DNA from: Phytoactinopolyspora limicola
GTDB lineage: Bacteria; Actinomycetota; Actinomycetes; Jiangellales; Jiangellaceae
Assembly: GCF_011320225.1 (NCBI RefSeq)
Contig: NZ_JAAOEN010000004.1
Location: forward strand, 362,889-426,888
DNA length: 64,000 bases
Direction of reading: 5' to 3'
The notes beneath the pieces are model-generated. The model was not told the DNA's origin. It saw only the letters and a list, made by a program, of their open reading frames with translations, and made no database searches. Of the stretch, positions 1 to 64,000 are shown piece by piece (positions within the stretch are counted from its first letter, which is position 1; each line of letters begins with the position of its first letter). A program made the position numbers and the translations under genes.

Positions 1-64
1 CTCCCGGTGATCATTGGCTTTGGACTACCGGATCCGGTAGTCAAAAGCCAATGATCACCGGGAG
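1..64. terminator. 64-bp GATC-edged palindrome (family A)
   Basis: The two 32-bp arms pair over the whole element with a single mismatch (G22 against A43) and meet at a central GGATCC. The same inner stem (ending in GACTACCGG) recurs at 10056-10125 and 48997-49060. The right-arm TGATCA at 52-57 supplies the TGA stop (55-57, minus strand) of the ABC ATPase gene to its right. The position directly at the gene end suggests a rho-independent-like or bidirectional terminator. There is no U-tract, so a processing or pausing hairpin is also possible. What lies to the left is outside the window. Confidence 0.75.
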
Positions 65-1143
65 GAGGGGGAGGAGGGAGGTGGGGTGGTGGTGACGCCG
101 TGCAGATGACACGCGGCAAACTGCTCCACGCTGGCACTCCCACCCACGGCCTGCAGCACAGGATCGTGATCGGGGCACGGCTCGAACACCTTCGGACACC
201 GGGTGCGGAACCGGCACCCCGACGGCGGCGCGGCGGGGCTCGGGATGTCGCCAGCCAGGACGATCCGCCGACGCTCCCGCTCACGTTCCGGCTCAGGCAC
301 CGGCACCGCCGACACCAACGCCTCCGTGTACGGGTGTTCCGGCTTACTGACCAGCGACGACGCTGCCCCCACCTCCACCACCCGGCCCAGATACATCACC
401 GCTACCCGGTCCGCGATCTGGCGGACCGCCGCCAGGTCATGTGACACGAACAGATACGTCAGACCCAGCTCACGCTGGAGCCGCACGAGCAGGTTGAGCA
501 CCGTGGCCTGCACCGATACGTCGAGGGAAGCAATCGGCTCGTCACAGACGATGAAGTCCGGCTCGCCGGCCAGCGCGCGGGCGATCCCTACCCGCTGACG
601 TTGACCGCCCGAGAACTCGTGTGGGTACCGACCCCGGTGATCAGGGTTGAGCCCGACGATCTCCATCAACTCACCGACCCGGGCGGCCCGCCGGGCCCGG
701 CCGCGGTGCAGCCGGTGGATAGCCAAGGGCTCACCGATGCAGTCACCCACGGTCCGACGTGGATCAAGCGAGGCGTACGGATCCTGGAAGATCATCGCCA
801 TCCGGCGCCGCAACGAGCGCAACTCGCTCGCCGGCAACGACGTCACGTCCGTACCGTCGAACTCGACCCGGCCCGCGGTGGGCTCCACGAGTCGCAGCAA
901 TGCGTTGCCCAAAGTGGACTTCCCGCAGCCGGACTCTCCCACCAAGCCGAGTGTTTCGCCCCGACGAACCTCGAGGTCGACGCCGTCGACGGCGCGTACG
1001 TGCCCGACCACACCCCGCAACGGCGTGCCGGACCGGATCGGAAAGTACACCCGCAGCCCTGAAGCCGCCACCAGCACATCGGCGCCCATGGTGGCCGGAC
1101 GATCCGCGGCAGTAGGCCCAGTGGTCTCGTCGTCGCCCATCAT
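55..1143 (-). CDS. Dpp/Opp-type ABC importer ATP-binding protein (DppF-like)
   Basis: A 362-aa ATPase subunit of a peptide/nickel-type importer, last gene of the operon. Walker [10 protein letters not shown] lies at about residues 69-77, the Q-loop in [11 protein letters not shown] near 118, the signature SGGQRQR near 177 and Walker B FIVCDEP near 196. The C-terminal Cys-containing oligopeptide-binding extension (CRFRTRCP) typical of Dpp/Opp ATPases follows. The start is the ATG at 1143, which overlaps the stop of the upstream ATPase gene by 4 bp (ATGA); a second ATG follows directly. The stop codon lies inside the palindrome at 1-64, and the last residues ([12 protein letters not shown]) are low complexity. 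The substrate cannot be deduced beyond the family. Confidence 0.93.
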
Positions 1144-2240
1144 GCACCCTCCGGCGAGTAGAACGTCGCCGCCCAGTGCCGCCGGCCACCGGCTACCGGG
1201 GTCAACGGCGGAACCTCGTGTGCACACCGCTCGTCGGCGCGGATCGGGCACCGCGGGAAGAACGCGCACCCGGCCGGCAGCGCCACCGGATCCGGTGGAA
1301 GACCCGGGATGGTCAGCAGCGGGTCCCGCTCACGTGCGGTGCGTGGATCGTCGACGACGGGCATCGCACCCAGCAGGCCGCGGGTATACGGATGCACCGG
1401 CGCACCGAACATTTCGGCCGCGCTGCCTTCCTCGACCGTGCGGCCGGCGTACATGACGAGGACGTGGTCGGCGATCCCGGCCACCACTCCGAGATCGTGG
1501 GTGATCCACACCACCCCCATCCCGCGTTCGTCCTGCAATCGCCGGATCAGTTCCAGGATCTGCGCCTGCACCGTGACGTCGAGCGCGGTGGTGGCCTCGT
1601 CGGCGATGAGAACCCGTGGTTCACCGGCCAGCGCCACCGCGATCATGACCCGCTGGCGCATCCCTCCGGACAGCTCGTGGGGATAGGCGTCCAATCGCGA
1701 TGCCGGGTCGGGGATGCCGACTTCGGCTAGCAACTCCGCAGCTCGGCTCCGGGCGGCCGCCTTCGGCACCGACTGGTGCGCCCGGATCGCCTCGACGACC
1801 TGCCGCCCGACCGTCAGCACCGGGTTGAGGGAGGTCATCGGGTCCTGGAACACCATGCCGATGCCGGCGCCTCGGACCTGCCGCAGCTTGTCCTCCGACC
1901 GGCCGACCAGCTCCGCTCCGTCGAAGGTAGCGCTCCCCCACACCTGAGTGGTGGCCGGCAAGAGACCCAGCAGTGCAAGGATGCCGACGCTCTTTCCGGA
2001 CCCGGACTCACCGACGATGGCCAACGTCCGGCCCGGCGGCACGTCGTAAGAGATGCCGTTGACGACGTGGGCCAACCCGCGCCGGGTCCGGAAGGCGACC
2101 CGCAGGTCGCGCACCGCCAACACTGCCGAGCCCGCGGCGCCGTCCGCACCGCCCGGCCCGGCCCCACCGCCCGGCCCGTCCGCGCTGCCCGGCCCGGCAC
2201 CACCGGGCCGGTCCGCTGCGGGGCCCCCCACTGCCATCAT
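1140..2240 (-). CDS. Dpp/Opp-type ABC importer ATP-binding protein (DppD-like)
   Basis: A 366-aa partner ATPase of the same importer. Walker A GESGSGKS is at about 78-85, [14 protein letters not shown] follows, then [25 protein letters not shown] and the C-terminal CAFFPRCP motif. The first 40 residues are an unusual Gly/Ala/Pro-rich spacer built from near repeats ([18 protein letters not shown]), encoded by a degenerate repeat at about 2130-2220; it precedes the normal ABC domain start (VRDLRVAF). The chosen ATG at 2240 overlaps the upstream permease stop (ATGA). If the spacer is not translated, a later start is possible, but none has a better ribosome binding site. Confidence 0.92.
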
Positions 2241-3217
2241 CGTCCGGCCCCTTTCCCGGTCAGCACCGATCGCTGCCGCGGATCGAGCACGTCCCGCAGC
2301 GCGTCGCCGAGCACGTTGAACGCCAGCACCACGAAGAAAATCGCCAACCCGGGGAACAGCGCCATCCACCAGGCGTGCTCGACGAACCCACGCCCCTCGG
2401 ACAACATGAGGCCCCACGACGGGTTGGGTGGTTGGGTGCCGAGGCCGACGAAGCTTAGCGCCGCCTCGGACAGGATCGCGAAAGCCAGGCTGATCGTGGT
2501 TTGGACGATGATCGGCGGCGCGGCATTGGGCAGCACGTGCCGGAAGATGATGCGTAGGCTGCCCGCGCCGCTGGCCCGGGAGGCCCGGATGAACACTTCC
2601 TCCCGCACGCTGAGCACACTGGCCCGGGTCACGCGGGCGAAGATCGGCGTGTAGACGATGCCGATGGCGATCATCGCGTTGTTCTCTCCGCGCCCCAGGA
2701 TGGCCAGCACGGCTATCGCCATCAACAGTGCGGGGAATGCGAAGAGCATGTCCATGAACCGCATCAGGGCGTCGTCGAGCCATCGGCCGAAGTACCCGGC
2801 GAACAGGCCGATCAGCACCCCCGCTACCAGAGAGATCCCGACGGCGACCGCGCCGACCCGCAACGACACCTCGGCTCCCATCAGTACCCGGGAGAACACA
2901 TCACGGCCGAACTCGTCGGTGCCGAACCAGTGATCGGTGGATGGTGACTCCAACTGGCCACCAACGAACTGCTCGTTGTACCCATACGGAGCCAGCCACT
3001 CGCCCAGAACCCCTACCAGGACGAGCAGCAGGAGCACCAACGACGCGGCTACCGCCATCGGGTTCCGCGCCAGCAGCAGGAGTGTCTCCTGCCATCGGGG
3101 ACGGTGTTTGTCTCCGACGACGTCGAGCCGGTCCGTTGCGCCGAGCCGGTCCGTTGCGCCGGGCTGGGTCGGCCCGGCCGCGCCGGTCGGCCCGCCGCCT
3201 CTCGTCTCGTCGTTCAT
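2237..3217 (-). CDS. Dpp/Opp-type ABC importer permease (DppC-like)
   Basis: A 326-aa inner-membrane permease of the BPD_transp_1 family. A short Gly/Thr/Asp-rich cytoplasmic N-terminus contains a duplicated GATDRL hexapeptide (18-bp DNA repeat near 3127-3162). One N-terminal membrane helix follows, then the periplasmic segment with the typical HWFGTDEFGRDVFSR motif, and the permease core with the EAA loop (RASGAGSLRIIFRHVLPN). The start ATG at 3217 overlaps the stop of the upstream permease by 4 bp. It would form the heterodimeric channel with the protein encoded by 3214-4170. Confidence 0.93.
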   Translation of the reverse strand: MNDETRGGGPTGAAGPTQPGATDRLGATDRLDVVGDKHRPRWQETLLLLARNPMAVAASLVLLLLVLVGVLGEWLAPYGYNEQFVGGQLESPSTDHWFGTDEFGRDVFSRVLMGAEVSLRVGAVAVGISLVAGVLIGLFAGYFGRWLDDALMRFMDMLFAFPALLMAIAVLAILGRGENNAMIAIGIVYTPIFARVTRASVLSVREEVFIRASRASGAGSLRIIFRHVLPNAAPPIIVQTTISLAFAILSEAALSFVGLGTQPPNPSWGLMLSEGRGFVEHAWWMALFPGLAIFFVVLAFNVLGDALRDVLDPRQRSVLTGKGAGR

Positions 3218-4170
3218 GAGCCCGCCCTCTGGTAGCGGATCCGGGGGTCGAGTTTGGCGTAGAGCAGATCGACGACGAGGTTCACGACGAGGAAGATGAC
3301 GGCGAACAGCAGCACCGCGCCTTGCAACAGTGAGTAGTCGCGGCCTTCGACGGCTTGCAGCGCCATCTGTCCGAGCCCCGGCCACGCGAACACGATCTCG
3401 ACGATGACCACCCCCGACAGCAGGTAGGCCAACTGCACGCCGCCGACGGTGACCAGTGGCAGCATCGCGTTGCGCAGAACATGCCAGGTGAGGACGTCAC
3501 GGGCCCGCATCCCCTTGGCTCGTGCGGCCCGCACGTGGTCTTGACCCAAGGCCTCCAGGACCGACGAGCGCACGAATCTGGTCAGGATCGAGCCGCTGGC
3601 CACGCCAGCGGTAATCGCGGGCATGATCAGGTGCCGGGCCCACTCCACCGGATCGTCGGTCAGCCCGACGTAACCGCCTGAGGGAAGCCAGCCGAGTGTC
3701 CCGGCGAAGATCAGGATGAACATGATGCCCATCCAGAAGTCGGGGATACTCAGCCCCGCCTGGCTACTCACCGTCGCGAACCAGTCGACGACCGAACGTG
3801 GACGCAGCGCCGAGATCGTGCCCAGCGGGATCGCGATCAGCAGGGCGACGACGATCGCCGCCAGCGCCAACGACACCGTGGCCGGAACCCGTTCCAGGAT
3901 CAACTCGCTCACCGGCCGGCCGCTGCGGAAGCTCACGCCGAGGTCGCCGGTCAACGCGTTGCCGATCCAGTTGAAGTACTGCACTACCAGGGGGTCGTCC
4001 AACCCGGCGCGTTCCCGCATCGCCAGGTAGGTGGCTTCGGTGCCGCGGGTGCCGAGGGCCTGCCGGATCGGGTCACCCGGCACCAGATGCATGATCGCGA
4101 AGACGAGGATGCTCACCCCGATCAGCACGATCACCGCTTGGAGCAGGCGGCGCAGGACGTATCCGCTCAC
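3214..4170 (-). CDS. Dpp/Opp-type ABC importer permease (DppB-like)
   Basis: A 318-aa permease beginning with the family signature YVLRRLLQAVIVLIGVS and containing the conserved HLVPGDP segment near residue 30 and the EAA loop (AARAKGMRARDVLTWHVLRN). Six membrane helices are expected. It is the first permease gene after the binding protein, separated from it by 124 bp that contain a hairpin (4213-4264). The start is GTG at 4170 with no clear Shine-Dalgarno sequence. Confidence 0.93.
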   Translation of the reverse strand: MSGYVLRRLLQAVIVLIGVSILVFAIMHLVPGDPIRQALGTRGTEATYLAMRERAGLDDPLVVQYFNWIGNALTGDLGVSFRSGRPVSELILERVPATVSLALAAIVVALLIAIPLGTISALRPRSVVDWFATVSSQAGLSIPDFWMGIMFILIFAGTLGWLPSGGYVGLTDDPVEWARHLIMPAITAGVASGSILTRFVRSSVLEALGQDHVRAARAKGMRARDVLTWHVLRNAMLPLVTVGGVQLAYLLSGVVIVEIVFAWPGLGQMALQAVEGRDYSLLQGAVLLFAVIFLVVNLVVDLLYAKLDPRIRYQRAGS

Positions 4171-4212
4171 TGATCACCGACCCAGGCAGCACCCGCCACC
4201 ACGGCCCGACCA

Positions 4213-4264
4213 TGATCGTCGTCCGTCCGGAGGGGCTCTGCCTCCCCAAGACGGACAACGATCA
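4213..4264. terminator. Imperfect GATC-edged hairpin between binding protein and permease genes
   Basis: TGATCGT (4213-4219) pairs with ACGATCA (4258-4264), and GTCCGTC (4221-4227) with GACGGAC (4250-4256), with one mismatch between the two blocks and a G/C-rich loop. The outer TGATC motif is shared with the longer palindromes in this window. The position directly after the solute-binding-protein gene fits the usual attenuating or mRNA-stabilising hairpin that makes the binding protein more abundant than the permeases. Confidence 0.55.
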
Positions 4265-4294
4265 CGCCGCGGCGGCTCCGCAGCCCCGGAGACA

Positions 4295-5899
4295 TCACTC
4301 CGGCAGCGTCACGTTCTCGAAGTTGATCGCCCGGTCGGGCCGGATCTCGTAGCCGCCCAGGCCGTCCGCCCAGGCCTGCACCACGTCGGGGTTGTACAGG
4401 TAGATGTAGCTCGCCTCACCGGCGATCAGCTCCGCGGCTTGGTCGTACAGGGCCTTCCGGGCGTCCTGATCGGTCTCGGCGGCGGCTTGCTCCAGCAGAC
4501 CGTCCAACTCGTCGTTGTGGTACCCCTGGGCGTTGAAGCCACCCTCGCTGTAGTGCTGAGCGTGGTAGAAGTCGAACGGGTCGAGGTTGCCCAACCAGGA
4601 CCACATGAACGCGTCGAACTCCCCCTCAGCCTGCCGGTCCAGCCAGGTACTGCTGGGCTCCTGCTCGATGGTGACGTCGATGCCGATCTCGGCGAGGTTG
4701 GATTCGATCACCTGAGCGGCCTGTACACCCTCGGTGTCCTGGACGACCATCAGGCCGAGCGGCTGCCCCTCGTCGACGCCAGCCGCGTCGAGCAGCTGAC
4801 GGGCCTGGCCGGGGTCATGGTCGAACGGCGTGTAGTCGTGGTACCAGAAGCTGTCTTCGGGGATGGCGGTCTGGTTGACCGTTGCCGCGCCGAACTGTGC
4901 GACGTCGACCACCTGCTGGCGGTTGATCCCGAACGCGACCGCCTGCCGAGCCTCGATCTGGTCCCATGGTTCGACGGCCTGATTGAGTGCGACGTACCAG
5001 TAGTCGACGCTGGGCGAGACCCCCACCTCGATACCGGATTCATCGCCAAGACCGTCGATGTCCTGCGGCGGGATGTTGTCGGTCCAGTGGATCTCACCGG
5101 TGCGCAACGCGGTCAGCGCCGTGGTCGCCTCACCGATGTAACGGAACTCCACCGCCTCGATCGAGGCGGGGCCACCCCAGTACTCGTCGTAGGCGGTGAT
5201 GGTGATCCCCCCTGCGCCCAAGGTGCCGAGCTCGAACGGACCGGTGCCCACCGCCTCCGTCGCGAGATCCACCTCGTCGGCGGCTCCCTCCGGGATGATC
5301 GACATACCTTTGAAGCCGCCGATGTTGGCCAGCAATGCGGGTGTCGGCTCGGTGAGGGTGATGACGACGGTGTGATCGTCCGCGGCGCTGATCTCGTCTA
5401 CCGAAGCGAACCGGAAGGCGTTGGCCATCTCGTCGTCGATGATCCGGTTGAACGAATAGACGACGTCGGCGGCGGTGAAGTCGCTTCCGTCGTGGAAGGT
5501 CACCCCCTCGCGAAGCGTGAACGTCCAGGTGAGGCCGTCGTCGCTGGTGTCCCACTCAGTGGCGAGACTGGGCTGGAACTCACCGTCCGCGTCGGGCGCG
5601 ACGAGCGTGTCGTAGACGTTCTCCAGCACCTGGAAACTCGCGTAGGCCGAGGTGGCGTGGGGATCGAACTGGTCCGGCTCACCCGAGATCGCGGCGATCA
5701 AGGTGCCCCGCGGCGCTTCGTCGGCGTCGGGATCGTCATCCGCGGCGCCGGGGTCTTCGGTGTCGTCGGCCGGGGCGTCGTCGATGGGTACCCCTTCGTC
5801 GTCGCCGCCACACGCCGCCAGCGTCAGCGAGAGCCCGAGCGCCAGCGCACCCAGTGTTCGGAGTTGTCGTCGTCGTGTTGGCGCCATCGCCCTCGTCAC
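4295..5899 (-). CDS. Peptide-type ABC transporter substrate-binding lipoprotein (SBP family 5)
   Basis: A 534-aa extracellular solute-binding protein. A basic N-terminus and hydrophobic segment lead to the lipobox LAAC (Cys30), followed by an Asp/Glu-rich linker. The mature part shows SBP_bac_5 features: DPHATSAYASFQVLENVYDT, a WTFTLREGVTFHDG block and FAVGTGPF-type motifs (VGTGPFEL). First gene of the importer operon at 55-5899. The GTG at 5899 is used here; the ATG at 5887 (preceded by GAGG) would remove only four residues. A short ORF with a strong ribosome binding site lies directly upstream (5915-6001). Confidence 0.93.
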   Translation of the reverse strand: MTRAMAPTRRRQLRTLGALALGLSLTLAACGGDDEGVPIDDAPADDTEDPGAADDDPDADEAPRGTLIAAISGEPDQFDPHATSAYASFQVLENVYDTLVAPDADGEFQPSLATEWDTSDDGLTWTFTLREGVTFHDGSDFTAADVVYSFNRIIDDEMANAFRFASVDEISAADDHTVVITLTEPTPALLANIGGFKGMSIIPEGAADEVDLATEAVGTGPFELGTLGAGGITITAYDEYWGGPASIEAVEFRYIGEATTALTALRTGEIHWTDNIPPQDIDGLGDESGIEVGVSPSVDYWYVALNQAVEPWDQIEARQAVAFGINRQQVVDVAQFGAATVNQTAIPEDSFWYHDYTPFDHDPGQARQLLDAAGVDEGQPLGLMVVQDTEGVQAAQVIESNLAEIGIDVTIEQEPSSTWLDRQAEGEFDAFMWSWLGNLDPFDFYHAQHYSEGGFNAQGYHNDELDGLLEQAAAETDQDARKALYDQAAELIAGEASYIYLYNPDVVQAWADGLGGYEIRPDRAINFENVTLPE

Positions 5900-5914
5900 C
5901 CTCTCACCACAGCT

Positions 5915-6001
5915 TCATGTCCGCGACACATTAGTGATCGCCCAGGATCGGCCGGGGCCGCGCCGCCTTAGAGCTTCCGCTCTTAGCAGTCGCTTACCCA
6001 T
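5915..6001 (-). CDS. Possible 28-aa leader ORF upstream of the binding-protein gene
   Basis: ATG at 6001 is preceded on the minus strand by AAAGGAGGAGAG, one of the best Shine-Dalgarno sequences in the window. It opens a 28-codon frame (MGKRLLRAEALRRRGPGRSW...) that ends 15 bp before the GTG of the substrate-binding protein. The peptide is Arg-rich and has no signal peptide. It could be a leader peptide coupling translation into the transporter gene, or an incidental reading frame. No homology is claimed. Confidence 0.3.
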   Translation of the reverse strand: MGKRLLRAEALRRRGPGRSWAITNVSRT

Positions 6002-6203
6002 CTCTCCTCCTTTCGACCCTGTCGAGCCGACCCCTACAGCCGTCCACCCGATCCCCACCTTCACCCATGTTCGTTGCCGTTTCGTGACAAGTGTGTGATT
6101 GAACTGCCCGGCGTGTCCGGCCCGGAGAGCCCGCGACGCCCGGCGCGGACATCGGGTACCCGGCCGGCCCGCACCAGGCTTCGGCGCCGGGGCTGGCCGT
6201 ACG

Positions 6204-6246
6204 TTATCCACAGGTTCGGGGTCCGAGCGCCGATCAGTTATCCACA
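6204..6246 (+). promoter_or_regulatory. Pair of DnaA boxes upstream of the M23 peptidase gene
   Basis: Two perfect TTATCCACA nonamers lie at 6204-6212 and 6238-6246 in the same orientation, 34 bp apart (about three helical turns). The proximal box ends 53 bp before the M23 start. The same arrangement is found in front of yraN (17299-17340). The remaining parts of the 5900-6299 interval show no convincing gene other than the 28-aa ORF. Confidence 0.5.
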
Positions 6247-6299
6247 TTCGCTCGAGACCCTCCTGACAGGGCCGCTCCAGCGGGTCAGGCTCATGCGTC

Positions 6300-7334
6300 A
6301 TGAGCACCTCTCGACAACCGCCGTGGTACCCACACCGCAGCTCGCGGCGGCGCATCGTGGCCGCTGCCGTCGCCGTGGTCATGGCTGTCGCACTCACCCC
6401 AGGAACCCCGCTGGCCAGCACTCACCTGGGCGGCTGGAGTTACCCCGTGGGCCACCACGACGGACCCGCCGACGTCGTGCGTGGATTCGACCCGCCCGAC
6501 GAGCCATGGCTCGGCGGGCACCGCGGAGTCGACCTACACGCCGCCCCAGGCTCGACGGTGCGGGCCGCAGCCGCCGGACACGTCACACACGCCGGACTGG
6601 TCGCCGGCCGCGGAGTCGTCGTCGTGCGGCACGGCACACTGCGCACCACGTACGAACCCGTCGACGCGATCGTCGACGCGGGCACGGACGTCGCCGCCGG
6701 AGCGCCGATCGGTACGTTGAGCACCATCGGCAGTCACTGCCCACCGGCGGCGTGCCTGCACTGGGGCGCTATCGACGGCGAGCGTTATGTCGACCCACTC
6801 CGGCTGGTGCGCTCCCCCGCTGTCCGGCTCCTGCCGCTGGGCGAGCGAACACTGACCGAACGGCCGCCTCCACCACCACGTCGGCCCGAGCCAACCGGCC
6901 TACGATGGCCGGTGCGCAACCCCTACGTCACCTCTCCGTACGGCATGCGCACACACCCCATTACCGGCGTGCGCAAACTTCACGACGGCACCGACCTCCG
7001 GGCCCCATGCGGCACACCTATCCTCGCCGCGGCCGCCGGTGAAGTGGTTAGCGTGGGCAGCCGCGGCGCCTACGGTCTCCAGGTGGGCATACACCACGGC
7101 ACATTCGGCTCGACCACTCTGGCTACGTCCTACAGTCACCTGTCTCGGTTCGCCGTCGAGCGCGGGCAGCCGGTCGACGTGGGCGAGGTGATCGGCTGGG
7201 CCGGCACCACCGGGTTGTCCACCGGCTGCCACCTGCATTTCATGGTCTACGCCGACGGCCGGCTCACCAACCCCACGGACTGGCTGCCCGCGGACGAAGC
7301 GGCGGCGCGTTCCCCGGCCGGCCCCAACCCGTGA
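6300..7334 (+). CDS. M23 (LytM-type) peptidase with two tandem domains
   Basis: A 344-aa predicted secreted peptidoglycan endopeptidase. Residues 1-40 form a signal peptide ending near TPLAS. Domain 1 (about 65-165) keeps HRGVD (H74, D78), but the HxH motif has become CLH (C152, H154). Domain 2 (about 205-330), after a proline-rich linker (PPPPPRRPEP), has intact HDGTD (H228, D232) and HLH (H311, H313). Domain 2 should therefore bind zinc and cleave stem peptides, while domain 1 is probably impaired. An M23 gene sits at this place, next to xerC-dprA, in Mycobacterium and Streptomyces; here rpsB-tsf, its usual left neighbour, is replaced by the importer operon. Confidence 0.9.
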   Translation: MSTSRQPPWYPHRSSRRRIVAAAVAVVMAVALTPGTPLASTHLGGWSYPVGHHDGPADVVRGFDPPDEPWLGGHRGVDLHAAPGSTVRAAAAGHVTHAGLVAGRGVVVVRHGTLRTTYEPVDAIVDAGTDVAAGAPIGTLSTIGSHCPPAACLHWGAIDGERYVDPLRLVRSPAVRLLPLGERTLTERPPPPPRRPEPTGLRWPVRNPYVTSPYGMRTHPITGVRKLHDGTDLRAPCGTPILAAAAGEVVSVGSRGAYGLQVGIHHGTFGSTTLATSYSHLSRFAVERGQPVDVGEVIGWAGTTGLSTGCHLHFMVYADGRLTNPTDWLPADEAAARSPAGPNP

Positions 7335-7665
7335 CGGCGTCCCGCCAGGCGGATAGGTCCTATTCCGGTCTCGAATGATCGCTGTGCCGCCCCCGGTCCG
7401 CTGCCACACTCGGCATTGCTGCCCCGGCGGGAGCGGTCCATCACCGGCCTAGTGTCGGCAGACGGGGGGCTCCCGCCGGGCCCGTTCCAGTCCTGGGCGT
7501 GGGCGACCGTGGGGCCGCCGGCCGTCGAACCAAGCATTGTCGTACGCCTCACCACGCAGCGCCGTGGGCCCAGCACCGTCGTCCCGCGGGGCTCACCCGG
7601 CCGATGTCACTCGCCCCACGCGCGGACGACGCCAGCGACGTCGAAACAACCCAGGAGGCGAGCAG
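7335..7665. other. Gene-free interval with a 12-bp stem inverted repeat
   Basis: No credible gene is seen in these 331 bp. CCCGGCGGGAGC (7423-7434) and GCTCCCGCCGGG (7469-7480) form a perfect 12-bp stem with a 34-nt loop about 90 bp after the M23 stop, a possible terminator. The downstream half leads to the strong AGGAGG (7653-7658) of the SDR gene. Confidence 0.4.
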
Positions 7666-8460
7666 GTGCCCACCGCCGATTCACCACCTGACACACCTCC
7701 GATGAGCCCCCCGCGGTCACCCGCGGATCAGCCCGGCTCGCACCCACTCCATGGGGCGCGGCGCGTCGTCGTCATTGGCGGTACCGGCGGGATCGGCGCG
7801 GCCGTCGCCCAGCGTTTCGCCCGCGACGGTGCCGACGTCGTCGCCGCTGGGCTGAACACTCACGCCGGGCCGATTCCGGTATCCGACATCGGCACCGTCG
7901 AACTGGCCGAGTTGGACATCCGCCGAGACGGCGCGGTCGAATCGCTCATCGCCGGCCAGGACCGGCTGGACGTCCTCGTCAACGCCGCCGGTGTGCTCCG
8001 TCGCGACGACGAGTTCAGACCAGACGTCTTCGTCGACGTGCTCCAGGTCAACCTCGTCGGCACCATGCGGGCGTGTGTAGCGGCTCGACCACTGCTGGCC
8101 GAATCCGCTGGGTGCATCGTCAACGTCGCATCAATGCTCAGCTACTTCGGCGGTCCACGGGTACCCGCCTACACGGCCAGCAAGGGCGGCGTGGCCCAAC
8201 TCACCAAGTCGCTGGCGGTGGCATGGGCGGCCGCCGGCATCCGGGTCAACGCCGTCGCCCCGGGCTGGATCCGCACCGAACTGACCAGGGAGTTGCGCGA
8301 ATCCGACCAGACCGGCAGTCGGATCGTCGAACGCACGCCGATGGGCCGGTGGGGTGAGGCCCACGACGTCGCCGGCGCCGTGGCGTTCTTGGCCAGCCCC
8401 GACGCCGCCTTCATCACCGGCGCGATCCTGCCCGTCGACGGCGGCTACCTCGCTACCTGA
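7666..8460 (+). CDS. SDR-family oxidoreductase
   Basis: A 264-aa NAD(P)-dependent short-chain dehydrogenase/reductase. The N-terminal 30 residues are Pro/Ser-rich. The Rossmann GGTGGIG motif is at about 38-44, NAAG at 106-109, the catalytic Ser at 156 and YTASK at 169-173, with the usual PVDGGY C-terminal motif. The GTG at 7666 was chosen because AGGAGG lies 7 bp upstream. It is followed after 31 bp by a cupin dioxygenase gene with its own GAAGGAG, so the two are probably co-transcribed and act on the same aryl-ketone or alcohol pathway. The substrate is not readable from sequence. Confidence 0.88.
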   Translation: MPTADSPPDTPPMSPPRSPADQPGSHPLHGARRVVVIGGTGGIGAAVAQRFARDGADVVAAGLNTHAGPIPVSDIGTVELAELDIRRDGAVESLIAGQDRLDVLVNAAGVLRRDDEFRPDVFVDVLQVNLVGTMRACVAARPLLAESAGCIVNVASMLSYFGGPRVPAYTASKGGVAQLTKSLAVAWAAAGIRVNAVAPGWIRTELTRELRESDQTGSRIVERTPMGRWGEAHDVAGAVAFLASPDAAFITGAILPVDGGYLAT

Positions 8461-8491
8461 CCCACCGACGGCTCATCGAAGGAGTGTCCTC

Positions 8492-8989
8492 ATGGCCACC
8501 GCACCACACATCGCGATCTCCGCCGACTATCCGGACGAGATCTCCGTCGCCGCCCAGCCGGATGACCCGCGGGTCTGGGTTCCGCAAGCACCCAACGTGT
8601 GGTTTCGCCCGTTGATGTTCAACACCGTCGTCGGCCAGTGGTGCAATCTGCTCAAGGTCACCGCGGCTGGCATCGTGTCTCGGCATCGCCATCCGGGCGC
8701 CGTGTTCGGCTACGTGATCAAAGGACGCTGGCACTACTACGAGCACGAGTGGGTGGCCGAGGCCGGTCACTTCGTCTATGAACCACCCGGCGAGATCCAC
8801 ACGCTCGCCGTGCCGGAGGACTGCACCGAGATGATCACCTTCTTCAACATCACCGGCGCCATGGTGTACGTCGACGAAGAAGGACACCAGATCGGCTACG
8901 AAGACACCTTCACCAAGATCGACATGTGCCGGGTGCACTACGAGAACGTAGGCCTCGGCGCCGACTACGTCGACCAGTTCATCCGGTAA
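8492..8989 (+). CDS. Cupin dioxygenase, 2,4'-dihydroxyacetophenone dioxygenase family
   Basis: A 165-aa single-domain cupin. The metal-binding motif 1 is SRHRHPGAVFGYVIKG (about residues 68-83) and motif 2 contains YEPPGEIHTLAVPED. The overall sequence resembles 2,4'-dihydroxyacetophenone dioxygenase, an Fe enzyme that splits the C-C bond of 2-hydroxyacetophenones to give a hydroxybenzoate and formate; ChrR-type cupins are more distant relatives. The start ATG at 8492 has GAAGGAG 8 bp upstream. With the preceding SDR and the following LysR gene it could form a small aryl-ketone degradation module. The family call is fairly secure, the exact substrate is inference. Confidence 0.78.
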   Translation: MATAPHIAISADYPDEISVAAQPDDPRVWVPQAPNVWFRPLMFNTVVGQWCNLLKVTAAGIVSRHRHPGAVFGYVIKGRWHYYEHEWVAEAGHFVYEPPGEIHTLAVPEDCTEMITFFNITGAMVYVDEEGHQIGYEDTFTKIDMCRVHYENVGLGADYVDQFIR

Positions 8990-9016
8990 CCCGTCAGAGG
9001 GCACCACGCGGACCAG

Positions 9017-9064
9017 CCACAAGGAGGCTTACTGTCGCCAGGGCCACCACAAGGAGGCTTACTG
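9017..9064. repeat. Two 30-bp tandem units (CCACAAGGAGGCTTACTG)
   Basis: CCACAAGGAGGCTTACTG occurs at 9017-9034 and 9047-9064, separated by TCGCCAGGGCCA, giving an exact 30-bp period. Five related units are found 33 kb away at 42068-42212. The units lie between the cupin stop and the LysR start. They contain AGGAGG but no useful start codon follows. Confidence 0.8.
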
Positions 9065-9135
9065 CTGACGCGCACGAGCCACCATGTGACGGGATCAACC
9101 AGCCGGGGCCGAGGCAAGGCATACTGGTTCACGCT

Positions 9136-10068
9136 GTGAACTTTGCCAACGCCTTCCCGTACCGGCTGGACTGGATCGTCAGCTTCGTCGCCGTCGCGCG
9201 CGCCGGTGGTTTCTCGGCCGCCGCGAAAGCACAACACCGGTCGCAACCACGCATCAGCAGCCACATCGGCGCGCTCGAACGGGTGCTCGGCGCCACGCTG
9301 TTCGACCGTTCGGTGCACCCGGCAACCCTCACCCCCGAGGGACGGGCGTTGCTGCCACACGCCGAGGACATTCTGGCGCGGCTGGCCATCCTCGGTGAGG
9401 TGACCGGCGCCACGGGCGGCACCAAGCGGGGCGTGGTGCGAGTCGGGATGTACCCGAGCGCCGCGGCATTCCTGTACCCCCCGCTGGTCCGGCGGTTGCG
9501 GCACGCTGCCCCAGGGGTCACCGCCGTGCTCCGCGAGGGAGACACCCTCGCCTTGGACACCCTTCTGGCCGACGGCGACATCGATCTGGCCGTCCGTCCG
9601 GTGCTGCCACCGGTGCGCGCCGACCAGCTGGCCTACCGGCGCCTCTGGTCCGAGCCGCTGGTGGCGGTGGTTCCCGACGGGCACCCACTATCCGACGACG
9701 AGGCCACGACGTTGGCCCGGCTTGTCGGGTTCCCGCTGGTGACCATCGGTGAGCCGGACAGCGGCGAGCGCCAGTTCGAGACCAACCTGGCGTTCCTGCA
9801 AGCTGGCCTCCAGCCGAACATCGCGTTCCAAACCAACCAGCCTCAGACGCTGGCCGCCCTGGTCCGGTCCGGTCTCGGCGTCGGCTTCACGAACCGGCTG
9901 GCGATGACCACCACCGACCACCACGGGCTGGTGCTTGTGCCGGTCACCGCCGCACACGCCGAACGTCAGGTAGCAGTGTGGTGGCACGCCGCCCGGCCCG
10001 AGTCGCCGGCGACGACGCTGGTCCGCGATGTGATCGCCGTACTGCCACCACCCTCCCTAACCCCATGA
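9136..10068 (+). CDS. LysR-family transcriptional regulator
   Basis: A 310-aa regulator. The N-terminal winged helix-turn-helix (RLDWIVSFVAVARAGGFSAA, then SQPRISSHIGALERVLGATLF) is followed by the typical effector-binding domain. The GTG at 9136 is the only start that keeps the normal N-terminus; it has no Shine-Dalgarno sequence, but CATACT lies 12-17 bp upstream, so a leaderless transcript is possible. The likely target is the SDR-cupin pair upstream, although LysR genes are more often divergent from their targets. The stop TGA (10066-10068) is part of the TGATC motif of the palindrome at 10056-10125. Confidence 0.9.
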   Translation: MNFANAFPYRLDWIVSFVAVARAGGFSAAAKAQHRSQPRISSHIGALERVLGATLFDRSVHPATLTPEGRALLPHAEDILARLAILGEVTGATGGTKRGVVRVGMYPSAAAFLYPPLVRRLRHAAPGVTAVLREGDTLALDTLLADGDIDLAVRPVLPPVRADQLAYRRLWSEPLVAVVPDGHPLSDDEATTLARLVGFPLVTIGEPDSGERQFETNLAFLQAGLQPNIAFQTNQPQTLAALVRSGLGVGFTNRLAMTTTDHHGLVLVPVTAAHAERQVAVWWHAARPESPATTLVRDVIAVLPPPSLTP

Positions 10069-10125
10069 TCGTTGGCTTTTGACTACCGAATTCGGTAGTC
10101 AAAAGCCAACGATCATGGGGTTAGG
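10056..10125. terminator. 70-bp perfect palindrome between convergent lysR and xerC (family A)
   Basis: All 35 base pairs match around a central GAATTC. Both convergent genes end inside it: the LysR stop TGA at 10066-10068 and the xerC stop TAA at 10121-10123 (minus strand). Compared with the family members at 1-64 and 48997-49060, the inner stem is the same except for symmetric, compensated changes (GAATTC instead of GGATCC; GATCG/CGATC instead of GATCA/TGATC). It is a natural bidirectional terminator candidate. Confidence 0.85.
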
Positions 10126-11086
10126 CGCGTGGGTGGGCCTGCCGGTAGGCGGCCCGGAGCCGCTCGACCGAGACGTGCGTGTAGACCTGGGTAGTGCCCA
10201 GCGACGCGTGGCCGAGCAACTCCTGCACGGTGCGTAGGTCCGCGCCGCCTTCCAGCACATGGGTGGCGGCGGTGTGCCGCAGCCCGTGTGGTCCGAGATC
10301 CGGTGCCTGAGGAACCGCCCGCAACCGAGCGTGCACCATGGCACGCACCGCCCGCTGGCCGATGCGCCGGCCTTTGACTCCCACGAACAACGCCCGGCCC
10401 GCGGCGGCGACGGCAAGCTCTGGACGGGCCGCGTCGATCCACCGGCGCAAGGCACGTTCGGCAGGGACGCCATACGGCACACTGCGTTCACGCCCGCCCT
10501 TGCCGTAGACACGGAGCAACCGCCGGCCCGCGTCGATGTCGTCGAGGTCCAGCCCGGTCAGCTCACCCACCCGGATGCCGGAGGCGTACAGCGTCTCGAG
10601 GATGGCGTGGTCGCGGACCGCCACCGGATCACCGTCGGCCGCTTCGTCCGCGACGGCATCCAGCAGTTCGGTGGCCTCCGCCGGACGGAGCACCTCGGGC
10701 AGATCGCGCTGCGCCTTCGGCGAGGCCAGGCGGACGCCGGGATCGGTGCCGAGACGTCCCGTGCGGTGCGCCCAGGCGGTGAACACCCGGGCCGCCGACG
10801 CCCGACGAGCCAACGTGGTCCGCGCCTTCCCGCGGGTGTGCAGCAACGCGAGCCAGCTACGCAGAACGGCGACGTCGACGTCGGACACCTGGGTGGCGCC
10901 CATCCGGCTGGCATGCTCCAGGAGGCTGGCGACATCACCGACGTAGGCCCGCACGGTGTGGGTGGAGCGCCCACGCTCGGCCGCGAGATGCCGACCGAAC
11001 TCGTCGAGGGTCGCCGCCATGTCCGGAGGCAACTCCGCGGGCGCGGGCTCCGGCGTAACACCAGGATCCGCAGCGTCATCTCGCAT
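10121..11086 (-). CDS. xerC: Tyrosine recombinase XerC
   Basis: A 321-aa site-specific tyrosine recombinase that, with XerD, resolves chromosome dimers at dif. The N-terminal SAM-like core-binding domain spans about 22-105. The catalytic residues are visible: R172 (GIRVGEL), K196 (YGKGGRE), H267 and R270 (HGLRH), H293 (GHAS) and nucleophile Y302 (TQVYTH). The ATG at 11086 is used; a GTG six bases upstream is equally possible. It lies in the conserved xerC-dprA-comM neighbourhood, but a 2.9-kb oxidase gene now separates it from dprA. Confidence 0.93.
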
Positions 11087-11186
11087 GCTCACGTGTTCAC
11101 GGTGTGCTGCCGGGCGCGAAAGGTCAAGCACCGCCACCCCACAACCCCCAGTGTTGGAGGTGTTGGGGTGAGGACGATGGAGCCGG

Positions 11187-14063
11187 TCAGGGACGGCCCG
11201 GCGGGAGAGCACGGGCCAGCACTTCGGCGAGGTGGACCGCCCGACGCCCGGTCAGGTGCTCGATCTGAGTGCGGCAGCTGAACCCGTCGGCCAGGACGAT
11301 GGCCTCGGGGGAAGCCGCCTCGACCTCGGGAACCAGCACCCGCCGAGCGGCCGCGACCGACACGTCGTAATGCCCCTTCTCCATCCCGAAGTTGCCCGCC
11401 AATCCGCAACAGCCGGAGTCGAGGGTACGCACGTTCACACCGGCCCGGTTCAGGACCTGCTCGTCGGCGACGTTGCCGAACACGGCGTGCTGGTGGCAAT
11501 GCTGCTGGGCGATCGCCGCTGCGCCCACCTGCACGAACGCGGTATCCGGAGCGTACTCGGCGAGGAACCCCGCCAACGTGTAGACACGGTCCGGAACGCC
11601 GTCCAGTTCCCCGTCGGGCAGGAGTTCCCGAGCGTCGTGGCGCAGCATCGCCAGGCAACTCGGCTCCACCCCGACGATCGGCACAGCCTCCCCCGCACCC
11701 GGCCGCAGCGCCCGCACGGTGCGTCGCAGCACCCTTCGGGCGGTCCCGAGCTGCCCAGTAGACATCCACGTCAACCCGCAGCACACCGGTCCCCTCGGCA
11801 ACCGCACGTCGAACCCGGCGTGTTCCAGCACCCGTACGGCCGCGACCCCGACGTCGGGGGTGAAGTAATTGGTGAAGGTGTCCGGCCACAACATCACCGC
11901 CGGCCGGCCATCGCCGGACCCGCGGCGGCGCCGTCGTAGCATCCGACGCAACGTGGTGGGGGCGAAGCTCGGCACCGGCCGCTCCGGCGCGATACCACCT
12001 GCCCATTTGAACACCGGCGCAACACCCGGCATACGCAGCATCGTGTTGGCCGCCCCTGGGGCCAGCGCGGCCAGGCGGGCCACCGCCGGCAGGTAACCAA
12101 GCGTGTAGTGGCTGGCCGGCCGGACCCGATTCGCGTAGTGGTGATGCAGGAACTCCGCCTTGTATGTCGCCATGTCGACGTGGACTGGGCAGTCGGACAG
12201 GCAGCCCTTGCAGGCCAGGCACAGGTCCAACGCGTCACGCACCTCGGTCGAGCGCCAGCCGTCGGGGACCGTCTCGCCGCGCATCATCTCGGCCAGCAGC
12301 CGGGCCCGCCCCCTGGTGGAATGCTCCTCACGGCCGGTGACCATGTAGCTGGGGCACATCACACCCGACGACGTGTCGATACAGGCGCCGACACCAACAC
12401 AGCGCCGGGTTGCGGTGGCCAGCCCGCCGTCGTCGTGTGGATATCGCAGCGTGATGGGCAGCTGCCGCACCGGGCCGTCGAACCGGAGATCGGCGTCGAG
12501 TGGCCGCGGTCGGACGAGCACGCCCGGGTTGAGCCGGCCATCCGGATCCCATACCCCCTTGAACCGCTCGAACAGGTCGATCATCGCTGGCGGGTACATA
12601 CGCGGCAGCAGCTCGGCGCGGGCCTGTCCGTCGCCGTGTTCGCCGGACAACGACCCGCCGTGGGCGACGACGAGGTCGGCCGCCTCCTCGACGAACGTGC
12701 GGTAGCGCCGCCGCCCGTCGGATGTAGTCAGCTCGAAGTCGATCCGGACGTGTAGGCAGCCTTCACCGAAGTGACCGTACGGAATGCCGCGCAGGTCGTG
12801 TTCGCGCAGTAGTGCCCGGAATTCGCGCAGGTATCCACCGAGCCGCTCCGGAGGGACCGCGGCGTCCTCCCAACCCGGCCAGGCCTCCGAACCGTCCGCC
12901 ATCCGGGTGGCGATACCGGCGGCTGCTTCCCGGATCGCCCAGAGTTCGCGCTGGTGTGCCGGGTGGTGCGCCACCGTCGTCGTCGCCCCCGTGGCTCGGC
13001 GCAACGCCCGTGCCACCTGCCTCCCCCGGCGGATGGCGTCGTCGGCGCTATCGCCACCGACCTCGACGAACAACCAGCCGCCGCCGTCGGGTAGCTCACC
13101 GAGCGCGGCCGGGCGTCGCCCCCGGGCCACCATCGCCTCGATCAGGTCGGCCCCCATCCCCTCGACGGTGAGGGGTCCGAGCGGCAACACCTGTGGCGCG
13201 GCGTCGGCGGCGGCGACGTCGTCCTGATAGCCGGCGACGACGAGCACCCGCGCGGCCGGCGCCGGAACCAGACCCACCGTCGCCTCCATGACCAGCACAC
13301 ACGTGCCCTCGGTGCCAATCAACGCGCGGACCAGGTTGCCGCCGTTCTCCGGCAGCAGGTGATCCAGCGCGTAGCCCGAGACCCGCCGTGGCAACACCGG
13401 GAATCCCGTGCGCAACAGGGCAAGGTTCTGTGCGACCAACTCCTGGAGCCCACGGTGGATCTCGCCCTTCCGGCCGGGTTGTGCGGCGAGGTCGGCCGGA
13501 TCGTCCGACGTGGGGTGCCCGACGCTCATCCGGGTGCCGTCGGCGGTCAGCACATCCAACCGCACCACGTTGTCCGAGGTCCGACCCCACGCCACCGAGT
13601 GGGACCCGCAGGCATCGTTGCCGATCATTCCCCCGATCGTGCATCGGCTGTGCGTGGACGGATCCGGCCCGAACGTCAACCCGTACGGTGCGGCCGCCGA
13701 GCGCAGGCCGTCGAGGACCACCCCAGGCCGCACTCGGGCGATGTGCTGCTCAGGATCGATCTCCAACACCTGGTTCAGGTAGCGGGTGAAATCCAGCACG
13801 AGCCCACGCCCCAGGGCTCCGCCGCCAATGCCGGTGCCGGCGCCACGGGCGGTGACCGGGACACCGTGTTCATGGCTCAGGCGGAGCGCTGCCACGACGT
13901 CGTCGGTGGAGCGTGGGAACAGCACAGCGGCCGGGACGTGCCGGTAGTTGGAAGCGTCCATGCTGTACACAGCCCGGGCGGCCGGGCCGTCCTCGACGTC
14001 ACCCGCGACGTTGGAGCGCAGCTGACGGACGAGTCGCCGCGCCTGCTCGTCGTCTGGGATCAT
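11187..14063 (-). CDS. FAD-linked oxidase / Fe-S oxidoreductase (YdiJ or D-2-hydroxyacid dehydrogenase type)
   Basis: A 958-aa fusion. The N-terminal PCMH-type FAD-binding domain contains [19 protein letters not shown] and [19 protein letters not shown], followed by the FAD_oxidase C domain. A 4Fe-4S motif [12 protein letters not shown] sits at about 614-625, and two CCG-type cysteine-rich blocks ([30 protein letters not shown]) form the C-terminus. This architecture is that of YdiJ-like D-2-hydroxyglutarate/D-lactate dehydrogenases, which oxidise D-2-hydroxyacids and pass electrons on through Fe-S centres. It is inserted between xerC and dprA. No partner gene is visible, so the substrate remains open. 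Confidence 0.9.
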
Positions 14064-14207
14064 CCCGCGGTGCCCCCGCCATCTCCGTTCGTCGCCGCTA
14101 CCGGCCCGACGTCACCGACCGGGTGGCTCGTCGATCCGCCGCATGCCGCCATTCTCGCACGTCGAGTGCGCTGCGACGCCAACGTGCCGCGGGCACCGGC
14201 GCACGCC

Positions 14208-15350
14208 TCAGGTGGCTCCACGCACCCGCACCCACCCATCGTTCCGCTCGGCCACGAGGCCGTCCCGCTCGAGTGTGCGCAGCGCCGAGGCGACGGACGA
14301 GGCGGGATACCCGCTGCCGGCGGCCAGCGCCGCGCCGGTGACCGGCGCCCGCGTCGGCATCCGTTCGTACACGTCACGCACCCGCGGCGGGTAGCGATCC
14401 AACACGCGGTCTTCACCAACCGGCGCGGCCACCGCGTCGACGCCCAACCGACCCGCCGCGTCGACCACCTCGGCCGCGTCGGACACCAGTGTGGCGCCCT
14501 TGTTGCGGATCCACTCGTGGCAGCCCGCGGACAGCTGCGAGGTCACCGGGCCAGGGAGCATCATGACCGTACGGCCCAGCTTGGCCGCCCAATGCGCGGT
14601 GTTCAGCGCACCCGAGCGCAACGCCGCCTCCACCACCACGGTGCCGGCCGTCAACGCGGCGATGATCCGGTTGCGCGCGATGAACCGAGAACGCATCGGG
14701 GTAGCCCCCGGTGGCAGCTCGCTGAAGACCAACCCGGTGCCGGCGATCCGCTCCAGAAGCTCCCGGTGCGAGCGCGGATAGGCGATATCCAGGCCACACG
14801 CCAGGACGGCGAAGGTGCCACCAGCCATCGCCAGCGCACCACGATGGGCCGCGGCGTCGATCCCATGGGCCGCACCCGACACGACCGACCAGCCGAGCAT
14901 GGTGAGATCGGCGCCGAGGTCGGTGGCGACCCGGATCCCGTAGGGTGAAGCCGCCCGCGCCCCCACCACGGCGACTGCCCGCGGGCCCGGTGGGTCGATG
15001 GCGCCGTCGCCCCGCACCCACAAGCCAAACGGCGGTGGGACCGCGTCGGCTCCCGCCACCAAGGTGGCGTCCATGGTCGCCAACTCGGCTGGCCAGGCGG
15101 GATCTTCCGGACAGACGAACCGGATGTCGAGGTCCGCGGCCCGGGTCAGCACGGCGGCGCCGTCGATGCCGGCCGCCCGGCGCGCCAACGCTCCGTCCCG
15201 GTCGAACGGCTGACCACCAGCGACGACGGCCCGCCACGTAGCAACCGCACCGTGCTGGGCGACGTGCCGAGCTACCCGCACCGCGCCGGGTTCGACGACC
15301 GCGGACAGCGCCGCCCGGGCGACCCGCTCATCTCGTGGTGTCGTGCTCAT
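14208..15350 (-). CDS. dprA: DNA-processing protein DprA
   Basis: A 380-aa DprA/Smf protein that loads RecA on incoming single-stranded DNA during transformation. The Rossmann-like core shows VVGARAASPYG, SGAAHGIDAAAHRGAL, SELPPGATP and RNRIIAAL; a C-terminal winged-helix domain (about 315-380) follows. It is the third gene of the yraN-comM-dprA operon: its ATG at 15350 overlaps the comM stop (ATGA). A DnaA-box pair lies upstream of the operon (17299-17340). Confidence 0.94.
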   Translation of the reverse strand: MSTTPRDERVARAALSAVVEPGAVRVARHVAQHGAVATWRAVVAGGQPFDRDGALARRAAGIDGAAVLTRAADLDIRFVCPEDPAWPAELATMDATLVAGADAVPPPFGLWVRGDGAIDPPGPRAVAVVGARAASPYGIRVATDLGADLTMLGWSVVSGAAHGIDAAAHRGALAMAGGTFAVLACGLDIAYPRSHRELLERIAGTGLVFSELPPGATPMRSRFIARNRIIAALTAGTVVVEAALRSGALNTAHWAAKLGRTVMMLPGPVTSQLSAGCHEWIRNKGATLVSDAAEVVDAAGRLGVDAVAAPVGEDRVLDRYPPRVRDVYERMPTRAPVTGAALAAGSGYPASSVASALRTLERDGLVAERNDGWVRVRGAT

Positions 15351-16876
15351 CCGGCCTCCCCTAGGCGCAGCCGCGCCGCTCGTTGGACGTGGTCGGGGCT
15401 GGGTCGTCCGCTCCCGTCGAGATCGGCCACCGTCCAGGCCAGCCGTAGGATGCGATCCATGCCACGGGCGGTTACCGTCCCTTTCCGCAGCTCCGCGTAG
15501 GCCGGCGCCATGGCTTCGACGCTGAGCGGGAACTCACGGCGGAGGAATGCCACCGGGACCTCACCATTAACCCGCCACGGGGTGCCGGCCAGCCGCCGCG
15601 CCTGCCTGTCCCGAGCCTCGGCGACCCGCTCGGCGACCACCTTGGTGGTCTCGGCCAGGCTCAAACCCACGTCGATATCGGTGACGGATGGTGGGACGAC
15701 ACGTTGGTGCAGATCGATACGGTCCCGCACCGGCCCGGAGATACGCCGCTGATAACGCCGTACCGCATGCGGCGGGCATTCACACTCGCGGCTCCGGCTG
15801 CCATGGTTGCCGCACGGGCACGGGTTCTGCGCGATGACCAGCAGGAAGGACGCCGGGAAGACCGCAGTGGAGTTGACCCTCGAGACCACGATCTTGCCGT
15901 TCTCCAAGGGCTCACGGAGCGAATCGAGCACTTGACGCGAAAACTCCGGGGCCTCATCGAGGAACAACACCCCGCGGTGGGCGAGGCTCGCCAGCCCGGG
16001 CCGCACGATGGTGCCCCCACCGATCACCGACGCCATCGAGGCCGAATGATGCGGATCCGCGAACGGCGGCCGCACCACCAGCGGCCGATCCGCCGGAAGC
16101 ACCGCGGCCACCGAGTGGATGACGGTGACGTCAAGCGACTCTTCGGTGGACAGATCCGGGAGCAGGCCGGGGAGGCGGCGAGCCAACATCGTCTTGCCCG
16201 CGCCTGGTGGCCCTTCGAGCCTGATGTGGTGATGTCCAGCGGCTGCGATCTCGATGGCCGCCTTGGCCTCTTGCTGTCCGGCGACCTCGGCGAGGTCGAG
16301 GCCCGGATCCTGCGGCACCGACTCCGGGCCGGCCGCCACCTCCTCCGGCTCCTCGTCCGGGATCTCGGCACCCCGCAGGAAAGCGATCACTTGTCGTAGC
16401 GACCGAGCTCCGACGACGGTCACATCGGGGACCTGGGCGGCCTCGCCGGCATTACGTTCGGGCACCACCACACGTCGTATCCCGGCCTTCGCCGCGGCCA
16501 GAACCGCTGGCAGCACGCCGGGTACTGAACGCAGCCGCCCGTCGAGGGCCAATTCGCCGAAGAAGATCACCCCGCTGGTGGCGGCTGCGGGGATCTCGTC
16601 GGCGGCGCTGATAATGCCAATGGCCACCCCAAGGTCGAAATGGCTGCCCCGCTTCGGAAGCGCGGCCGGCGACAGACTCACGGTGATCTTCTGCAGCGGC
16701 CAGGCCACTTTGCTCGACAACACCGCGGCCCGCACGCGGTCCCGAGCCTCGTACAGCGATGCATCCGGCAGTCCGACCAACGTGAACCCCGGCATCCCGC
16801 CGATGTGTACGTCGATATCGATGAGCGTGCCCTGAACCCCGATGAGCGCGACGCTGCGGCAGCGTCCGAGCCGCAT
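15347..16876 (-). CDS. comM: Mg-chelatase-like AAA+ ATPase ComM (YifB)
   Basis: A 509-aa protein. The N-terminal ChlI domain (GFTLVGLPDASLYEARDRVR) precedes the AAA+ ATPase with Walker A GPPGAGKTML near residue 221 and Walker B LFLDEAPEFS, and a C-terminal MgChlI-type region. A Cys-rich motif (CPCGNHG...CECPP) lies near 350. In bacteria with natural transformation ComM is a branch-migration helicase. The ATG at 16876 overlaps the yraN stop by one base and the stop overlaps the dprA start by 4 bp, so translation is coupled. Confidence 0.94.
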   Translation of the reverse strand: MRLGRCRSVALIGVQGTLIDIDVHIGGMPGFTLVGLPDASLYEARDRVRAAVLSSKVAWPLQKITVSLSPAALPKRGSHFDLGVAIGIISAADEIPAAATSGVIFFGELALDGRLRSVPGVLPAVLAAAKAGIRRVVVPERNAGEAAQVPDVTVVGARSLRQVIAFLRGAEIPDEEPEEVAAGPESVPQDPGLDLAEVAGQQEAKAAIEIAAAGHHHIRLEGPPGAGKTMLARRLPGLLPDLSTEESLDVTVIHSVAAVLPADRPLVVRPPFADPHHSASMASVIGGGTIVRPGLASLAHRGVLFLDEAPEFSRQVLDSLREPLENGKIVVSRVNSTAVFPASFLLVIAQNPCPCGNHGSRSRECECPPHAVRRYQRRISGPVRDRIDLHQRVVPPSVTDIDVGLSLAETTKVVAERVAEARDRQARRLAGTPWRVNGEVPVAFLRREFPLSVEAMAPAYAELRKGTVTARGMDRILRLAWTVADLDGSGRPSPDHVQRAARLRLGEAG

Positions 16877-17232
16877 CAGAACGCCCCACGGACATGCTCG
16901 ACATGTGGTGGCCGCGACGACCGCCGGTGCACGGCGACCACGTCGACCCGTACCGGCAGCCCGGCGCGCCCGTTGGCCTCCAACCACGCCAGGGCAAGCC
17001 GCCGCAGCCGCGCGCCCTTGCGCCACGTGACCGCCTCGAGCCCGCTGCCGTAACCGGGCCCGCTGCGGGTTTTCACCTCGCAGACAACAACGGTGTCGCC
17101 GTCCAGCGCCACGATGTCGATCTCGCCCTCGGCGCACCGCCAGTTACGGGCGAGCAGCACCATTCCTTGATTTTCCAGATACCGGGCGGCGATATCCTCG
17201 CCATAAGCCCCGACACCATCCTTGACTCGCAC
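16876..17232 (-). CDS. yraN: UPF0102 family endonuclease-like protein YraN
   Basis: A protein of 118 aa from GTG 17232, or 121 aa if the GTG at 17241 is used. The nuclease-like core is recognisable: GAYGEDIAARYLENQG, EGEIDIVA and VVVCEVKTRSG, the D...EVK pattern of the restriction-endonuclease fold. GTG 17232 is preferred because GGAGG lies 8 bp upstream. First gene of the operon with comM and dprA, a conserved actinobacterial arrangement. The function is not established; a nuclease role in DNA processing is inferred from fold and neighbours. Confidence 0.9.
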   Translation of the reverse strand: MRVKDGVGAYGEDIAARYLENQGMVLLARNWRCAEGEIDIVALDGDTVVVCEVKTRSGPGYGSGLEAVTWRKGARLRRLALAWLEANGRAGLPVRVDVVAVHRRSSRPPHVEHVRGAF

Positions 17233-17298
17233 CGGCCTCACCTCCGGTCACGAGCCTGTCCCGCGTGGCCCCGGCCGCACCAGGGGTTACCGACGAGT

Positions 17299-17340
17299 TG
17301 TGGATAACTTAGGTCGGCTCAGCTCAACATCTGTGGACAA
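17299..17340 (-). promoter_or_regulatory. Pair of DnaA boxes upstream of yraN-comM-dprA
   Basis: On the minus strand TTGTCCACA (17340-17332) is followed 33 bp later by TTATCCACA (17307-17299), both pointing towards the operon. The proximal box ends about 66 bp before the GTG at 17232. Orientation, spacing and distance to the gene closely match the pair at 6204-6246 before the M23 gene. This suggests DnaA-responsive transcription of both units. Confidence 0.5.
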
Positions 17341-17425
17341 CTTCGCTCGGAGCCCCCTTGGCCGCACCAAGCCTTTGAGCACTGGCAAGGCCCAACCGAC
17401 GAGTGTGTCCGGCGCGCGGAAGCTC

Positions 17426-17737
17426 CTAGTCGGTCTTCGGGATCTCGAGGTCGTTCTTGGCCAACTCTTCGACGTTGACGTCCTTGAACGTCACCACCTT
17501 GACGTTCTTGACGAACCGCGCCGGCCGATACATGTCCCACACCCAGGCATCACTCATGGTGACCTCGAAGTACACGTCGGCGCCATCACCACGGACCTGA
17601 AGGTCGACGTTGTTGGTCAAATAGAACCGGCGCTCGGTCTCGACCACGTAGGAGAACAGCCCCACGACGTCCCGGTACTCCCGGTAGAGCGAGAGCTCCA
17701 TGTCGGATTCATACTTCTCAAGATCCTCAGCGCTCAT
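17426..17737 (-). CDS. DUF2469 family protein
   Basis: A 103-aa acidic protein (MSAEDLEKYESDMELSLYRE...) matching the small DUF2469 family that is found almost only in actinobacteria and next to rnhB. It has no signal peptide or membrane segment. The ATG overlaps the rnhB stop by 4 bp, so the two are translationally coupled. The role is unknown; the fixed neighbourhood suggests a link to replication or to RNA-DNA hybrid metabolism. Confidence 0.9.
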   Translation of the reverse strand: MSAEDLEKYESDMELSLYREYRDVVGLFSYVVETERRFYLTNNVDLQVRGDGADVYFEVTMSDAWVWDMYRPARFVKNVKVVTFKDVNVEELAKNDLEIPKTD

Positions 17738-18537
17738 TGGTCACGCTCCCCTTCTCGCTGCGACCCGGCGACCGTCACCGCGCCCGCCGAGCTACTGCCG
17801 ACCAGCGGCACATCCGTCTCCAGCTCAACGTCCAGCACACCTGTGGCCGGGTCGGCCCGCTCGTTTTCGACGTCCAGGTCCGGCGTCATCAGCCGGGCCA
17901 CATTAACGTAGGACCGACGATGCACCGGGCTTGGTCCCAGCCGCTCCAACGCTTGCTGGTGCACCTCGGTGACGTAACCCTTGTGCTCGTCGAACCCGTA
18001 TCCCGGCCAACGCCGCGCGGCCTGCACCATGATGCGGTCCCGCGTGACCTTGGCGATCACCGATGCCGCCGCGATGCAGGCCGCCACTTGATCGCCCTTC
18101 CACATCGCCAAGCCGGGAACTCCCAACCCGGCGACTGGGAAGCCGTCGGTGAGCACGTAGCCGGGGGCGACATCCAACTTGGCCAGCGCCCGCCGCATCG
18201 CCTCGATGTTGCAGCGGTGCAACCCGATCCGGTCGATCTCGTCCGGCTCGACGATCACCACCGACCACGCCAGGGCCCGCTGCATCACGGCGTCATAGGC
18301 ACGCTCACGGGCGGCCGGGGTGAGCAGCTTGGAATCGGCCAGCCCGGGAACTCGGCCTCGGTCGCCACCGGCCAGCACCGCGGCGCCGACCACGAGTGGC
18401 CCGGCGCACGCACCACGGCCGGCTTCGTCGGCGCCGGCCACCGGGGCGAAGCCGGCCCTGGCCAGGACTCGTTCATACACGTAGATCCCAGCGTCGCGGC
18501 GCACCCGCGCTGGTGGTCGGTCAACGAGGACGGTCAT
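17734..18537 (-). CDS. rnhB: Ribonuclease HII
   Basis: A 267-aa type 2 RNase H that nicks at ribonucleotides in DNA and at RNA-DNA hybrids. The acidic active site is visible: ADEAGRG near 36-42, LTDGFPV near 128 and SVIAKVTRD near 160. The C-terminal extension after LMTPDLD (about 50 residues, Asp/Glu/Ser-rich) is longer than in most RNases HII and probably disordered. A gap of 96 bp separates it from lepB. Confidence 0.95.
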   Translation of the reverse strand: MTVLVDRPPARVRRDAGIYVYERVLARAGFAPVAGADEAGRGACAGPLVVGAAVLAGGDRGRVPGLADSKLLTPAARERAYDAVMQRALAWSVVIVEPDEIDRIGLHRCNIEAMRRALAKLDVAPGYVLTDGFPVAGLGVPGLAMWKGDQVAACIAAASVIAKVTRDRIMVQAARRWPGYGFDEHKGYVTEVHQQALERLGPSPVHRRSYVNVARLMTPDLDVENERADPATGVLDVELETDVPLVGSSSAGAVTVAGSQREGERDQ

Positions 18538-18633
18538 GATGAAGCAAGCTTACGGAGCGACGCCATCGATTCGACACCCAACACTCACCTTGGAGCCAGT
18601 TCCCTACCGCGGTTGCTACTCGGCGCCGACTGT

Positions 18634-19365
18634 TCAGTCCGGCGGCGGGATGTGATCGAAGGCGTCGCCGCCGGACATCGACGACCACCGGTTGAACGGC
18701 CACACCACCGCGAACGCACGCCCGACAACGAGGTCCTCCGAGAAGGTTCCGTTGTTCCGCGAGTCTCCCGAGTTGGATCGGTGGTCACCCATGACGAACA
18801 GGTGGCCTTCCGGAACCTCGGTTGGCTCGAACTCGTACGATGCGTTGTCGCCCGGGTACAGGTACTCGGATTCGTCGACCGGTACGCCGTTAACCATCAG
18901 CAGGCCATCGTCGTCGCAACATTCGACCGTGTCGCCGCCGAGGCCGATTACCCGCTTGATCAGGTGCCCCTCGGAGTCGTCCGGTAACACCCCGACGAAC
19001 TGGAAGAAACTCTTGATGGCGCCCCCGACACCACCGGCCTGCTGCGGCTGTCCCCCGAGCCATCCGTTCGGGTCGGCGAACACAACCACATCGCCACGGT
19101 CCACGTCACCGAAGCGCAAGCTGATCTTGGACACCATCACGCGGTCGCCGACCTGAAGGGTGTCCTGCATCGACTCGGACGGAATCAAGAATGCCTGGAC
19201 CAGGAAGATCCGGACGACGGTGGCGATCACCAAGGACAGGGCCACCACGATGGCGGTTTCCTTGAGGATCGCCAACCCGCGTCGGGGCTTACGCTCCGGC
19301 TGAGACTCCGACTCTCCCGGCTCGTCCTGCTCGCCCGGGGGCACGCTCTCCTCGATCACGCCCAT
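18634..19365 (-). CDS. lepB: Signal peptidase I
   Basis: A 243-aa type I signal peptidase (S26). An acidic cytoplasmic N-terminus (1-30) precedes one membrane helix at about 33-57 (ETAIVVALSLVIATVVRIFL). The catalytic Ser65 is in PSESM, the general-base Lys in LIKRVIGLGGD, and box E is GDHRSNSGDSR. The gene directly follows rplS with a 15-bp gap, the usual actinobacterial order. Confidence 0.95.
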   Translation of the reverse strand: MGVIEESVPPGEQDEPGESESQPERKPRRGLAILKETAIVVALSLVIATVVRIFLVQAFLIPSESMQDTLQVGDRVMVSKISLRFGDVDRGDVVVFADPNGWLGGQPQQAGGVGGAIKSFFQFVGVLPDDSEGHLIKRVIGLGGDTVECCDDDGLLMVNGVPVDESEYLYPGDNASYEFEPTEVPEGHLFVMGDHRSNSGDSRNNGTFSEDLVVGRAFAVVWPFNRWSSMSGGDAFDHIPPPD

Positions 19366-19380
19366 CCCAGTCGGCAGGCG

Positions 19381-19731
19381 TCAGGCCGAGTCGCGCTTCT
19401 CGCGGATCCTGGCCGCCTTGCCCCGCCGGTCGCGCAGGTAGTACAGCTTGGCCCGACGCACGTCGCCACGGGTCATGACCTCGATCTTCTCGATGACCGG
19501 TGTGTGCACGGGGAAGGTTCGCTCCACCCCAACACCGAAGCTGACCTTGCGGACGGTGAACGTCTCGCGGATGCCGGAACCCTGGCGGCGGATGACCACA
19601 CCCTGGAATATCTGAATACGGGACCGGTTGCCCTCGACCACCCGGACGTGCACCTTGAGGGTGTCGCCAGCGCGGAAATCGGGGACGTCGTCGCGCAGCT
19701 GCGCGGCGTCTACAACATCAAGCTTGTGCAT
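19381..19731 (-). CDS. rplS: 50S ribosomal protein L19
   Basis: A 116-aa L19, with [20 protein letters not shown] and [13 protein letters not shown] as family signatures and a basic C-terminus ([14 protein letters not shown]). The ATG at 19731 gives the normal N-terminus ([15 protein letters not shown]); a GTG 30 bp upstream would add ten residues not found in L19. AAGGAAG lies 12 bp upstream, a rather long spacing. The 189 bp up to the palindrome at 19921 should hold its promoter. Confidence 0.96.
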
Positions 19732-19920
19732 GTCGACGTGTCGCTTCCTTGCAGGTGCCACGGGCCACCCACAGTGTCAGAAATACTGGATCCCGGCTTC
19801 ACGATGGTGCTCCCCCCGTGGCAGGGGCAGCCAACAGGCCGGGCACGGACGATCTAGTGTGCCACACCGGGCCGCTTTGGTGGAAACTGACCTACCCGTA
19901 CCCCAAAGCAGTCACCCAAC

Positions 19921-19984
19921 CCTCGGTGATCATTGCCGCCTTCGTGTCGCTATAGCGACACGAAGGCGGCAATGATCACCGGGG
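19921..19984. terminator. 64-bp GATC-edged palindrome after trmD (family B)
   Basis: The arms pair over 32 bp with one G-T mismatch (19923/19982), around a central GTCGCTATAGCGAC. The outer part CGGTGATCATTG matches the edges of the family A elements. It begins 12 bp after the trmD stop and separates the rimM-trmD unit from rplS, so it is well placed as a terminator. The same GTCGC/GCGAC core is seen at 30702-30763 and 60712-60771. Confidence 0.75.
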
Positions 19985-19995
19985 ATCTGGTGGTG

Positions 19996-20754
19996 TCACC
20001 CGTCCGTGTCAGCCTCGGCGAGCACCTCGCGGTCACGCTCGTCCAGGGCGGCCGGATCGAGCCCGGCCACGAGATCTGGCCGCCGCCGTGCCGTCAGCCG
20101 CAACGCTTCGTCCCGCCGCCAGCGCGCCACCCGCGCATGATGGCCGGACAGCAATACCTCGGGGACGTCCAGGCCACGCCACGACGGCGGCTTCGTATAC
20201 ACCGGGTACTCCAGCAGACCATCGGCGCCGTGTGACTCCTCACGCAGCGATTCCGGATTGCCCACCACACCGGGCAGCAACCGCGCGACCGCTTCGACGA
20301 CAACCAGGGTGGCCACCTCGCCGCCGTTGAGCACGTAGTCGCCGATGGACACCTCGGTGACCCGCATCCGGGTCCGGGCGTCGGCCACCACCCGCGCGTC
20401 GATGCCCTCATACCGCCCACACGCGAACACGAGCCACGGATCACCAGCCAGGTCGGCCGCCATCCGCTGGTCAAACGGGACCCCGGCCGGTGTGGGCACG
20501 ATCAGATGCGGTGGCACCTCAGGGTCGGAGCCGACGACGTCGTCAAGCGCCGTCCCCCACACGTCGGGCTTCATCACCATGCCGGCCCCACCGCCGTACG
20601 GGGTGTCGTCGACGGTGCGGTGCCGGTCGGTCGCCCACCCCCGAAGGTCGTGCACCCGTACGTCCAGCAAGTCCGATTCCCGCGCCTTGCCGACCAGCGA
20701 CAAGCTCAGCGGCGCCAGATAGTCCGGGAAGATCGTGACGACGTCTACCCTCAC
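19996..20754 (-). CDS. trmD: tRNA (guanine-N1)-methyltransferase
   Basis: A 252-aa SPOUT methyltransferase that makes m1G37 in tRNA. It starts [12 protein letters not shown] and has [15 protein letters not shown], the trefoil-knot region (YEGIDARV) and [14 protein letters not shown]. The GTG at 20754 overlaps the rimM stop (GTGA) and has GAGGAG 6 bp upstream. It belongs to the conserved rpsP-khpA-rimM-trmD run. Confidence 0.96.
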
Positions 20755-21296
20755 GACGGCTCCTCGGGCGCCGACGAGCGGGCGAGGTCGAGCAGGCCAG
20801 GTGGTGGATCGACGACGACCCGGCCACCCGGCACGTCGATCTCGGGCACGATCTGCGTCACGAACGGAACCAGGATCTGCGTGCCATCAGCCCCGGCCAC
20901 GGCCAAGATGTCCTGGCCCAGCCCGTGTCGGATCTCGCTAACCGTCCCCACCTCGGCGCCGTCGACAGTGACCACCCGCAACCCGACGAGTTGGCGGTCG
21001 TAGTATTCGTCCGGCCCGGGAGGCGCTTCGTCATCACCGACCTCCACTTCGAGCCGGATACCGCGCAACGCCTCGGCGGCGGTCCGGTCGGCGACCCCGG
21101 CGAACTGGACCAGCAGCCTCTGTTGATGCCAGCGGCAACGCAGAACCGTCAGGGTGCGTGTCGGGCCGGGTTCAGCGATCCGCAGCACGGAGTCCGGCGC
21201 GAACCGCTCCTCCGGCGAGTCGCTGTGAACCTGCACCGCGACCTCGCCCCGCACACCGTGCGGACGCCCGACGGTGCCGACTGTCACGAACACCAT
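20751..21296 (-). CDS. rimM: Ribosome maturation factor RimM
   Basis: A 181-aa 30S assembly factor that binds S19. The N-terminal RimM barrel ([16 protein letters not shown]) and the C-terminal PRC-barrel part ([20 protein letters not shown]) are both present. The ATG at 21296 has GGAGGGAG about 6 bp upstream and gives the usual length; the open frame continues 41 codons further upstream without supporting signals. Confidence 0.95.
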
Positions 21297-21523
21297 GGAT
21301 GTCTCCCTCCTTGCGGCCATCATCGACGCTGGCCCCGGTCCGGCGCTGGCTGGAGCACGGTAGCGGGAGCCACCTTTTGACGACGAAGCGCCCGCGCCAG
21401 GGTCTCCCTCCGCTGACACGGGCGCTTCTGCCGGGCGCCGGCCGATCTATCCAACCGGGTGCACCGCGACGTCGGGGTGCGGACCGCACCACCGACGACC
21501 GACGGGCACCGGCCGGATGGGTT

Positions 21524-21760
21524 TTACCGTTCGTCGACGTCGACGAAGTCGATACGCACGCGATCGTCTGCGAGAGCACCGATGACGGTCCGGAACGCGG
21601 TGGCCGTGCGGCCACTGCGCCCGATGACCTTGCCGAGATCATCCGGGTGGACGTGCACCTCTAACAGCCGCCCACGCCGCTGTTGCCGGGCACGCACCAC
21701 GACGTCGTCCGGATGCTCGACGATTCCGGCCACCAGGTGTTCCAGAGCCTGAGCAAGCAT
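21524..21760 (-). CDS. khpA: KH-domain RNA-binding protein KhpA
   Basis: A 78-aa single KH domain with the GKVIGRSGRT (GxxG) loop, followed by the usual ALRTV-like helix (FRTVIGALADD). The ATG at 21760 begins 10 bp after the rpsP stop and has GTGAGG 8 bp upstream. KhpA acts with KhpB as a small-RNA chaperone in Gram-positive bacteria; its place directly after rpsP is conserved. Confidence 0.92.
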   Translation of the reverse strand: MLAQALEHLVAGIVEHPDDVVVRARQQRRGRLLEVHVHPDDLGKVIGRSGRTATAFRTVIGALADDRVRIDFVDVDER

Positions 21761-21770
21761 CGGCCCAGCC

Positions 21771-22400
21771 TCACTCGGCCTTGGCATCGGTGCCGGACTC
21801 GGCCACCGGAGTGTCGGCGGCAGGTGCCTCAGGCGCCTCTGCCGGGACGTCCGCCGCGGCGGGCTTCTCGTCCTTGGCCGCAGGCTTCTCGTCCTTGGCC
21901 GCGGGCTTCTCGTCCTTGGCCGCGGGCTTCTCGTCCTTGGCCGCGGGCTTCTCGTCCTTGGGCTTGTCGTCCTTGGCCGCGGGCTTGTCGTCCTTGGGCT
22001 TGGCGGCCTTCTTCGCCGTCTTCTTCTTGGCGGTGGTGGCGTCACCCTTGGGCTCGCCATGCACCTCGGCCAGCGCGGCGTCAAAGGCGATCCGCTTTTC
22101 GGCCTTGGGCTCAGCGACCTTCAACGTGCCCTCGGCACCGGGCAGACCCTTGAACTTCTGCCAGTCTCCTGTGACCTTGAGGATCGCGAGGACGGGCTCG
22201 GTGGGCTGTGCGCCGACCCCAAGCCAGTACTGCGCCCGCTCGGAGTCGACCTTGATCAGGCTCGGCTCGAGCTTGGGGTTATACAGACCGATCTCCTCGA
22301 TGGCCCGGCCATCGCGGCGGGTCCGGGAGTCGGCGACGATGATGCGGTAATGCGGGGAGCGGATCTTACCCATCCGCTTGAGCTTGATCTTGACAGCCAC
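21771..22400 (-). CDS. rpsP: 30S ribosomal protein S16 with long Lys/Ala/Pro/Asp/Glu tail
   Basis: A 209-aa protein. Residues 1-115 are a normal S16 ([34 protein letters not shown]). The remaining 95 residues are a low-complexity, highly charged tail with [15 protein letters not shown] and about five KDEKPAA repeats, then an Ala/Pro/Glu-rich end. The tail comes from a 21-bp tandem repeat (GGCTTCTCGTCCTTGGCCGC on the plus strand) at about 21861-21960. Actinobacterial S16 proteins often have a charged extension; this one is long. The start is GTG 22400 with AAGGAG 11 bp upstream. Confidence 0.95.
21861..21985. repeat. 21-bp in-frame tandem repeat in rpsP
   Basis: GGCTTCTCGTCCTTGGCCGC(G/A) is repeated about five times without a break, followed by degenerate partial units. 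It encodes the KDEKPAA heptapeptides of the S16 tail. Copy number is likely to vary between strains by slippage, always by whole heptapeptides. Confidence 0.85.
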
Positions 22401-22635
22401 GGGTGTGGAGTCTCCTTGTGGTGTTCACGCGCGGGTGAACCATCGTCGCTCGAGTGGGGACCGGCGACGAAGGTCCGGGTGGATCCGGCAGCCACGGGTG
22501 AGAGGGCCACGTGGACGCCGGTTCAGCGGGCTATTCTGCCAGATCCGCACGGCGATCCCCAAACCACGTCGCTGCCTGTGGTGACGGTGGCCGTACGTCC
22601 CGGCCGCGCGCGGCGCTCCCGCACGCTCGGCAAGG

Positions 22636-22857
22636 TCAACAGTCGCCATGAGCGCTCAGTTCACGCGCCCGGCTCCGGGCCGCGGACCTGTCCACCCGAC
22701 GTGCGATGCGGTACAGCAGCGCTGACCACCACCAACGGCGCCGGGCGCGCATGTGCTCGACGAGCATCCGCCGTCGCCGAATTTCGCTTCGACGCAGATC
22801 ATGGGGGTCGTGCCACGGCGGCCGGTCGCCCAGCACCGCCCAGGCCCTTTCGATCAT
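22636..22857 (-). CDS. Small Arg/Trp-rich protein downstream of the MFS gene
   Basis: A 73-aa hypothetical protein (MIERAWAVLGDRPPWHDPHD...). It contains 17 or more Arg residues and a WWWSALLYRIARR segment that could lie along a membrane. The ATG at 22857 is 3 bp after the MFS stop and has AAGGGG upstream, which supports translation in the ArsR-MFS operon. I do not recognise a family. The base composition agrees with neighbouring genes. Confidence 0.55.
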   Translation of the reverse strand: MIERAWAVLGDRPPWHDPHDLRRSEIRRRRMLVEHMRARRRWWWSALLYRIARRVDRSAARSRARELSAHGDC

Positions 22858-22859
22858 GG

Positions 22860-24305
22860 CTACCCCTTTCGGCGGTGGACTTGGCGAGCCGGGTCGTGGC
22901 CAGCACCCGCGGTGCCGGCGCTCCTGGCGTCGGTGGCGCTTCGCTCGGCAGCGGCCAGGGCTTTCGGTGAAACTCGGAAGACGACGACGATGACGGCGAC
23001 GACGAACAGCGCGATGGCGGCCCCGAAGACCACCGGAAGCCCCGCGATGCTGCCGAGCGCTCCACCGCCCAAGGCGCCGACGGGGATACCGCCCATCCCG
23101 ATCATTCGATACGACGCGTTTACCCGGCCCAGCAAGATGTCCGGCACCAGCCGCTGGCGCATCGATACGACGATGACGTTGACACCTGCGCTCGCGGCGC
23201 CGATGAGCAATGCGGCCGGAAACAGCACCCGCGGCTCCGGCGCCAGCACTGGTACCGCCATCACCGAACACATCGTGGCCAGCGCGGTGAGCAACGTCTG
23301 CGCGGCCCCGAGCCGGCGCACGACCCGCTCGACCAGCAGCGACCCGACGACCGCGCCGACGCCGAGCGCACTGGCCATGAGCCCGTATTGGGCCGCGGTG
23401 AGCCCCATACGGGACTCCTCCCCCACAACCCACAACACGAAGACGGCGAAGTAGGCGTTGCTCCCCAGATTGATCAGGCCGGACGAGACGGCCAGACTCC
23501 TGAGCAGCCGATGGTCCCACAGGTATCGCAGACCGGCGGCTATGTCGGTACGCATCGGTCGGGTCGACACCACGTCGACCCGGTATCGGCCACGGACCCG
23601 CAAGAGCAGCAGACCGGCGAGCGCGTAACACAGGCCCGCCGCGCCGAACACACTCGCCGCCGCAACACCAACCAGCACACCCGCCAGTGGTGCGCCGAGG
23701 AAGTGGTTCGACACCGTCTGAGCTGCGATCAGGCGCCCATTCGCATCACCGAGCCGACTTCTCGGCACCATCATCGGCAAAATCGACTGCGCCGAGGTAT
23801 CGGAGAACACTTCGGCGACACCCACCAGCAGTGCAGCGGCGTACAGGACCGGAAGGTTCAGCTCCCCCCGCGCGACGAGCACCGCGACGGCGGCCAGCCC
23901 CACAGCCCGGCTCCAACTGGCGACCATCATGACCCGACGCCGGTCGAGCCGGTCAGCCAGCGCCCCCGCGGGTAGTGCGAACAGCAACCACGGCAACCAC
24001 ACCGCCGCCGTAACGATCGAGACCAGGAACGGCGACCGGGTCACCGTCACCGCAAGCAAGGGTCCGCCGATGAGCAGGACGCCATCCCCCAGGTTGGAGA
24101 TACCCGACGCCGCCCACAGGTAGCCGAAGCGCCGTCCTAGGGGCGGGCGTCGGCCGGCGGCGCGCCCAGGATCGACCGCCCAGCCGGGATCTACCGGGGT
24201 GGACTCCGGTTCGGCGTCCCGCAGGTCGGTGATCGTGCCGGTCAGTGGCTCATCGGAAGCGAGGGCCAACGGCGGGCTCTGATACTTGCTCGGCGTCGTG
24301 CTCAT
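22860..24305 (-). CDS. MFS transporter (EntS-like exporter)
   Basis: A 481-aa major facilitator with a 55-residue hydrophilic N-terminus and about 12 hydrophobic segments. The GALADRLDRRRVM loop between helices 2 and 3 and the QSILPMMVPRSRLGDANGR motif are typical of the MFS_3/EntS drug and siderophore exporter group. The ATG overlaps the stop of the ArsR-type regulator (ATGA), so the pair is co-regulated. Export of a small molecule is likely; the substrate is unknown. Confidence 0.88.
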   Translation of the reverse strand: MSTTPSKYQSPPLALASDEPLTGTITDLRDAEPESTPVDPGWAVDPGRAAGRRPPLGRRFGYLWAASGISNLGDGVLLIGGPLLAVTVTRSPFLVSIVTAAVWLPWLLFALPAGALADRLDRRRVMMVASWSRAVGLAAVAVLVARGELNLPVLYAAALLVGVAEVFSDTSAQSILPMMVPRSRLGDANGRLIAAQTVSNHFLGAPLAGVLVGVAAASVFGAAGLCYALAGLLLLRVRGRYRVDVVSTRPMRTDIAAGLRYLWDHRLLRSLAVSSGLINLGSNAYFAVFVLWVVGEESRMGLTAAQYGLMASALGVGAVVGSLLVERVVRRLGAAQTLLTALATMCSVMAVPVLAPEPRVLFPAALLIGAASAGVNVIVVSMRQRLVPDILLGRVNASYRMIGMGGIPVGALGGGALGSIAGLPVVFGAAIALFVVAVIVVVFRVSPKALAAAERSATDARSAGTAGAGHDPARQVHRRKG

Positions 24306-24964
24306 ACATCGCCCCGGCCGCCGCCGTCGTCGTCATCCTCGGCATCGCTGCGCAACCCGCTGTCTTTCAACCCGTCGGCACTCGGGGTTGCGCCGGGCCG
24401 GTCCGGGTCGACCGAGGTGGCACCGACGAAGCGGACCAGACGGGCCCCGTCGGGCCGGGCAGCTGGGTTGTCAAGGCGGTCTCGGAACCGGTCGGTGAGT
24501 TCACCCAGCGCCTGGCTCACCTCGGCGAGTTCGTCGGACGTCGCCCAAAACGTCGACGTCGCGATGGTCGAAGCCTCGATCCACTCCCGGGGTTCGTCGC
24601 GGCTACGAGAGATCCAGTCACGTACGTGTTGCGCCGCTTGCTCGATGGCTAGGTAGGCCACCTGTTCCAACGCGTTCACCGAGCCAGGGTCGTCGAAGTC
24701 GGCGGTGGCGGTGAACGATCGGTGCACAACACGCCATGGCCGCTCCCGACCCTGAGGTTCGGCGTGTTCGATGAATCCGTACTTGGCCAGCATCCTCAGG
24801 TGGAACGAGCAACTCGCCACGCTCTCCCCGGTGAGCTCCGCACAGCGGGTGGCGGTGGCCGCACCTTCGATCCGCAAGACATCCAACAGCTGGTTACGCA
24901 GCGGGTGCGCCAAAGCGCGAAGACGCTGCGGATCGGTGATCTGCGCTTCGTTTCCTCGGACCAT
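24302..24964 (-). CDS. ArsR/HTH_20-type transcriptional regulator
   Basis: A 220-aa regulator with an N-terminal winged helix (LRALAHPLRNQLLDVL, then GESVASCSFHLRMLAKYGFI). A helical dimer or effector region follows, with an acidic Gly-rich end. It heads the operon with the MFS exporter, a common repressor-transporter pair. Three direct repeats just upstream (24979-25014) are a good operator candidate. No metal-binding cysteine cluster is evident, so a metal ligand is unlikely. Confidence 0.88.
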   Translation of the reverse strand: MVRGNEAQITDPQRLRALAHPLRNQLLDVLRIEGAATATRCAELTGESVASCSFHLRMLAKYGFIEHAEPQGRERPWRVVHRSFTATADFDDPGSVNALEQVAYLAIEQAAQHVRDWISRSRDEPREWIEASTIATSTFWATSDELAEVSQALGELTDRFRDRLDNPAARPDGARLVRFVGATSVDPDRPGATPSADGLKDSGLRSDAEDDDDGGGRGDV

Positions 24965-24978
24965 AAAACTAAAGATAG

Positions 24979-25014
24979 CTTTAGCAAGCTTTCTTTAGCA
25001 AGACTTCTTTAGGA
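24979..25014 (-). promoter_or_regulatory. Three 14-bp-spaced CTTTAG repeats upstream of the ArsR-MFS operon
   Basis: CTTTAGCAAG occurs at 24979-24988 and 24993-25002, and CTTTAGGA at 25007-25014, each 14 bp after the last. The stretch is AT-rich in a very GC-rich background and ends 15 bp before the regulator's start codon. It probably combines promoter and autoregulatory operator. Confidence 0.5.
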
Positions 25015-25178
25015 TTACGCGGTCATGTTTGGCCGTCGCACCCCTCCCGCCCCGCGGCCTGATGCGTTGACCGCCTCCACAAAGCACATATAACGGGCAC
25101 GCCGACCGGCGCTCAGCGCACCAGGGCAGTCCACCGGCGACGCCGCGGCAGTGCCGGGCGGCCTGAGAGAAGACTTTC

Positions 25179-25251
25179 GTGGACTAGTGCGCCGCGTGGA
25201 CTAGCGAACGCCGCGTGGACTAGCGAACGCCACGTGGACTAGCGAACGACG
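25179..25251. repeat. 19-bp tandem repeat over the amidohydrolase stop codon
   Basis: CGTGGACTAG starts at 25179, 25195, 25214 and 25233; the last three belong to 19-bp units CGTGGACTAGCGAACGCCG. The amidohydrolase stop TAG (25241-25239, minus strand) is the CTAG of the final unit, so unit loss or gain would not extend the protein. The stretch 25015-25178 shows nothing recognisable. Confidence 0.8.
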
Positions 25252-26315
25252 CGGCCGCGCATGATCACCCGCGCCGGATCCAGCAACGTGCCCGGGTCGA
25301 CCCGAGGGTCGTCGGCATAGACGCAGATGTCCGCCACCGACCCCTCCTCCAGCAGTCCAGTACCACCCAGCAGATAGGCGCGAGCCTTCCACGACGCCGC
25401 CGCTACCGCGTCGGGCGCCGGGATGCCCGCGGCCACCAGCTCCAGCACCTCCTGGGCAATGAGCCCGTGCGGCATCACCCCACCGGCGTCGGTGCCGGCG
25501 AACACCGGGACTCCCGCCTCGTAAGCGGTGTGGACCGTCTCGTAACGCCGTTCGTGCAGGGCGCGCATGTGTGCGGCGTACGCGGGGAACTTGGCGCTGC
25601 CTTGCTCGGCGAAGGTAGGGAAGTTGGCGATGTTGATCAGCGTCGGGACCAGTGACACACCTCGCTCGGCCATCAGCGCGATGTTGTCCGCCGACACCCC
25701 GGTGCCGTGTTCGATGCCGTCGATACCCGCGGCCAACAGATCGGGCAACGCGTCTTCTCCGAACACATGGGCGGTGACCCGCGCACCTAGCTCGTGAGCG
25801 CGGGCGATCGCCGGTTCCAGTACGTGCTGTGGCCAACAGGGACCGAGATCACCTTTGTCACGGTCGATCCAGTCGCCGACCAGCTTGACCCAGCCGTCAC
25901 CCTTACGTGCTTCCCGCTCCACGTAGGCGACCAGGTCCTCCGGTTCGATCTCCCAGCCGAAGTTCCTGGTGTAACGCTTGGTGCGGGCGATGTGCCGGCC
26001 GGCCCGGATGATCCGCGGAAGGTCGTCACGCTCGTCGATCCAACGGGTGTCGGCCGGTGATCCAGCGTCGCGGATCAGCACCACACCGGTGTCGCGGTCG
26101 GTGATCGCCTGCTCTTCCGCGACGTCGTCGGGCACCGCACCGTTGGCGTCGAGCCCGACGTGGCAGTGGAGATCGACCAATCCGGGCAGGATCCAGCCGG
26201 TGGCCACCGTCTCCGCGCCGGGGATGGCCTCGAAGGTGACCTTGCCGTCGCGGACCCAGAGATCGCGATGCTCAGCAGACGGGAGGACGACGCCGCGGAG
26301 GTGAATCGCACTCAT
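25239..26315 (-). CDS. Amidohydrolase family protein
   Basis: A 358-aa metal-dependent hydrolase of the imidazolonepropionase/prolidase-like amidohydrolase group. Metal ligands are visible: DLHCHVG after the N-terminal beta-sandwich, AHVFGE, IEHGTG and FAGTDAGG; a Lys in WVKLVGDW could be the carboxylated lysine. The ATG at 26315 lies 10 bp after the ffh stop, so it may be transcribed with ffh; no ribosome binding site is obvious. The substrate is unknown. The stop codon lies in a tandem repeat. Confidence 0.87.
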   Translation of the reverse strand: MSAIHLRGVVLPSAEHRDLWVRDGKVTFEAIPGAETVATGWILPGLVDLHCHVGLDANGAVPDDVAEEQAITDRDTGVVLIRDAGSPADTRWIDERDDLPRIIRAGRHIARTKRYTRNFGWEIEPEDLVAYVEREARKGDGWVKLVGDWIDRDKGDLGPCWPQHVLEPAIARAHELGARVTAHVFGEDALPDLLAAGIDGIEHGTGVSADNIALMAERGVSLVPTLINIANFPTFAEQGSAKFPAYAAHMRALHERRYETVHTAYEAGVPVFAGTDAGGVMPHGLIAQEVLELVAAGIPAPDAVAAASWKARAYLLGGTGLLEEGSVADICVYADDPRVDPGTLLDPARVIMRGRVVR

Positions 26316-26325
26316 CGTCAGGTGG

Positions 26326-27939
26326 TCAGCGGCGGTCGAGGAAGTTGGCGATGTCGTCGGGCAGCTCGAAGTCACTGGCGTCGGCGGACGTGGAGCCGTC
26401 ACCACCGAAGGCCGACGGCACCTGGCCGGGGGGCGGTGCCTGGTTGCGACGCTCCTCGGCAGCGGCCAGTTGGGCAGCCCGCTTGGCGGGATTACCCGAC
26501 CGGGCACCACGCTTCTTGTCCTTCTTGGACTGTTTGGCCTGCCGGCCCTTGGACTTCTTGCTACCACCAGGCATACCCGGCATGCCGCCCATCCCAGGCA
26601 TACCACCCATGCCGGGGAAGCCGCCCATCTTGCCCTGAGCGGCCTGACTCATCATGTCGCGGGCCATGAAGAACCGCTCGACCAGCTGGTTGATCTCACT
26701 GACCTGAGTGCCGGAGCCGCGCGCGATACGCGCCCGCCGCGAGCCGTTGATGATCTTCGGGTTCTCGCGTTCCGCCGGGGTCATCGAGTAGATGATGGCC
26801 TGGACCCGGTCCAACTCGCGGTCGTCGAAACTGTCCAGCGCTTCGCGCATCTGACCAGCACCCGGCAACATCCCGAGCAGGCTCTTCAGCGAACCCATCT
26901 TCTTGACCGCCTGCATCTGATCCAGGAAGTCGTCGAAGGTGAAGTTCTTGCCACCCTTGTCGGACAGCTTGCGGGCGATCTTCTCGGCCTGGGAGGCGTC
27001 GAACGCCTTCTCCGCCTGCTCGATGAGCGTCAGCATGTCGCCGAGATCGAGGATGCGTGAGGCCATCCGCTCGGGATGGAAGACGTCGAAGTCGGTGAGC
27101 TTCTCACCCGCCGAGGCGAACATCACCGGACGCCCCGTCACCGAGGCCACCGACAGCGCGGCACCACCCCGGGCGTCACCGTCAAGTTTGGTGAGCACCA
27201 CGCCGTCGAAGCCCACGCCGTCGAGGAACGCGTTGGCGGTGTTGACCGCGTCTTGTCCGATCATCGCGTCGACGACGAACAACGTCTCGTCCGGCGACAC
27301 GGCATCACGAATGTCCGCGGCCTGCTTCATCATCTCTTCGTCGACGCCCAGCCGGCCGGCGGTGTCGACGACGACGACGTCGAACAGCTTGCTCCGGGCG
27401 TGCTCGATACCGGACCGAGCCACCTGGACGGGGTCGCCGACGCCGTTGCCCGGCTCGGGGGCCCAGACCGAGACGCCGGCCTGCTCACCCACCACCTGCA
27501 ACTGGTTGACCGCGTTGGGGCGCTGGAGGTCGGCCGCGACCAGCAGCGGCTGTTTGCCCTGGTTCTTGAGCCACAGCGCCAGCTTGCCGGCCAGTGTCGT
27601 CTTACCGGCACCCTGAAGGCCGGCCAGCATGATGACCGACGGTGGCTGTTTGGCGAACCGCATCCGACGGGTCTCGCCGCCGAGGATCTGGACCAGCTCC
27701 TCGTTGACGATCTTGATGACCTGCTGGGCGGGATTCAGCGCCTCGGAAACCTCGGCGCCCCGAGCCCGCTCTTTGATCGCGGCGATGAACTCTTTGACCA
27801 CGGGCAGGGCGACATCCGCTTCGAGCAACGCGATGCGGATCTCGCGCGCGGTGGCGTCGATGTCGGCCTCGGACAACTTGCCCTTGCCGCGCAGCGTCTT
27901 GAACGTCGTGGTCAGACGGTCGGAGAGTGTGGCGAACAC
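26326..27939 (-). CDS. ffh: Signal recognition particle protein Ffh
   Basis: A 537-aa SRP54 GTPase that targets membrane proteins to FtsY and SecYEG. The N domain is followed by the G domain with GLQGAGKTT near 107, VVDTAGRLG and LTKLDGDARGG. The M domain has the RNA-binding SRRARIARGSG motif and a Met/Gly-rich stretch (GMGGMPGMGGMPGMPGG), then a Lys-rich and acidic tail. The start is GTG at 27939. No SRP RNA gene was recognised nearby. Confidence 0.96.
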   Translation of the reverse strand: MFATLSDRLTTTFKTLRGKGKLSEADIDATAREIRIALLEADVALPVVKEFIAAIKERARGAEVSEALNPAQQVIKIVNEELVQILGGETRRMRFAKQPPSVIMLAGLQGAGKTTLAGKLALWLKNQGKQPLLVAADLQRPNAVNQLQVVGEQAGVSVWAPEPGNGVGDPVQVARSGIEHARSKLFDVVVVDTAGRLGVDEEMMKQAADIRDAVSPDETLFVVDAMIGQDAVNTANAFLDGVGFDGVVLTKLDGDARGGAALSVASVTGRPVMFASAGEKLTDFDVFHPERMASRILDLGDMLTLIEQAEKAFDASQAEKIARKLSDKGGKNFTFDDFLDQMQAVKKMGSLKSLLGMLPGAGQMREALDSFDDRELDRVQAIIYSMTPAERENPKIINGSRRARIARGSGTQVSEINQLVERFFMARDMMSQAAQGKMGGFPGMGGMPGMGGMPGMPGGSKKSKGRQAKQSKKDKKRGARSGNPAKRAAQLAAAEERRNQAPPPGQVPSAFGGDGSTSADASDFELPDDIANFLDRR

Positions 27940-28024
27940 GTGGACGAGACCTCACGTTTGGCTGAAGGCAGGTGTCTGGCAAGGGTAACTCACCGATGCC
28001 CGCGCGGCAGAACACCCGCGCCGC

Positions 28025-28092
28025 CCTCTCTCATGATCATGAACACTTTGCCGTGTGATAGCACGGCAAAGTGTTCATGATCATGAGAGAGG
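28025..28092. terminator. 68-bp GATC-edged palindrome after the AAHS transporter gene
   Basis: Arms of 31 bp pair perfectly around a TGATAG loop (28056-28061). The transporter stop TGA (28083-28081, minus strand) is the TGATCA motif of the right arm. The inner stem (AACACTTTGCCGTG) differs from families A and B, but the TGATCA edge and the overlap with the stop codon are the same. It separates the transporter from ffh, both on the minus strand. Confidence 0.8.
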
Positions 28093-29394
28093 TGGGCGGC
28101 GGGGCACCATCGCGATCAGCACACATCCGAGTAACGCGAACCCGGCGAACAGGTAGAAGTTCCACTGGTAGCCGAGGGTGCTGGCCACGATGAAGCCACC
28201 AAGACTGGGGCCGGCGATCGCACCGAGCCGCCCGGTCCCCAACGACCAGCCGAGTGCACTCGCCCGACTGCCATCCGGGTAGTGCGTAGCAACGTAGCCG
28301 TTGATGAGGATCTGCGTCCCGGTGCCGGTGCCAGCGGCTGCCACCAGCACGAAGACCAACCCGTAGGGCAGGTCCGCGGACAGGCACACGATGGACCCGG
28401 CGGCCAGCAGGAACGCCCCGACGGCCACCACCTTGACGCCGATCCGGTCCGCCACGTGGGACATCGCCACGGTGCCCACGATGCCGCCGATATTGAGCGC
28501 CAGCAGGAAGCTCAGCGAGCTACCAAGCCCGTGTCCGGCGTCGTTCATGATCTTCGGCAGCCACGTGTTGAGCCCGTAGACCAGTAGCAGCCCGCAGAAG
28601 CTGGCGGCGGCGAAGATGAAGGTCGCGGCCACGTACCGCCGGGCGAAGAGTGGGCGCATCGCGGTGGTCAGACCGCGCCGGGCCGGGCCACCCGACTCCG
28701 CCGGTGGGCTGCTCGCGACGTCGCCTGGTGTGATCCCGTACTGGGCCGCGAGCCGCGCCGCCTCGTCGTGCCTCCCGGCCGCCCGGAGGAAGGTGATCGA
28801 CTCCGGCAGGTACCGCCAAGCGATGGGAACGACGGTCACCAGCGGTAGCCCACCGAGCAGATACATAACCCGGAAGTCGGTGTCCGGCAGCAGCGCCATC
28901 CCGACCAGCGCGGAGAGGATCGCGCCGACGAAGAACCCACTGAACATCAACGCGTTGTTGAGCTGACGACGGTGCCGCGGTGAGTACTCGACGGTGAGCG
29001 CCACCGCCGTCGGGACCACACCGCCGAGACCGATACCGGCAACGAATCGCAGCAGTCCGAAGACCTCCGCGTTCGGCGCGGCGGCGGTCGCCACCATCGC
29101 CAGCGAGAACCAGATGACCGAGAAGAGCATGACCTTACGGCGGCCGAGGATGTCGGTCACCGCTCCGACGACGAGCGCACCAACCAGCATGCCGATCAGC
29201 GCGTAGCTGCCGATGACGCCGGCCTGATCAGGGGTAACCCCCCACTCGTCGAAGGCGAGGATCGACGGGAGGGTGGTGCCATAGACGACGAGATCGTAGC
29301 CGTCGAAGACGATCGTGACGAAGCAGATGAGCACAGCGAAGCCAGCACTGCGCTGGCCCGCCGCGGGTCGCGCGACAGTCGTTCCCTGAGACAT
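28081..29394 (-). CDS. MFS aromatic acid:H+ symporter (AAHS family)
   Basis: A 437-aa twelve-helix carrier. Helix 1 carries the AAHS signature FDGYDLVVYG, the 2-3 loop has VTDILGRRKVM, and GIGLGGVVPTAVALTVEYSP lies in helix 4. These features are those of PcaK, BenK and MhbT/GenK. With gentisate dioxygenase next to it and on the same strand, uptake of salicylate, 3-hydroxybenzoate or gentisate is likely. The ATG at 29394 has AAAGGA at good spacing; the GTG at 29400 is an alternative. Confidence 0.92.
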   Translation of the reverse strand: MSQGTTVARPAAGQRSAGFAVLICFVTIVFDGYDLVVYGTTLPSILAFDEWGVTPDQAGVIGSYALIGMLVGALVVGAVTDILGRRKVMLFSVIWFSLAMVATAAAPNAEVFGLLRFVAGIGLGGVVPTAVALTVEYSPRHRRQLNNALMFSGFFVGAILSALVGMALLPDTDFRVMYLLGGLPLVTVVPIAWRYLPESITFLRAAGRHDEAARLAAQYGITPGDVASSPPAESGGPARRGLTTAMRPLFARRYVAATFIFAAASFCGLLLVYGLNTWLPKIMNDAGHGLGSSLSFLLALNIGGIVGTVAMSHVADRIGVKVVAVGAFLLAAGSIVCLSADLPYGLVFVLVAAAGTGTGTQILINGYVATHYPDGSRASALGWSLGTGRLGAIAGPSLGGFIVASTLGYQWNFYLFAGFALLGCVLIAMVPRRPPLS

Positions 29395-29554
29395 GTCCAC
29401 GTCCTTTGCCTGGGCGAAATCTGGGTGAAGTGTCGGGTTCCCCGAATGGGGATGGACGCTCGCGGCGCGGCGGCCCCGGGGAGCGCGTCATGATGGAGGT
29501 CACGGACCGGTCAGATCAGGTGGAGGCAGCGGACCGATCGAGCGGCAAACGGGC

Positions 29555-30601
29555 TCAGTCGAGGTGCTCTTCTCGGTAGATACCGAGGGCGCGATGCACC
29601 GGCTCGTTGGTGTAAGACATCAGCAGTACGTCGTCGCTGCGCGAACCGTTGATGTGCCGATGCCCCACCCAGCCGGGTATCGCGAAGACGTCCTTCTCCC
29701 CCCATTCCAAGACCTCCCCGTCGACCTCGGTACGCCCGGAACCGGACACCACGTGATACACGGTGCTGGAGGTGTGCCGGTGGGCCGCGCCGTTGAACCC
29801 GGGCCTGAGGCGGGCGATCCGGCACGAGATGGTCGGCATCACCGGACCACCGGTGTGCGGGTTGGTGTATTCGAGGAGCACGCCGTCGTACCGGCTGCCG
29901 TCGGCGTCGTCTCCGATGCTGGCCAGCGCCCGTTCGGTTTCGGTCCACGGATAGTTCCCGATCGGTGAGTTGACCGGGTCCGGCTGGATCCAGAGCGGGT
30001 TGAGGCGGCCGTGAATGAACTGCCGGTGTGAGATGTCGTCGGGCCGTTCGGCTGGCTGGCTTCGCTGGCCGTACAGCTGGAAGAAGCCGGCTTCGAGAGC
30101 GTTGATCAGGGGGTAGTCGAGGCCGTCGAGCCACATCATCGGGCCGTCGCCCTCGTGGTAGTGGTCGTGCCAGTGCCAGCCCGGTGTGAGGAGCAGGTCA
30201 CCGGGGCGCATATGGACCCGTTCGCCGTTGACGGTCGTGTAGGCACCTTCACCCTCGATGATGAAACGGAACGCGTTGGCGGTATGCCGGTGCGCCTGGG
30301 CGGTTTCACCAGGCAGGATGATCTGGATGCCGGCATACAACGAATTCACGGTGGCCGGCGGTTCGGTCATTCCGGGGTTGACCAGCATGAGCACCCGCCG
30401 CTCGGCCTCCTCCAGCGACAACGCGCCGGCGAAGTGCAGCATGTGCGGACGTAGCGCCTGGTAGTTCCAGACATAGGGGACGGCTTGGTTCTTAGGCGCT
30501 TCCGCGAACAGCTCGCCGAAGTACTGCCACAGCGGCGAGGTGCCCAGCGCCTTGACGGCCTCGTAGTGGTCGACCGCTGGGGTGACGGTCTCTGCAGACA
30601 T
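29555..30601 (-). CDS. Gentisate 1,2-dioxygenase
   Basis: A 348-aa bicupin Fe(II) dioxygenase that opens gentisate to maleylpyruvate. The first cupin has AHRHTANAFRFIIEGEGAY and TPGWHWHDHYHEG; the second has HRHTSSTVYHVVSGSGR. Both the metal-ligating histidines and the length fit the gentisate dioxygenase family. The ATG at 30601 has AGGAGG 8 bp upstream. It is divergent from the CoA-ester flavoprotein hydroxylase, with a strong inverted-repeat operator between them, so it should act at the end of that pathway (SdgD-like role). Confidence 0.93.
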   Translation of the reverse strand: MSAETVTPAVDHYEAVKALGTSPLWQYFGELFAEAPKNQAVPYVWNYQALRPHMLHFAGALSLEEAERRVLMLVNPGMTEPPATVNSLYAGIQIILPGETAQAHRHTANAFRFIIEGEGAYTTVNGERVHMRPGDLLLTPGWHWHDHYHEGDGPMMWLDGLDYPLINALEAGFFQLYGQRSQPAERPDDISHRQFIHGRLNPLWIQPDPVNSPIGNYPWTETERALASIGDDADGSRYDGVLLEYTNPHTGGPVMPTISCRIARLRPGFNGAAHRHTSSTVYHVVSGSGRTEVDGEVLEWGEKDVFAIPGWVGHRHINGSRSDDVLLMSYTNEPVHRALGIYREEHLD

Positions 30602-30640
30602 CGGTTGTCCTCCTGGGGTGTGAACTGGTGGCGTTAAGTG

Positions 30641-30675
30641 AAACAGATGATTGACCGAACGTCAATGATATGTTT
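30641..30675. promoter_or_regulatory. 35-bp operator-like inverted repeat in the divergent aromatic promoter
   Basis: AAACAgATgATTGAC (30641-30655) and GTCAATgATaTGTTT (30661-30675) pair at 13 of 15 positions around a 5-bp CGAAC spacer; the core ATTGAC-N5-GTCAAT is perfect. It lies 40 bp before the gentisate dioxygenase start and 121 bp before the hydroxylase start. The candidate binder is one of the two PaaX-type regulators at 37290 and 42470, by inference from gene context. Confidence 0.65.
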
Positions 30676-30701
30676 CGATACGTGCATCTTCCCACCACCA
30701 A

Positions 30702-30763
30702 TCCCGGTGATCGTCGCCAGCTTCTGGTCGCTATAGCGACCCGATCTGGGGTTTGATCACGGG
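30702..30763. repeat. Decayed GATC-edged palindrome (family B) in a divergent promoter
   Basis: Outer GGTGATC/GATCAC and inner GGTCGCTATAGCGACC pair, but the middle arms no longer match. The right half resembles the element at 60712, and the core that at 19921. It lies between two divergent genes, where a terminator would make no sense, 34 bp upstream of the hydroxylase start. It may be a remnant of an inserted element. Confidence 0.6.
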
Positions 30764-30796
30764 GCGGTTGGCGACATGAACGAGGAGGTCACGGAC

Positions 30797-32539
30797 GTGA
30801 AGGTCCGAATCATCGGTGGTGGCCCCGGTGGGCTATACCTCGCCGCCCTCGTCCGCGAGGCGGTACCGCAGGCCGACGTCGTGGTGTTCGAGCGCAACCG
30901 GCCGGACGAGACCTACGGCTTCGGCGTTGTCTTCAGCCAGCCCACCCTGCGGCACCTCCGCGAACACGACCACGCCGGCTTCGAGCGCTTGTTCTCCCCC
31001 GCGGTCCGCTGGCCCGGCATCGACATTCACATCGGTGGGCGGTCGTGGCGCTGCGGCGGGCACGGCTTCGCCGCCATCGAACGCCGGCTGCTCCTAGCCG
31101 AACTGGCCGAACGGGCACGCCGTGCAGGTGCCGAACTCCGCTACGAAACAACCGTCGACCCCGGCTCGGCCGAACTCGCGGACGCCGACGTCGTGGTCGT
31201 CGCCAACGGTGCCAACAGCGCCTGGCGCACTACCTACGCCGGCCAGCTCGGCGCCACCGTGGACACCGCCACCGCGAAGTTCATCTGGTTCGGCACCACC
31301 CACGTCTTCGACGGGATGACCTTTCTGTTCGAGGAGAACGAACACGGATGGTTCGCTGCCCACGCCTATCCGTACAGCCCCGAGCGCAGCACCTTTGTCG
31401 TCGAGACCGACCACGCCAGCTGGCGGGCAGCAGGTCTCGACGGGTTCGACACCGAGCAACCTCCCGGGCCATCGGACGCCGTGAGTGCCGCCTACGCCGA
31501 ACGTCTCTTCGCCCGGCACCTCGGCTCCGGCCGCCTCGTCGTCAACAACTCACGCTGGGCCAGCTTCCGTACGGTGCGCACCGGCAGATGGATCATCGAT
31601 GACCGCACCGTGCTGCTGGGAGATGCCGCACATACCGCGCACTTCTCGGTGGGCTCCGGCACCAAGATGGCGATGGAGGACGCCCTATCGCTGGCCGGAC
31701 ACCTCACCGCCGCCGCCACCGGCCACATCAGCGTCGGCGCGGCACTACACGCCTACCAAGCCGACCGCCAGCCCGAGGTGCGCCGGATCCAAGACGCGGC
31801 CCGGCCAAGCCTGTCCTGGTGGGAACATTTCGGCGAATACGCGACCCTTCCGCCCGCACAGTTCGCCCTGCATTTCCTGACCCGCAGCGGCCGGGTCGGC
31901 CGACACCGGCTCCAGCGTTCGGACCCGGAGTTCCTCGGCGACGTGCTCACCGAACTACTGGGTGATGCCGACGCCGCCGCGCTGAACCGCCCGCTCACGC
32001 TGCACTCCGGGCATCCCCTCCCCCATCGCCTGGTGGCCCTCGATCCGGCGGGAGGCGGACGCGCCTCGGCGAACAGCGACGACGCCACGCCGCACCTAGC
32101 TGACCTCGGCTCCAGCATCGCTCCCGGTCACGTCGCACATTCCAGTGTCGACGGGGGCGCGGCCAGGGTCGCCTGGTGTTGTGCACCGGCGGATCCGGCC
32201 GCGGTGCCAGCGTTTGTTGAGGCACAGACGTCAGCGCTGCTGTCCGCGGATCTCATCGTCGTCGAGGCGGCCGACGCCGACGAGTCCGGTGGCCCAGGGG
32301 TGGACGCCCAACTAGCCCAGCAGCGAGTGGCCGAGATACTCCGGCTTCGTCTGGGCCGGACGGTCGCCCTCGTCCGACGCGACATCACCGCCGACGACGC
32401 CGCCGCGCTCGTCCTCGCCGGCCGGACCGATCTGATCGCGGTCCCGACCCTCCGCGTGGCCGAACTGCTGGCCGACGACACCGGCGACGCATCGCCCGCC
32501 GCCGCCCTCACCCCACCCACCCGAGACGAGGTGCGATGA
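30797..32539 (+). CDS. Salicylyl-CoA 5-hydroxylase-like flavoprotein monooxygenase
   Basis: A 580-aa FAD monooxygenase. The N-terminal VRIIGGGPGGLYLA (dinucleotide fold), YGFGVVFS, and LLGDAAHTAHFSVGSGTKMAMEDA near 275-300 are hallmarks of the salicylyl-CoA 5-hydroxylase and anthraniloyl-CoA monooxygenase group. In the two-domain relatives the C-terminus is an OYE-like reductase of about 370 residues. Here only about 190 residues follow the hydroxylase domain; an AGRTDLIAV stretch near the end recalls the OYE C-terminus, so the second domain looks shrunken. GTG 30797 has GAGGAGG 8 bp upstream; the ATG at 30776 is an alternative. Its stop overlaps the ligase start (ATGA). Likely product: gentisyl-CoA. 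Confidence 0.82.
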   Translation: MKVRIIGGGPGGLYLAALVREAVPQADVVVFERNRPDETYGFGVVFSQPTLRHLREHDHAGFERLFSPAVRWPGIDIHIGGRSWRCGGHGFAAIERRLLLAELAERARRAGAELRYETTVDPGSAELADADVVVVANGANSAWRTTYAGQLGATVDTATAKFIWFGTTHVFDGMTFLFEENEHGWFAAHAYPYSPERSTFVVETDHASWRAAGLDGFDTEQPPGPSDAVSAAYAERLFARHLGSGRLVVNNSRWASFRTVRTGRWIIDDRTVLLGDAAHTAHFSVGSGTKMAMEDALSLAGHLTAAATGHISVGAALHAYQADRQPEVRRIQDAARPSLSWWEHFGEYATLPPAQFALHFLTRSGRVGRHRLQRSDPEFLGDVLTELLGDADAAALNRPLTLHSGHPLPHRLVALDPAGGGRASANSDDATPHLADLGSSIAPGHVAHSSVDGGAARVAWCCAPADPAAVPAFVEAQTSALLSADLIVVEAADADESGGPGVDAQLAQQRVAEILRLRLGRTVALVRRDITADDAAALVLAGRTDLIAVPTLRVAELLADDTGDASPAAALTPPTRDEVR

Positions 32540-34665
32540 CCACCACCCACCACACGTCCACCGGACCCGCCGCTTCATCCGAGGTCAACGCTGGTCCGCT
32601 CGCCGCGTTCGTTCAGCCCCGCGCCATCGCCGTGGTGGGCGCGTCGGCGGATCCCACCAAAGCCGGCGGCGCGATGATCCGCTCCCTTGACTGCTACGAC
32701 GGGCCGGTCCATCCGGTCAACCCACGGGCCACCGAGATCCTCGGGCGTTCCGCGGCCGCTACCCTCGCCGATATCGACGGGCCGGTGGACCTCGCCGTCG
32801 TCGCCGTCCCACCACCCGTCGTTCCTCAGGTGTTACGCGACTGCGCCGACGCCGGAGTCTCGGCCGCCATCGTGTGTGCGGGCGGGTTCGCCGAGTCCGG
32901 ACCCGACGGCGAACGGCTGCAGCACGAGGTGGCGGACATCGTCGCGGCCAGTGGCCTGCGGCTGCTCGGACCTAATACGTCCGGGCTGCTCGTCCCAGCT
33001 CACCGGCTGTTCGCAACCTTCATGCCGGGGGTCGCCGACCTGCCGGCCGGCGGGCTGGCGATCGTCGCCCAGAGCGGTGGGGTCAATCTGGCGTCGGCGT
33101 TCCTGGCCGCACGTCTCGGCGTTGGAATCAGTCTCGCCGTGGGGCTGGGGAACGCGGTCGACGTCGATACCGTCGACGTGCTCGACCACGCCGCCGCTGA
33201 CCACCGGACAACGGCCATCGCCCTGCACATCGAAGGGGTCGACGACGGCGCCGCGCTGATGGCGGCCGTCGAACGGGCCAGCGCGATCAAACCGGTGGTT
33301 GCGCTCAAGGTCGGGCGGGCCGACGTCAGCGAATTCGCCCGCTCGCACACCGGTGCGCTGGCTGGCGACTGGGCGGTGGCCGCCGCGGCTTTGGAGCAGG
33401 CCGGCGCGGTAGTAGTGGACTCGTTGACCGACCTGGTGGAGGTCGCCGCGGCGTTGTCGGTCCGCCGGCTGCCCGCCGCTGCCGATCCCGGCATCGGTGT
33501 CGTCACCGGGCAGGCCGGGCCGGGGCTGATCGTGGCCGATCACCTCGCCACCACCGGTGTCCGACTGCCGAGCCTCGCCACCCCGACCACCAATCGGCTG
33601 GCCGGACTGCTGCCGCCCTTGACCTACCAGCAGAACCCGGTGGACACCGGCCGCCCCGACGCGAGCTTCATGGAGGTGATGCGCACCGTCAGCGCCGACC
33701 CAGCCATCGACGCCCTACTCGTGTACGCGCTGCAGGAACCCGTCACCAGCGACATCGCGGAGGCGTTGGCCGACCGAGTCCGCCGTGGTGAACTACCTCC
33801 CGTCGTGATGGCGACGGATGGACCCGCCGCGGCGGTCACCGCCCAAAGAGCAACCCTCCACGACGCCGGAGTGCCAGTGGTCCGCGCGCCGGACCGGGCC
33901 GCGACCGTCCTGGCCGCCATGGTGACCGACGCGCGTCGCCAGCACCGGCGCGGCCGGACCGGCGGCGAACCAGCGGTCGAGATTCCGGTCGCCCGGCTGA
34001 GCGGGGCGGGCGCGCTAGACGAAGACGCCGGGAAGACACTGCTCGGCCAGCTCGGGATCGCCACCCCGCCCCGGCGGGTGTGCGACACCGTCGAGCAGGC
34101 CCGGCAGGCCTGGCGGGACCTCCCCGGGCCGCTCGTCGTCAAGATCCTGGACGCCGAGATCACCCACAAGGCGGCGGCCGGCGGGGTGCGGCTCGGAGTA
34201 CGGACCGAGGATGAGTTACTCGACGCACTCAACACCACCGCAGCGGCGAGCCAACGGCCCCGGTGGCTGCTCGAACAGCAGGTCGAGCCGGGCATCGAGG
34301 TGATCGTTGGTGGTACCCGCGACGCAGCGTTCGGCCCGATGGTCCTCGTTGGCGCTGGTGGCACCGGGGTCGAGTGGGGGCCGGCTCCGGTACTGCGGCC
34401 CGCCCCGCTGAGCAGCGCCGACGCTGACGAGCTGGTATCTGGGCTGCCTCCGGCGCTGCTGCTGGATCTCCGGCCAGATCGCCGGTCCGAACTGGCGGCT
34501 GTGGCGCACACCATCAGCTGGCTGCTCGCCGGACACCCGGAGATCACCGAACTCGACATCAACCCCCTGCGGGTCACGGCCGCCGGATTGATCGCCCTCG
34601 ACGCCGTCATCGTCGTCGACGAAAGCACCTCCGGCCGCGACACCAACACCCGGCCGCCCAGCTGA
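32536..34665 (+). CDS. NDP-forming acyl-CoA synthetase (ATP-grasp, ACD family)
   Basis: A 709-aa fusion. It has an N-terminal CoA-binding domain (AIAVVGASADPTKAGG), succinyl-CoA-ligase-like domains with AQSGGVNLASAF and the SHTGALAG motif carrying the phospho-His, and a C-terminal ATP-grasp domain (HKAAAGGVRLGV; LDINPLRV). Family members make acyl-CoA with ATP and CoA via acyl-phosphate and phosphohistidine. Inside this operon, together with an AMP ligase, it could supply or transfer CoA to the aromatic acid, the role taken by SdgB in the Streptomyces salicylate pathway; this assignment is inference. The ATG at 32536 overlaps the upstream stop by 4 bp. Confidence 0.88.
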   Translation: MTTTHHTSTGPAASSEVNAGPLAAFVQPRAIAVVGASADPTKAGGAMIRSLDCYDGPVHPVNPRATEILGRSAAATLADIDGPVDLAVVAVPPPVVPQVLRDCADAGVSAAIVCAGGFAESGPDGERLQHEVADIVAASGLRLLGPNTSGLLVPAHRLFATFMPGVADLPAGGLAIVAQSGGVNLASAFLAARLGVGISLAVGLGNAVDVDTVDVLDHAAADHRTTAIALHIEGVDDGAALMAAVERASAIKPVVALKVGRADVSEFARSHTGALAGDWAVAAAALEQAGAVVVDSLTDLVEVAAALSVRRLPAAADPGIGVVTGQAGPGLIVADHLATTGVRLPSLATPTTNRLAGLLPPLTYQQNPVDTGRPDASFMEVMRTVSADPAIDALLVYALQEPVTSDIAEALADRVRRGELPPVVMATDGPAAAVTAQRATLHDAGVPVVRAPDRAATVLAAMVTDARRQHRRGRTGGEPAVEIPVARLSGAGALDEDAGKTLLGQLGIATPPRRVCDTVEQARQAWRDLPGPLVVKILDAEITHKAAAGGVRLGVRTEDELLDALNTTAAASQRPRWLLEQQVEPGIEVIVGGTRDAAFGPMVLVGAGGTGVEWGPAPVLRPAPLSSADADELVSGLPPALLLDLRPDRRSELAAVAHTISWLLAGHPEITELDINPLRVTAAGLIALDAVIVVDESTSGRDTNTRPPS

Positions 34666-34699
34666 CCGACCGCGACCTCTTAGCCCCAGGAGAACCAGA

Positions 34700-35584
34700 A
34701 TGAGACTCGCCCGATTCGACGGCGACCGGCTCGGCCGGCTCGACGGTGACCAGGTGGTGGACGTTTCCGACGCGGTCATCCCCCACCCTGATGGCGGACG
34801 GCTGCATGGGTGGATCACCTCGGTCGCCGCCGGCACCACACCGTCGTCGCTCGCTGCCGCCGACGGCCCCCGTCGTCGCCTCGCCGACACCCAGCTGACC
34901 TGCCCACTCCCAGCGCCCCCAAAGATCATCGCCGCGCCGGTGAACTATCTCGATCACAAACAGGAGATGCGAGTCGAGCACACCGTCGCCAACCTGGGCA
35001 TCTTCCTCAAGGCCCGGACCAGCGTCATCGGGCCCGGCGACACCGTCATGCTCCCGTACACCGATCAGCGATTCGATCAGGAGGGTGAGCTGGGCGTTGT
35101 TATTGGGCGGCGAGCCCGCAACGTTCCGGTCGAGTCAGCCATGGACGCGGTGTTCGGCTATACGTGCCTGCTCGATATGAGCCTGCGCTCGACCGAAGAC
35201 CGGTCCACCCGCAAGTCATTCGATACCTTTACCCCCATCGGACCCTGGGTCGTCACCGCCGATGAGATCCCCGACCCGGCCGCACTCGGGCTGCGCTGCT
35301 GGGTAAACCAGACGCTGCGCCAGGACTGCTCCGTCGCCGATCTCGTCTTCGACGTGCCGACGCTGGTGGCCTACGCCAGCTCGGTGATGACCCTCGAGCC
35401 GGGTGACGTCCTCGCCACCGGCACCCCGCAGGGTGTGGGTCCGGTAGCCGATGGTGACCACATCACTCTCGAGATCGACCGGGTCGGCCGGCTCGACGTC
35501 GCCGTATCCAGCCGCGACGCCATTCCGTATGCTGCGCGGGTCGGCGCGGCCAGCACGGGACCACGAGGAGGATCTAATGGGTGA
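34700..35584 (+). CDS. Fumarylacetoacetate hydrolase (FAH) family protein
   Basis: A 294-aa protein. Substrate and metal motifs are visible: APVNYLDHKQEMR, FDQEGELGVVIGRRAR (acidic ligands), GYTCLLDMSLR, LATGTPQGVGPVADGD. In gentisate pathways FAH members hydrolyse fumarylpyruvate or maleylpyruvate to pyruvate plus fumarate or malate. No maleylpyruvate isomerase is visible in the window, so direct maleylpyruvate hydrolysis or an isomerase elsewhere must be assumed. The ATG at 34700 has AGGAGA upstream. The stop overlaps the next gene by 8 bp. Confidence 0.88.
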   Translation: MRLARFDGDRLGRLDGDQVVDVSDAVIPHPDGGRLHGWITSVAAGTTPSSLAAADGPRRRLADTQLTCPLPAPPKIIAAPVNYLDHKQEMRVEHTVANLGIFLKARTSVIGPGDTVMLPYTDQRFDQEGELGVVIGRRARNVPVESAMDAVFGYTCLLDMSLRSTEDRSTRKSFDTFTPIGPWVVTADEIPDPAALGLRCWVNQTLRQDCSVADLVFDVPTLVAYASSVMTLEPGDVLATGTPQGVGPVADGDHITLEIDRVGRLDVAVSSRDAIPYAARVGAASTGPRGGSNG

Positions 35585-37250
35585 TACGGTCCGCGACGGA
35601 TTCGTCGCCTGGCCTGCCGAGCTAGCCGCCGAGTATCGCGCGAAGGGCTGGTGGAGCGGAGAACTCCTGGGGTCGCTGCCGGACACCTGGGCGCAGGCCC
35701 GAGGCGGCGCACCAGCTGTCGTCGAAGACGGCCGGGTGGTCACCTTCGGCGAGCTGGCCGCGCAGGCTCGGGTTCTCGCCAGCCGTCTACATGCGCTGGG
35801 GTTACGCGGCGGCGCCAACGGTGACCGGGTGATCGTCCAATTGCCCAACACCACCGAGCTGATCGTGCTGGTGCTGGCATGCACCCGGGTCGGCATCGTC
35901 CCGGTGCTCGCCCTGCCGGCACACCGGGAAACAGATCTGCAGCACCTGATCGACGCTTCCGGGGCGCGGGGGATCGCCGTGCCACAGAGCTTCCGCGGTT
36001 TCGACCACGCCGGGCTGGCTCGGAGACTGGTCGCGGCGACGCTGAGTCTGGAGCATGTGCTGGTGGTGCCGGACGCCGACAACCCGGTGATAGACGAGGG
36101 CCACCACGACCTGCGGGAGTTATGCGCTCAAGGTGGCGCCGCTGATGCGGAGATCGGGGCCGGCGAGCTGCCCCGGCCCGACCCGTCCGACGTTGCACTG
36201 CTGCTGCTTTCCGGTGGCACCACCGGTACGCCGAAGCTCATCCCACGGACCCACGACGATTACGTGTACAACATCCGGGCCACCGCCCAGGCCTGTGAGT
36301 TGGGTGCGCACACGACCTTCCTGGCCAGCATCCCCATGACCCACAACTTCGGGCTCGGCTGCCCGGGCGCACTCGGGGTGCTCGACGCCGGCGGGCAAGT
36401 GGTGGTGGTACCGAGTCCGGAGCCGCAGGCCGCGCTGCGGGCCATCAGCGACCACTCCGTCACCGACGTGGCCGCCGTACCCGCCGTCCTCCAACGGTGG
36501 ATGGACGAAGTGCGCGCGTCGGGCCTAGCCCTGCCGAGCCTGCGTGCGATCCAGGTCGGCGGAGCCCGGCTCGCCGAGGAGGTGGCCCGGGAGGTCGGAC
36601 CGGTGTTCGGTGCCACACTCCAGCAGGCGCTCGGTATGGCCGAGGGCCTCATCAACTACACCCGGCTCGACGACCCGGTCGATATCGCCTGCACCACGCA
36701 GGGGCGGCCGGTGAGCCCCGGCGACGAGATCCGCGTCGTCGACCCCGACGGCCGCGACGTGGCCCCCGGTGACGTGGGTGAGCTGCTGGCCCGCGGCCCG
36801 TACACCATCCGAGGCTACTGGCGAGCGCCGGAGCACAACGCGGTGGCGTTCACCCCTGATGGCTGGTATCGCAGCGGCGATCTCGTCCGTATCCATGCCA
36901 GCGGCAACCTTGTCGTCGAGGGCCGGGTCAAGGACGTCATCAACCGCGGCGGCGAGAAGATCTCCGCCGAAGAGGTGGAGAACCTGCTCTACGGCCTGCC
37001 GGGGATCGCCCGGGCGGCGGTGGTGTCCGCCCCTGACGACGTACTCGGCGAACGGGTGGCGGCTGTGGTTGTGCTCGGAGACGGCGGCCGGACGTGGACA
37101 CTGGAGGCGATCCGCACCGCGCTGGCCGAGGCCGGGGTCGCCCATTTCAAGATCCCGGAGCGGATGATGATCGTCGACGAACTCCCCCTCACCAAGGTGG
37201 GCAAGGTGAACAAGGTGGAGCTGCGCCACATGGTGGCCAACTCCGCCTGA
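35577..37250 (+). CDS. Aryl-acid AMP ligase (EntE/DhbE-like, probable salicylate-AMP ligase)
   Basis: A 557-aa ANL-superfamily adenylating enzyme. Motif A3 SGGTTGTPKLIPRTHDDY lies near 205-222, followed by MTHNFGLGCPGALGVLDAGG, GRPVSPGDEIRVVD and the hinge and catalytic-lysine region (GRVKDVINRGGEKISAEE; LPLTKVGKVNK). The close resemblance to 2,3-dihydroxybenzoate/salicylate AMP ligases, with no carrier-protein or siderophore gene nearby, fits the SdgA step (salicylate + ATP -> salicylyl-AMP). The ATG at 35577 has GAGGAGG about 6 bp upstream. Last gene of the operon, convergent with a PaaX-type regulator. Confidence 0.86.
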   Translation: MGDTVRDGFVAWPAELAAEYRAKGWWSGELLGSLPDTWAQARGGAPAVVEDGRVVTFGELAAQARVLASRLHALGLRGGANGDRVIVQLPNTTELIVLVLACTRVGIVPVLALPAHRETDLQHLIDASGARGIAVPQSFRGFDHAGLARRLVAATLSLEHVLVVPDADNPVIDEGHHDLRELCAQGGAADAEIGAGELPRPDPSDVALLLLSGGTTGTPKLIPRTHDDYVYNIRATAQACELGAHTTFLASIPMTHNFGLGCPGALGVLDAGGQVVVVPSPEPQAALRAISDHSVTDVAAVPAVLQRWMDEVRASGLALPSLRAIQVGGARLAEEVAREVGPVFGATLQQALGMAEGLINYTRLDDPVDIACTTQGRPVSPGDEIRVVDPDGRDVAPGDVGELLARGPYTIRGYWRAPEHNAVAFTPDGWYRSGDLVRIHASGNLVVEGRVKDVINRGGEKISAEEVENLLYGLPGIARAAVVSAPDDVLGERVAAVVVLGDGGRTWTLEAIRTALAEAGVAHFKIPERMMIVDELPLTKVGKVNKVELRHMVANSA

Positions 37251-37289
37251 TCGGCACGGGCCCACGCCGGGGTGAACGCGTGGAGGGTG

Positions 37290-38105
37290 TCACACGCCGG
37301 CCGTGGCCCGCTGCTCGGTGATGTCGCGGTAGAAGCTCATCGCCTCGTCCTCGAGCGAGGAGAAAGCAGCGAGGAACGCCTCATAGGCAGCGAGTGCTGG
37401 CCAATCGTCCGGCAACAGCTCACCCGGCAACTGCGGATCGCGGAAGGGGAATTTGCGGTACTCGTGGACCAGCTTGGTCCGGGTGGTCATCGCCGATGCC
37501 CCAGTGAGCGCCCCCGGCCCGGCGGCAAGAATGTCGGTACACCGCGCGGTGAACGCTTGGTAGTCCGTGGCCAGGCCGTCCAGGTCCCAGCACTGGGCGG
37601 CCCGCTCCAGGTCGGTTCGCTGCCCCTGACTGGTAGCGGCGAACAGATCGAAACGGGCGCTCTTCACCGCCGCCAGTGCCGCTTCTGCGTCGGCGAGCCG
37701 ATCATGCGGCGATACCCAGGTGGACGGGGCAAGCTGCCCGAAACCCAGCCACGACAGCTTCGCCTTCAGCCGAACCCGCGCCGCCCGGTCCTTCTCCGGC
37801 ACGCTGAAAATGACCATGTACCAGGTGCCCCGCCAGCTCTGCTCGACGGGCCGCTGCATGATCCGCTCCAGACCAGAGTCGAGTAACTCCCAGCCACGTT
37901 CTGAGGGGGTGTAGATGCTGCTGCGCCGGTCTCGCTCGACGTCGAACCATCCCTCTCTGGCCAGCCGGGACATCACGACGCGCGCGGAGTCGGGAGGGAC
38001 GTCGAAATGGCCGAGCACGGCGGCCAGCTTCTGCAACGAGATCCGCCCACCGTTCTCCCGGACATAGTCGCCGAACACGTCGAAGACGATGGAGCGCGCA
38101 CGCAC
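37290..38105 (-). CDS. PaaX-family transcriptional regulator (1)
   Basis: A 271-aa protein with an N-terminal winged helix (SIVFDVFGDYVRENGG; ARVVMSRLAREGW) and the central PaaX domain (WYMVIFSVPEKDRAARVRLK...WLGFGQLAPSTWVSP). PaaX proteins repress aryl-CoA pathways and respond to the CoA thioester. The GTG at 38105 was chosen because GAGGAGG lies 6 bp upstream; a TTG at 38120 also opens the frame. It lies between the salicylyl-CoA operon and the crotonase-thiolase pair and could control either. Confidence 0.9.
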   Translation of the reverse strand: MRARSIVFDVFGDYVRENGGRISLQKLAAVLGHFDVPPDSARVVMSRLAREGWFDVERDRRSSIYTPSERGWELLDSGLERIMQRPVEQSWRGTWYMVIFSVPEKDRAARVRLKAKLSWLGFGQLAPSTWVSPHDRLADAEAALAAVKSARFDLFAATSQGQRTDLERAAQCWDLDGLATDYQAFTARCTDILAAGPGALTGASAMTTRTKLVHEYRKFPFRDPQLPGELLPDDWPALAAYEAFLAAFSSLEDEAMSFYRDITEQRATAGV

Positions 38106-38154
38106 GTCGTTCCTCCTCAATGGCTCATCACCACTCTAGAGGGTCGCCGGCCCG

Positions 38155-38214
38155 CCTTCCTTGCGTCCTGCGGCCGGTGCCCTGGGGTGCACGCTGCGCA
38201 GGACGCAAGGAAGG
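38155..38214. terminator. 18-bp stem hairpin after the crotonase gene
   Basis: CCTTCCTTGCGTCCTGCG (38155-38172) pairs perfectly with 38197-38214 around a 24-nt loop. The stem touches the crotonase stop codon (38217-38215, minus strand). It lacks the TGATC edge of the palindrome families. A terminator before the PaaX-type gene is the simplest reading. Confidence 0.7.
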
Positions 38215-39012
38215 TTAGCGGAACTGCCCGAAGTCGGGGTCCCGCTTCTCGGTGAACGCTTTGGCGCCTTCCATGCCCTCGTCGCTCTGCGTGAACAGCT
38301 CCAGGCCGTCGAACGCGAGGTGGGAGATGCCAGCCAGATGATCCGTGTCGGCGTTGAACGAGTGTTTGAGGAACCGCAGTGCCGTCGGCGAGTAGCCGGC
38401 CATCTTTCGACCCCAGGCCAACGCCGTCGGGAGCAGCTCGTCGGCCGCCACCACCTCGTTCACCAGGCCCCACCGTTCCGCCGTCGGCGCGTCGTACAGG
38501 TCCAGCAGGAACCAGATCTGCCGGGCCCGCTTCTCGCCGACGACGCGGGCCAGGTAGGCCGAGCCGAAACCCGCGTCGAAGGAACCCACCCGTGGTCCGG
38601 ACTGGCCAAACCGGGCGTGTTCGGCCGCGACGGAGAGGTCGCAGAGCACGTGCAGGACGTGCCCGCCGCCCACGGCCACCCCGTTGACCGCGGCGATCAC
38701 CGGCTTGGGCACATCCCGGATCATCCGGTGCAGCCGCTCGATCTCGAACGTTCCCCACTCCGTCTCGCCGTAGCTCCCGGTCTCCGCCCGCTCCTTGACG
38801 TCGCCGCCAGCGCAGAACGCCTTCTCGCCGGCCCCGGTGAGTACGATCGCGGCGACGTCTTTACTGGCCCAGGCCGTCTTGAAGGCGGTGATCAGTTCAT
38901 CGACGGTGCGGCCCCGGAAGGCGTTATAACGCTCCGGGCGGTCGATGGTGATGACGACGACCCCGCCGTCGTGTACCTCATATCGGACGTCGGTGAACTC
39001 GTCGATCCTCAT
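38215..39012 (-). CDS. MenB/BadI-type crotonase (probable 2-ketocyclohexane-carboxyl-CoA hydrolase-like)
   Basis: A 265-aa crotonase. It shares with naphthoate synthase and BadI the blocks AVGGGHVLHVLCDLSVAAEH, FGQSGPRVGSFDAGFGSAYL and GEKRARQIWFL, which ordinary enoyl-CoA hydratases lack. BadI opens the ring of 2-ketocyclohexanecarboxyl-CoA to pimeloyl-CoA; MenB closes a ring in menaquinone synthesis. No men genes are present, while a thiolase and an SDR are adjacent, so the ring-opening role is favoured. The ATG at 39012 has GGAGGAG 5 bp upstream. Confidence 0.82.
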   Translation of the reverse strand: MRIDEFTDVRYEVHDGGVVVITIDRPERYNAFRGRTVDELITAFKTAWASKDVAAIVLTGAGEKAFCAGGDVKERAETGSYGETEWGTFEIERLHRMIRDVPKPVIAAVNGVAVGGGHVLHVLCDLSVAAEHARFGQSGPRVGSFDAGFGSAYLARVVGEKRARQIWFLLDLYDAPTAERWGLVNEVVAADELLPTALAWGRKMAGYSPTALRFLKHSFNADTDHLAGISHLAFDGLELFTQSDEGMEGAKAFTEKRDPDFGQFR

Positions 39013-39072
39013 CGTCTCTCCTCCTGACTGGTCCAACCCCGGGCCGCACTGTCTCCTGTGGATCGCGGTCCT

Positions 39073-40263
39073 TTACACGCGGACCACCACGGCCAGGCCC
39101 TGGCCGACACCAATACACGCCGCTGCTACCCCTACACCGCCGCCTCGGCGCCGCAACTCCCGAACACAGTCGACGATCACCCGCGGCATGGACGCACCCA
39201 ACGGGTGCCCGAGCGCGATGGCCCCGCCGTGTGGGTTGACCCGGCCGGGGTCGATCCGCGGTTCCTGGTCGAGGACCGACAACACCATCGCGGCGAACGC
39301 CTCATTGATCTCCCAGACCGCGACGTCTCCGTAGCCGATGCCAGCCCGGTCCAGTGCTCGTTCGATGGCGGGCACCGGAGCCAGACTCCACCGGTCCGGT
39401 TCGACGCCCACCGCCGTCGTCGCCACTATCTCGCCCAGCGGTTCGACGCTGATCCGGGCCGCGGCGTCGGCGGTCCCCATCAGCAGGGCGATGGAGCCGT
39501 CGTTGATCGGCGAGGAGTTACCCGCCGTCACGGTGCCGTCGGCGGTGAACGCCGGGCGCAACGCCCCCAATGATTCGGCTGTACTACCCGGCCGGATCGA
39601 CTCGTCACGTTCAACGACGCTGCCGTCGGGCGCGGTGACCGGGTGGACGTAACTGTCGTGCAGCCCTTTCTCCCAGGCCTGGTGGGCGAGGGTGTGCGAG
39701 CGCAGCGCCCACTCGTCCATGGCGGCCCGGCCGATGCCGAGTTCGGTGGCGACCCGCTCGGCGGCCTCTCCGAGTGGGCGTGTCCAGCTGTCCGGGAATG
39801 CCGGGTTGACCATCCGCCAGCCCACGGTGGTCTGGTGCAGTTCCATCGACCTGGGCAGGGCGTCGTCGGGTTTTTGGAGGACGAACGGTGCGCGGCTCAT
39901 CCCCTCGACGCCGCCCGCGACGGCTAGATCCATGTCGCCGGCTCGGATCGCCCGCGATACCTGCGCGACGGCCTCTCCCCCGGAACCACACAGCCGGTTG
40001 ACCGTCACACCCGGCACGGTGACCGGCAGTCCGGCCAGGAGCACAGCCATCCGGGCGACGTCCCGGTTGTCCTCGCCGGCGCCGTTGGTGTCGCCATAAA
40101 CAACGTCGGCGATCTCGGCCGGATCCAGCTCTGGATGGCGCCGGACTAGCTCGGCCAGCGGGACCGCGGCGAGGTCGTCCACTCTGATCGCGGACAGGCC
40201 CCCACGATGCCGGCCGAACGGAGTTCGGACCGCGTCGAGGAGCAAAGCACGTGTGTCCTTCAT
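39073..40263 (-). CDS. Acetyl-CoA acyltransferase (thiolase)
   Basis: A 396-aa thiolase. The nucleophilic Cys is in NRLCGSGGEAV near residue 91, followed by VAGGVEGMSRAPFV. The NEAF motif (WEINEAFAAM), the His in NPHGGAIALGHPLGAS and the second Cys in AACIGVGQG complete the active site; the last motif is usually CIGGGQG. Transcribed together with the crotonase (60-bp gap), it should release acetyl-CoA at the end of a beta-oxidation-like side-chain or pimeloyl-CoA degradation. Confidence 0.93.
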   Translation of the reverse strand: MKDTRALLLDAVRTPFGRHRGGLSAIRVDDLAAVPLAELVRRHPELDPAEIADVVYGDTNGAGEDNRDVARMAVLLAGLPVTVPGVTVNRLCGSGGEAVAQVSRAIRAGDMDLAVAGGVEGMSRAPFVLQKPDDALPRSMELHQTTVGWRMVNPAFPDSWTRPLGEAAERVATELGIGRAAMDEWALRSHTLAHQAWEKGLHDSYVHPVTAPDGSVVERDESIRPGSTAESLGALRPAFTADGTVTAGNSSPINDGSIALLMGTADAAARISVEPLGEIVATTAVGVEPDRWSLAPVPAIERALDRAGIGYGDVAVWEINEAFAAMVLSVLDQEPRIDPGRVNPHGGAIALGHPLGASMPRVIVDCVRELRRRGGGVGVAAACIGVGQGLAVVVRV

Positions 40264-40289
40264 ATGACGCCATCTTGACGGTCGTCACC

Positions 40290-40307
40290 AACACTTGACA
40301 AGGTGTT
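40290..40307. promoter_or_regulatory. Imperfect inverted repeat in the thiolase/SDR divergent gap
   Basis: AACACTTGACAAGGTGTT pairs at 12 of 18 positions, with perfect AACAC/GTGTT ends, within a 47-bp gap between divergent start codons. Any promoters must overlap here, so a site in this gap would control both genes. Confidence 0.35.
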
Positions 40308-40310
40308 CAC

Positions 40311-41069
40311 GTGGAAGAATCTCGTGTGTGCTTGATCACCGGCGGTGGCCGGGGCATCGGCGCGGCCGTCGCTCAGCGCCTGTCCGCCGAAGGCCACCGT
40401 ATCGCCTTAACCGCGCGGTCCGAGGCACAATTGGCGACCGTCGCGGCGTCGCTGCCCGGTGAATCGCTGACCGTGCCGGCCGACCTCACCACCGACGGAG
40501 CCGTCGACGACGTGGTTGGTGCGGTCGAGCGGCACTGGGGCCCGGTGGAGATCCTGATCGCCAACGCCGGGGCCGGAACGTCGGCCCCCATCCCGAAGAT
40601 CACCGAAGCCGACTGGCAACAGATGCTCGACCTCAACCTCACCGTGCCGTTCCGATGCGTACGCCGGGTGCTGCCATCGATGACGTCGGCGGGATGGGGG
40701 CGGATCGTCGTCGTCGCCTCCGTCGCGGCCAAACGCGGCGAACCGTACATCGCCGCCTACACCGCGGCCAAACACGGGGTCCTCGGCTTGGTACGTGCCG
40801 CCGCCGCCGAGACCGCCCGCACCGGCGTCACCGTCAACGCGGTCTGCCCCGCCTACGTCGACACCCCAATGACCGACGCATCCGTGCAGGCCATCGCCGA
40901 CAACACTGGACGCACACTCGAAGACGCCCGGGCCGCACTGGAGCGCAAACAGCCCATCGGCCGGCTGATCACCACCGACGAGGTCGCCGATGCGGTCGCC
41001 ATGTGCCTCGGCAACGCCGCCATCACCGGGCAAGGCATCAACGTCGACGGGGGCGCCGTCCAGTCATGA
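40311..41069 (+). CDS. SDR-family oxidoreductase (BadH/FabG-like)
   Basis: A 252-aa classical SDR. GGGRGIG near residue 11, NAGAG, the Ser in VVVASVAAKRG, YTAAK near 150 and the INVDGGAVQS end are all typical. The fold and length fit 3-hydroxyacyl-CoA dehydrogenases such as BadH, which would form the 2-keto substrate of the BadI-type crotonase encoded divergently. GTG start at 40311 with AAGGTG upstream. The substrate assignment is inferred from context only. Confidence 0.85.
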   Translation: MEESRVCLITGGGRGIGAAVAQRLSAEGHRIALTARSEAQLATVAASLPGESLTVPADLTTDGAVDDVVGAVERHWGPVEILIANAGAGTSAPIPKITEADWQQMLDLNLTVPFRCVRRVLPSMTSAGWGRIVVVASVAAKRGEPYIAAYTAAKHGVLGLVRAAAAETARTGVTVNAVCPAYVDTPMTDASVQAIADNTGRTLEDARAALERKQPIGRLITTDEVADAVAMCLGNAAITGQGINVDGGAVQS

Positions 41070-41200
41070 CGTCGTACCCGTACTAACACCTGACCAACAC
41101 CACATACCCGACGAGACCCTCAACGAGACCAACGACGAGAGCCTCAGCGGATCGACGACGAGGGGACAAACCGGGTGACCAGCGAGAAGGGGATGACGGC

Positions 41201-41602
41201 GTGACCCACGAGATCATCCGACCACCCGACCTGGCGACTCCATCGGGATTCGCCCACGCGGTGGTCAGTACGGGCGGACGCACGGTGTGGCTAGCCGGGC
41301 AGACAGCGCTGGACGCCGAGGGTTCCATCGTCGCGGCCGGCGACGTCGTCACGCAGATGGATCAGGCGCTCGGCAACCTGCTGACCGCACTCGACGCCGC
41401 GGGCGGCCGGCCCGAACACCTGGTGAGCATGACCATCTACATCGTCGACGTCGAGGACTACCAGTCCCGTGCCCGCGAGATCGGCGCAGTGTGGCGCCGC
41501 CGGATCGGCGCCCACTACCCGGCGATGGCCGGCATCGGCGTGGCCCGTCTCTGGGACGCCGACGCGTTGGTGGAGGTCGCCGGCGTCGCCGTCATCAACT
41601 GA
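41201..41602 (+). CDS. RidA family (YjgF/YER057c) protein
   Basis: A 133-aa protein of the enamine/imine deaminase family, with WLAGQTALDAEG, an internal VSMTIYIVD strand and GVARLWDADALVEVAGVA at the end. The usual RidA arginine and Glu contacts are partly present (PAMAGIGVARL). It may clear reactive imines or act on a pathway intermediate of the nearby ring-cleavage genes. The GTG at 41201 has AAGGGG 8 bp upstream. It is followed by an 867-bp gene-free repeat region. Confidence 0.88.
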   Translation: MTHEIIRPPDLATPSGFAHAVVSTGGRTVWLAGQTALDAEGSIVAAGDVVTQMDQALGNLLTALDAAGGRPEHLVSMTIYIVDVEDYQSRAREIGAVWRRRIGAHYPAMAGIGVARLWDADALVEVAGVAVIN

Positions 41603-41658
41603 CGCTTGGCGCACCCAGGACGGCGCGCGGACGACAACGTGCGCAGAACGGCGTGCAC

Positions 41659-41736
41659 AGAACGGCGCGGCGGACGGCATGGGCAGAACGGCGCGGCGGA
41701 CGGCATGGGCAGAACGACGCGGTGGACGCGCTGCCG
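41659..41736. repeat. 26-bp tandem repeat
   Basis: ACAGAACGGCGCGGCGGACG... (41659-41684) and the unit at 41685-41710 agree at all but the first base or two; a third, diverged unit fills 41711-41736 and runs into the first GATCAGATGC hairpin element. Confidence 0.75.
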
Positions 41737-41858
41737 ATCAGATGCACACCCCGCTACCGCACACGTATGCCGCGCATCTGATCGCCTCCACGATCCGGAC
41801 GGGCAACGATCAGATGCACCAACCGTGCTGTCCACCGCCGTTCACACACCTGATCACT
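41718..41858. repeat. GATCAGATGC double-hairpin element, copy 1
   Basis: CGATCAGATGC (41735-41745) pairs with GCATCTGATCG (41774-41784). A second stem begins at GATCAGATGCACC (41808) and ends at CACACACCTGATC (about 41843-41855). The intervening text CTACCGCACACGT and CCACCGCCGTTCACACACC is shared with copy 2. Confidence 0.7.
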
Positions 41859-41974
41859 CCTTGGGGTTGGGCGAGCTGCCCGGTCACCCGTTCAAGGGGC
41901 GCCGACGACGGCGACCGCCGCACCGTGCGCGATGGTGAACCGGACGATCGCCAGATGCCGGCACAACATCGCGC

Positions 41975-42042
41975 ACTTCGCTACCGCCAGATGGGGTTAA
42001 CGCCCGAATCCGGCGCTTAACACCATCTGGCGGTAGCGAAGT
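41975..42042. terminator. 68-bp near-palindrome
   Basis: ACTTCGCTACCGCCAGATGG (41975-41994) pairs perfectly with 42023-42042. After one mismatch the inner GTTAA/TTAAC also pairs, leaving a 16-nt loop. It has the same size class as the GATC-edged palindromes but lacks their TGATC edge. It lies in the middle of the repeat cluster, away from gene ends. Confidence 0.7.
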
Positions 42043-42067
42043 CCGGGACAGGGCAGCCCGGTCCTCA

Positions 42068-42212
42068 CCACAAGGGAACCGTGTTGATTGCCAGGACGAC
42101 CACAAGGAGGCTTACTGCGGCATCCGCCCCGGACACAAGGACGCCTACTGTCGCCAGAGCGACCACAAGGAGGCTTACTGCACCCACCCGCGCGCCGTAA
42201 GGAAGCTTGTTG
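42068..42212. repeat. Five about 30-bp CCACAAGG units
   Basis: Units begin at 42068, 42100, 42133, 42163 and 42195 (periods 32, 33, 30, 32). Units 2 and 4 carry the exact 18-mer CCACAAGGAGGCTTACTG found twice at 9017-9064; the others are diverged. Spacers such as TCGCCAGAGCGA are also partly shared. Confidence 0.75.
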
Positions 42213-42277
42213 CGCCCAGCCGAGGGGGGCGCCACCAACCACGGCGAGACCAACCCGGCAAGACGAGTGCGATGGGC

Positions 42278-42420
42278 ACGGTGGACGCCCTGACGATCAG
42301 ATGCATGCCGTGCTACCGCACACGTTTGCGATGCATCTGATCATCGACGCATCCGCATCGTGAGACGCGATCAGATGCACCACACTGCGCCGCCCACCGC
42401 CGTTCACACACCTGATCGCC
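42278..42420. repeat. GATCAGATGC double-hairpin element, copy 2
   Basis: GATCAGATGCAT (42295-42306) pairs with ATGCATCTGATC (42331-42342). The second part runs from GATCAGATGCACCA (42369) to CACACACCTGATC (to about 42417). Against copy 1 the loop sequences are diverged, but both stems are kept. Confidence 0.7.
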
Positions 42421-42469
42421 CCCACGAAAACGATCAGGCGCCAAAACGGAGATCAGGTGCACAACGGGG

Positions 42470-43333
42470 TTAGGGGGTGGCGCTGTCGAGGTAGGAGCGG
42501 GCCGGGCCGGCCAGCCGCTCGCGCAGCTCGAAGAAGAGCTCCGCCGCCGCCGCGCCCTTCCACTCCGCCGGTAGCAACTCCGTTGGCAGGCCCGGATCCA
42601 GGTACGGGAGTCGCCGCCAGGCGGTGAGTGTGTAGGCATAGTCGCTGAACGCCGCCTGGGCGTCGACGCTCTCCGCCGCGCGCCACCGGTCCAGCACGGG
42701 TTGCCATGCGTCCAGGTAGGCCGCATAGGACTGCTGGAGCTGCTCGAGGTTCCACCACCGGCCGATCTCGTCACGGAGGTCGGCGAAGGCGAGGTATCGG
42801 GCGTCGAACAGGTCGACGTAGTCGGCAAGGCCGAGCCGGACCAGGACGTCACGGGCTTCGTCGGCGAGGTGTCCCGGGGCGACCCACACCCCTGGGGCGA
42901 CTGTGCCGAAGCCCAGCCAGGCCAGTCGGGATCGCAGGGTGTGGCGGTGTGCTCGGCGGCTCTCCGGCACGCTGAAGATCGCCAGGACCCAGCCGTCGTC
43001 CGGCTGGGCGGCTCGGCGGTCGAAGATGCGCCGGTCGCCTTCACGCAAGATGGCGCGGCCGTTCTCGGAGAGTGCGTAGCCGGCCGAACCGGCGTGGCGC
43101 TCGGCGACGAGGATGCCGCGCCGTTTGAGCCGTGAGATGGACGAACGCACGGCGGGTTCGTCGACGCCGAGTGCTCCCATCAGCCGGATGAGTGCGGCCA
43201 CCGACAGCCATCCGCCCACGTCACGGGCGTAGATGCCGTAGATCGTCACGATCAGCGACCGTGGTTGGACCGGTCGCGCCCCTTGGGTGTCGTCGAGTTC
43301 GTCGACTGACACGGCTATCGAGTCTTCGTGCAC
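42470..43333 (-). CDS. PaaX-family transcriptional regulator (2)
   Basis: A 287-aa paralogue of the regulator at 37290. It has the winged helix (SLIVTIYGIYARDVGGWLS; PAVRSSISRLKRRGIL) and the PaaX core (GWVLAIFSVPESRRAHRHTL...WLGFGTVAPGVWVAP). The start is GTG 43333 or 43342; neither has a Shine-Dalgarno sequence. The divergent hydrolase starts only 9-18 bp away, so at least one transcript is probably leaderless and the two promoters must cross into each other's gene. Confidence 0.88.
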   Translation of the reverse strand: MHEDSIAVSVDELDDTQGARPVQPRSLIVTIYGIYARDVGGWLSVAALIRLMGALGVDEPAVRSSISRLKRRGILVAERHAGSAGYALSENGRAILREGDRRIFDRRAAQPDDGWVLAIFSVPESRRAHRHTLRSRLAWLGFGTVAPGVWVAPGHLADEARDVLVRLGLADYVDLFDARYLAFADLRDEIGRWWNLEQLQQSYAAYLDAWQPVLDRWRAAESVDAQAAFSDYAYTLTAWRRLPYLDPGLPTELLPAEWKGAAAAELFFELRERLAGPARSYLDSATP

Positions 43334-43351
43334 ATCCGTCACGATAGCGAC

Positions 43352-44188
43352 ATGTCTGATCCTCGGAGTGTTCTGACCCGCCCGGCGCCCGCACCAGATC
43401 TGACGGTTCGGTACGGGCCGCTGCCCGATCACGTCGCCGATGTCCGTCTGCCGGCGCCCACCGACCCGCACTCGCCGGCGCCGTTGGTGGTTGTCATCCA
43501 TGGCGGTTTCTGGCGGCACCGTTACGACCGAACCCATACCGGTCCGCAGTGCGCCGCCCTCGCCGCGGCCGGGTTCGCCGTCGTCGCCATCGAGTACCGC
43601 CGCACCGGCGGTGGGGGCGGCTGGCCGGAGACGTTCGACGACGTGGCCCTTGCACTGGACACCGTGCCGGAACTCGTCGCCGAGGCCGCACCGGGCCGGG
43701 TGGACACCACCCGCGTCGTCCACCTGGGCCATTCGGCCGGAGGGCACCTCGCGGTCTGGGCGGCCTCGCGGACCCGGCTCCCGGCCGAGTCCCGATGGCG
43801 GCGACACGATCCCGATCCCGCATTGCGCGGCGTGGTCTCCCTGGCCGGTGTGCTGGATCTGGCGGCCTGTGCCGACGCCGATCTCGATGACGGCGCGGTA
43901 CGCGCGCTGCTGGGCGGCGACCCGCACCAGATACCGGAGCGTTACGCCGAGGCCGATCCACTTCAGCTGACTCCGCCCGGGGTACCAACGGTGCTGATCC
44001 ATGGCACCGATGACGACCGCGTCCCACCCGAGTTCAGCACGCGGTACGCTGCGAAGGCCGGACATCAGGCAGACATGGTCTCCCTGCCCGGTATCGAGCA
44101 TTTCGGGGTCATCGACCCGCTCTCCTCGGCCTGGCCGGAGATCGAGCGACAGGTCTCAGCTTTGTTGCGTGCTATTGACGACCGCTAG
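43352..44188 (+). CDS. Alpha/beta hydrolase (esterase / kynurenine formamidase-like)
   Basis: A 278-aa serine hydrolase. The oxyanion-hole motif HGGFW, the nucleophile in GHSAGGHLAVW, the Asp in HGTDDDRVPP and the His in GIEHFGVID form a complete catalytic set of the Abhydrolase_3/BD-FAE type. It could hydrolyse an ester or formamide taken up by the adjacent Liv-type importer. The ATG at 43352 is used; a GTG at 43328 would overlap the divergent paaX start. Confidence 0.88.
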   Translation: MSDPRSVLTRPAPAPDLTVRYGPLPDHVADVRLPAPTDPHSPAPLVVVIHGGFWRHRYDRTHTGPQCAALAAAGFAVVAIEYRRTGGGGGWPETFDDVALALDTVPELVAEAAPGRVDTTRVVHLGHSAGGHLAVWAASRTRLPAESRWRRHDPDPALRGVVSLAGVLDLAACADADLDDGAVRALLGGDPHQIPERYAEADPLQLTPPGVPTVLIHGTDDDRVPPEFSTRYAAKAGHQADMVSLPGIEHFGVIDPLSSAWPEIERQVSALLRAIDDR

Positions 44189-44249
44189 CCACGCGCGATA
44201 TGACGTGTGTCTCACGTTGTCACCACGAGCACCCACCGCGGAGGCGGCC

Positions 44250-45461
44250 ATGCAGACTCCACGTCATCTCACGAGGGCGCGATCCCGCGCTCTCCCACCA
44301 CTCATCGCATGTTGCGGCCTCGCCCTGACCCTCACCGCCTGCGGCGGCTCCAGCCTCGGCAGTGAGGGATCCAGCGACGGCGACGACGGGCCGGTGCGCA
44401 TCGGCCTACTCGTCCCGCAGTCCGGCATCTACACGTCACTCGGCGACGACATGAAGAACGCCTTCGAGATGTACGTCGACCTCAACGACGGCCAGCTCGG
44501 CGGTCGCGACGTCGAGGTCATCCTGGCCGACGAGGGCGAGACCGCCGACTCCGGGCAGGCCGGAGCCACCAAACTGATCAAGTCCGACGACGTCCACGCC
44601 GTCACCGGAGTGGTCAGCTCGGCGGTTATGAACGCGATCAAGGACATGGTCGAGGACGACGGCGTTCCACTGGTCGGCTCCAATGCCTCCCCCACCGACC
44701 TCGTCGACGTCGATTACATCTGGCGCACGTCGTACGTCAACGACGAGCCCGGCATCGCCCTCGGCGAGCACGTCGCCAACACCGTCGACGGGCCGGTCTA
44801 CCTGATCGCAGCCGACTACCAGGCCGGCAAGGACGAGATCGAGGGCTTCAAGGAGACGTTCCTGCCGGCCGGCGGTGAGGTCGCCGACGAGGTCTACACC
44901 CCGTTCCCAGCCACCACCAACTTCCAGCCCTACCTGGCGCAGATCCAGTCCAGTGACGCCGCCGCCGTGTTCACCTTCTACGCCGGCGGCGCCGCCGTCG
45001 ACTTCGTCAAGCAGTACGACGACTACGGCCTGGCCGGCAACATCCCGCTGTACGCTCCCGGCTTCCTCACCGAAGGCGGCGTGCTACCCGCCCAGGGCGC
45101 AAGCGCGGAGGGCATCTTCACCTCGATGAACTACTCGGCCGACCTCGACACCGAACTCAACAACGAGTTCGCCAGCGAGTACGTCGAACGCTACGATCTC
45201 GAACCCACCACGTACGCGATGGCCTCCTACGACGCCGCGGCCGTCCTGGACCAGGCGATCGCCGCCGTCGACGGGGACCTCACCCGGGACTCGATCAACG
45301 ACGCCATCGCCGGTCTCGGCGAGATCGATAGCCCACGCGGCCCATGGCGGTTCAACGACGGCGGCACCCCCGTGCAGACCTGGTACCTGCGTGAGGTCGC
45401 CGACGTCGACGGCGACCTGAAGAACGTGGCCATCGGCGAACTCGGCGAGCTGGGAGACTGA
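44250..45461 (+). CDS. livK: Branched-chain amino-acid type ABC transporter substrate-binding lipoprotein
   Basis: A 403-aa type I periplasmic-binding protein (Peripla_BP_6). A lipobox LTAC lies near residue 31, then a Gly/Ser/Asp linker and the domain start VRIGLLVPQSGIYTSLGDD. The ATG at 44250 has GGAGG upstream. First gene of a five-gene Liv operon. Aromatic or amide compounds are common substrates of this family besides Leu/Ile/Val; the neighbouring PaaX-type and hydrolase genes make an aromatic-related ligand plausible. Confidence 0.92.
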   Translation: MQTPRHLTRARSRALPPLIACCGLALTLTACGGSSLGSEGSSDGDDGPVRIGLLVPQSGIYTSLGDDMKNAFEMYVDLNDGQLGGRDVEVILADEGETADSGQAGATKLIKSDDVHAVTGVVSSAVMNAIKDMVEDDGVPLVGSNASPTDLVDVDYIWRTSYVNDEPGIALGEHVANTVDGPVYLIAADYQAGKDEIEGFKETFLPAGGEVADEVYTPFPATTNFQPYLAQIQSSDAAAVFTFYAGGAAVDFVKQYDDYGLAGNIPLYAPGFLTEGGVLPAQGASAEGIFTSMNYSADLDTELNNEFASEYVERYDLEPTTYAMASYDAAAVLDQAIAAVDGDLTRDSINDAIAGLGEIDSPRGPWRFNDGGTPVQTWYLREVADVDGDLKNVAIGELGELGD

Positions 45462-45466
45462 CCCAG

Positions 45467-46342
45467 GTGGATGCGCTGGCCACCAACCTGGTGACCGTCG
45501 TCGAAGGGATCGCCTTCGGACTGTTGCTGTTCACCTTGGCCGTCGGCCTGTCCCTCGTGTTCGGCATGATGGACGTGCTCAACCTGGCCCACGGCACGCT
45601 CTACCTGGTCGGCGCCTACGCCGCCTACGCGTTGTCCGACGGCTCCTGGTGGGGGTTGGCGCTGGCGGTGGTCGTCGGCACGGTGGCTGGAGCGGCCGGC
45701 GGCGGCTTGTTGGCCGGGATGACGTTGCCGTTGTCCCGGCGCGGCCATCTCGACCAGGCATTGCTGACCCTCGGCGTCGCCTTCATCGCCGCGGAGCTGT
45801 TCTTCGAGGCGTTCGGCCACGAGGTGGTCCCCACCGCGCCGCCGGAGGCGCTACGCGGCAGCGTGGAGCTGTTCGGGCGGCAGTACCCGGTCTACCGGCT
45901 CGTGTTCATCGCCGTCGCCGCGGTCCTCGCGCTCGCGGTGTACCTGGTGTTCGAGCGCAGCACCCTCGGCGCCCTCGTCCGCGCCACCGTGGCCGATCGG
46001 GAAATGGTGCATGCGATGGGCGTCGACACCCGCAAAGTCCTGTTCGGTGTGTTCGCCGTCGGCGCCGCCCTGGCCGCCATCGGCGGTACCCTCGGCGCGC
46101 CGCTGCTCGCGCCGGGACCCGGCATCGACGAACGGGTGCTGGTTCTCTCGCTGGTGGTGGTGGTCATCGGCGGGCTCGGCTCGGTGCGCGGAGCGTTGCT
46201 CGGCGGACTGCTGATCGGCCAGGTACAGACGTTGGGTGTGTCGCTACTGCCCGACCTGGCACCATTCCTGCTGTTCGGAGCGATGCTCGTCGTACTCGCG
46301 ATCAAACCCGCCGGACTCGTGCCCGCCGGAGGACGCCGATGA
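45467..46342 (+). CDS. livH: Branched-chain amino-acid type ABC permease LivH
   Basis: A 291-aa membrane protein with about eight hydrophobic helices and the family motifs VFGMMDVLNLAHGTLYLVGA and VVIGGLGSVRGALLGGLLIG. GTG start at 45467, 5 bp after the binding protein; the stop overlaps the next start (ATGA). Confidence 0.93.
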   Translation: MDALATNLVTVVEGIAFGLLLFTLAVGLSLVFGMMDVLNLAHGTLYLVGAYAAYALSDGSWWGLALAVVVGTVAGAAGGGLLAGMTLPLSRRGHLDQALLTLGVAFIAAELFFEAFGHEVVPTAPPEALRGSVELFGRQYPVYRLVFIAVAAVLALAVYLVFERSTLGALVRATVADREMVHAMGVDTRKVLFGVFAVGAALAAIGGTLGAPLLAPGPGIDERVLVLSLVVVVIGGLGSVRGALLGGLLIGQVQTLGVSLLPDLAPFLLFGAMLVVLAIKPAGLVPAGGRR

Positions 46343-47436
46343 GCCCCGACCCCGACCTGCGCCGCGCCCTGCGCTTCGGCCTCCGGCCGGGCCGGTGGAC
46401 CGTTCTGGCCTGGGCCGCCGTGGCCGTGGTACTCGCGGCCGCACCGTTCCTGCTGAACAACTACCAGATCAGCACGTTATCGCGGATGCTGGTGTTCGGC
46501 CTGCTCGCGATCAGTGCGACGCTGCTCACCGGGGTCACCGGGCTACCCACGCTGGGGCAGGCGGCCTATTTCGGCGTCGGCGCGTACACCGCGGCCATCG
46601 TCGCCCGCGATGTCACCGCCATCGGACCGGTCCAGGTCCTGCTGGCCGCGGTGGCGGCCGCCGTCGTCGCGCTGTTCACCGGCACCCTCGCCACCCGCGC
46701 GCGCGGGGTGCCGTTCCTGATGATCACCCTGGCCATCGGCGAGATCGCGCACAGCGCTGCCACGTCATGGAGCTCGATCACCCGGGGGTCGGATGGATTG
46801 TCCGGCATTCCCCGAGTAGTGCCACTGCCGGGTATGAGCGAACTACGCCTGGACGGCCTCGTCTACTACTACGTGCTGGTCATGGCAGCCCTCGCCTACC
46901 TGCTGGTTCGCGCCCTGGTCCGCTCGCCGTACGGGCTCGTCCTGCGCGGCGTCCGGGACAACGAGGCGCGGCTGCGGGCCATCGGCTACCCCACCGGCCG
47001 CTACGTCCTGGCCGGGTTCACCGTCGCTGGCGGGCTGGCCGGAGCGGCCGGTGCCCTGCTGGTTTCGGTGCAGCGGTTCGTCTCCCCCGGCGACGTCGGG
47101 TTCTCCGTCGCCGCGGTCGCGCTGCTGGCCGCGATCATCGGCGGCGTCGGCTCGTTGCCCGGCGCGATGGCCGGTGCCGCCCTCGTCGTACTCGTGCGCG
47201 ACTACATCGGCACCGACCTCGGTGGACGCGGACCGCTACTGGTCGGCGCGATGTTCGTCGCCGTCGTCTATCTCATGCCACAGGGGCTGGCCGGTCTCGG
47301 CCATCAGCTACGACGGTGGTTCTCGTGGCGACGACGATCTACACCGCCACCAGCCGGGGCACCATCCTCGGCGGAGCCGGAAACGACGCCGGACGACCCG
47401 CAACCAAGCGTGGGATCCGATCGGAGCGCGACATGA
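46339..47436 (+). CDS. livM: Branched-chain amino-acid type ABC permease LivM
   Basis: A 365-aa partner permease, with LLTGVTGLPTLGQAAYFGVG, ALVRSPYGLVLRGVRDNE and IIGGVGSLPGAMAGAALVV. The C-terminal 45 residues are a hydrophilic Arg/Pro/Ser-rich tail not needed for the fold. ATG at 46339; the end overlaps the livG start by 4 bp. Confidence 0.93.
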   Translation: MSPDPDLRRALRFGLRPGRWTVLAWAAVAVVLAAAPFLLNNYQISTLSRMLVFGLLAISATLLTGVTGLPTLGQAAYFGVGAYTAAIVARDVTAIGPVQVLLAAVAAAVVALFTGTLATRARGVPFLMITLAIGEIAHSAATSWSSITRGSDGLSGIPRVVPLPGMSELRLDGLVYYYVLVMAALAYLLVRALVRSPYGLVLRGVRDNEARLRAIGYPTGRYVLAGFTVAGGLAGAAGALLVSVQRFVSPGDVGFSVAAVALLAAIIGGVGSLPGAMAGAALVVLVRDYIGTDLGGRGPLLVGAMFVAVVYLMPQGLAGLGHQLRRWFSWRRRSTPPPAGAPSSAEPETTPDDPQPSVGSDRSAT

Positions 47437-48221
47437 CCACCGAATCCACCAATGCGGTCGCGCTACACGACATCACCGTCCGATTCGGCCAGCTGACCGC
47501 GCTGGCCGGGGTCAGCCTCGAGGTACCGGCCGGGCAACGGCGGGCGATCATCGGACCGAACGGCGCCGGGAAATCCACCCTGTTCAGCGTCATCGCCGGC
47601 ACTCGGCGGCCCACCGGTGGCCGGGTGCTGGTCGACGGCCGGGACATCACGTCATTGCCGGTGCATCGTCGCGTCGACGCCGGTGTGGTCACCACGTTCC
47701 AGCACTCCAGTCTGTTCCTGCGGGAGACCGTCCTGGAGAACGTCCTGCTCGCCGTCGCCCGCCGGGCACGCGTCGCCCATCGCTGGTTCCGGCCGGCCGG
47801 CGCCTACCGTGACCTGCTCGACCACTCCGCCACCCTGCTCGCGCGGGTAGGTTTGGCGGGCCGGGAGGCACTTCTGGCCGGTGCCCTGTCCCACGGTGAA
47901 CGCCGCCAGCTGGAGGTCGCGGTGGCTCTCGCCGCCCAGCCCCGGGTCCTTCTGCTCGACGAACCGGCAGCGGGCATGTCACCGGCCGAGACCGACCGCC
48001 TCGGCCAACTCATCCGGGGCCTGCCCGCGGACATGACGGTGCTGCTGGTAGAGCACGACCTCGACCTCGTCTTCGACCTGGCCGACGAGGTAACCGTGCT
48101 CCATCTCGGCGAGCACCTAGCCACCGCCGGAGTGGCCGAGATCCGCGCCGACGAGAACGTGCAGCATGCCTATCTCGGCACCGCGGACGTCGACGAGTTG
48201 TTCTTCGAGGAGACGTCATGA
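47433..48221 (+). CDS. livG: Branched-chain amino-acid type ABC ATPase LivG
   Basis: A 262-aa ATPase. Walker A GPNGAGKST lies near 42-50, Q-loop region TTFQHSSLF, signature LSHGERRQLEVAVAL (SHGE instead of SGGE), Walker B VLLLDEPAAGMSP and H-loop LLVEHDLD. The BCA_ABC_TP_C end is kept. The ATG at 47433 has GGAG upstream. Confidence 0.93.
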   Translation: MTTESTNAVALHDITVRFGQLTALAGVSLEVPAGQRRAIIGPNGAGKSTLFSVIAGTRRPTGGRVLVDGRDITSLPVHRRVDAGVVTTFQHSSLFLRETVLENVLLAVARRARVAHRWFRPAGAYRDLLDHSATLLARVGLAGREALLAGALSHGERRQLEVAVALAAQPRVLLLDEPAAGMSPAETDRLGQLIRGLPADMTVLLVEHDLDLVFDLADEVTVLHLGEHLATAGVAEIRADENVQHAYLGTADVDELFFEETS

Positions 48222-48922
48222 CCCATCTCGTCATCCGCGACCTACACAGCGGCTACCAGGGATCAACCGTGCTGCACGGCGTCGACCTCGACGTCCGGGG
48301 TGGTCGGGTGCTCGGGTTGCTGGGCCGCAACGGAGTCGGCAAGTCGACGCTCATCAACACGGTCTGCGGGTTGGTCCGCGCGTCGTCGGGATCGGTCCAG
48401 CTCGACGGCCAAGAGCTGGCCGGTCAGCGGCCGGACGTGGCGGCCCGGGCGGGCATCGGGCTAGTGCCACAGGGACGCCGGATCTTCCCCGACCTGACCG
48501 TTGCCGAGCATCTCGACGTCGCCACCCGGGTCAGCCGCGCGGGTGCCTGGGACCGGGCCGCCATCCTCGCGTTGCTCCCCCGGCTCGGTGAACGGCTCTC
48601 GCACCGCGGCAACCAGCTGTCAGGTGGCGAGCAGCAGATGCTCGCCATCGCGCGGGCGCTGCTGACCAACCCGTCGGTGCTGCTGCTCGACGAACCGTCG
48701 GACGGGCTGGCTCCGCAGCTGGTGGCCCAGGTGGGGGCGACCATCTCCGAGATCGTCGAGTCGGGGACCGCCGTCCTGCTGGTCGAGCAGGACCTCCGGC
48801 TGGCGTTCAGCGTCGCCCAGGAGATCGCGGTGATGGACAAGGGGCGGATCGTGCTGCACGAACCAACACGGCAGTTCCGCTCCGACGCCGCTCGCGCCCG
48901 CCGGCTGCTCGGCGTCGCGTAG
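48218..48922 (+). CDS. livF: Branched-chain amino-acid type ABC ATPase LivF
   Basis: A 234-aa ATPase with Walker A GRNGVGKST, the LivF-specific GIGLVPQGRRIFPDLTV, signature LSGGEQQMLAIARAL and Walker B VLLLDEPSDGLAP. The ATG overlaps the livG stop (ATGA). Last gene of the importer; the palindrome at 48997 follows after 74 bp of pyrimidine-rich DNA. Confidence 0.94.
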   Translation: MTHLVIRDLHSGYQGSTVLHGVDLDVRGGRVLGLLGRNGVGKSTLINTVCGLVRASSGSVQLDGQELAGQRPDVAARAGIGLVPQGRRIFPDLTVAEHLDVATRVSRAGAWDRAAILALLPRLGERLSHRGNQLSGGEQQMLAIARALLTNPSVLLLDEPSDGLAPQLVAQVGATISEIVESGTAVLLVEQDLRLAFSVAQEIAVMDKGRIVLHEPTRQFRSDAARARRLLGVA

Positions 48923-48996
48923 CCGACTCACCTGACCCGCTCTCCCGTCCCCACCCGCCCCCGCCGCCTGGTCCCTGCTCCCGCCCCCGTCCCCCC

Positions 48997-49060
48997 GTTC
49001 CCATGATCATTGGCTTTTGACTACCGGATCCGGTAGTCAAAAGCCAATGATCATGGGGAC
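48997..49060. terminator. 64-bp GATC-edged palindrome after the liv operon (family A)
   Basis: Arms pair throughout with only a G-T at 48999/49058 and meet at GGATCC. The stem (ATTGGCTTTTGACTACCGG) is the same as at 1-64, 49 kb away, but the outer flank is CCCATG/CATGGG instead of CCGGTG/CACCGG. It separates the liv operon from the LacI-headed operon (same strand). The rest of the 48923-49265 gap holds a pyrimidine-rich tract and the LacI promoter. Confidence 0.8.
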
Positions 49061-49107
49061 TGGGGACGGGACTGGGGGCGGGACGGGCGGCGGAGGCGCG
49101 CGGGGTC

Positions 49108-49165
49108 TTGACGCCATGGGAAACCGAGCATTAACGTAATCGGAACACGACTTCATACGTATTAA
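49108..49165 (+). promoter_or_regulatory. Promoter and operator of the LacI-headed operon
   Basis: TTGACG (49108-49113), an 18-bp spacer and TAACGT (49132-49137) form a good sigma-70-type promoter. TTCATACGTATTAA (49152-49165), with the perfect ATACGTAT palindrome at 49155-49162, lies about where the transcript starts, the classical place for a LacI-family autorepressor. A related site, TAATACGTA, lies upstream of the binding-protein gene of the same locus. Confidence 0.6.
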
Positions 49166-49265
49166 ACAATCACCGCAGCAACCGCCCGACCACCGCTGGC
49201 TGGGTGCCACGCGCACCGTTGACCAGCTATATCGTCCTGCCGTTGGGCAGATGGGAGCCTTGCCG

Positions 49266-50339
49266 ATGCCGCCTCGCCGCCGCCGGCCTACTCAGGTGGA
49301 CATCGCACGCCATGCCGGTGTGTCGCAGGCCACCGTGTCGTTGGTGATCAGCGGCGGGTCGGCCAGCGAGAACGTCGCCGAGGCCACCCGCCAGGCGGTC
49401 CTCGCGGCGGCCGACGAACTGGGTTACTCGGCCAACGCCGCTGCCCGCAGCCTCAAAGGCGGCCGCAATCACCTGCTGGGCCTCTACACGTTCGAGCCGG
49501 TGTTCCCCGTCGACCAGCGGGACTTCTACTTCCCGTTCCTCCTGGGGGTCGAGGAGGAGACCGCCGCGCAGGGTTATGACCTCCTGCTGTTCAGCTCCGC
49601 CGGCGGCCCGGGTGAGCGGCGGGTCTACGCCCGCGGCGCCAACCGGCTGAAGGTGGCCGACGGATGTGTCCTTCTCGGCCGGCACCTGCATCGTGACGAC
49701 CTCGCCCACCTCGTCCGCGAAGACTTTCCGTTCGTCTTCATCGGCCGGCGCGAGGTGCCCGGCGCCGAGTTGTCCTACGTGGCGGTCGACTACGCCGCCG
49801 CCACCCGGGACGTCGTCGCCCGGCTCGCCGGCCTCGGCCACCGCACCATGCTCTATCTGCAGGTGGTCGGTGGCGACGAACCCACCCGGGATCGCGAGGA
49901 GGGGTACCGCCGCGGTCTCGCCGACGCGGGGCTCCCGGTCGACGAGTCGCTGATCCGGCCACTCAACGACGCCGCCGACGTCACCCCCCAACAGCTGCGC
50001 CGGTGGGTCGACGACGGCGTCACCGCGATCCTCGTCGAGCCCACCGAGGACGACACCACGGTCGGCGCGGTCGAGGCCGCGGCGGACCGGGCCGGGCTGC
50101 GTATCCCCGACGATGTGTCGGTGGTCATGCTCGGCGACCCGCCGCTGAGCCGGGCCTCCGACCATGACTGGACCCGCTACACACTCCCCCGGGCCCACAT
50201 GGGCCGCGAGGCCGTGCGGCTCCTCCTCGATCTTCTCGACGACCAGACGGGTACCCCGCGCCAGCAGTTCGTCGCCGCCGGCTACGTCGCCGGCCAGACC
50301 ATCGCCGCACCGCGGCGCACCGATGGGCGGCCAGCATGA
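49266..50339 (+). CDS. LacI-family transcriptional regulator
   Basis: A 357-aa repressor. The N-terminal LacI helix-turn-helix (TQVDIARHAGVSQATVSLVI) and hinge helix (ADELGYSANAAARSLKGG) precede a periplasmic-binding-like ligand domain. The ATG at 49266 has GGGAG 8 bp upstream; the ATG at 49251 would add five residues. It is the first gene of the locus and its stop overlaps the first permease start (ATGA), so it is co-transcribed with the importer it probably controls. The ligand is likely a sugar. Confidence 0.93.
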   Translation: MPPRRRRPTQVDIARHAGVSQATVSLVISGGSASENVAEATRQAVLAAADELGYSANAAARSLKGGRNHLLGLYTFEPVFPVDQRDFYFPFLLGVEEETAAQGYDLLLFSSAGGPGERRVYARGANRLKVADGCVLLGRHLHRDDLAHLVREDFPFVFIGRREVPGAELSYVAVDYAAATRDVVARLAGLGHRTMLYLQVVGGDEPTRDREEGYRRGLADAGLPVDESLIRPLNDAADVTPQQLRRWVDDGVTAILVEPTEDDTTVGAVEAAADRAGLRIPDDVSVVMLGDPPLSRASDHDWTRYTLPRAHMGREAVRLLLDLLDDQTGTPRQQFVAAGYVAGQTIAAPRRTDGRPA

Positions 50340-51265
50340 TGCGGATGATCGGGCGCCGGCTCGCGCTGGGCGCGTTCGTGATGTGGGGCTGCGTGACGCT
50401 GATCTTCGTCATCGTCCGGCTCGCGCCGGGTGATCAGGCCAGCGTCGCGCTCGGCCCGGACGCCACCGCCGACGAGATCGCCGCGGCGCGCACCCGGCTC
50501 GGCCTCGACGAGCCACTCGTCGTGCAGTACGTCAGCTACCTCGGCCGGGTACTGCGGCTCGACTTCGGTGAGTCCTACCGGCTCGGCCAGCCGGCTATGG
50601 ACGCGGTGTTGAGCCGGTTCCCCGCCACCCTCCAACTCACCGTGGCCGCGATGGCCATGGCGATCGTCGCCGGGCTGATCCTCGGCTGCCTGGCCGGCGG
50701 CCGGCCCAACGGGGTGGTCGACCGCGTGCTCTCCTCCACGGCCATAAGCCTCCAGTCGTTCCCCACCTTCTGGGTCGGCATCATGCTCATCCTCGTCTTC
50801 GCGCTCCATCTGCGAGCCCTGCCGAGCGCCGGGTCCGGCTCGCTGAGCCACCTGGTGTTACCCGCCGTGACCCTGGCCCTGCCGCAAACCGCGATCGTCG
50901 CCCGGCTCACCCGGAGCAGCCTGGCCGAGTCGATGCAGGACGGTTACGTCCAGACCGCACGCTCGAAGGGCCTCACCGAGCGGGAAGTGCTGGTCGGGCA
51001 TGCACTAAAGAACTCGTTGATCCCGGTGGTGACCATCATCGGAATCCAGACCGGCGTGTTGCTCGGTGGTTCCGTGGTGGTGGAGAACGTGTTCGCCTGG
51101 CCCGGGCTGGGATCGCTGATCGTCGACTCGGTGGCGGCCCGCGACTACGCCGTCGTCCAGGCGGCGGCCCTCCTCATCGCGGGTGTCGTCGTCGTCCTCA
51201 ATTTGCTCGCCGACCTGACCTACGCGCGGCTCGACCCGCGGATCCGAGTGGGGGCGGGCGCATGA
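50336..51265 (+). CDS. Dpp/Opp-type ABC permease (DppB-like), glycan locus
   Basis: A 309-aa permease with IGRRLALGAFVMWGCVTLIF as first helix, VRLAPGDQ, LDFGESYR and the EAA loop (TARSKGLTEREVLVGHALKN). It is coupled to the regulator by ATGA and to the next permease by ATGA (51262). Paralogue of the permease at 3214 but clearly diverged. Confidence 0.92.
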   Translation: MMRMIGRRLALGAFVMWGCVTLIFVIVRLAPGDQASVALGPDATADEIAAARTRLGLDEPLVVQYVSYLGRVLRLDFGESYRLGQPAMDAVLSRFPATLQLTVAAMAMAIVAGLILGCLAGGRPNGVVDRVLSSTAISLQSFPTFWVGIMLILVFALHLRALPSAGSGSLSHLVLPAVTLALPQTAIVARLTRSSLAESMQDGYVQTARSKGLTEREVLVGHALKNSLIPVVTIIGIQTGVLLGGSVVVENVFAWPGLGSLIVDSVAARDYAVVQAAALLIAGVVVVLNLLADLTYARLDPRIRVGAGA

Positions 51266-52179
51266 CGACCACCAGTCATCCGGTGTCCACCTCCGTCGGC
51301 CACGACGCCGCAACCACCACACCGCCACTGCCGGAGATGCGGCGCCGTTCCGCCCGGCGGGTGCTGGGTTGGTTGCGTTTCCTGCCGCATGCGGTGATCG
51401 CCGGGTACCTGTTTCTCGCTGTCGTCGGCCCACTGCTGGTCGACTACGACCCGATGGTGACGTCCATCACCGACCGGCTCCTTTCGCCGGGGTCCACCAC
51501 CTCCGACGGCAGCACGGCCTGGCTGGGCACCGACGGCGTGGGCCGCGACGTCCTCGCCCAGATCGTCCTCGGCGCGCGCACGTCGATCACCATCGCGGTG
51601 CTGACCGTCACCGTCTGCGCCGTCATCGGTATCGCCGTGGGCCTCGTCGCCGGCTACGTGGGTGGCTGGGCGGACACCGTCGCCGCCCGCCTGATCGACG
51701 TCCTGATCGCCTTCCCCGGCATCCTGCTAGCCATCGTGATCGCCGGGCTGTTCCGGCCCAGCATCGCGATCGTCGTCATCGCGCTGTCCGCGGTCGGCTG
51801 GATCGGATTCGCCCGGGTGGTCCGGGGCACGGCGTTGTCGCTGCGGGAACGCGATTGGGTCAGCGCGGCCCGGGTGATGGCGGTGCCTCGCCGCTCCATC
51901 CTCACCCGGCACGTGCTGCCGTTCGTCGCCGGACCCGTCGTCGCGATGGCCACCCTGGAGTTCGCCCTGGTGGTCCTGGCCGAGGCGGGCCTGAGCTTCC
52001 TCGGCATCGGATTACCTCCGACGGCTGTCTCGTGGGGGCAGACGGTCGCGGCCGGCAAGGAGTACCTGGAGATCGCCTGGTGGATCTCCACCTTCCCGGG
52101 CCTCGCCCTGGCCCTGCTCGTCGTCTGCGTGGGGCTGGTCGGCGACCAACTGACCGCGCGTTACGGAGGGAAGAGATGA
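51262..52179 (+). CDS. Dpp/Opp-type ABC permease (DppC-like), glycan locus
   Basis: A 305-aa permease. The hydrophilic N-terminus precedes one helix, then the WLGTDGVGRDVLAQIVLGAR segment and the EAA loop (SAARVMAVPRRSILTRHVLP). The stop overlaps the next ATPase start (ATG 52176, with GGAGGGAAG upstream). Confidence 0.92.
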   Translation: MTTTSHPVSTSVGHDAATTTPPLPEMRRRSARRVLGWLRFLPHAVIAGYLFLAVVGPLLVDYDPMVTSITDRLLSPGSTTSDGSTAWLGTDGVGRDVLAQIVLGARTSITIAVLTVTVCAVIGIAVGLVAGYVGGWADTVAARLIDVLIAFPGILLAIVIAGLFRPSIAIVVIALSAVGWIGFARVVRGTALSLRERDWVSAARVMAVPRRSILTRHVLPFVAGPVVAMATLEFALVVLAEAGLSFLGIGLPPTAVSWGQTVAAGKEYLEIAWWISTFPGLALALLVVCVGLVGDQLTARYGGKR

Positions 52180-53171
52180 GCGAGCCGCTGCTCGACGTCC
52201 GCGACCTCGATGTCTTCCTGCCCACCCGGTCGGGACCAGTGCACGTGCTCGACGGCGTGTCGTTCAGCGTCGACGCCGCCCGCACCACCGGTCTCATCGG
52301 CGAGTCGGGCAGCGGGAAGACGATGGCCGCGATGGCCATCATCGGCCTGCTGCCCGCCGGAGCGGTCACCCGTGGACAGCTGTGGTGGCGTTCGGAGGAC
52401 CTGCTCGCGGTGTCGTCCCGGCGCCGCCGCCAGGTGCGCGGCCGGGAGATCGCGATGATCTTCCAGGATCCCCTGGCCAGCTTGAACCCCGGTCAGACGG
52501 TCGGCCGGCAGGTCACCGAGATCCCGCGCCGCGACGGTATGGGCCGGGCCGAGCTGGCCCGGACCGCCACCCATCTGCTGGACCGCGTCGGCATCCCCGA
52601 CCCGGCCCAGCGCACCGGCAACTACCCGCATCAGTTCTCCGGGGGACAACGCCAACGGGCGATGACGGCGCTGGCCCTAGCCGGGCAGCCGCAGCTAATC
52701 CTGGCCGACGAGCCGACCACCGCGCTGGACGTCACGGTGCAGGCCCGCATCCTCGACCTGCTGCGCCACCTACGCGACACCGAACACACCGCGATGCTGC
52801 TGGTCAGCCACGATCTGCGGGTCATGGCCCATGTGGCCGACGACCTCGTCGTCATGTATGCCGGCCGGGTGTGCGAGCGCGGCCCGGCCCAGGCCGTGCT
52901 GCGTGAACCCCGCCACCCGTACACCAAGGCGCTGGTCGCCAGCGTGCCCGCGGTCCGCGCCCGCACCGCCATCGCCGACCCACTACCGGGCTCGCCGGCC
53001 GATCCGGCACACCGCCCGGCGGGGTGCGCGTTCCATCCCCGCTGCCCGCTGGCCGTGCTGCGCTGCCGGGTGGAACGCCCCACCGTGCGCGAGGTGGCAC
53101 CGGGTCGCTGGACCGCCTGTCACCTGGCCGAGGCCGACGGTCTCCCGGACGCGGCGGAGGTGCGGCCATGA
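52176..53171 (+). CDS. Dpp/Opp-type ABC ATPase (DppD-like), glycan locus
   Basis: A 331-aa ATPase. Walker A GESGSGKTM, IFQDPLASLNPGQTVG, signature [10 protein letters not shown], Walker B LILADEPTTALD and the C-terminal CAFHPRCP motif are present. It ends overlapping the second ATPase gene (ATG 53168). Confidence 0.93.
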   Translation: MSEPLLDVRDLDVFLPTRSGPVHVLDGVSFSVDAARTTGLIGESGSGKTMAAMAIIGLLPAGAVTRGQLWWRSEDLLAVSSRRRRQVRGREIAMIFQDPLASLNPGQTVGRQVTEIPRRDGMGRAELARTATHLLDRVGIPDPAQRTGNYPHQFSGGQRQRAMTALALAGQPQLILADEPTTALDVTVQARILDLLRHLRDTEHTAMLLVSHDLRVMAHVADDLVVMYAGRVCERGPAQAVLREPRHPYTKALVASVPAVRARTAIADPLPGSPADPAHRPAGCAFHPRCPLAVLRCRVERPTVREVAPGRWTACHLAEADGLPDAAEVRP

Positions 53172-53974
53172 ACGATGCGGGACTCACCGTTCGGGGGCTC
53201 CGGGTCAGCTTCGGCGGAAGCCGCGGGATGTTCGGCCGTGGCGGCCGCCCGGCGGTCGCTGCCGTCGCCGGCGTCGATTTGGACGTCGCCGCAGGAGAGA
53301 TCGTCGCCGTGGTTGGTGAGTCCGGTTCGGGCAAAACCACGGTGGCCCGCTGCGTCGTCGGCCTCGTCACACCGGACGACGGAACGTTGAGCTACGACGA
53401 CGTCCCACTCGGCTCCACCCGGTCTCGCCCGCCGGCCATCCAACGCGCCATCCAGATGGTGTTCCAGGACCCACGCTCGTCGCTGAATCCGCGGATGACC
53501 GCCGGCGCCATCGTCCGGGAAGCGTGGCAGGCCCACCCGGCCGCCGCCCCCTCGGGTGATCAGGACGCCGCGGTGCGGAACCTCCTGGCCGAGGTCGGCT
53601 TGGACGCCAGCGTCGCCGGTCGCCGACCGAGCGCGTTGTCCGGCGGGCAGTGTCAGCGGGTGAGCATCGCCCGGGCACTGGCGCTGCGCCCCCGGCTGCT
53701 GGTCTGTGATGAGGCGGTGTCCGCCCTCGACGTGTCGGTGCAGGCCCAGATCTTGCGGCTGCTCTCCGACGTGCGACGGGACCACGGACTATCGATGCTG
53801 TTCATCTCGCACGACCTCGGCGTGGTCCGGCAGATCGCCGACCGGGTGGTGGTCATGCGCTCCGGCGAAGTGGTGGAGCAGGCACCGGCGGAGGACCTGT
53901 TCACCCGGCCGACCCATCCCTACACCCGCGCGCTGCTCGACGCGGCCCTCGACCTGGAGGGAGCCGCCAGCTAA
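53168..53974 (+). CDS. Dpp/Opp-type ABC ATPase (DppF-like), glycan locus
   Basis: A 268-aa ATPase with Walker A GESGSGKTT, VFQDPRSSLNPRMT and Walker B LLVCDEAVSALDVSV. The signature is LSGGQCQRVSIARAL, with Cys in place of the usual Arg after SGGQ. It lacks most of the Cys-rich C-terminal extension found in the other DppF-like protein of this window, which makes it about 90 residues shorter. Confidence 0.92.
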   Translation: MNDAGLTVRGLRVSFGGSRGMFGRGGRPAVAAVAGVDLDVAAGEIVAVVGESGSGKTTVARCVVGLVTPDDGTLSYDDVPLGSTRSRPPAIQRAIQMVFQDPRSSLNPRMTAGAIVREAWQAHPAAAPSGDQDAAVRNLLAEVGLDASVAGRRPSALSGGQCQRVSIARALALRPRLLVCDEAVSALDVSVQAQILRLLSDVRRDHGLSMLFISHDLGVVRQIADRVVVMRSGEVVEQAPAEDLFTRPTHPYTRALLDAALDLEGAAS

Positions 53975-54018
53975 TCCACCGGCCGGTGGCCCGCACCGGG
54001 CCGTCGCACACCCTCGAT

Positions 54019-54029
54019 CTAATACGTAA
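54019..54029 (+). promoter_or_regulatory. TAATACGTA site upstream of the binding-protein gene
   Basis: CTAATACGTAA contains TAATACGTA, also present (reverse complement) in the site at 49152-49165; the core TACGTA (54023-54028) is palindromic. It lies 32 bp before the ATG at 54061 in the 86-bp gap after the second ATPase gene. A second LacI-controlled promoter here would let the binding protein be made separately. Confidence 0.45.
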
Positions 54030-54060
54030 CAGCACTTTGATTCCTTGATTGGAGACGACG

Positions 54061-55629
54061 ATGGCGCACCACCGCACGTTCCGTCTTCCCCTCGTCCTCG
54101 GAGCCGCGCTCGTCCTGGCGGCCTGCGGCGGGAGCGACGACGACACCTCCAGCACGCCGGATGCCGACGACACCCCCGGCGATGCCGACACCAGCGCGGA
54201 GGACGACGCCGCACCGGGCGGCGGCGGTCTGGTGACCGTCGCTACCCAGCGGCCGGTTACCACCCTCGACCCGCACGGTGACATGGGCGCCGACCTCGGC
54301 ACCCAGCTCGCCGGGCGGGCCGTCTTCGAACGGCTCGTCGGAGCCACCGACGACGGATACGAACCCGAACTGGCCGCCGGCTGGTCGGTATCCGACGACG
54401 CCACCGAGTGGACGTTCACGCTGCGCGAATCCACCTTCTCCGACGGGTCTCCGGTCACCGCCGACGACGTCGTCGCCTCCATCGAACGGATCCAGGACCT
54501 CGAAGGCCCGGTGTCCGGAAACGTCGCCGGAGTGCAGGTCGAGGCCACCGCCGACGACACCGTGGTGTTCAGCTCCGAGGCCGGAAACCCGGCACTCCTC
54601 GGCCAGCTCACCAACGTCTGGATCGTCCCGGGCGAGCACCTCGACGACGACGGCTTCTTCCACGACCCGATCGGCTCCGGACCGTTCGTCGTCGACGCGT
54701 TCACCCCGGAGGAGACGCTGCGGCTCACCCCCAACCCGGACTACTGGGCCGGCGAGCCGGCCGTCGACGGCATCGACATCCGGTACATTCCCGAGATCGC
54801 CGCCCGCATGACCGCCCTGCGCACCGGCGAGGTCGACATCACCTGGGGGGTGCCGGACGACCAGGTCCCGGCGCTGCGCGACGAGAGTGGAGTGACCGTC
54901 GAGGCAATTCCGAGCAACGCCACCTACACCATGTGGTTCAACTCCAGCCGGGATGCCTTCGCCGACGCCGAGGTGCGCCGCGCGCTGTGGCAGGCGGTCG
55001 ATTTCGAGGCGATCATCGCCGCTCTCCACCCGGAGACCGGCCAGCTGGCCGACTCGATCGTCGCTCCCCCGGTGCTCGGCTACGCACCGCAGGACGCGGT
55101 GACCCACGACCCCGAGGCCGCGCGCGCCGCGCTGGAGGCCGCGGGCTTCGACTTCGACGCCACCTACGAACTGCAACTGCGCGGCTCGGAGTTCCGGGAG
55201 TTCGCTCAGGCGGTCACCTCGGACCTGCGCGCGATCGGGGTCCAAGCCGAACCGGTGGAGAAGGAGCCCGGTGTCTGGATCGACGACCTGCTGGCGCTGA
55301 ACTGGGACATCAACTTGCAGTCGGTGTCGGTGCCGTCGCTGGACGCGGCTACCAACGTCGGCCGGCTGTACCCGTGCGCCGCGGAGCGCACCGGCTACTG
55401 CAACGAGGACCTCGACGCCATCCTGGCCGAAGCCGACTCGGTGGCCGACGTCGACCGCCGCGAGCAGCTGTACGCGGACGCCGCGGAGATCATCTGGACC
55501 GACGCCGTGGGTATGTTCCCGATGTTCCCGCAGATCGTGTACGCCTGGCAGGACCGGGTGGACGGGGTCGACCTCGACCCGTCGTCGGTGCCGGGCTTCG
55601 CCGGCCTGACCTACGGGGCGGGCTCGTGA
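54061..55629 (+). CDS. Dpp-type ABC transporter substrate-binding lipoprotein (SBP family 5), glycan locus
   Basis: A 522-aa lipoprotein with lipobox LAAC near residue 22, a Ser/Asp/Thr-rich linker and SBP_bac_5 features (TTLDPHGDMGADLGTQLAGR; WTFTLRESTFSDGSPVTADD; GSGPFVVDAF). The ATG at 54061 has GGAG 7 bp upstream. Family 5 binding proteins carry peptides but also sugars; the sialic-acid importers SatABCD and SiaEFGI belong to this type, which is relevant because a sialidase and a NanA-family lyase follow in this locus. GTGA overlap with the glycosidase. Confidence 0.93.
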   Translation: MAHHRTFRLPLVLGAALVLAACGGSDDDTSSTPDADDTPGDADTSAEDDAAPGGGGLVTVATQRPVTTLDPHGDMGADLGTQLAGRAVFERLVGATDDGYEPELAAGWSVSDDATEWTFTLRESTFSDGSPVTADDVVASIERIQDLEGPVSGNVAGVQVEATADDTVVFSSEAGNPALLGQLTNVWIVPGEHLDDDGFFHDPIGSGPFVVDAFTPEETLRLTPNPDYWAGEPAVDGIDIRYIPEIAARMTALRTGEVDITWGVPDDQVPALRDESGVTVEAIPSNATYTMWFNSSRDAFADAEVRRALWQAVDFEAIIAALHPETGQLADSIVAPPVLGYAPQDAVTHDPEAARAALEAAGFDFDATYELQLRGSEFREFAQAVTSDLRAIGVQAEPVEKEPGVWIDDLLALNWDINLQSVSVPSLDAATNVGRLYPCAAERTGYCNEDLDAILAEADSVADVDRREQLYADAAEIIWTDAVGMFPMFPQIVYAWQDRVDGVDLDPSSVPGFAGLTYGAGS

Positions 55630-57941
55630 CCGACACCTCCACCAACCCGGCGGCCCGCTCCATGGCACCGCGAGCCGCCGGGTGGAACACCTGGGACGTC
55701 CAGTTCCACACCGGCTACACCCATCTGCCGTCAGGGCTGCGGGTACGGTTCGCGCTGGCCGGGCCGGACGAGACGGTGTTCGACGGCTTCACCTGGCGCC
55801 ACGGCCTGGTCCGGCTGGGCCACCACACCGTGGACGGCCGCTACGCCGAGGTGACCGTGAACGCACTGGACACCGACCTGGATCTGCGGTTCACCGGCGA
55901 CAACACCACACTCGACGCGACGGCCGCGGTGAGCGGACCGGCGGGTGTGGTCGTGATCGTCGACCGGATGCCGCATACCGGTGACGGTGCTCCACCTCGG
56001 CTGGTCAACGCCGACGCCGCCGCCCCCGGCGAGTCCGGAACCGGCTCGTGGTCCACCGTGATCGAGCTGGATGAAGACCGCTGGCGCCTGGAGCTCTCCA
56101 CCCCGCCTCACTCGGGTGCGACGAGCGACCCAACTGACCTCGGCGATGATCACGCCATCCGGCTCACCGTGCCCACAGCGGCAGCGTCGTCGGCCACATC
56201 GACGACGGCGGCGACGCTGACCGTCCGGCTCGTTCCCGACGGCGCCGACCGGCCGGCCGCTTCACCGGACGACCGGATCGCCGCCGCTCGCAAAGCCGCC
56301 CTGACCGACACCCTGCATACCGCCGGCTGGTTGGGTACCGCGGGGGAAGCCTACGTGCGGTCGGTCACCTGGAACACGATCTACGCCCCCGACATCAAGA
56401 AGGTGCTGACGCCCACCTCGCGAGATTTCGTCTGCGCCGAACGTGAAGGTTTCTACGGCCGGTGGGCGCTGCACGTCTGGGACACCTTCTTCACCGGCCT
56501 CGTGGCCAACTGGATCGACACGTCGTACGCCCACGGGATCTTCCGGCAGATCCTCGATCAGGCCACCAACAGCGGCATGCTGCCGAACCGGGTTTCCGAC
56601 GAGCGCGGGCGCACCGACGACCGCTCGCAGTCGCCGGTCGGCGGGCTCACCGTGCTCAAGGCGTATCTGGGCAGCGGCCTGGGTGAAGCGACCCGGGACC
56701 GGCGGTTGCTCGCCGACTGTTATCCGGGGCTGCGCCGCTGGCACGAATGGTGGCCGGCGGCCAGGCGTGGACCGTTCGGGCTGTTGGCGTGGGGTTCGGA
56801 GCGGCGAGGCGACGAGCGAGCGAAGTGGCCGGTGCAGCGAGGAACGAGCGAAACCGTCCGCGCAGCGAGTGAAGAGCCGAGCGCGACCAATGTGACAGAC
56901 GTCGCCATCTTGCTCGACCGGTCCAAGCGTGAGTCGGGTCTGGACGACTCCCCCATGTACGACGACGTCAAATGGGACCCGACGACACACACCCAGAATC
57001 TCGCCGACGTCGGCCTGAACGGACTACACATCGCCGACGCCGAGGCCGTAGCGGAGATCGCCGAGCGGCTGGGTGATCAGGCCACGGCCACGCTGCTGCG
57101 GCAGCAGGCCGCCGCCGCCCGGACCGAGGTGAACCGGCTGCTCTGGGACACCGAGCACGGTGAGTACCGGAACCGGTGGGCCTCCGGAGAGTTCTCCGAA
57201 CACGTCGCCCCCACCATGCTGTACCCGCTGCTGGGCGAGGTTCCGGATGCCAAACAGGCCCGCGCTCTGGTGGACCGGCTGCTGGCACCGGACGTGCTCG
57301 GCGGCGATCCGCCGATGCCGAGTGTGGCCCGCAACGATCCGGGCTTCAACACCCGGTACTGGCGGGGCCGGGTCTGGGGGCCGATGGCCTACCTGGCGGT
57401 GGCGGGACTGCGCCGAGGTGGGTTCGACGCGGAGGCCAAGGATGTGGTCACCGCACTGCTGCGGCTGTTCCTGCGGGAGTGGGACGAGCACAGCCACGTC
57501 CGGGAGAACTATCCGGTCCAACCCGGTGAGGACGTACGTCCATTGGAGGCCCGTTCCGACGGGTTGATGTCGTGGGGGTCGCTGCTGGCCTATCTCGCCT
57601 TCCAGGAGCTCGCCGATCCACGGGAAGACGGCTGGCGGTTCGCCCATCCGGGCACATCCGCGGAGCTGGACGGCCTGATGCTCGGCGATGGACGGCTCAG
57701 CATCCGCGCCGGAGACCGGCTGTGGGTGGAGCTCGACGGCGAGGTACTGATCGACGCCGACCCGCACGTCGTCGTTACGGCCTACCGCCGCGAACCACAG
57801 GTGGTGTCCGGCGTCGCGACCGCCACCGGCGAACCCGGACAGATCCGGATCGCCGTGCCCGGTAGTGACCGTCCTGTGGTGATCGACCTGCCCTCGCCCG
57901 GGATACCCGTCGCCTTCGATCTGTCCACCGACCGCACCTGA
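55626..57941 (+). CDS. GH63/MGH1-like (alpha/alpha)6 glycoside hydrolase
   Basis: A 771-aa cytoplasmic glycosidase-like protein. An N-terminal beta-rich domain of about 220 residues precedes the six-hairpin catalytic domain with LHVWDTFFTGLVANW, ESGLDDSPMYDD, RYWRGRVWGPMAYLAV and ENYPVQPGEDV, as in mannosylglycerate hydrolase-like and GH63 enzymes; a C-terminal beta domain follows. It has no signal peptide, so it acts on imported oligosaccharides. About 30 residues near 390-422 (SERRGDERAKWPVQRG...) are foreign to the family and are encoded by a GAGCGA-rich repeat (56797-56890), apparently an in-frame insertion between LLAWGS and the ESGLD motif. GTG start at 55626 overlaps the upstream stop. 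Confidence 0.85.
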   Translation: MTDTSTNPAARSMAPRAAGWNTWDVQFHTGYTHLPSGLRVRFALAGPDETVFDGFTWRHGLVRLGHHTVDGRYAEVTVNALDTDLDLRFTGDNTTLDATAAVSGPAGVVVIVDRMPHTGDGAPPRLVNADAAAPGESGTGSWSTVIELDEDRWRLELSTPPHSGATSDPTDLGDDHAIRLTVPTAAASSATSTTAATLTVRLVPDGADRPAASPDDRIAAARKAALTDTLHTAGWLGTAGEAYVRSVTWNTIYAPDIKKVLTPTSRDFVCAEREGFYGRWALHVWDTFFTGLVANWIDTSYAHGIFRQILDQATNSGMLPNRVSDERGRTDDRSQSPVGGLTVLKAYLGSGLGEATRDRRLLADCYPGLRRWHEWWPAARRGPFGLLAWGSERRGDERAKWPVQRGTSETVRAASEEPSATNVTDVAILLDRSKRESGLDDSPMYDDVKWDPTTHTQNLADVGLNGLHIADAEAVAEIAERLGDQATATLLRQQAAAARTEVNRLLWDTEHGEYRNRWASGEFSEHVAPTMLYPLLGEVPDAKQARALVDRLLAPDVLGGDPPMPSVARNDPGFNTRYWRGRVWGPMAYLAVAGLRRGGFDAEAKDVVTALLRLFLREWDEHSHVRENYPVQPGEDVRPLEARSDGLMSWGSLLAYLAFQELADPREDGWRFAHPGTSAELDGLMLGDGRLSIRAGDRLWVELDGEVLIDADPHVVVTAYRREPQVVSGVATATGEPGQIRIAVPGSDRPVVIDLPSPGIPVAFDLSTDRT
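56797..56890 (+). repeat. GAGCGA-rich repeat inserted in the glycosidase gene
   Basis: GCGAGGCGACGAGCGAGCGAAG, GCAGCGAGGAACGAGCGAAA and GCAGCGAGTGAAGAGCCGA follow each other, purine-rich and unlike the codon pattern on both sides. The frame stays open. Similar GAGCGAAG strings are common extragenic repeats in GC-rich bacteria, which suggests that such an element has been captured by the gene. Confidence 0.55.
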
Positions 57942-57957
57942 AGGGGAAGCACCACAC

Positions 57958-59571
57958 GTGAGTAATGAGAAGATGACCGCGGCCGACCTCGTCATCGTTG
58001 GTGGTGGGGTCGGCGGCGTAGCCGCGGCCCTGGCCGCGCTGCGACGCGGCCGGTCCGTCATCGTCACCGAACCGACCGACTGGCTGGGTGGCCAGCTGAC
58101 CAGCCAGGGTGTCCCGCCCGACGAACACCCGTGGATCGAACGGTTCGGCTGCACCCGTTCCTACCGGCGCTTCCGCGACGCCGTCCGCGAGTACTACCGC
58201 ACCTGGTATCCGCTCACCCCGGCCGCCCGGGCTGACGCCGAACTCAACCCGGGTATGGGGCGGGTCAGCCGGCTGTGCCACGAACCCAAAGCCGCCGCGG
58301 CGGTCCTCGAGGCCATGGTGGCGCCGTATGTGGCCGCGGGCCGGCTGCAGGTGTTGTACGGTCACCGCCCGGTGGACGTCGACGTCGACGTCGACACGGT
58401 GCGGTCGGTGGTGCTCGCCGGACCGGGTGACGAACGCGTCGTCGTCGACGCCTCTTACGTGCTGGACGCCACCGAGGAAGGCGACCTGCTGCCCATGGCC
58501 GGCGCCGAGCACGTCACCGGGTTCGAGTCCCGCGAGGACACCGGTGAACCCAGCGCCCCGGCCGTTGCTCAGCCCGCCAACATGCAGGCGTTCTCCTGGG
58601 TCTTCGCGGTGGAGCATCGCGACGGGGAAGACCACACCATAGACAAACCCGAACAGTACGGCTTCTGGCAGAGCTACCACCCAAGCTTCTGGCCGGACCG
58701 GCTGATCAGCCTCACCGCGCCGGATCCGCGCACCCTGGAGCCGGTGCCCCGGACGTTCGTGCCACACGGACACTCCGGGCCGGTGGTCGCCGACCAGAGC
58801 CGGGACCCTGGTGACAAGGACCTGTGGGTGTTCCGGCGGATCGTCGCCCGGGAACTGTTCGAGCCGGGTTTCGCCGCCAGCGACGTCACCGTCGTCAACT
58901 GGCCGATGATCGACTACCTGCCCGGGCCTATCATCGGTGTCTCCGAAGCCGAACGGAACGAACACCTGGAGGGCAGCCGGCAGCTTGCGCTGAGCATGCT
59001 GTACTGGCTGCAGACCGAGGCGCCGCGGCCGGACGGCGGCACCGGCTGGCCAGGTTTGCGGCTGCGCCCGGACGTCATGGGCAGCACCGACGGTCTGGCG
59101 AAGGCGCCCTACATCCGGGAGTCGCGACGGATCCAGGCGCAGTACACCGTGGTGGAGCAGGACGTGTCGCTGGCGGTGCGCGGCGAGCACGGCGCGGTGC
59201 ACTACCCGGACTCCGTGGGGGTGGGTATGTACCGGATCGACCTGCATCCCTCCACCGGCGGCGACACCTACATCGATGTCGCCAGCTCTCCGTTCCAGAT
59301 CCCACTGGGTGCGCTGCTTCCGGTGCGGATGCGCAATCTGCTGCCGGCCGGCAAGAACATCGGCACCACCCACATCACCAACGGCTGCTACCGGCTGCAT
59401 CCGGTGGAGTGGAACATCGGTGAAGCCGCCGGGGCGCTGGCCGCGCACTGCCTAACCCACGGGCTGCGGCCCACGCAGGTCCGCGACGACGACGCGCGGC
59501 TGGCCAGTTTCCAGCAGGAGCTGGCGGCCGACGGGTTCGAGCTGGCCTGGCCCGAGGTGAAGGGGTACTGA
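57958..59571 (+). CDS. FAD-dependent oxidoreductase (FAD_oxidored / HdrA-like fold)
   Basis: A 537-aa protein. The dinucleotide-binding motif VIVGGGVGGVAAALAALRRG is at residues 11-30, followed by EPTDWLGGQLTSQG, which is characteristic of the PF12831-type family. A second FAD contact (LLPAGKNIGTTHITNGCYRLHP) lies near 460. No Fe-S cysteines are visible. GTG 57958 has GGGGAAG 8 bp upstream. Inside the glycan locus it could oxidise a sugar or sugar acid; no closer function can be given. Confidence 0.87.
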   Translation: MSNEKMTAADLVIVGGGVGGVAAALAALRRGRSVIVTEPTDWLGGQLTSQGVPPDEHPWIERFGCTRSYRRFRDAVREYYRTWYPLTPAARADAELNPGMGRVSRLCHEPKAAAAVLEAMVAPYVAAGRLQVLYGHRPVDVDVDVDTVRSVVLAGPGDERVVVDASYVLDATEEGDLLPMAGAEHVTGFESREDTGEPSAPAVAQPANMQAFSWVFAVEHRDGEDHTIDKPEQYGFWQSYHPSFWPDRLISLTAPDPRTLEPVPRTFVPHGHSGPVVADQSRDPGDKDLWVFRRIVARELFEPGFAASDVTVVNWPMIDYLPGPIIGVSEAERNEHLEGSRQLALSMLYWLQTEAPRPDGGTGWPGLRLRPDVMGSTDGLAKAPYIRESRRIQAQYTVVEQDVSLAVRGEHGAVHYPDSVGVGMYRIDLHPSTGGDTYIDVASSPFQIPLGALLPVRMRNLLPAGKNIGTTHITNGCYRLHPVEWNIGEAAGALAAHCLTHGLRPTQVRDDDARLASFQQELAADGFELAWPEVKGY

Positions 59572-59615
59572 TGACACCACCGGACACTGCTCGCCGCACC
59601 CACACCGCCCACGGA

Positions 59616-59685
59616 GCCTGGCACGCTGAGGTGCTCCACAAAGGGAACAAAACACCCAGGATTACGACGCTTCAGCGTGCCAGGC
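59616..59685. repeat. Hairpin with 14-bp stem between the FAD oxidoreductase and lyase genes
   Basis: GCCTGGCACGCTGA (59616-59629) pairs perfectly with TCAGCGTGCCAGGC (59672-59685) around a 42-nt AT-richer loop. A 52-codon frame (59571-59729) crosses the interval, joining the stop of one gene to the start of the next, but its composition gives no sign of selection. The hairpin may modulate expression between the two genes. Confidence 0.55.
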
Positions 59686-59725
59686 ACAACACCGTGGCGA
59701 GCCACGCACACCCGGCAGGCCAATC

Positions 59726-60718
59726 ATGAGCGGCGGGCGGGCGATACTGCGCGGGATCACCATCCCGATGGTGACGCCGATGTCCGCGCCGGGCCGACCG
59801 GACGCGGAGGCGGGCGCCGAGTTGCTCGCCGCGCTGCATGCCGCCGGGGCCGACGCGCTGATGCTGCTGGGCAGCAACGGTGAGGGTCCGCTGCTACCCA
59901 CATCCGCACTGGGTGACTTCGTCACCGACGCTACGGCGCGCTGGCGAGCGTTGGGCGGCGGCCCGGTGCTGGTCAACGTCACGGCTGCGGGTACCGACGA
60001 GGCGCTGGCCCGGGCCAGCGTCGTCGCACCCGCCACCCCGGACGCGCTGGTGCTGAGCCCACCCATCTACTTCCACCACCGCGAAGACGAGATCGTGGCG
60101 CATTACGCGGCCACCGCCGCCCTCGGCGTACCGGTGATCGTCTACAACGCGCCGCGGTACAGCAATCCGATCACCCCGGCCGTCTTCGATGCGCTGCTGG
60201 CCATGGACCACGTCGTCGGCCTCAAAGACAGCTCCGGCGACGCCGCGTGGTTCGCCGCCGCGGTGGCCGCCGCGCGTGAGCACCGGCCCGAGTTCGGGAT
60301 CAGCCAGGGCGCCGAGGGCCAACTACTCGCCGGGTTGAGAGCCGGAGCCGACGGGATCGTACCCGGCATCGCCAACATCGCACCGGCCGTGGCGGTGGCG
60401 CTGTTTCGCGCCTGGCTCACATCGGCGTCACCGGAATCCGCTGAGCCGGCCACCGTCGACGCGGATCAGCCGGAACGCTGGCAGGCCATCATCGACCGCC
60501 TCTGCGGCGTCCACACGATCCGGCCCGGTGTCCCCACCATCAAGGAGATCCTCTCGTGGGGCGGTCTGTGTCCCCCACACGTCGCCGCGCCGCTCCAGCC
60601 ATGCACCGACGACGAGCGCACCGCCCTGCGCTCCTACCTCGAACCTCTCGCGTCGCACCTCACGTCGCCCACCCTCACCTCGCCCACCCCCCACCTCGCC
60701 CACCCCCCACCTCGGTGA
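59726..60718 (+). CDS. Dihydrodipicolinate synthase / N-acetylneuraminate lyase family protein
   Basis: A 330-aa class I aldolase-type lyase. The Schiff-base Lys is in VVGLKDSSGD near residue 168 and the Tyr in IVYNAPRYSNP near 140; LGSNGEGPLL replaces the GTTGE motif of true DapA. Located between sugar-processing genes and a sialidase, it may split N-acetylneuraminate or a related keto-sugar acid; true DapA activity is unlikely in this context. The last 20 residues (HLTSPTLTSPTPHLAHPPPR) come from a CACCTC-rich repeat and run into the palindrome at 60712, which supplies the stop. Confidence 0.86.
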   Translation: MSGGRAILRGITIPMVTPMSAPGRPDAEAGAELLAALHAAGADALMLLGSNGEGPLLPTSALGDFVTDATARWRALGGGPVLVNVTAAGTDEALARASVVAPATPDALVLSPPIYFHHREDEIVAHYAATAALGVPVIVYNAPRYSNPITPAVFDALLAMDHVVGLKDSSGDAAWFAAAVAAAREHRPEFGISQGAEGQLLAGLRAGADGIVPGIANIAPAVAVALFRAWLTSASPESAEPATVDADQPERWQAIIDRLCGVHTIRPGVPTIKEILSWGGLCPPHVAAPLQPCTDDERTALRSYLEPLASHLTSPTLTSPTPHLAHPPPR

Positions 60719-60771
60719 TCGTTAGCAGGATCGGGTCGCTGGGGCGACCCGATCCTGCTAACGATCACCGG
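60712..60771. terminator. 60-bp GATC-edged palindrome after the lyase gene (family B)
   Basis: Arms pair throughout except the terminal T-G and a GG loop: CGGTGATCGTTAGCAGGATC..., with GGGTCGC/GCGACCC inside. The lyase stop TGA (60716-60718) is the TGATC motif of the left arm. The sialidase gene on the same strand begins 34 bp further on, so it probably has its own promoter or relies on read-through. Confidence 0.8.
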
Positions 60772-60804
60772 TCCCTACGCCAGCCTCGCAGCAAGGAGCC
60801 GAGC

Positions 60805-63800
60805 ATGCCCCGTCCCCGGCAATCTCGACCACGCAGCTACGCACTGTTGGCCACCACCCTTGGTGTCGCCATGACCGCCACCATCATCGTCGCACCGTCC
60901 TCCGCCACCCCGTCCTCCGTCAGCCCGTTGTCGGCCACCCCACTGGCGGATATCGCACCGGTTGACACCGAACATGGTTCGTTCGACGAGACGACGCTGT
61001 GGGATTCCGAGTCCGACTCACACGAGAACTTCCACGTCCACGCCCTGGTGGTCACCCCGGACGACACCATCCTCGCGTTCACCGAAGGGCGCTTCGCACT
61101 GTCCGACGGTGGCCCCAAGGATCTACTGCTGCGTCGCAGCACCGACGGCGGCGACACCTGGGAGCCGACCCAGGCCGTCGTGCCATCCAACGGGCAGTTC
61201 TGGAGCAACCCGACGGCACTCGTCGACAACACCACTGGCGCCGCGTTCCTCTTCTACCAGGGGCCAACCAGCGCCGAGATCAACGTCATCCGCAGCGACG
61301 ACTCCGGCGCCACGTGGACCGAGCCGGAGGTGCTGACGCACCTGTTCGAGGAGAACCCGTACGGGTGGATCCTGCATGGCCCGGGGCCTGGGCACGGCAT
61401 TCAGCTCGACGACGGCCGGTTGATCCTGCCGGTCCTGCACCGCAGGGCGGTCGAGCTACCGGCCGCGGAGCGCAACTACGGGATCGACACGTTGTACAGC
61501 GACGACCACGGCGCGACGTGGCAGCGAGGCGGGCGCGTTCCGGTCTCTCCGGACTACCCGATCAACGAGAGCCGGATCTGGCAGCGTGCCGACGGCGCGG
61601 TGGTGGTCAACGGTCGAGCGGCCGCCGGCGGACACCGGTTCCGGATCAGCTCCGTCAGCCACGATGGCGGGCTGACCTGGTCGGATCCGGTGTTGGAACC
61701 GGCCACCGGCCGGTACACCGCGGTGGATTCCGGCGCGGTGCGCTTCACCGGGCCGGACGGGGTGGCGCGCACTCTCCACGCCCGGCCGGACGGTGCCCGC
61801 CGCGAGAACATGACCGTCGCCATCAGCTACGACGACGGCTATACCTACCGGTACGAGAAGATGGTCAACCCCGGATCGTCGTACTACTCGGAGCTGGCGG
61901 TCTTGTCCGACGGCACCGTCATCCTGCTCTACGGGCGTGACGGCGAGATCCTGGCGTTTCCCGAACGGGTGGCCGTGGCCCGCTTCGATCTTGCTTGGCT
62001 GACCGATGGTCGCGACGACGTCCAGGACGGTCCCGGCCTGACCGAACACGGCGTCGACCTGGGCACCACGGCCGGTGTCGGCACCGCTTTCCGGGCAGCG
62101 GTGCCGGACCTGGTCACCGTCACCCCTGACGAGTCGGGGCACCAGCACCATGCCCACGTATCCGGCTCACCCCAGGCCGTCGACGGCGTCCGCGACGCCG
62201 CGCTGTCGCTCGGCACCGCCGATTACTTGGAGGTACCGCGGACAGACACCATCAGTGCAGCTGGGCAGACGTTCACCGCGGCGGGCTGGTTCCGCACCGA
62301 GACGAATACCGCGCAGGCGATCATGTGGTCCTACCGGCACGGATCGGGTCTACCCCAGTGGTGGATCCGGGCGGAGCCGAACAACAACCGGCTGCGTGCG
62401 TTCATCGACACCGGCCACGCCACCCGCTCACTCGTCGCCCCCGGCAACGTCGCCGACGGTGAGTGGCACCATGTCGCCCTCACTCGCGACGGCGAGTCGG
62501 TCACCCTGTACATCGACGGAGACGTCGCGGCGCAGGCCGACGACCCGGCAGGCTCCACCTCCACGGACGCCCGGCTAGGCCTGCACATCGGTCAGCGCCC
62601 GGACGGCGCGAACCCACTCATCGGCGCGGTCGACGACGTCTACCTGTTCGACCGCGCCCTGACGTCGTCGGACATCGCGCTCCTCGCCGACACCGCGGCG
62701 CCCGACGACGCGGACACCCCCGGCGGCGCACTTCTTCATCTGCCGATGGACAGCACCCGGCAGCATCCGGTCCGGCCGACGCGACCGGCCGTGGTGTCCG
62801 ACGCCAACGCACGAGACGGTCAATACCTCAGGTACGAGGCCCGCGAGCCGGGTGACTACGTGGAGATCCCGTTCGACCTCGCCGAGTCGGGTGAGTTCGA
62901 GGTTGCGGTCCGCCAGCACCGGCTGTGGGATCGCGGCAAGGTCCAGGTGAGCATCAACGGTGCGGATCTGCCGGAGGCTCTGACGGACCTCGGCCATGAG
63001 CCGCTGCAGGCGTTCCAGACCTACCAGCACGGCAGCGTTGAACTCGACGCGGGCCGGCACCGGATCAGGTTCACCCTGGTGGACGAGGGCCACCTCGGCG
63101 GTTCGGTGATCGCACCGGACTACCTGACGTTGACCGCCGCTGACCACCCCCACGACCTCGTCCGAGACGTCATCGTCGACGACGAGTCGGTGGGGGCCTT
63201 CGAGATGATGTCCGGCACGTGGAGCCGCGCGACCGGTCAGGCCGGACATCCTTACTACGGTGTCAGCTACCGGTCCGCTCCGGCCGGAACGGGTGATCGC
63301 GTCGTCCGGTGGCGCCCGGACATCCCGGTGAGCGGCACCTACCAGGTGCTGGCGTGGTACGTCTCGCATCCCAACCGGGCCTCGGATGCGCCCTATACCG
63401 TGCATCACGCAGAAGGCAGCACCACGGTCCACGTCGACCAGCGTGGCCAGGCCCGCAGCCTCGTCGACGGTGACCGGCCGGGGGTGTGGGTCAACCTGGG
63501 CAGCTTCGAGTTCGAGGCGGGTACTGCGGCGACGATCGAGCTGAGCAACGACGCCGACGGGTTCGTCATCGCCGACGCCATCCAGCTCACCCGCGATGCG
63601 GTGCCCGACACCCCGGCCGAGGTGGCTGCGGCGGGTGTGTCGTCGTCGAGCATCGAGGTGTCGTGGGCCGGCGTCGACGGCGCCACCGGCTACCACGTCG
63701 AACGGCGGGACGTCGGGAGCGGTGCGTGGGAGTTCGCCGGCGAGACGGACGCTGCCGCGACGTCGTTCACCAGCACCGGGCTCAGCCCGGATACCAGTTA

Positions 63801-64000
63801 CGAACATCGCGTCTACGCCGTCGACGAGTACCAGCCCGGCCGCCCGGCGCGGGGCAGCGTGCCCTCCGACGCCGTCGAGGCCGCTACGTTGCCCGCCGGC
63901 ACCGGCGACGGGGACGGCTCGGTGGAGCTGACGACGCTGTCGGGACGCCCGGACATGGTCACCGCGGGTGATGCGTTGGTCGAGGTCCGGCTGGCCGACG
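60805..64000 (+). CDS. Secreted multidomain exo-alpha-sialidase (GH33), 3' end beyond the window
   Basis: At least 1065 residues, open to the last base. A signal peptide spans about 1-35 (ALLATTLGVAMTATIIVAPSSA). The six-bladed sialidase region carries four Asp-boxes: STDGGDTW at 112, SDDSGATW at 164, SDDHGATW at 232 and SHDGGLTW at 285. A LamG/concanavalin-like domain follows (about 482-628, with DGEWHHVALTRDGESVTLYIDG), then golvesin/xanthan-lyase-like beta domains (about 665-930; WVNLGSFEFEAG) and a fibronectin-III domain (about 935-1029; IEVSWAGVDGATGYHVERR). It would release terminal sialic acid or similar ulosonic sugars outside the cell. The ATG at 60805 has AAGGAG 6 bp upstream. Confidence 0.88.
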   Translation, partial: MPRPRQSRPRSYALLATTLGVAMTATIIVAPSSATPSSVSPLSATPLADIAPVDTEHGSFDETTLWDSESDSHENFHVHALVVTPDDTILAFTEGRFALSDGGPKDLLLRRSTDGGDTWEPTQAVVPSNGQFWSNPTALVDNTTGAAFLFYQGPTSAEINVIRSDDSGATWTEPEVLTHLFEENPYGWILHGPGPGHGIQLDDGRLILPVLHRRAVELPAAERNYGIDTLYSDDHGATWQRGGRVPVSPDYPINESRIWQRADGAVVVNGRAAAGGHRFRISSVSHDGGLTWSDPVLEPATGRYTAVDSGAVRFTGPDGVARTLHARPDGARRENMTVAISYDDGYTYRYEKMVNPGSSYYSELAVLSDGTVILLYGRDGEILAFPERVAVARFDLAWLTDGRDDVQDGPGLTEHGVDLGTTAGVGTAFRAAVPDLVTVTPDESGHQHHAHVSGSPQAVDGVRDAALSLGTADYLEVPRTDTISAAGQTFTAAGWFRTETNTAQAIMWSYRHGSGLPQWWIRAEPNNNRLRAFIDTGHATRSLVAPGNVADGEWHHVALTRDGESVTLYIDGDVAAQADDPAGSTSTDARLGLHIGQRPDGANPLIGAVDDVYLFDRALTSSDIALLADTAAPDDADTPGGALLHLPMDSTRQHPVRPTRPAVVSDANARDGQYLRYEAREPGDYVEIPFDLAESGEFEVAVRQHRLWDRGKVQVSINGADLPEALTDLGHEPLQAFQTYQHGSVELDAGRHRIRFTLVDEGHLGGSVIAPDYLTLTAADHPHDLVRDVIVDDESVGAFEMMSGTWSRATGQAGHPYYGVSYRSAPAGTGDRVVRWRPDIPVSGTYQVLAWYVSHPNRASDAPYTVHHAEGSTTVHVDQRGQARSLVDGDRPGVWVNLGSFEFEAGTAATIELSNDADGFVIADAIQLTRDAVPDTPAEVAAAGVSSSSIEVSWAGVDGATGYHVERRDVGSGAWEFAGETDAAATSFTSTGLSPDTSYEHRVYAVDEYQPGRPARGSVPSDAVEAATLPAGTGDGDGSVELTTLSGRPDMVTAGDALVEVRLAD

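Follow-up and report, generated by a model that had tools for sequence, protein, structure and literature searches.

A DnaA-box-like element with constant promoter geometry upstream of DNA-uptake and recombination genes in Phytoactinopolyspora limicola and other Actinomycetes

Why do a cell-wall hydrolase gene and the yraN-comM-dprA operon of Phytoactinopolyspora limicola both carry a pair of DnaA-box-like nonamers in front of them? In the window, which is the whole stretch of 64,000 nucleotides that was analysed, one such pair precedes an M23-family peptidase gene and another precedes the operon, and an earlier note had proposed that the pairs tie both to DnaA, that is, to replication status. 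The four nonamers have the sequences, positions and strands originally described, and both pairs are oriented toward their gene. The corresponding features are as follows.

6204..6212, + strand: box 1 of the M23 promoter, TTATCCACA followed by G, accessory copy (exact match)
6238..6246, + strand: box 2 of the M23 promoter, TTATCCACA followed by TTC, the conserved element, about 56 bp upstream of the putative transcription start
6263..6268, + strand: predicted -35 of the M23 promoter, CTGACA, at +17 to +22 from box 2 (sequence and aligned promoters)
6286..6291, + strand: predicted -10 of the M23 promoter, CAGGCT, at +40 to +45 (sequence and aligned promoters)
6300..7334, + strand: M23-family peptidase gene with a putative leaderless start at 6300 (Pfam PF01551, E 2.9e-40)
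17332..17340, - strand: box 1 of the yraN promoter, TTGTCCACA followed by G (exact match)
17299..17307, - strand: box 2 of the yraN promoter, TTATCCACA (exact match; a box at the matching position in 10/10 Jiangellales-like loci)
17253..17258, - strand: predicted -10 of the yraN promoter, CAGGCT (sequence and aligned promoters)
16879..17232, - strand: yraN (UPF0102), the gene that opens the operon, with its stop codon at 16876-16878 (alignment; Pfam PF02021 over 16876-17241, E 1.9e-27)
15347..17137, - strand: comM (Mg-chelatase-like), open frame as listed, with the true start probably nearer 16879 than the start of the listed frame (Pfam PF01078)
14208..15350, - strand: dprA (Pfam PF02481, E 3.1e-64)

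The gaps between the boxes (N25 for M23 and N24 for yraN) correspond to start-to-start spacings of 34 and 33 bp. The distance from box 2 to the start codon, previously put at about 53 to 66 bp, is 53 nt from the end of the box to the ATG at 6300 for M23 and, for yraN, 57 nt to the GTG at 17241 or 66 nt to the GTG at 17232, the latter being the likelier start on account of the GGAGG upstream of it. A YraN search assigned the window to Jiangellaceae, the nearest named match being that of Phytoactinopolyspora halotolerans (76%). Exact copies of TTRTCCACA occur four times in the window, only at these nonamers, against a mean of 0.25 and a maximum of 2 in 100 shuffles, and a double occurrence by chance is improbable, as had been argued. 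With up to one mismatch the total was 8 versus 9.4 expected by chance, indicating that the signal sits in the exact sites.

The genome scan proposed in the earlier note likewise put the boxes above the control rate, with 73 exact sites in the 6.59-Mb genome of P. limicola versus 30 for the reversed pattern. A start codon was located 50 to 54 nt downstream of 19 of the 73 sites, the other 5-nt bins containing 1 to 11 and the reverse direction 5. When the spacing of TCCACA-TCCACA tandem pairs was left free, 14 of the 33 pairs detected in this genome fell within 4 of the 31 permitted spacings (31 to 34 bp start to start), and G followed box 1 in all 14. Thirty-six of the 73 sites were placed inside open frames by a crude gene caller, some of them because gene starts were called too early and others as chance sites.

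Downstream genes were read from fetched stretches and named by Pfam and NCBIfam. The targets in P. limicola comprise M23, yraN-comM-dprA, comEA, recA, DUF4192, the head gene of the Tad pilus (actinobacterial Ssd/CpaE-like, TIGR03815), an Flp pilin gene (DUF4244) and two ssb genes, one assigned by Pfam SSB and the other by weak NCBIfam ssb matches below the cut-off. They also include about 11 AbiEi-like genes, 7 of which reach the AbiEi_4 cut-off, two of which (L058 and L062) match below it and two of which (L099 and L100) have no Pfam match. The start of the Tad head gene (L095), called at +29, is probably wrong, and a GTG at about +80 fits Jiangella. Single exact boxes with a start codon 49 to 55 nt downstream gave 20 rows, of which 5 were discounted as box 1 copies or chance; this list added comEA (L054) and recA (L055), which are single-box sites missed by the pair search, together with more AbiEi-like genes and one gene for a 115-residue protein (L061). 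The box-bearing set is thus far larger than two promoters.

A few of the 73 sites look like real DnaA sites. Two copies of TTGTCCACA, 55 bp apart and each with a close second box, precede a dnaB-like gene named by reading (G000:C1:474399-474462; L107 4001-4064), an arrangement similar to that of the DnaA site found ahead of dnaB in mycobacteria. Three exact boxes lie in a partly palindromic sequence close to a crgA-like gene, also named by reading (G000:C1:597223-597382; L108 7001-7160), and are similar to the Rv0010c-Rv0011c DnaA site reported in Mycobacterium tuberculosis. In addition, two copies of TTATCCACA form an almost perfect inverted pair between two predicted genes, their starts being 22 bp apart (G000:C12:44091-44121; L035 3001-3031).

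Of 40 relatives, 22 had exact pairs, and none had the reversed control. Sixty-three of the 68 Jiangellaceae pairs had a total length of 38 to 43 among 31 permitted lengths, and 38 of 39 in the genus Jiangella were exactly 38 bp long. The start-to-start spacing was 29 bp in Jiangella, 27 to 28 bp in two genomes of another family (G033 and G053) and 31 to 34 bp in P. limicola. The three-turn spacing suggested earlier is ruled out as a general rule by this genus-dependent range of 27 to 34 bp. For the 62 distinct pairs of the relatives, the 50-54 bin contained 26 start codons, compared with 0 to 13 for every other bin and 5 for the reverse direction. The genes downstream of the Jiangellaceae pairs encode SSB, YraN, Ssd, ComEA, DUF4192, M23, AbiEi-like, Uma2, AidB-like and DUF2786 proteins, many of these kinds being read by eye and one or a few per kind being scanned with profiles; ComEA was assigned by Pfam and NCBIfam at L187 and by its SLBB domain at L118, and the gene reading left out a single Jiangella pair (G013:C87), located at the end of a contig. 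In G033 and G053, the pair precedes an Ssd-type gene, a comM-containing operon and an AbiEi-like gene, mostly read by eye. A DUF222-HNH gene lies downstream of the box in another family, with DUF222 confirmed only at L141. The AidB-like acyl-CoA dehydrogenase gene preceded by a Jiangella pair (L148, L166 and L176; Pfam AidB_N at L148) possibly provides a link to repair.

In a sample of the class, exact pairs were found in 59 of 148 genomes, with a total of 1 reversed hit. Several of these 59 genomes have pairs that look like oriC. The pairs of family f19, presumably a Streptomyces-type taxon, were rejected as regulon sites since their layout is what we take to be that of oriC. When the search started from the gene instead of the motif, 11 of the 30 class genomes had an exact TTNTCCACA ahead of recA, versus 2.9% of random windows, and the other 19 loci had none; matches at 7 or more of the 8 positions were detected in 21 of 30, versus 11.7% of random windows (the 30 being the loci obtained from 57 recA-positive genomes). 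Genus g16 has a conserved box pair followed by GTTGACGCAGGATAAGCC or a close variant (L139, L222, L223 and L224), twice in one genome, and one such pair with its GTTGACGCAGGATAAGCC-like stretch precedes a DUF167 gene.

The yraN promoter was compared across 79 of 80 loci of named genomes, L256 having too little upstream DNA. All 10 Jiangellales-like loci, one of them from an unclassified MAG, have a box 64 to 66 bp upstream of the gene, and 8 of the 10 have a partner box at 29 bp, with at most 2 mismatches in all. The box pairs of the Phytoactinopolyspora loci L236 and L237 are 40 to 46 bp apart, beyond the range of the scan. Of 39 Arthrobacter-group loci, 38 have a NNNNCCACATA box upstream of yraN, at a distance of 51 or 61 to 62 bp; most of the 61-bp cases have a ribosome-binding site and the 51-bp cases look leaderless. 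Twenty-three of these 38 boxes have C at position 4, off the DnaA consensus, and in Cryobacterium the yraN boxes drift while the oriC region keeps TTATCCACA. In other actinobacteria the element is conserved before dprA operons, for which the earlier note had suggested such a check, and before M23 genes.

An independent set of sites was obtained by scanning four Arthrobacter-group genomes with TTNYCCACATAG, a motif derived from yraN alone, which gave 49 hits versus 5 for the reversed motif. At the 48 distinct sites the start codon fell into the 50-54 bin in 28 cases, with 1 to 7 in the other bins and none in the reverse direction. Of the 29 sites whose start codon falls at 49 to 53, only 6 have a TCCACA anywhere from 12 to 59 bp upstream, indicating that box 1 is dispensable in Arthrobacter. 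Pfam identified the targets as ComEA (L354), RecA (L351, at 109 nt), YraN, M23, DUF4192, RcpC/SAF, a CpaE-like ATPase, AbiEi-like, GIY-YIG and DUF2461 proteins, a DEAD-box helicase, a phosphomannomutase-family enzyme and an FHA protein; the target L328 had no Pfam match. DUF222 assignments at L331 and L337 were dropped for want of a Pfam match, and those of rpsF at L345 and WXG100 at L347 because the names came from reading only. The Arthrobacter form, TTNTCCACATAGC, occurs in 16 of 41 genomes of that family, showing that the motif drifts and that exact patterns miss much.

Alignment of the promoters on box 2 revealed a fixed geometry in three genera belonging to two orders. T was found at +17 in 13 of 20 P. 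limicola, 11 of 15 Jiangella and 24 of 28 Arthrobacter sites, A at +41 in 15 of 20, 9 of 15 and 24 of 28, and T at +45 in 12 of 20, 11 of 15 and 25 of 28, respectively; the start codon followed at +51 to +53. These shared bases would correspond to a -35/-10 pair with the transcription start at the start codon. The centres of box 2, near -56, and of box 1, near -83 to -90, would be the positions of an activator rather than of a repressor. The PafBC-type promoter of actinobacterial recA genes has the sequence TTGTCRGTG-N8-TANNNT. The recA genes of both orders have a sequence that fits it and whose -10 coincides with the -10 position of the regulon; it lies downstream of the box and is not seen at other targets, the box being an extra element about 22 nt upstream of this TTGTC-type promoter. 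A box followed at a near-fixed distance by a TTGTCRGTG-N8-TAGCGT-like promoter was observed at recA in many Actinomycetes (L055, L351 and L450-L479).

Such sites could serve merely to titrate DnaA or could be there by chance, with no role in transcription. DnaA-bound regions do exist outside oriC in mycobacteria, according to the portions of PMC7738170 available to us, and part of the 73 P. limicola sites fits no gene. The constant distance to the start codon, the common -35/-10 positions and the recurrence of the same gene set in two orders make this explanation highly improbable.

A common cis-element stands before pilus, comEA, dprA, ssb and recA genes in the P. limicola genome and in Arthrobacter. 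Because the box precedes uptake, pilus and recombination genes in both, we consider it likely that an activator acts at these boxes and that they define a competence regulon common to Jiangellaceae and Arthrobacter and partly extending more widely in Actinomycetes. M23 and yraN-comM-dprA are very probably co-regulated through this functional-looking element. In the mechanism that we propose, box 2, TTNTCCACA, would lie about 56 bp ahead of the transcription start, and at many targets transcription would begin at the start codon itself, producing a leaderless mRNA, so that box 2 would end 51 to 53 bp before the ATG. Box 1, strong in Jiangellaceae and mostly absent in Arthrobacter, would lie 27 to 34 bp upstream of box 2 at a spacing nearly constant within each genus. 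A protein bound at the boxes would turn on all of the promoters together, leading to the joint production of the Tad/Flp pilus, ComEA, DprA, SSB, RecA, the cell-wall hydrolase and the large AbiEi-like family. The sites, their geometry, their conservation and the genes behind them are observed directly, and from these sequence comparisons we infer activation, leaderless starts and a dedicated regulator rather than DnaA.

Binding by DnaA itself, which would couple DNA-uptake and recombination genes to replication status, is possible but in our opinion doubtful. The core of the regulon box matches the DnaA box, the best boxes of the oriC region agree at position 3 with most Jiangella regulon boxes (TTGTCCACA), and the regulon boxes are nearer to the DnaA consensus than most boxes of the oriC region; use of the same nonamer by an unrelated protein would be a coincidence. 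A DnaA paralogue is ruled out as the regulator, since each of the 24 genomes checked encodes a single protein with the DnaA DNA-binding domain (DnaA_C), which leaves DnaA without a rival of its own kind for this role. In E. coli, DnaA binds in vivo to box pairs 2 to 3 bp apart, and its targets are described as close double boxes at replication, repair and nucleotide genes (PMC11317965, as far as available to us). The regulon sites are instead single boxes or pairs 27 to 34 bp apart, and a close second box, 11 to 12 bp away, accompanies none of 122 regulon boxes and one of 30 Arthrobacter boxes, versus 15 of 28 boxes of the oriC region, both boxes of the dnaB-like promoter and 107 of 20000 in the background, although a close partner is likewise missing from the three boxes of the cluster that is similar to a known DnaA site of mycobacteria. 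The drift of the yraN boxes at position 4 in the Arthrobacter group, and that in Cryobacterium alongside an intact oriC motif, likewise argue against DnaA. In their accessible portions, the mycobacterial DnaA maps comprise five regions, and regulon genes are named at none of them, an argument that presupposes regulon boxes in mycobacteria (PMC7738170). Thus, of the tie originally proposed between the two loci, the shared element stands and co-regulation is very probable, whereas control by DnaA or by replication is disfavoured by the missing close double box and the drift at position 4.

Direct binding by the small HTH_17 protein that emerged from competence screens in Micrococcus luteus (Mlut_14660-like) was also considered. 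In the parts of PMC8467076 available, all but one of the M. luteus mutants with raised comEA/EC promoter activity were changed in one cluster, the change affecting Mlut_14660 itself, the region upstream of it or the SAF gene next to it. The Arthrobacter homologue adjoins a SAF gene and TTATCCACA points at it in three of three loci (L388, L390 and L391), gene names being read by eye. However, the P. limicola homologue L370, chosen from 19 HTH_17 matches in that genome, has no match at E 1e-6 in the Jiangella genomes G017 and G021 or in G033 and G053 of family f13, all four of which have clear regulons. L370 is therefore weakened as a common regulator, and this explanation is improbable.

One of the closest known counterparts of the putative competence regulon is the ComK regulon of Bacillus subtilis, defined by K-boxes. 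In both, promoters of DNA-uptake, ssb, recA and dprA genes carry two boxes at few spacings, but the sequence and the phylum differ, box 1 is dispensable in Arthrobacter and, unlike ComK targets, many of the box targets look leaderless. The transformation system of M. luteus has the same machinery genes (comEA/EC, dprA and two tad clusters), but we found no description there of a cis-element or regulon. According to the sections available of PMC4322843, M. luteus transformation requires Flp pili and ComEC, and no ComK homologue was found. In Rhodoluna lacicola, comEC, dprA and tad genes, with the exception of comEA, are described as rising together in darkness, no motif being given in the portions seen (PMC8591293). 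No prior description of the element was found in the literature searched, a scope that excluded most subscription papers and all preprints.

Whether the regulon reflects an ancestral competence programme of Actinomycetes, under a dedicated activator reading a DnaA-box look-alike and with orphan families among its parts, appears to us evenly balanced. If so, the orphan families, namely, AbiEi-like/DUF559, DUF4192, Uma2 and DUF222-HNH proteins, would perhaps handle incoming DNA. The AbiEi-like and DUF4192 genes gain a first functional context from the element. A 9-bp element with fixed geometry may serve as bait for the regulator, as a reporter for inducing conditions and as a predictor of species that may take up DNA. 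In the available text of a January 2026 paper, the regulon for competence in M. luteus is called "currently unknown" (PMC12849477); the putative regulon described here suggests a common controller of natural DNA uptake.

Follow-up and report, generated by a model that had tools for sequence, protein, structure and literature searches.

The nearest described precedents for the hairpin repeats reported here are the BOX and SPRITE elements of Streptococcus pneumoniae. BOX elements are dispersed hairpin repeats that code the stop at the extreme 3' end of 36 genes (PMC3049150). They are modular, longer and unrelated in sequence to the palindromes of Jiangellaceae, which use one fixed TGA. The BOX paper reported no strong evidence for truncation (PMC3049150), whereas the C-termini of the Jiangellaceae proteins differ from their orthologues more often than those of controls do. 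SPRITE elements are terminator-like, enriched at convergent 3' ends and possibly co-opted as terminators (PMC3049150). The Jiangellaceae elements are likewise terminator-like repeats found at the 3' ends of convergent genes; however, SPRITE has a U-rich tract, while the Jiangellaceae elements have none, are fully palindromic and keep a constant foot. In Neisseria, inverted DNA uptake sequences form a terminator hairpin just after genes (PMC2397512). They share with the Jiangellaceae elements a constant short motif present as an inverted pair, but in Jiangellaceae the stem interior is element-specific. In the stretches read, the only lone 22-nt half-sites of family A (defined below) belonged to decayed palindromes.

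REP/BIME repeats also resemble the Jiangellaceae elements: they too are short palindromes, dispersed and mostly intergenic, whose foot is constant. The foot of the REP/RAYT system is a GTAG-type tetranucleotide, whereas here it is TGATC, with nearly perfect arms. The Y1/RAYT transposase (PF01797) was found in 0 of 23 genomes (G000, the genome of the window, and 22 others; five positive control genomes were included). A REP/RAYT origin is ruled out by the lack of a Y1 transposase and by the foot, which is TGATC in 41 of the 42 palindromes of G000 with an arm score of at least 27. As the RAYT transposase is absent, these are not REP elements in the strict sense. Near-identical dispersed copies with terminal inverted repeats are a MITE-like trait; in the stretches read, no unpaired half-site flanks a transposase and no mobilising enzyme was found. 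Literature searches returned no published description of this Jiangellaceae repeat family. The palindromes are thus a newly recognised family, while stop-supplying repeats and terminator-like 3'-end repeats are already known elsewhere.

The window (the whole analysed stretch of 64,000 nucleotides) contains six TGATC palindromes, and the foot is the stop for 4 of the 7 gene ends facing them. Gene names were checked with Pfam and agree. The family A palindrome at 1-64 (core TGATC..GATCA 8-57) provides with its right foot the TGA (57-55, minus strand) of an ABC transporter ATPase gene (55-1140). The second family A palindrome (10056-10125, core 10066-10115, 35-bp perfect arms) lies between the convergent genes LysR and xerC. 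Its left foot holds the TGA (10066-10068, plus strand) of the LysR gene (9136-10068), and the final LysR residues, SLTP, are the outer arm and adjoining bases read as codons. On the other side, the TAA of xerC (10123-10121, minus strand; gene 10121-11020) is found within the right outer arm. At one side of this element the outer arm CCTAACCCCA contains the xerC stop, and at the other it codes the last residues of LysR. The XerC C-terminus is QAHPRA followed by the stop in the window and in 10 of 10 relatives checked (L164-L168, L172-L174, L177, L179). A family B palindrome (28025-28092, core 28034-28083) has 31-bp arms, a 6-nt loop and a predicted RNA fold with a minimum free energy of -73.2 kcal/mol (z -12). 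Its TGATCA foot (28078-28083, minus strand) contains the TGA (28083-28081) of an MFS/AAHS-type carrier gene (28081-29334). The fourth foot used as a stop is the left foot of a family C palindrome (60713-60770, 52-bp core 60716-60767), whose TGA (60716-60718, plus strand) ends a DHDPS/NanA-family lyase gene (59726-60718). The three gene ends that face an element and stop upstream belong to xerC, trmD and an ABC ATPase. The foot of the family C palindrome at 19924-19981 (52-bp core 19927-19978) lies 20 nt past the trmD stop, and that of the family A palindrome at 49000-49057 (core 49004-49053) lies 84 nt past the ABC ATPase stop (48920-48922). The initial annotation had placed four TGA stops inside the terminal TGATC of the palindrome and the xerC stop inside the arms, and the sequence and gene calls bear out every one of these coordinates. 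A 10-N assembly gap immediately precedes the window and adjoins the palindrome at 1-64; TGATC palindromes may break assemblies.

For the wider counts, 1.65 Mb of G000 (6.59 Mb, 40 contigs) and 0.8 Mb of a relative, G001, were read. The palindrome scan that yielded the 42 long palindromes of G000 covered these 1.65 Mb and was run without reference to sequence. TGATC sits at a fixed distance from the palindrome centre, the span from TGATC to its mirror GATCA being 50 bp in 47 cases and 52 bp in 11. The consensus of family A is TGATCATTGGCTTTTGACTACCG(GA/AA), and that of family B, which has a short loop, is TGATCATGAACACTTTGCCGTG. In family C, a 52-bp group (TGATCGTYGCC...GTCGCTA), the stem varies more. 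The overall core can be written CC(CA|GG)-TGATC(A/G)T-[variable stem]-A(C/T)GATCA-(TG|CC)GG, mostly with 49, 50, 52 or 54 bp between the outer foot edges; the bases flanking TGATC (CC, then CA or GG) are common to the copies. A second scan, seeded on foot pairs, also picks up imperfect copies such as C1:376411. It detected 65 elements in G000 and 24 in G001 (spans 49-54), compared with 0-9 for each of ten control pentamers. Family A half-sites number 206 in G000, 21 in G001 and 4 in G004.

The family is restricted to one clade. The pattern TGATCRT N34-42 AYGATCA has 276 matches in G000 and the reversed pattern has 0. It has 11-193 matches in 20 of 21 other family members, the remaining one being an incomplete genome (G007) with 0. 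In 295 other genomes of the phylum, 0-8 matches were found in each, and these were mostly non-palindromic. The family was identified as Jiangellaceae because the closest XerC proteins among named relatives are those of Phytoactinopolyspora, Jiangella and Haloactinopolyspora. In other genera the stems vary from copy to copy and pairing is kept (e.g. TCAACC/GGTTGA, TCCAGG/CCTGGA). G050, a genome from a different actinomycete family, has on contig 1 six copies of a palindrome of its own, TGATCATGCAATCCCGCCACC, which form an independent family and share the foot TGATCAT.

The elements are concentrated at gene 3' ends. Convergent gaps hold 26 of them against 10.6 expected from intergenic length (p 4e-6), and divergent gaps 5 against 19 (p 3e-5). 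Between tandem genes, the copies are nearer the upstream stop in 29 of 34 and in 15 of 15 cases. Apparently divergent genes flank five to six elements, including those at L022 11636-11687, L032 12149-12198 and L042 14035-14084 (G000 C1), some of them near both starts; either short genes were missed there or these copies have a different role. Predicted RNA folds of the elements range from -55 to -73 kcal/mol (z -10 to -17), so a stable hairpin at the gene 3' end, a trait of canonical Rho-independent terminators, is present. The U-tract is absent (TTTT downstream in 2 of 82 readings), and no Rfam 15 match above the gathering score was found in the window. The elements are most likely bidirectional hairpins lacking a U-tract that are terminator-like or protect the 3' end, which is our best guess.

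Use of the foot as a stop codon was counted on genes called with a simple codon-usage gene finder, with a gene end included if it faced an element within 400 nt. Of the 82 such ends in G000, 27 use the TGA of the TGATC foot as their stop, 49 have their stop upstream, at scattered distances of 4-206 nt, and 6 have it within the hairpin; no gene runs through an entire element. Offset 0 accounts for these 27 cases and every other offset for at most 3. G001 gave 11 exact, 17 upstream and 3 inside the hairpin (n=31). The other Jiangellaceae genomes, read as single 3-kb loci, gave 11 exact stops in 30, with L262 left out as a duplicate of a G000 element. Where the frame of a gene reaches the foot, the frames f0:f1:f2 occur 49:7:3, far from an even split, and 49 of 59 stop exactly (p about 1e-14); this excludes the one duplicate locus, with which the figures are 50 of 60 and p 2e-15. 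At C34:327386, G001 C2:26032 and L264, one element is the stop of both convergent genes. However, TGA is the stop codon used most and is often followed by TC, and plain TGATC near gene ends is therefore often a stop as well. Exact stops versus those in the next 30 nt number 27:23 (G000) and 11:10 (G001) for element feet, and 111:94 and 61:62 for TGATC outside elements, which are the same ratios. The offset-0 peak alone consequently proves no special mechanism: it requires only an in-frame TGA at the gene end and no extra machinery. Copies within coding sequence in other frames, on the other hand, are scarce for elements (5 vs 27) and not for plain TGATC (106 vs 111; p = 0.0004).

C-termini were compared between reciprocal-best pairs of G000 and G001. 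Genes stopped by the foot end in codons of the outer arm, for example CCC TCC CCA TGA (PSP and stop) or ...CC CGG TGA (R or SR and stop). Only 3 of 18 end at the same residue as the orthologue, compared with 249 of 417 pairs without an element (p = 0.0004) and 24 of 40 TGATC stops without an element. Genes stopping upstream match the orthologue end exactly in 10 of 19 cases (the partner lacking an element or likewise stopping upstream). Relative to element-free partners, and with the length outlier C34_278 left out, 10 proteins were shortened, 3 equal and 3 extended (n=16), by -16 to +7 residues and mostly by -1 to -6. For example, C34_267 ends in MPFPFSAALPR in G000, and in three congeners the protein stops two to four residues after MPFVP. 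Only 1 of the 16 element-free partners stops at a TGATC, whereas ordinary TGATC stops are conserved in 15 of 40. The element therefore mostly carried the TGATC in. C1_216 differs in this respect: its relatives end 1-6 residues beyond a common ALWV.R, and two of them (G001, G004) have a plain TGATC stop with no palindrome, so seeding by an existing TGATC is possible there. The suggestion of the initial annotation that native stops are replaced by elements landing at gene ends is thus supported, and in alignments with orthologues the proteins are shortened more often than extended.

These results are probably best explained by clade-specific Jiangellaceae hairpin repeats that gather at gene 3' ends, where they supply TGA and replace the last codons. 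Copies would accumulate at these sites as terminator-like or 3'-end-protecting hairpins. Where a copy arises in the last codons of a gene or just beyond them, and its TGATC is in frame, TGA would take over as stop codon and the final codons would be those of the C/T-rich outer arm. If TGA were out of frame, the protein would extend into the hairpin, and such copies would mostly be lost; this loss would leave the sharp peak at offset 0. A more ambitious version, which we consider quite improbable, is a dual-purpose punctuation spread through the clade and replacing last codons, where the TGA in each foot halts ribosomes and the palindrome halts RNA polymerase, on both strands.

Another explanation is that elements form or insert at a prior TGATC, often a TGA stop, which would make frame selection unneeded. 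The identical ratio of exact to nearby stops at TGATC outside elements fits this, as do the palindrome-free TGATC stops at C1_216 in G001 and G004. We nevertheless disfavour it as unlikely, since TGATC is so rarely the stop of element-free orthologues (1/16 vs 15/40), the end residue is so rarely conserved (3/18 vs 24/40), and the copies also have in common the bases just outside TGATC. The initial annotation had offered a different possibility, that ribosome release is coupled to hairpin formation; here TGA at both feet would be selected, with release triggering or gating the hairpin. The frame bias and the single elements that serve both convergent genes are in its favour, but the foot is used by only about one third of facing genes, the rest having their stops mostly 4 to 200 nt before it at no favoured distance, and the exact-stop ratio equals that of bare TGATC. 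The idea is also argued against by the position of a terminating ribosome, which would sit over the hairpin base: in E. coli, termination at a hairpin so near the stop is repressed by the ribosome (PMC4824070). Such coupling is not supported by these data and appears very doubtful. The feet could instead be paired sites for a nucleoid protein that binds GATC, for instance Gbn (GATCWT), their use as stops being incidental. GATCAT at both feet of families A and B fits the Gbn consensus (PMC9239103); however, the sequence is GATCGT in family C, in the 54-bp family of G001 and in the main family of G009, and the whole 50-bp stem is paired, beyond what paired protein sites need. Gbn binding is also very unlikely.

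Under the favoured explanation, in which repeats take over stops, small repeats rewrite protein ends in a countable way, as each takeover alters the last residues of a protein. PSP or SR tails before the stop in Jiangellaceae genomes should accordingly be read with caution, as repeat-derived. In the stems, changes from the consensus are symmetric versus one-arm in 12 versus 14 cases (family A), 5 versus 11 (B) and 56 versus 17 (C), and mirrored arm changes are far commoner than expected from independent change. Arm pairing also runs outward into gene-specific sequence for up to 23 bp. In the element at C34:311482, the left outer arm, 19 bp long, can be recognised as the coding end of the gene itself (VATLTAP vs VADLTGP in the orthologue), and the right arm is an inverted copy of it. 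Template switching between arms is a published route to such symmetry (PMC8794818) and may be its source in these elements. In one-direction elements, G-T and A-C mismatches, compared as a sign of selection at the RNA level, number 21 vs 11, which is not significant. With foot and span constant across the clade and a stem that drifts with its arms matched, the family offers a natural test of how pairing is kept up, by selection or by template switching.

The family of the element was swapped at no fewer than three orthologous gene ends (window 1-64, window 19924 and C12:31554). At the first of these, the G001 orthologue (C7) carries another TGATC family (54-bp, nested). Other palindromic repeats are also present. 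Window positions 41975-42042 hold a second palindrome family without TGATC, CTACCGCCAGATGG..GTTAA, which recurs at C1:418217, C1:680441 and C12:333827 (36-bp arms) and has a relative after an orthologous gene in G001. A third, imperfect hairpin repeat, GCGTCCTGCA..TGCAGGACGC, is found at L030 1419-1465, 9227-9272, 15732-15776 and 18364-18408, with dozens of short matches across four congeneric genomes.
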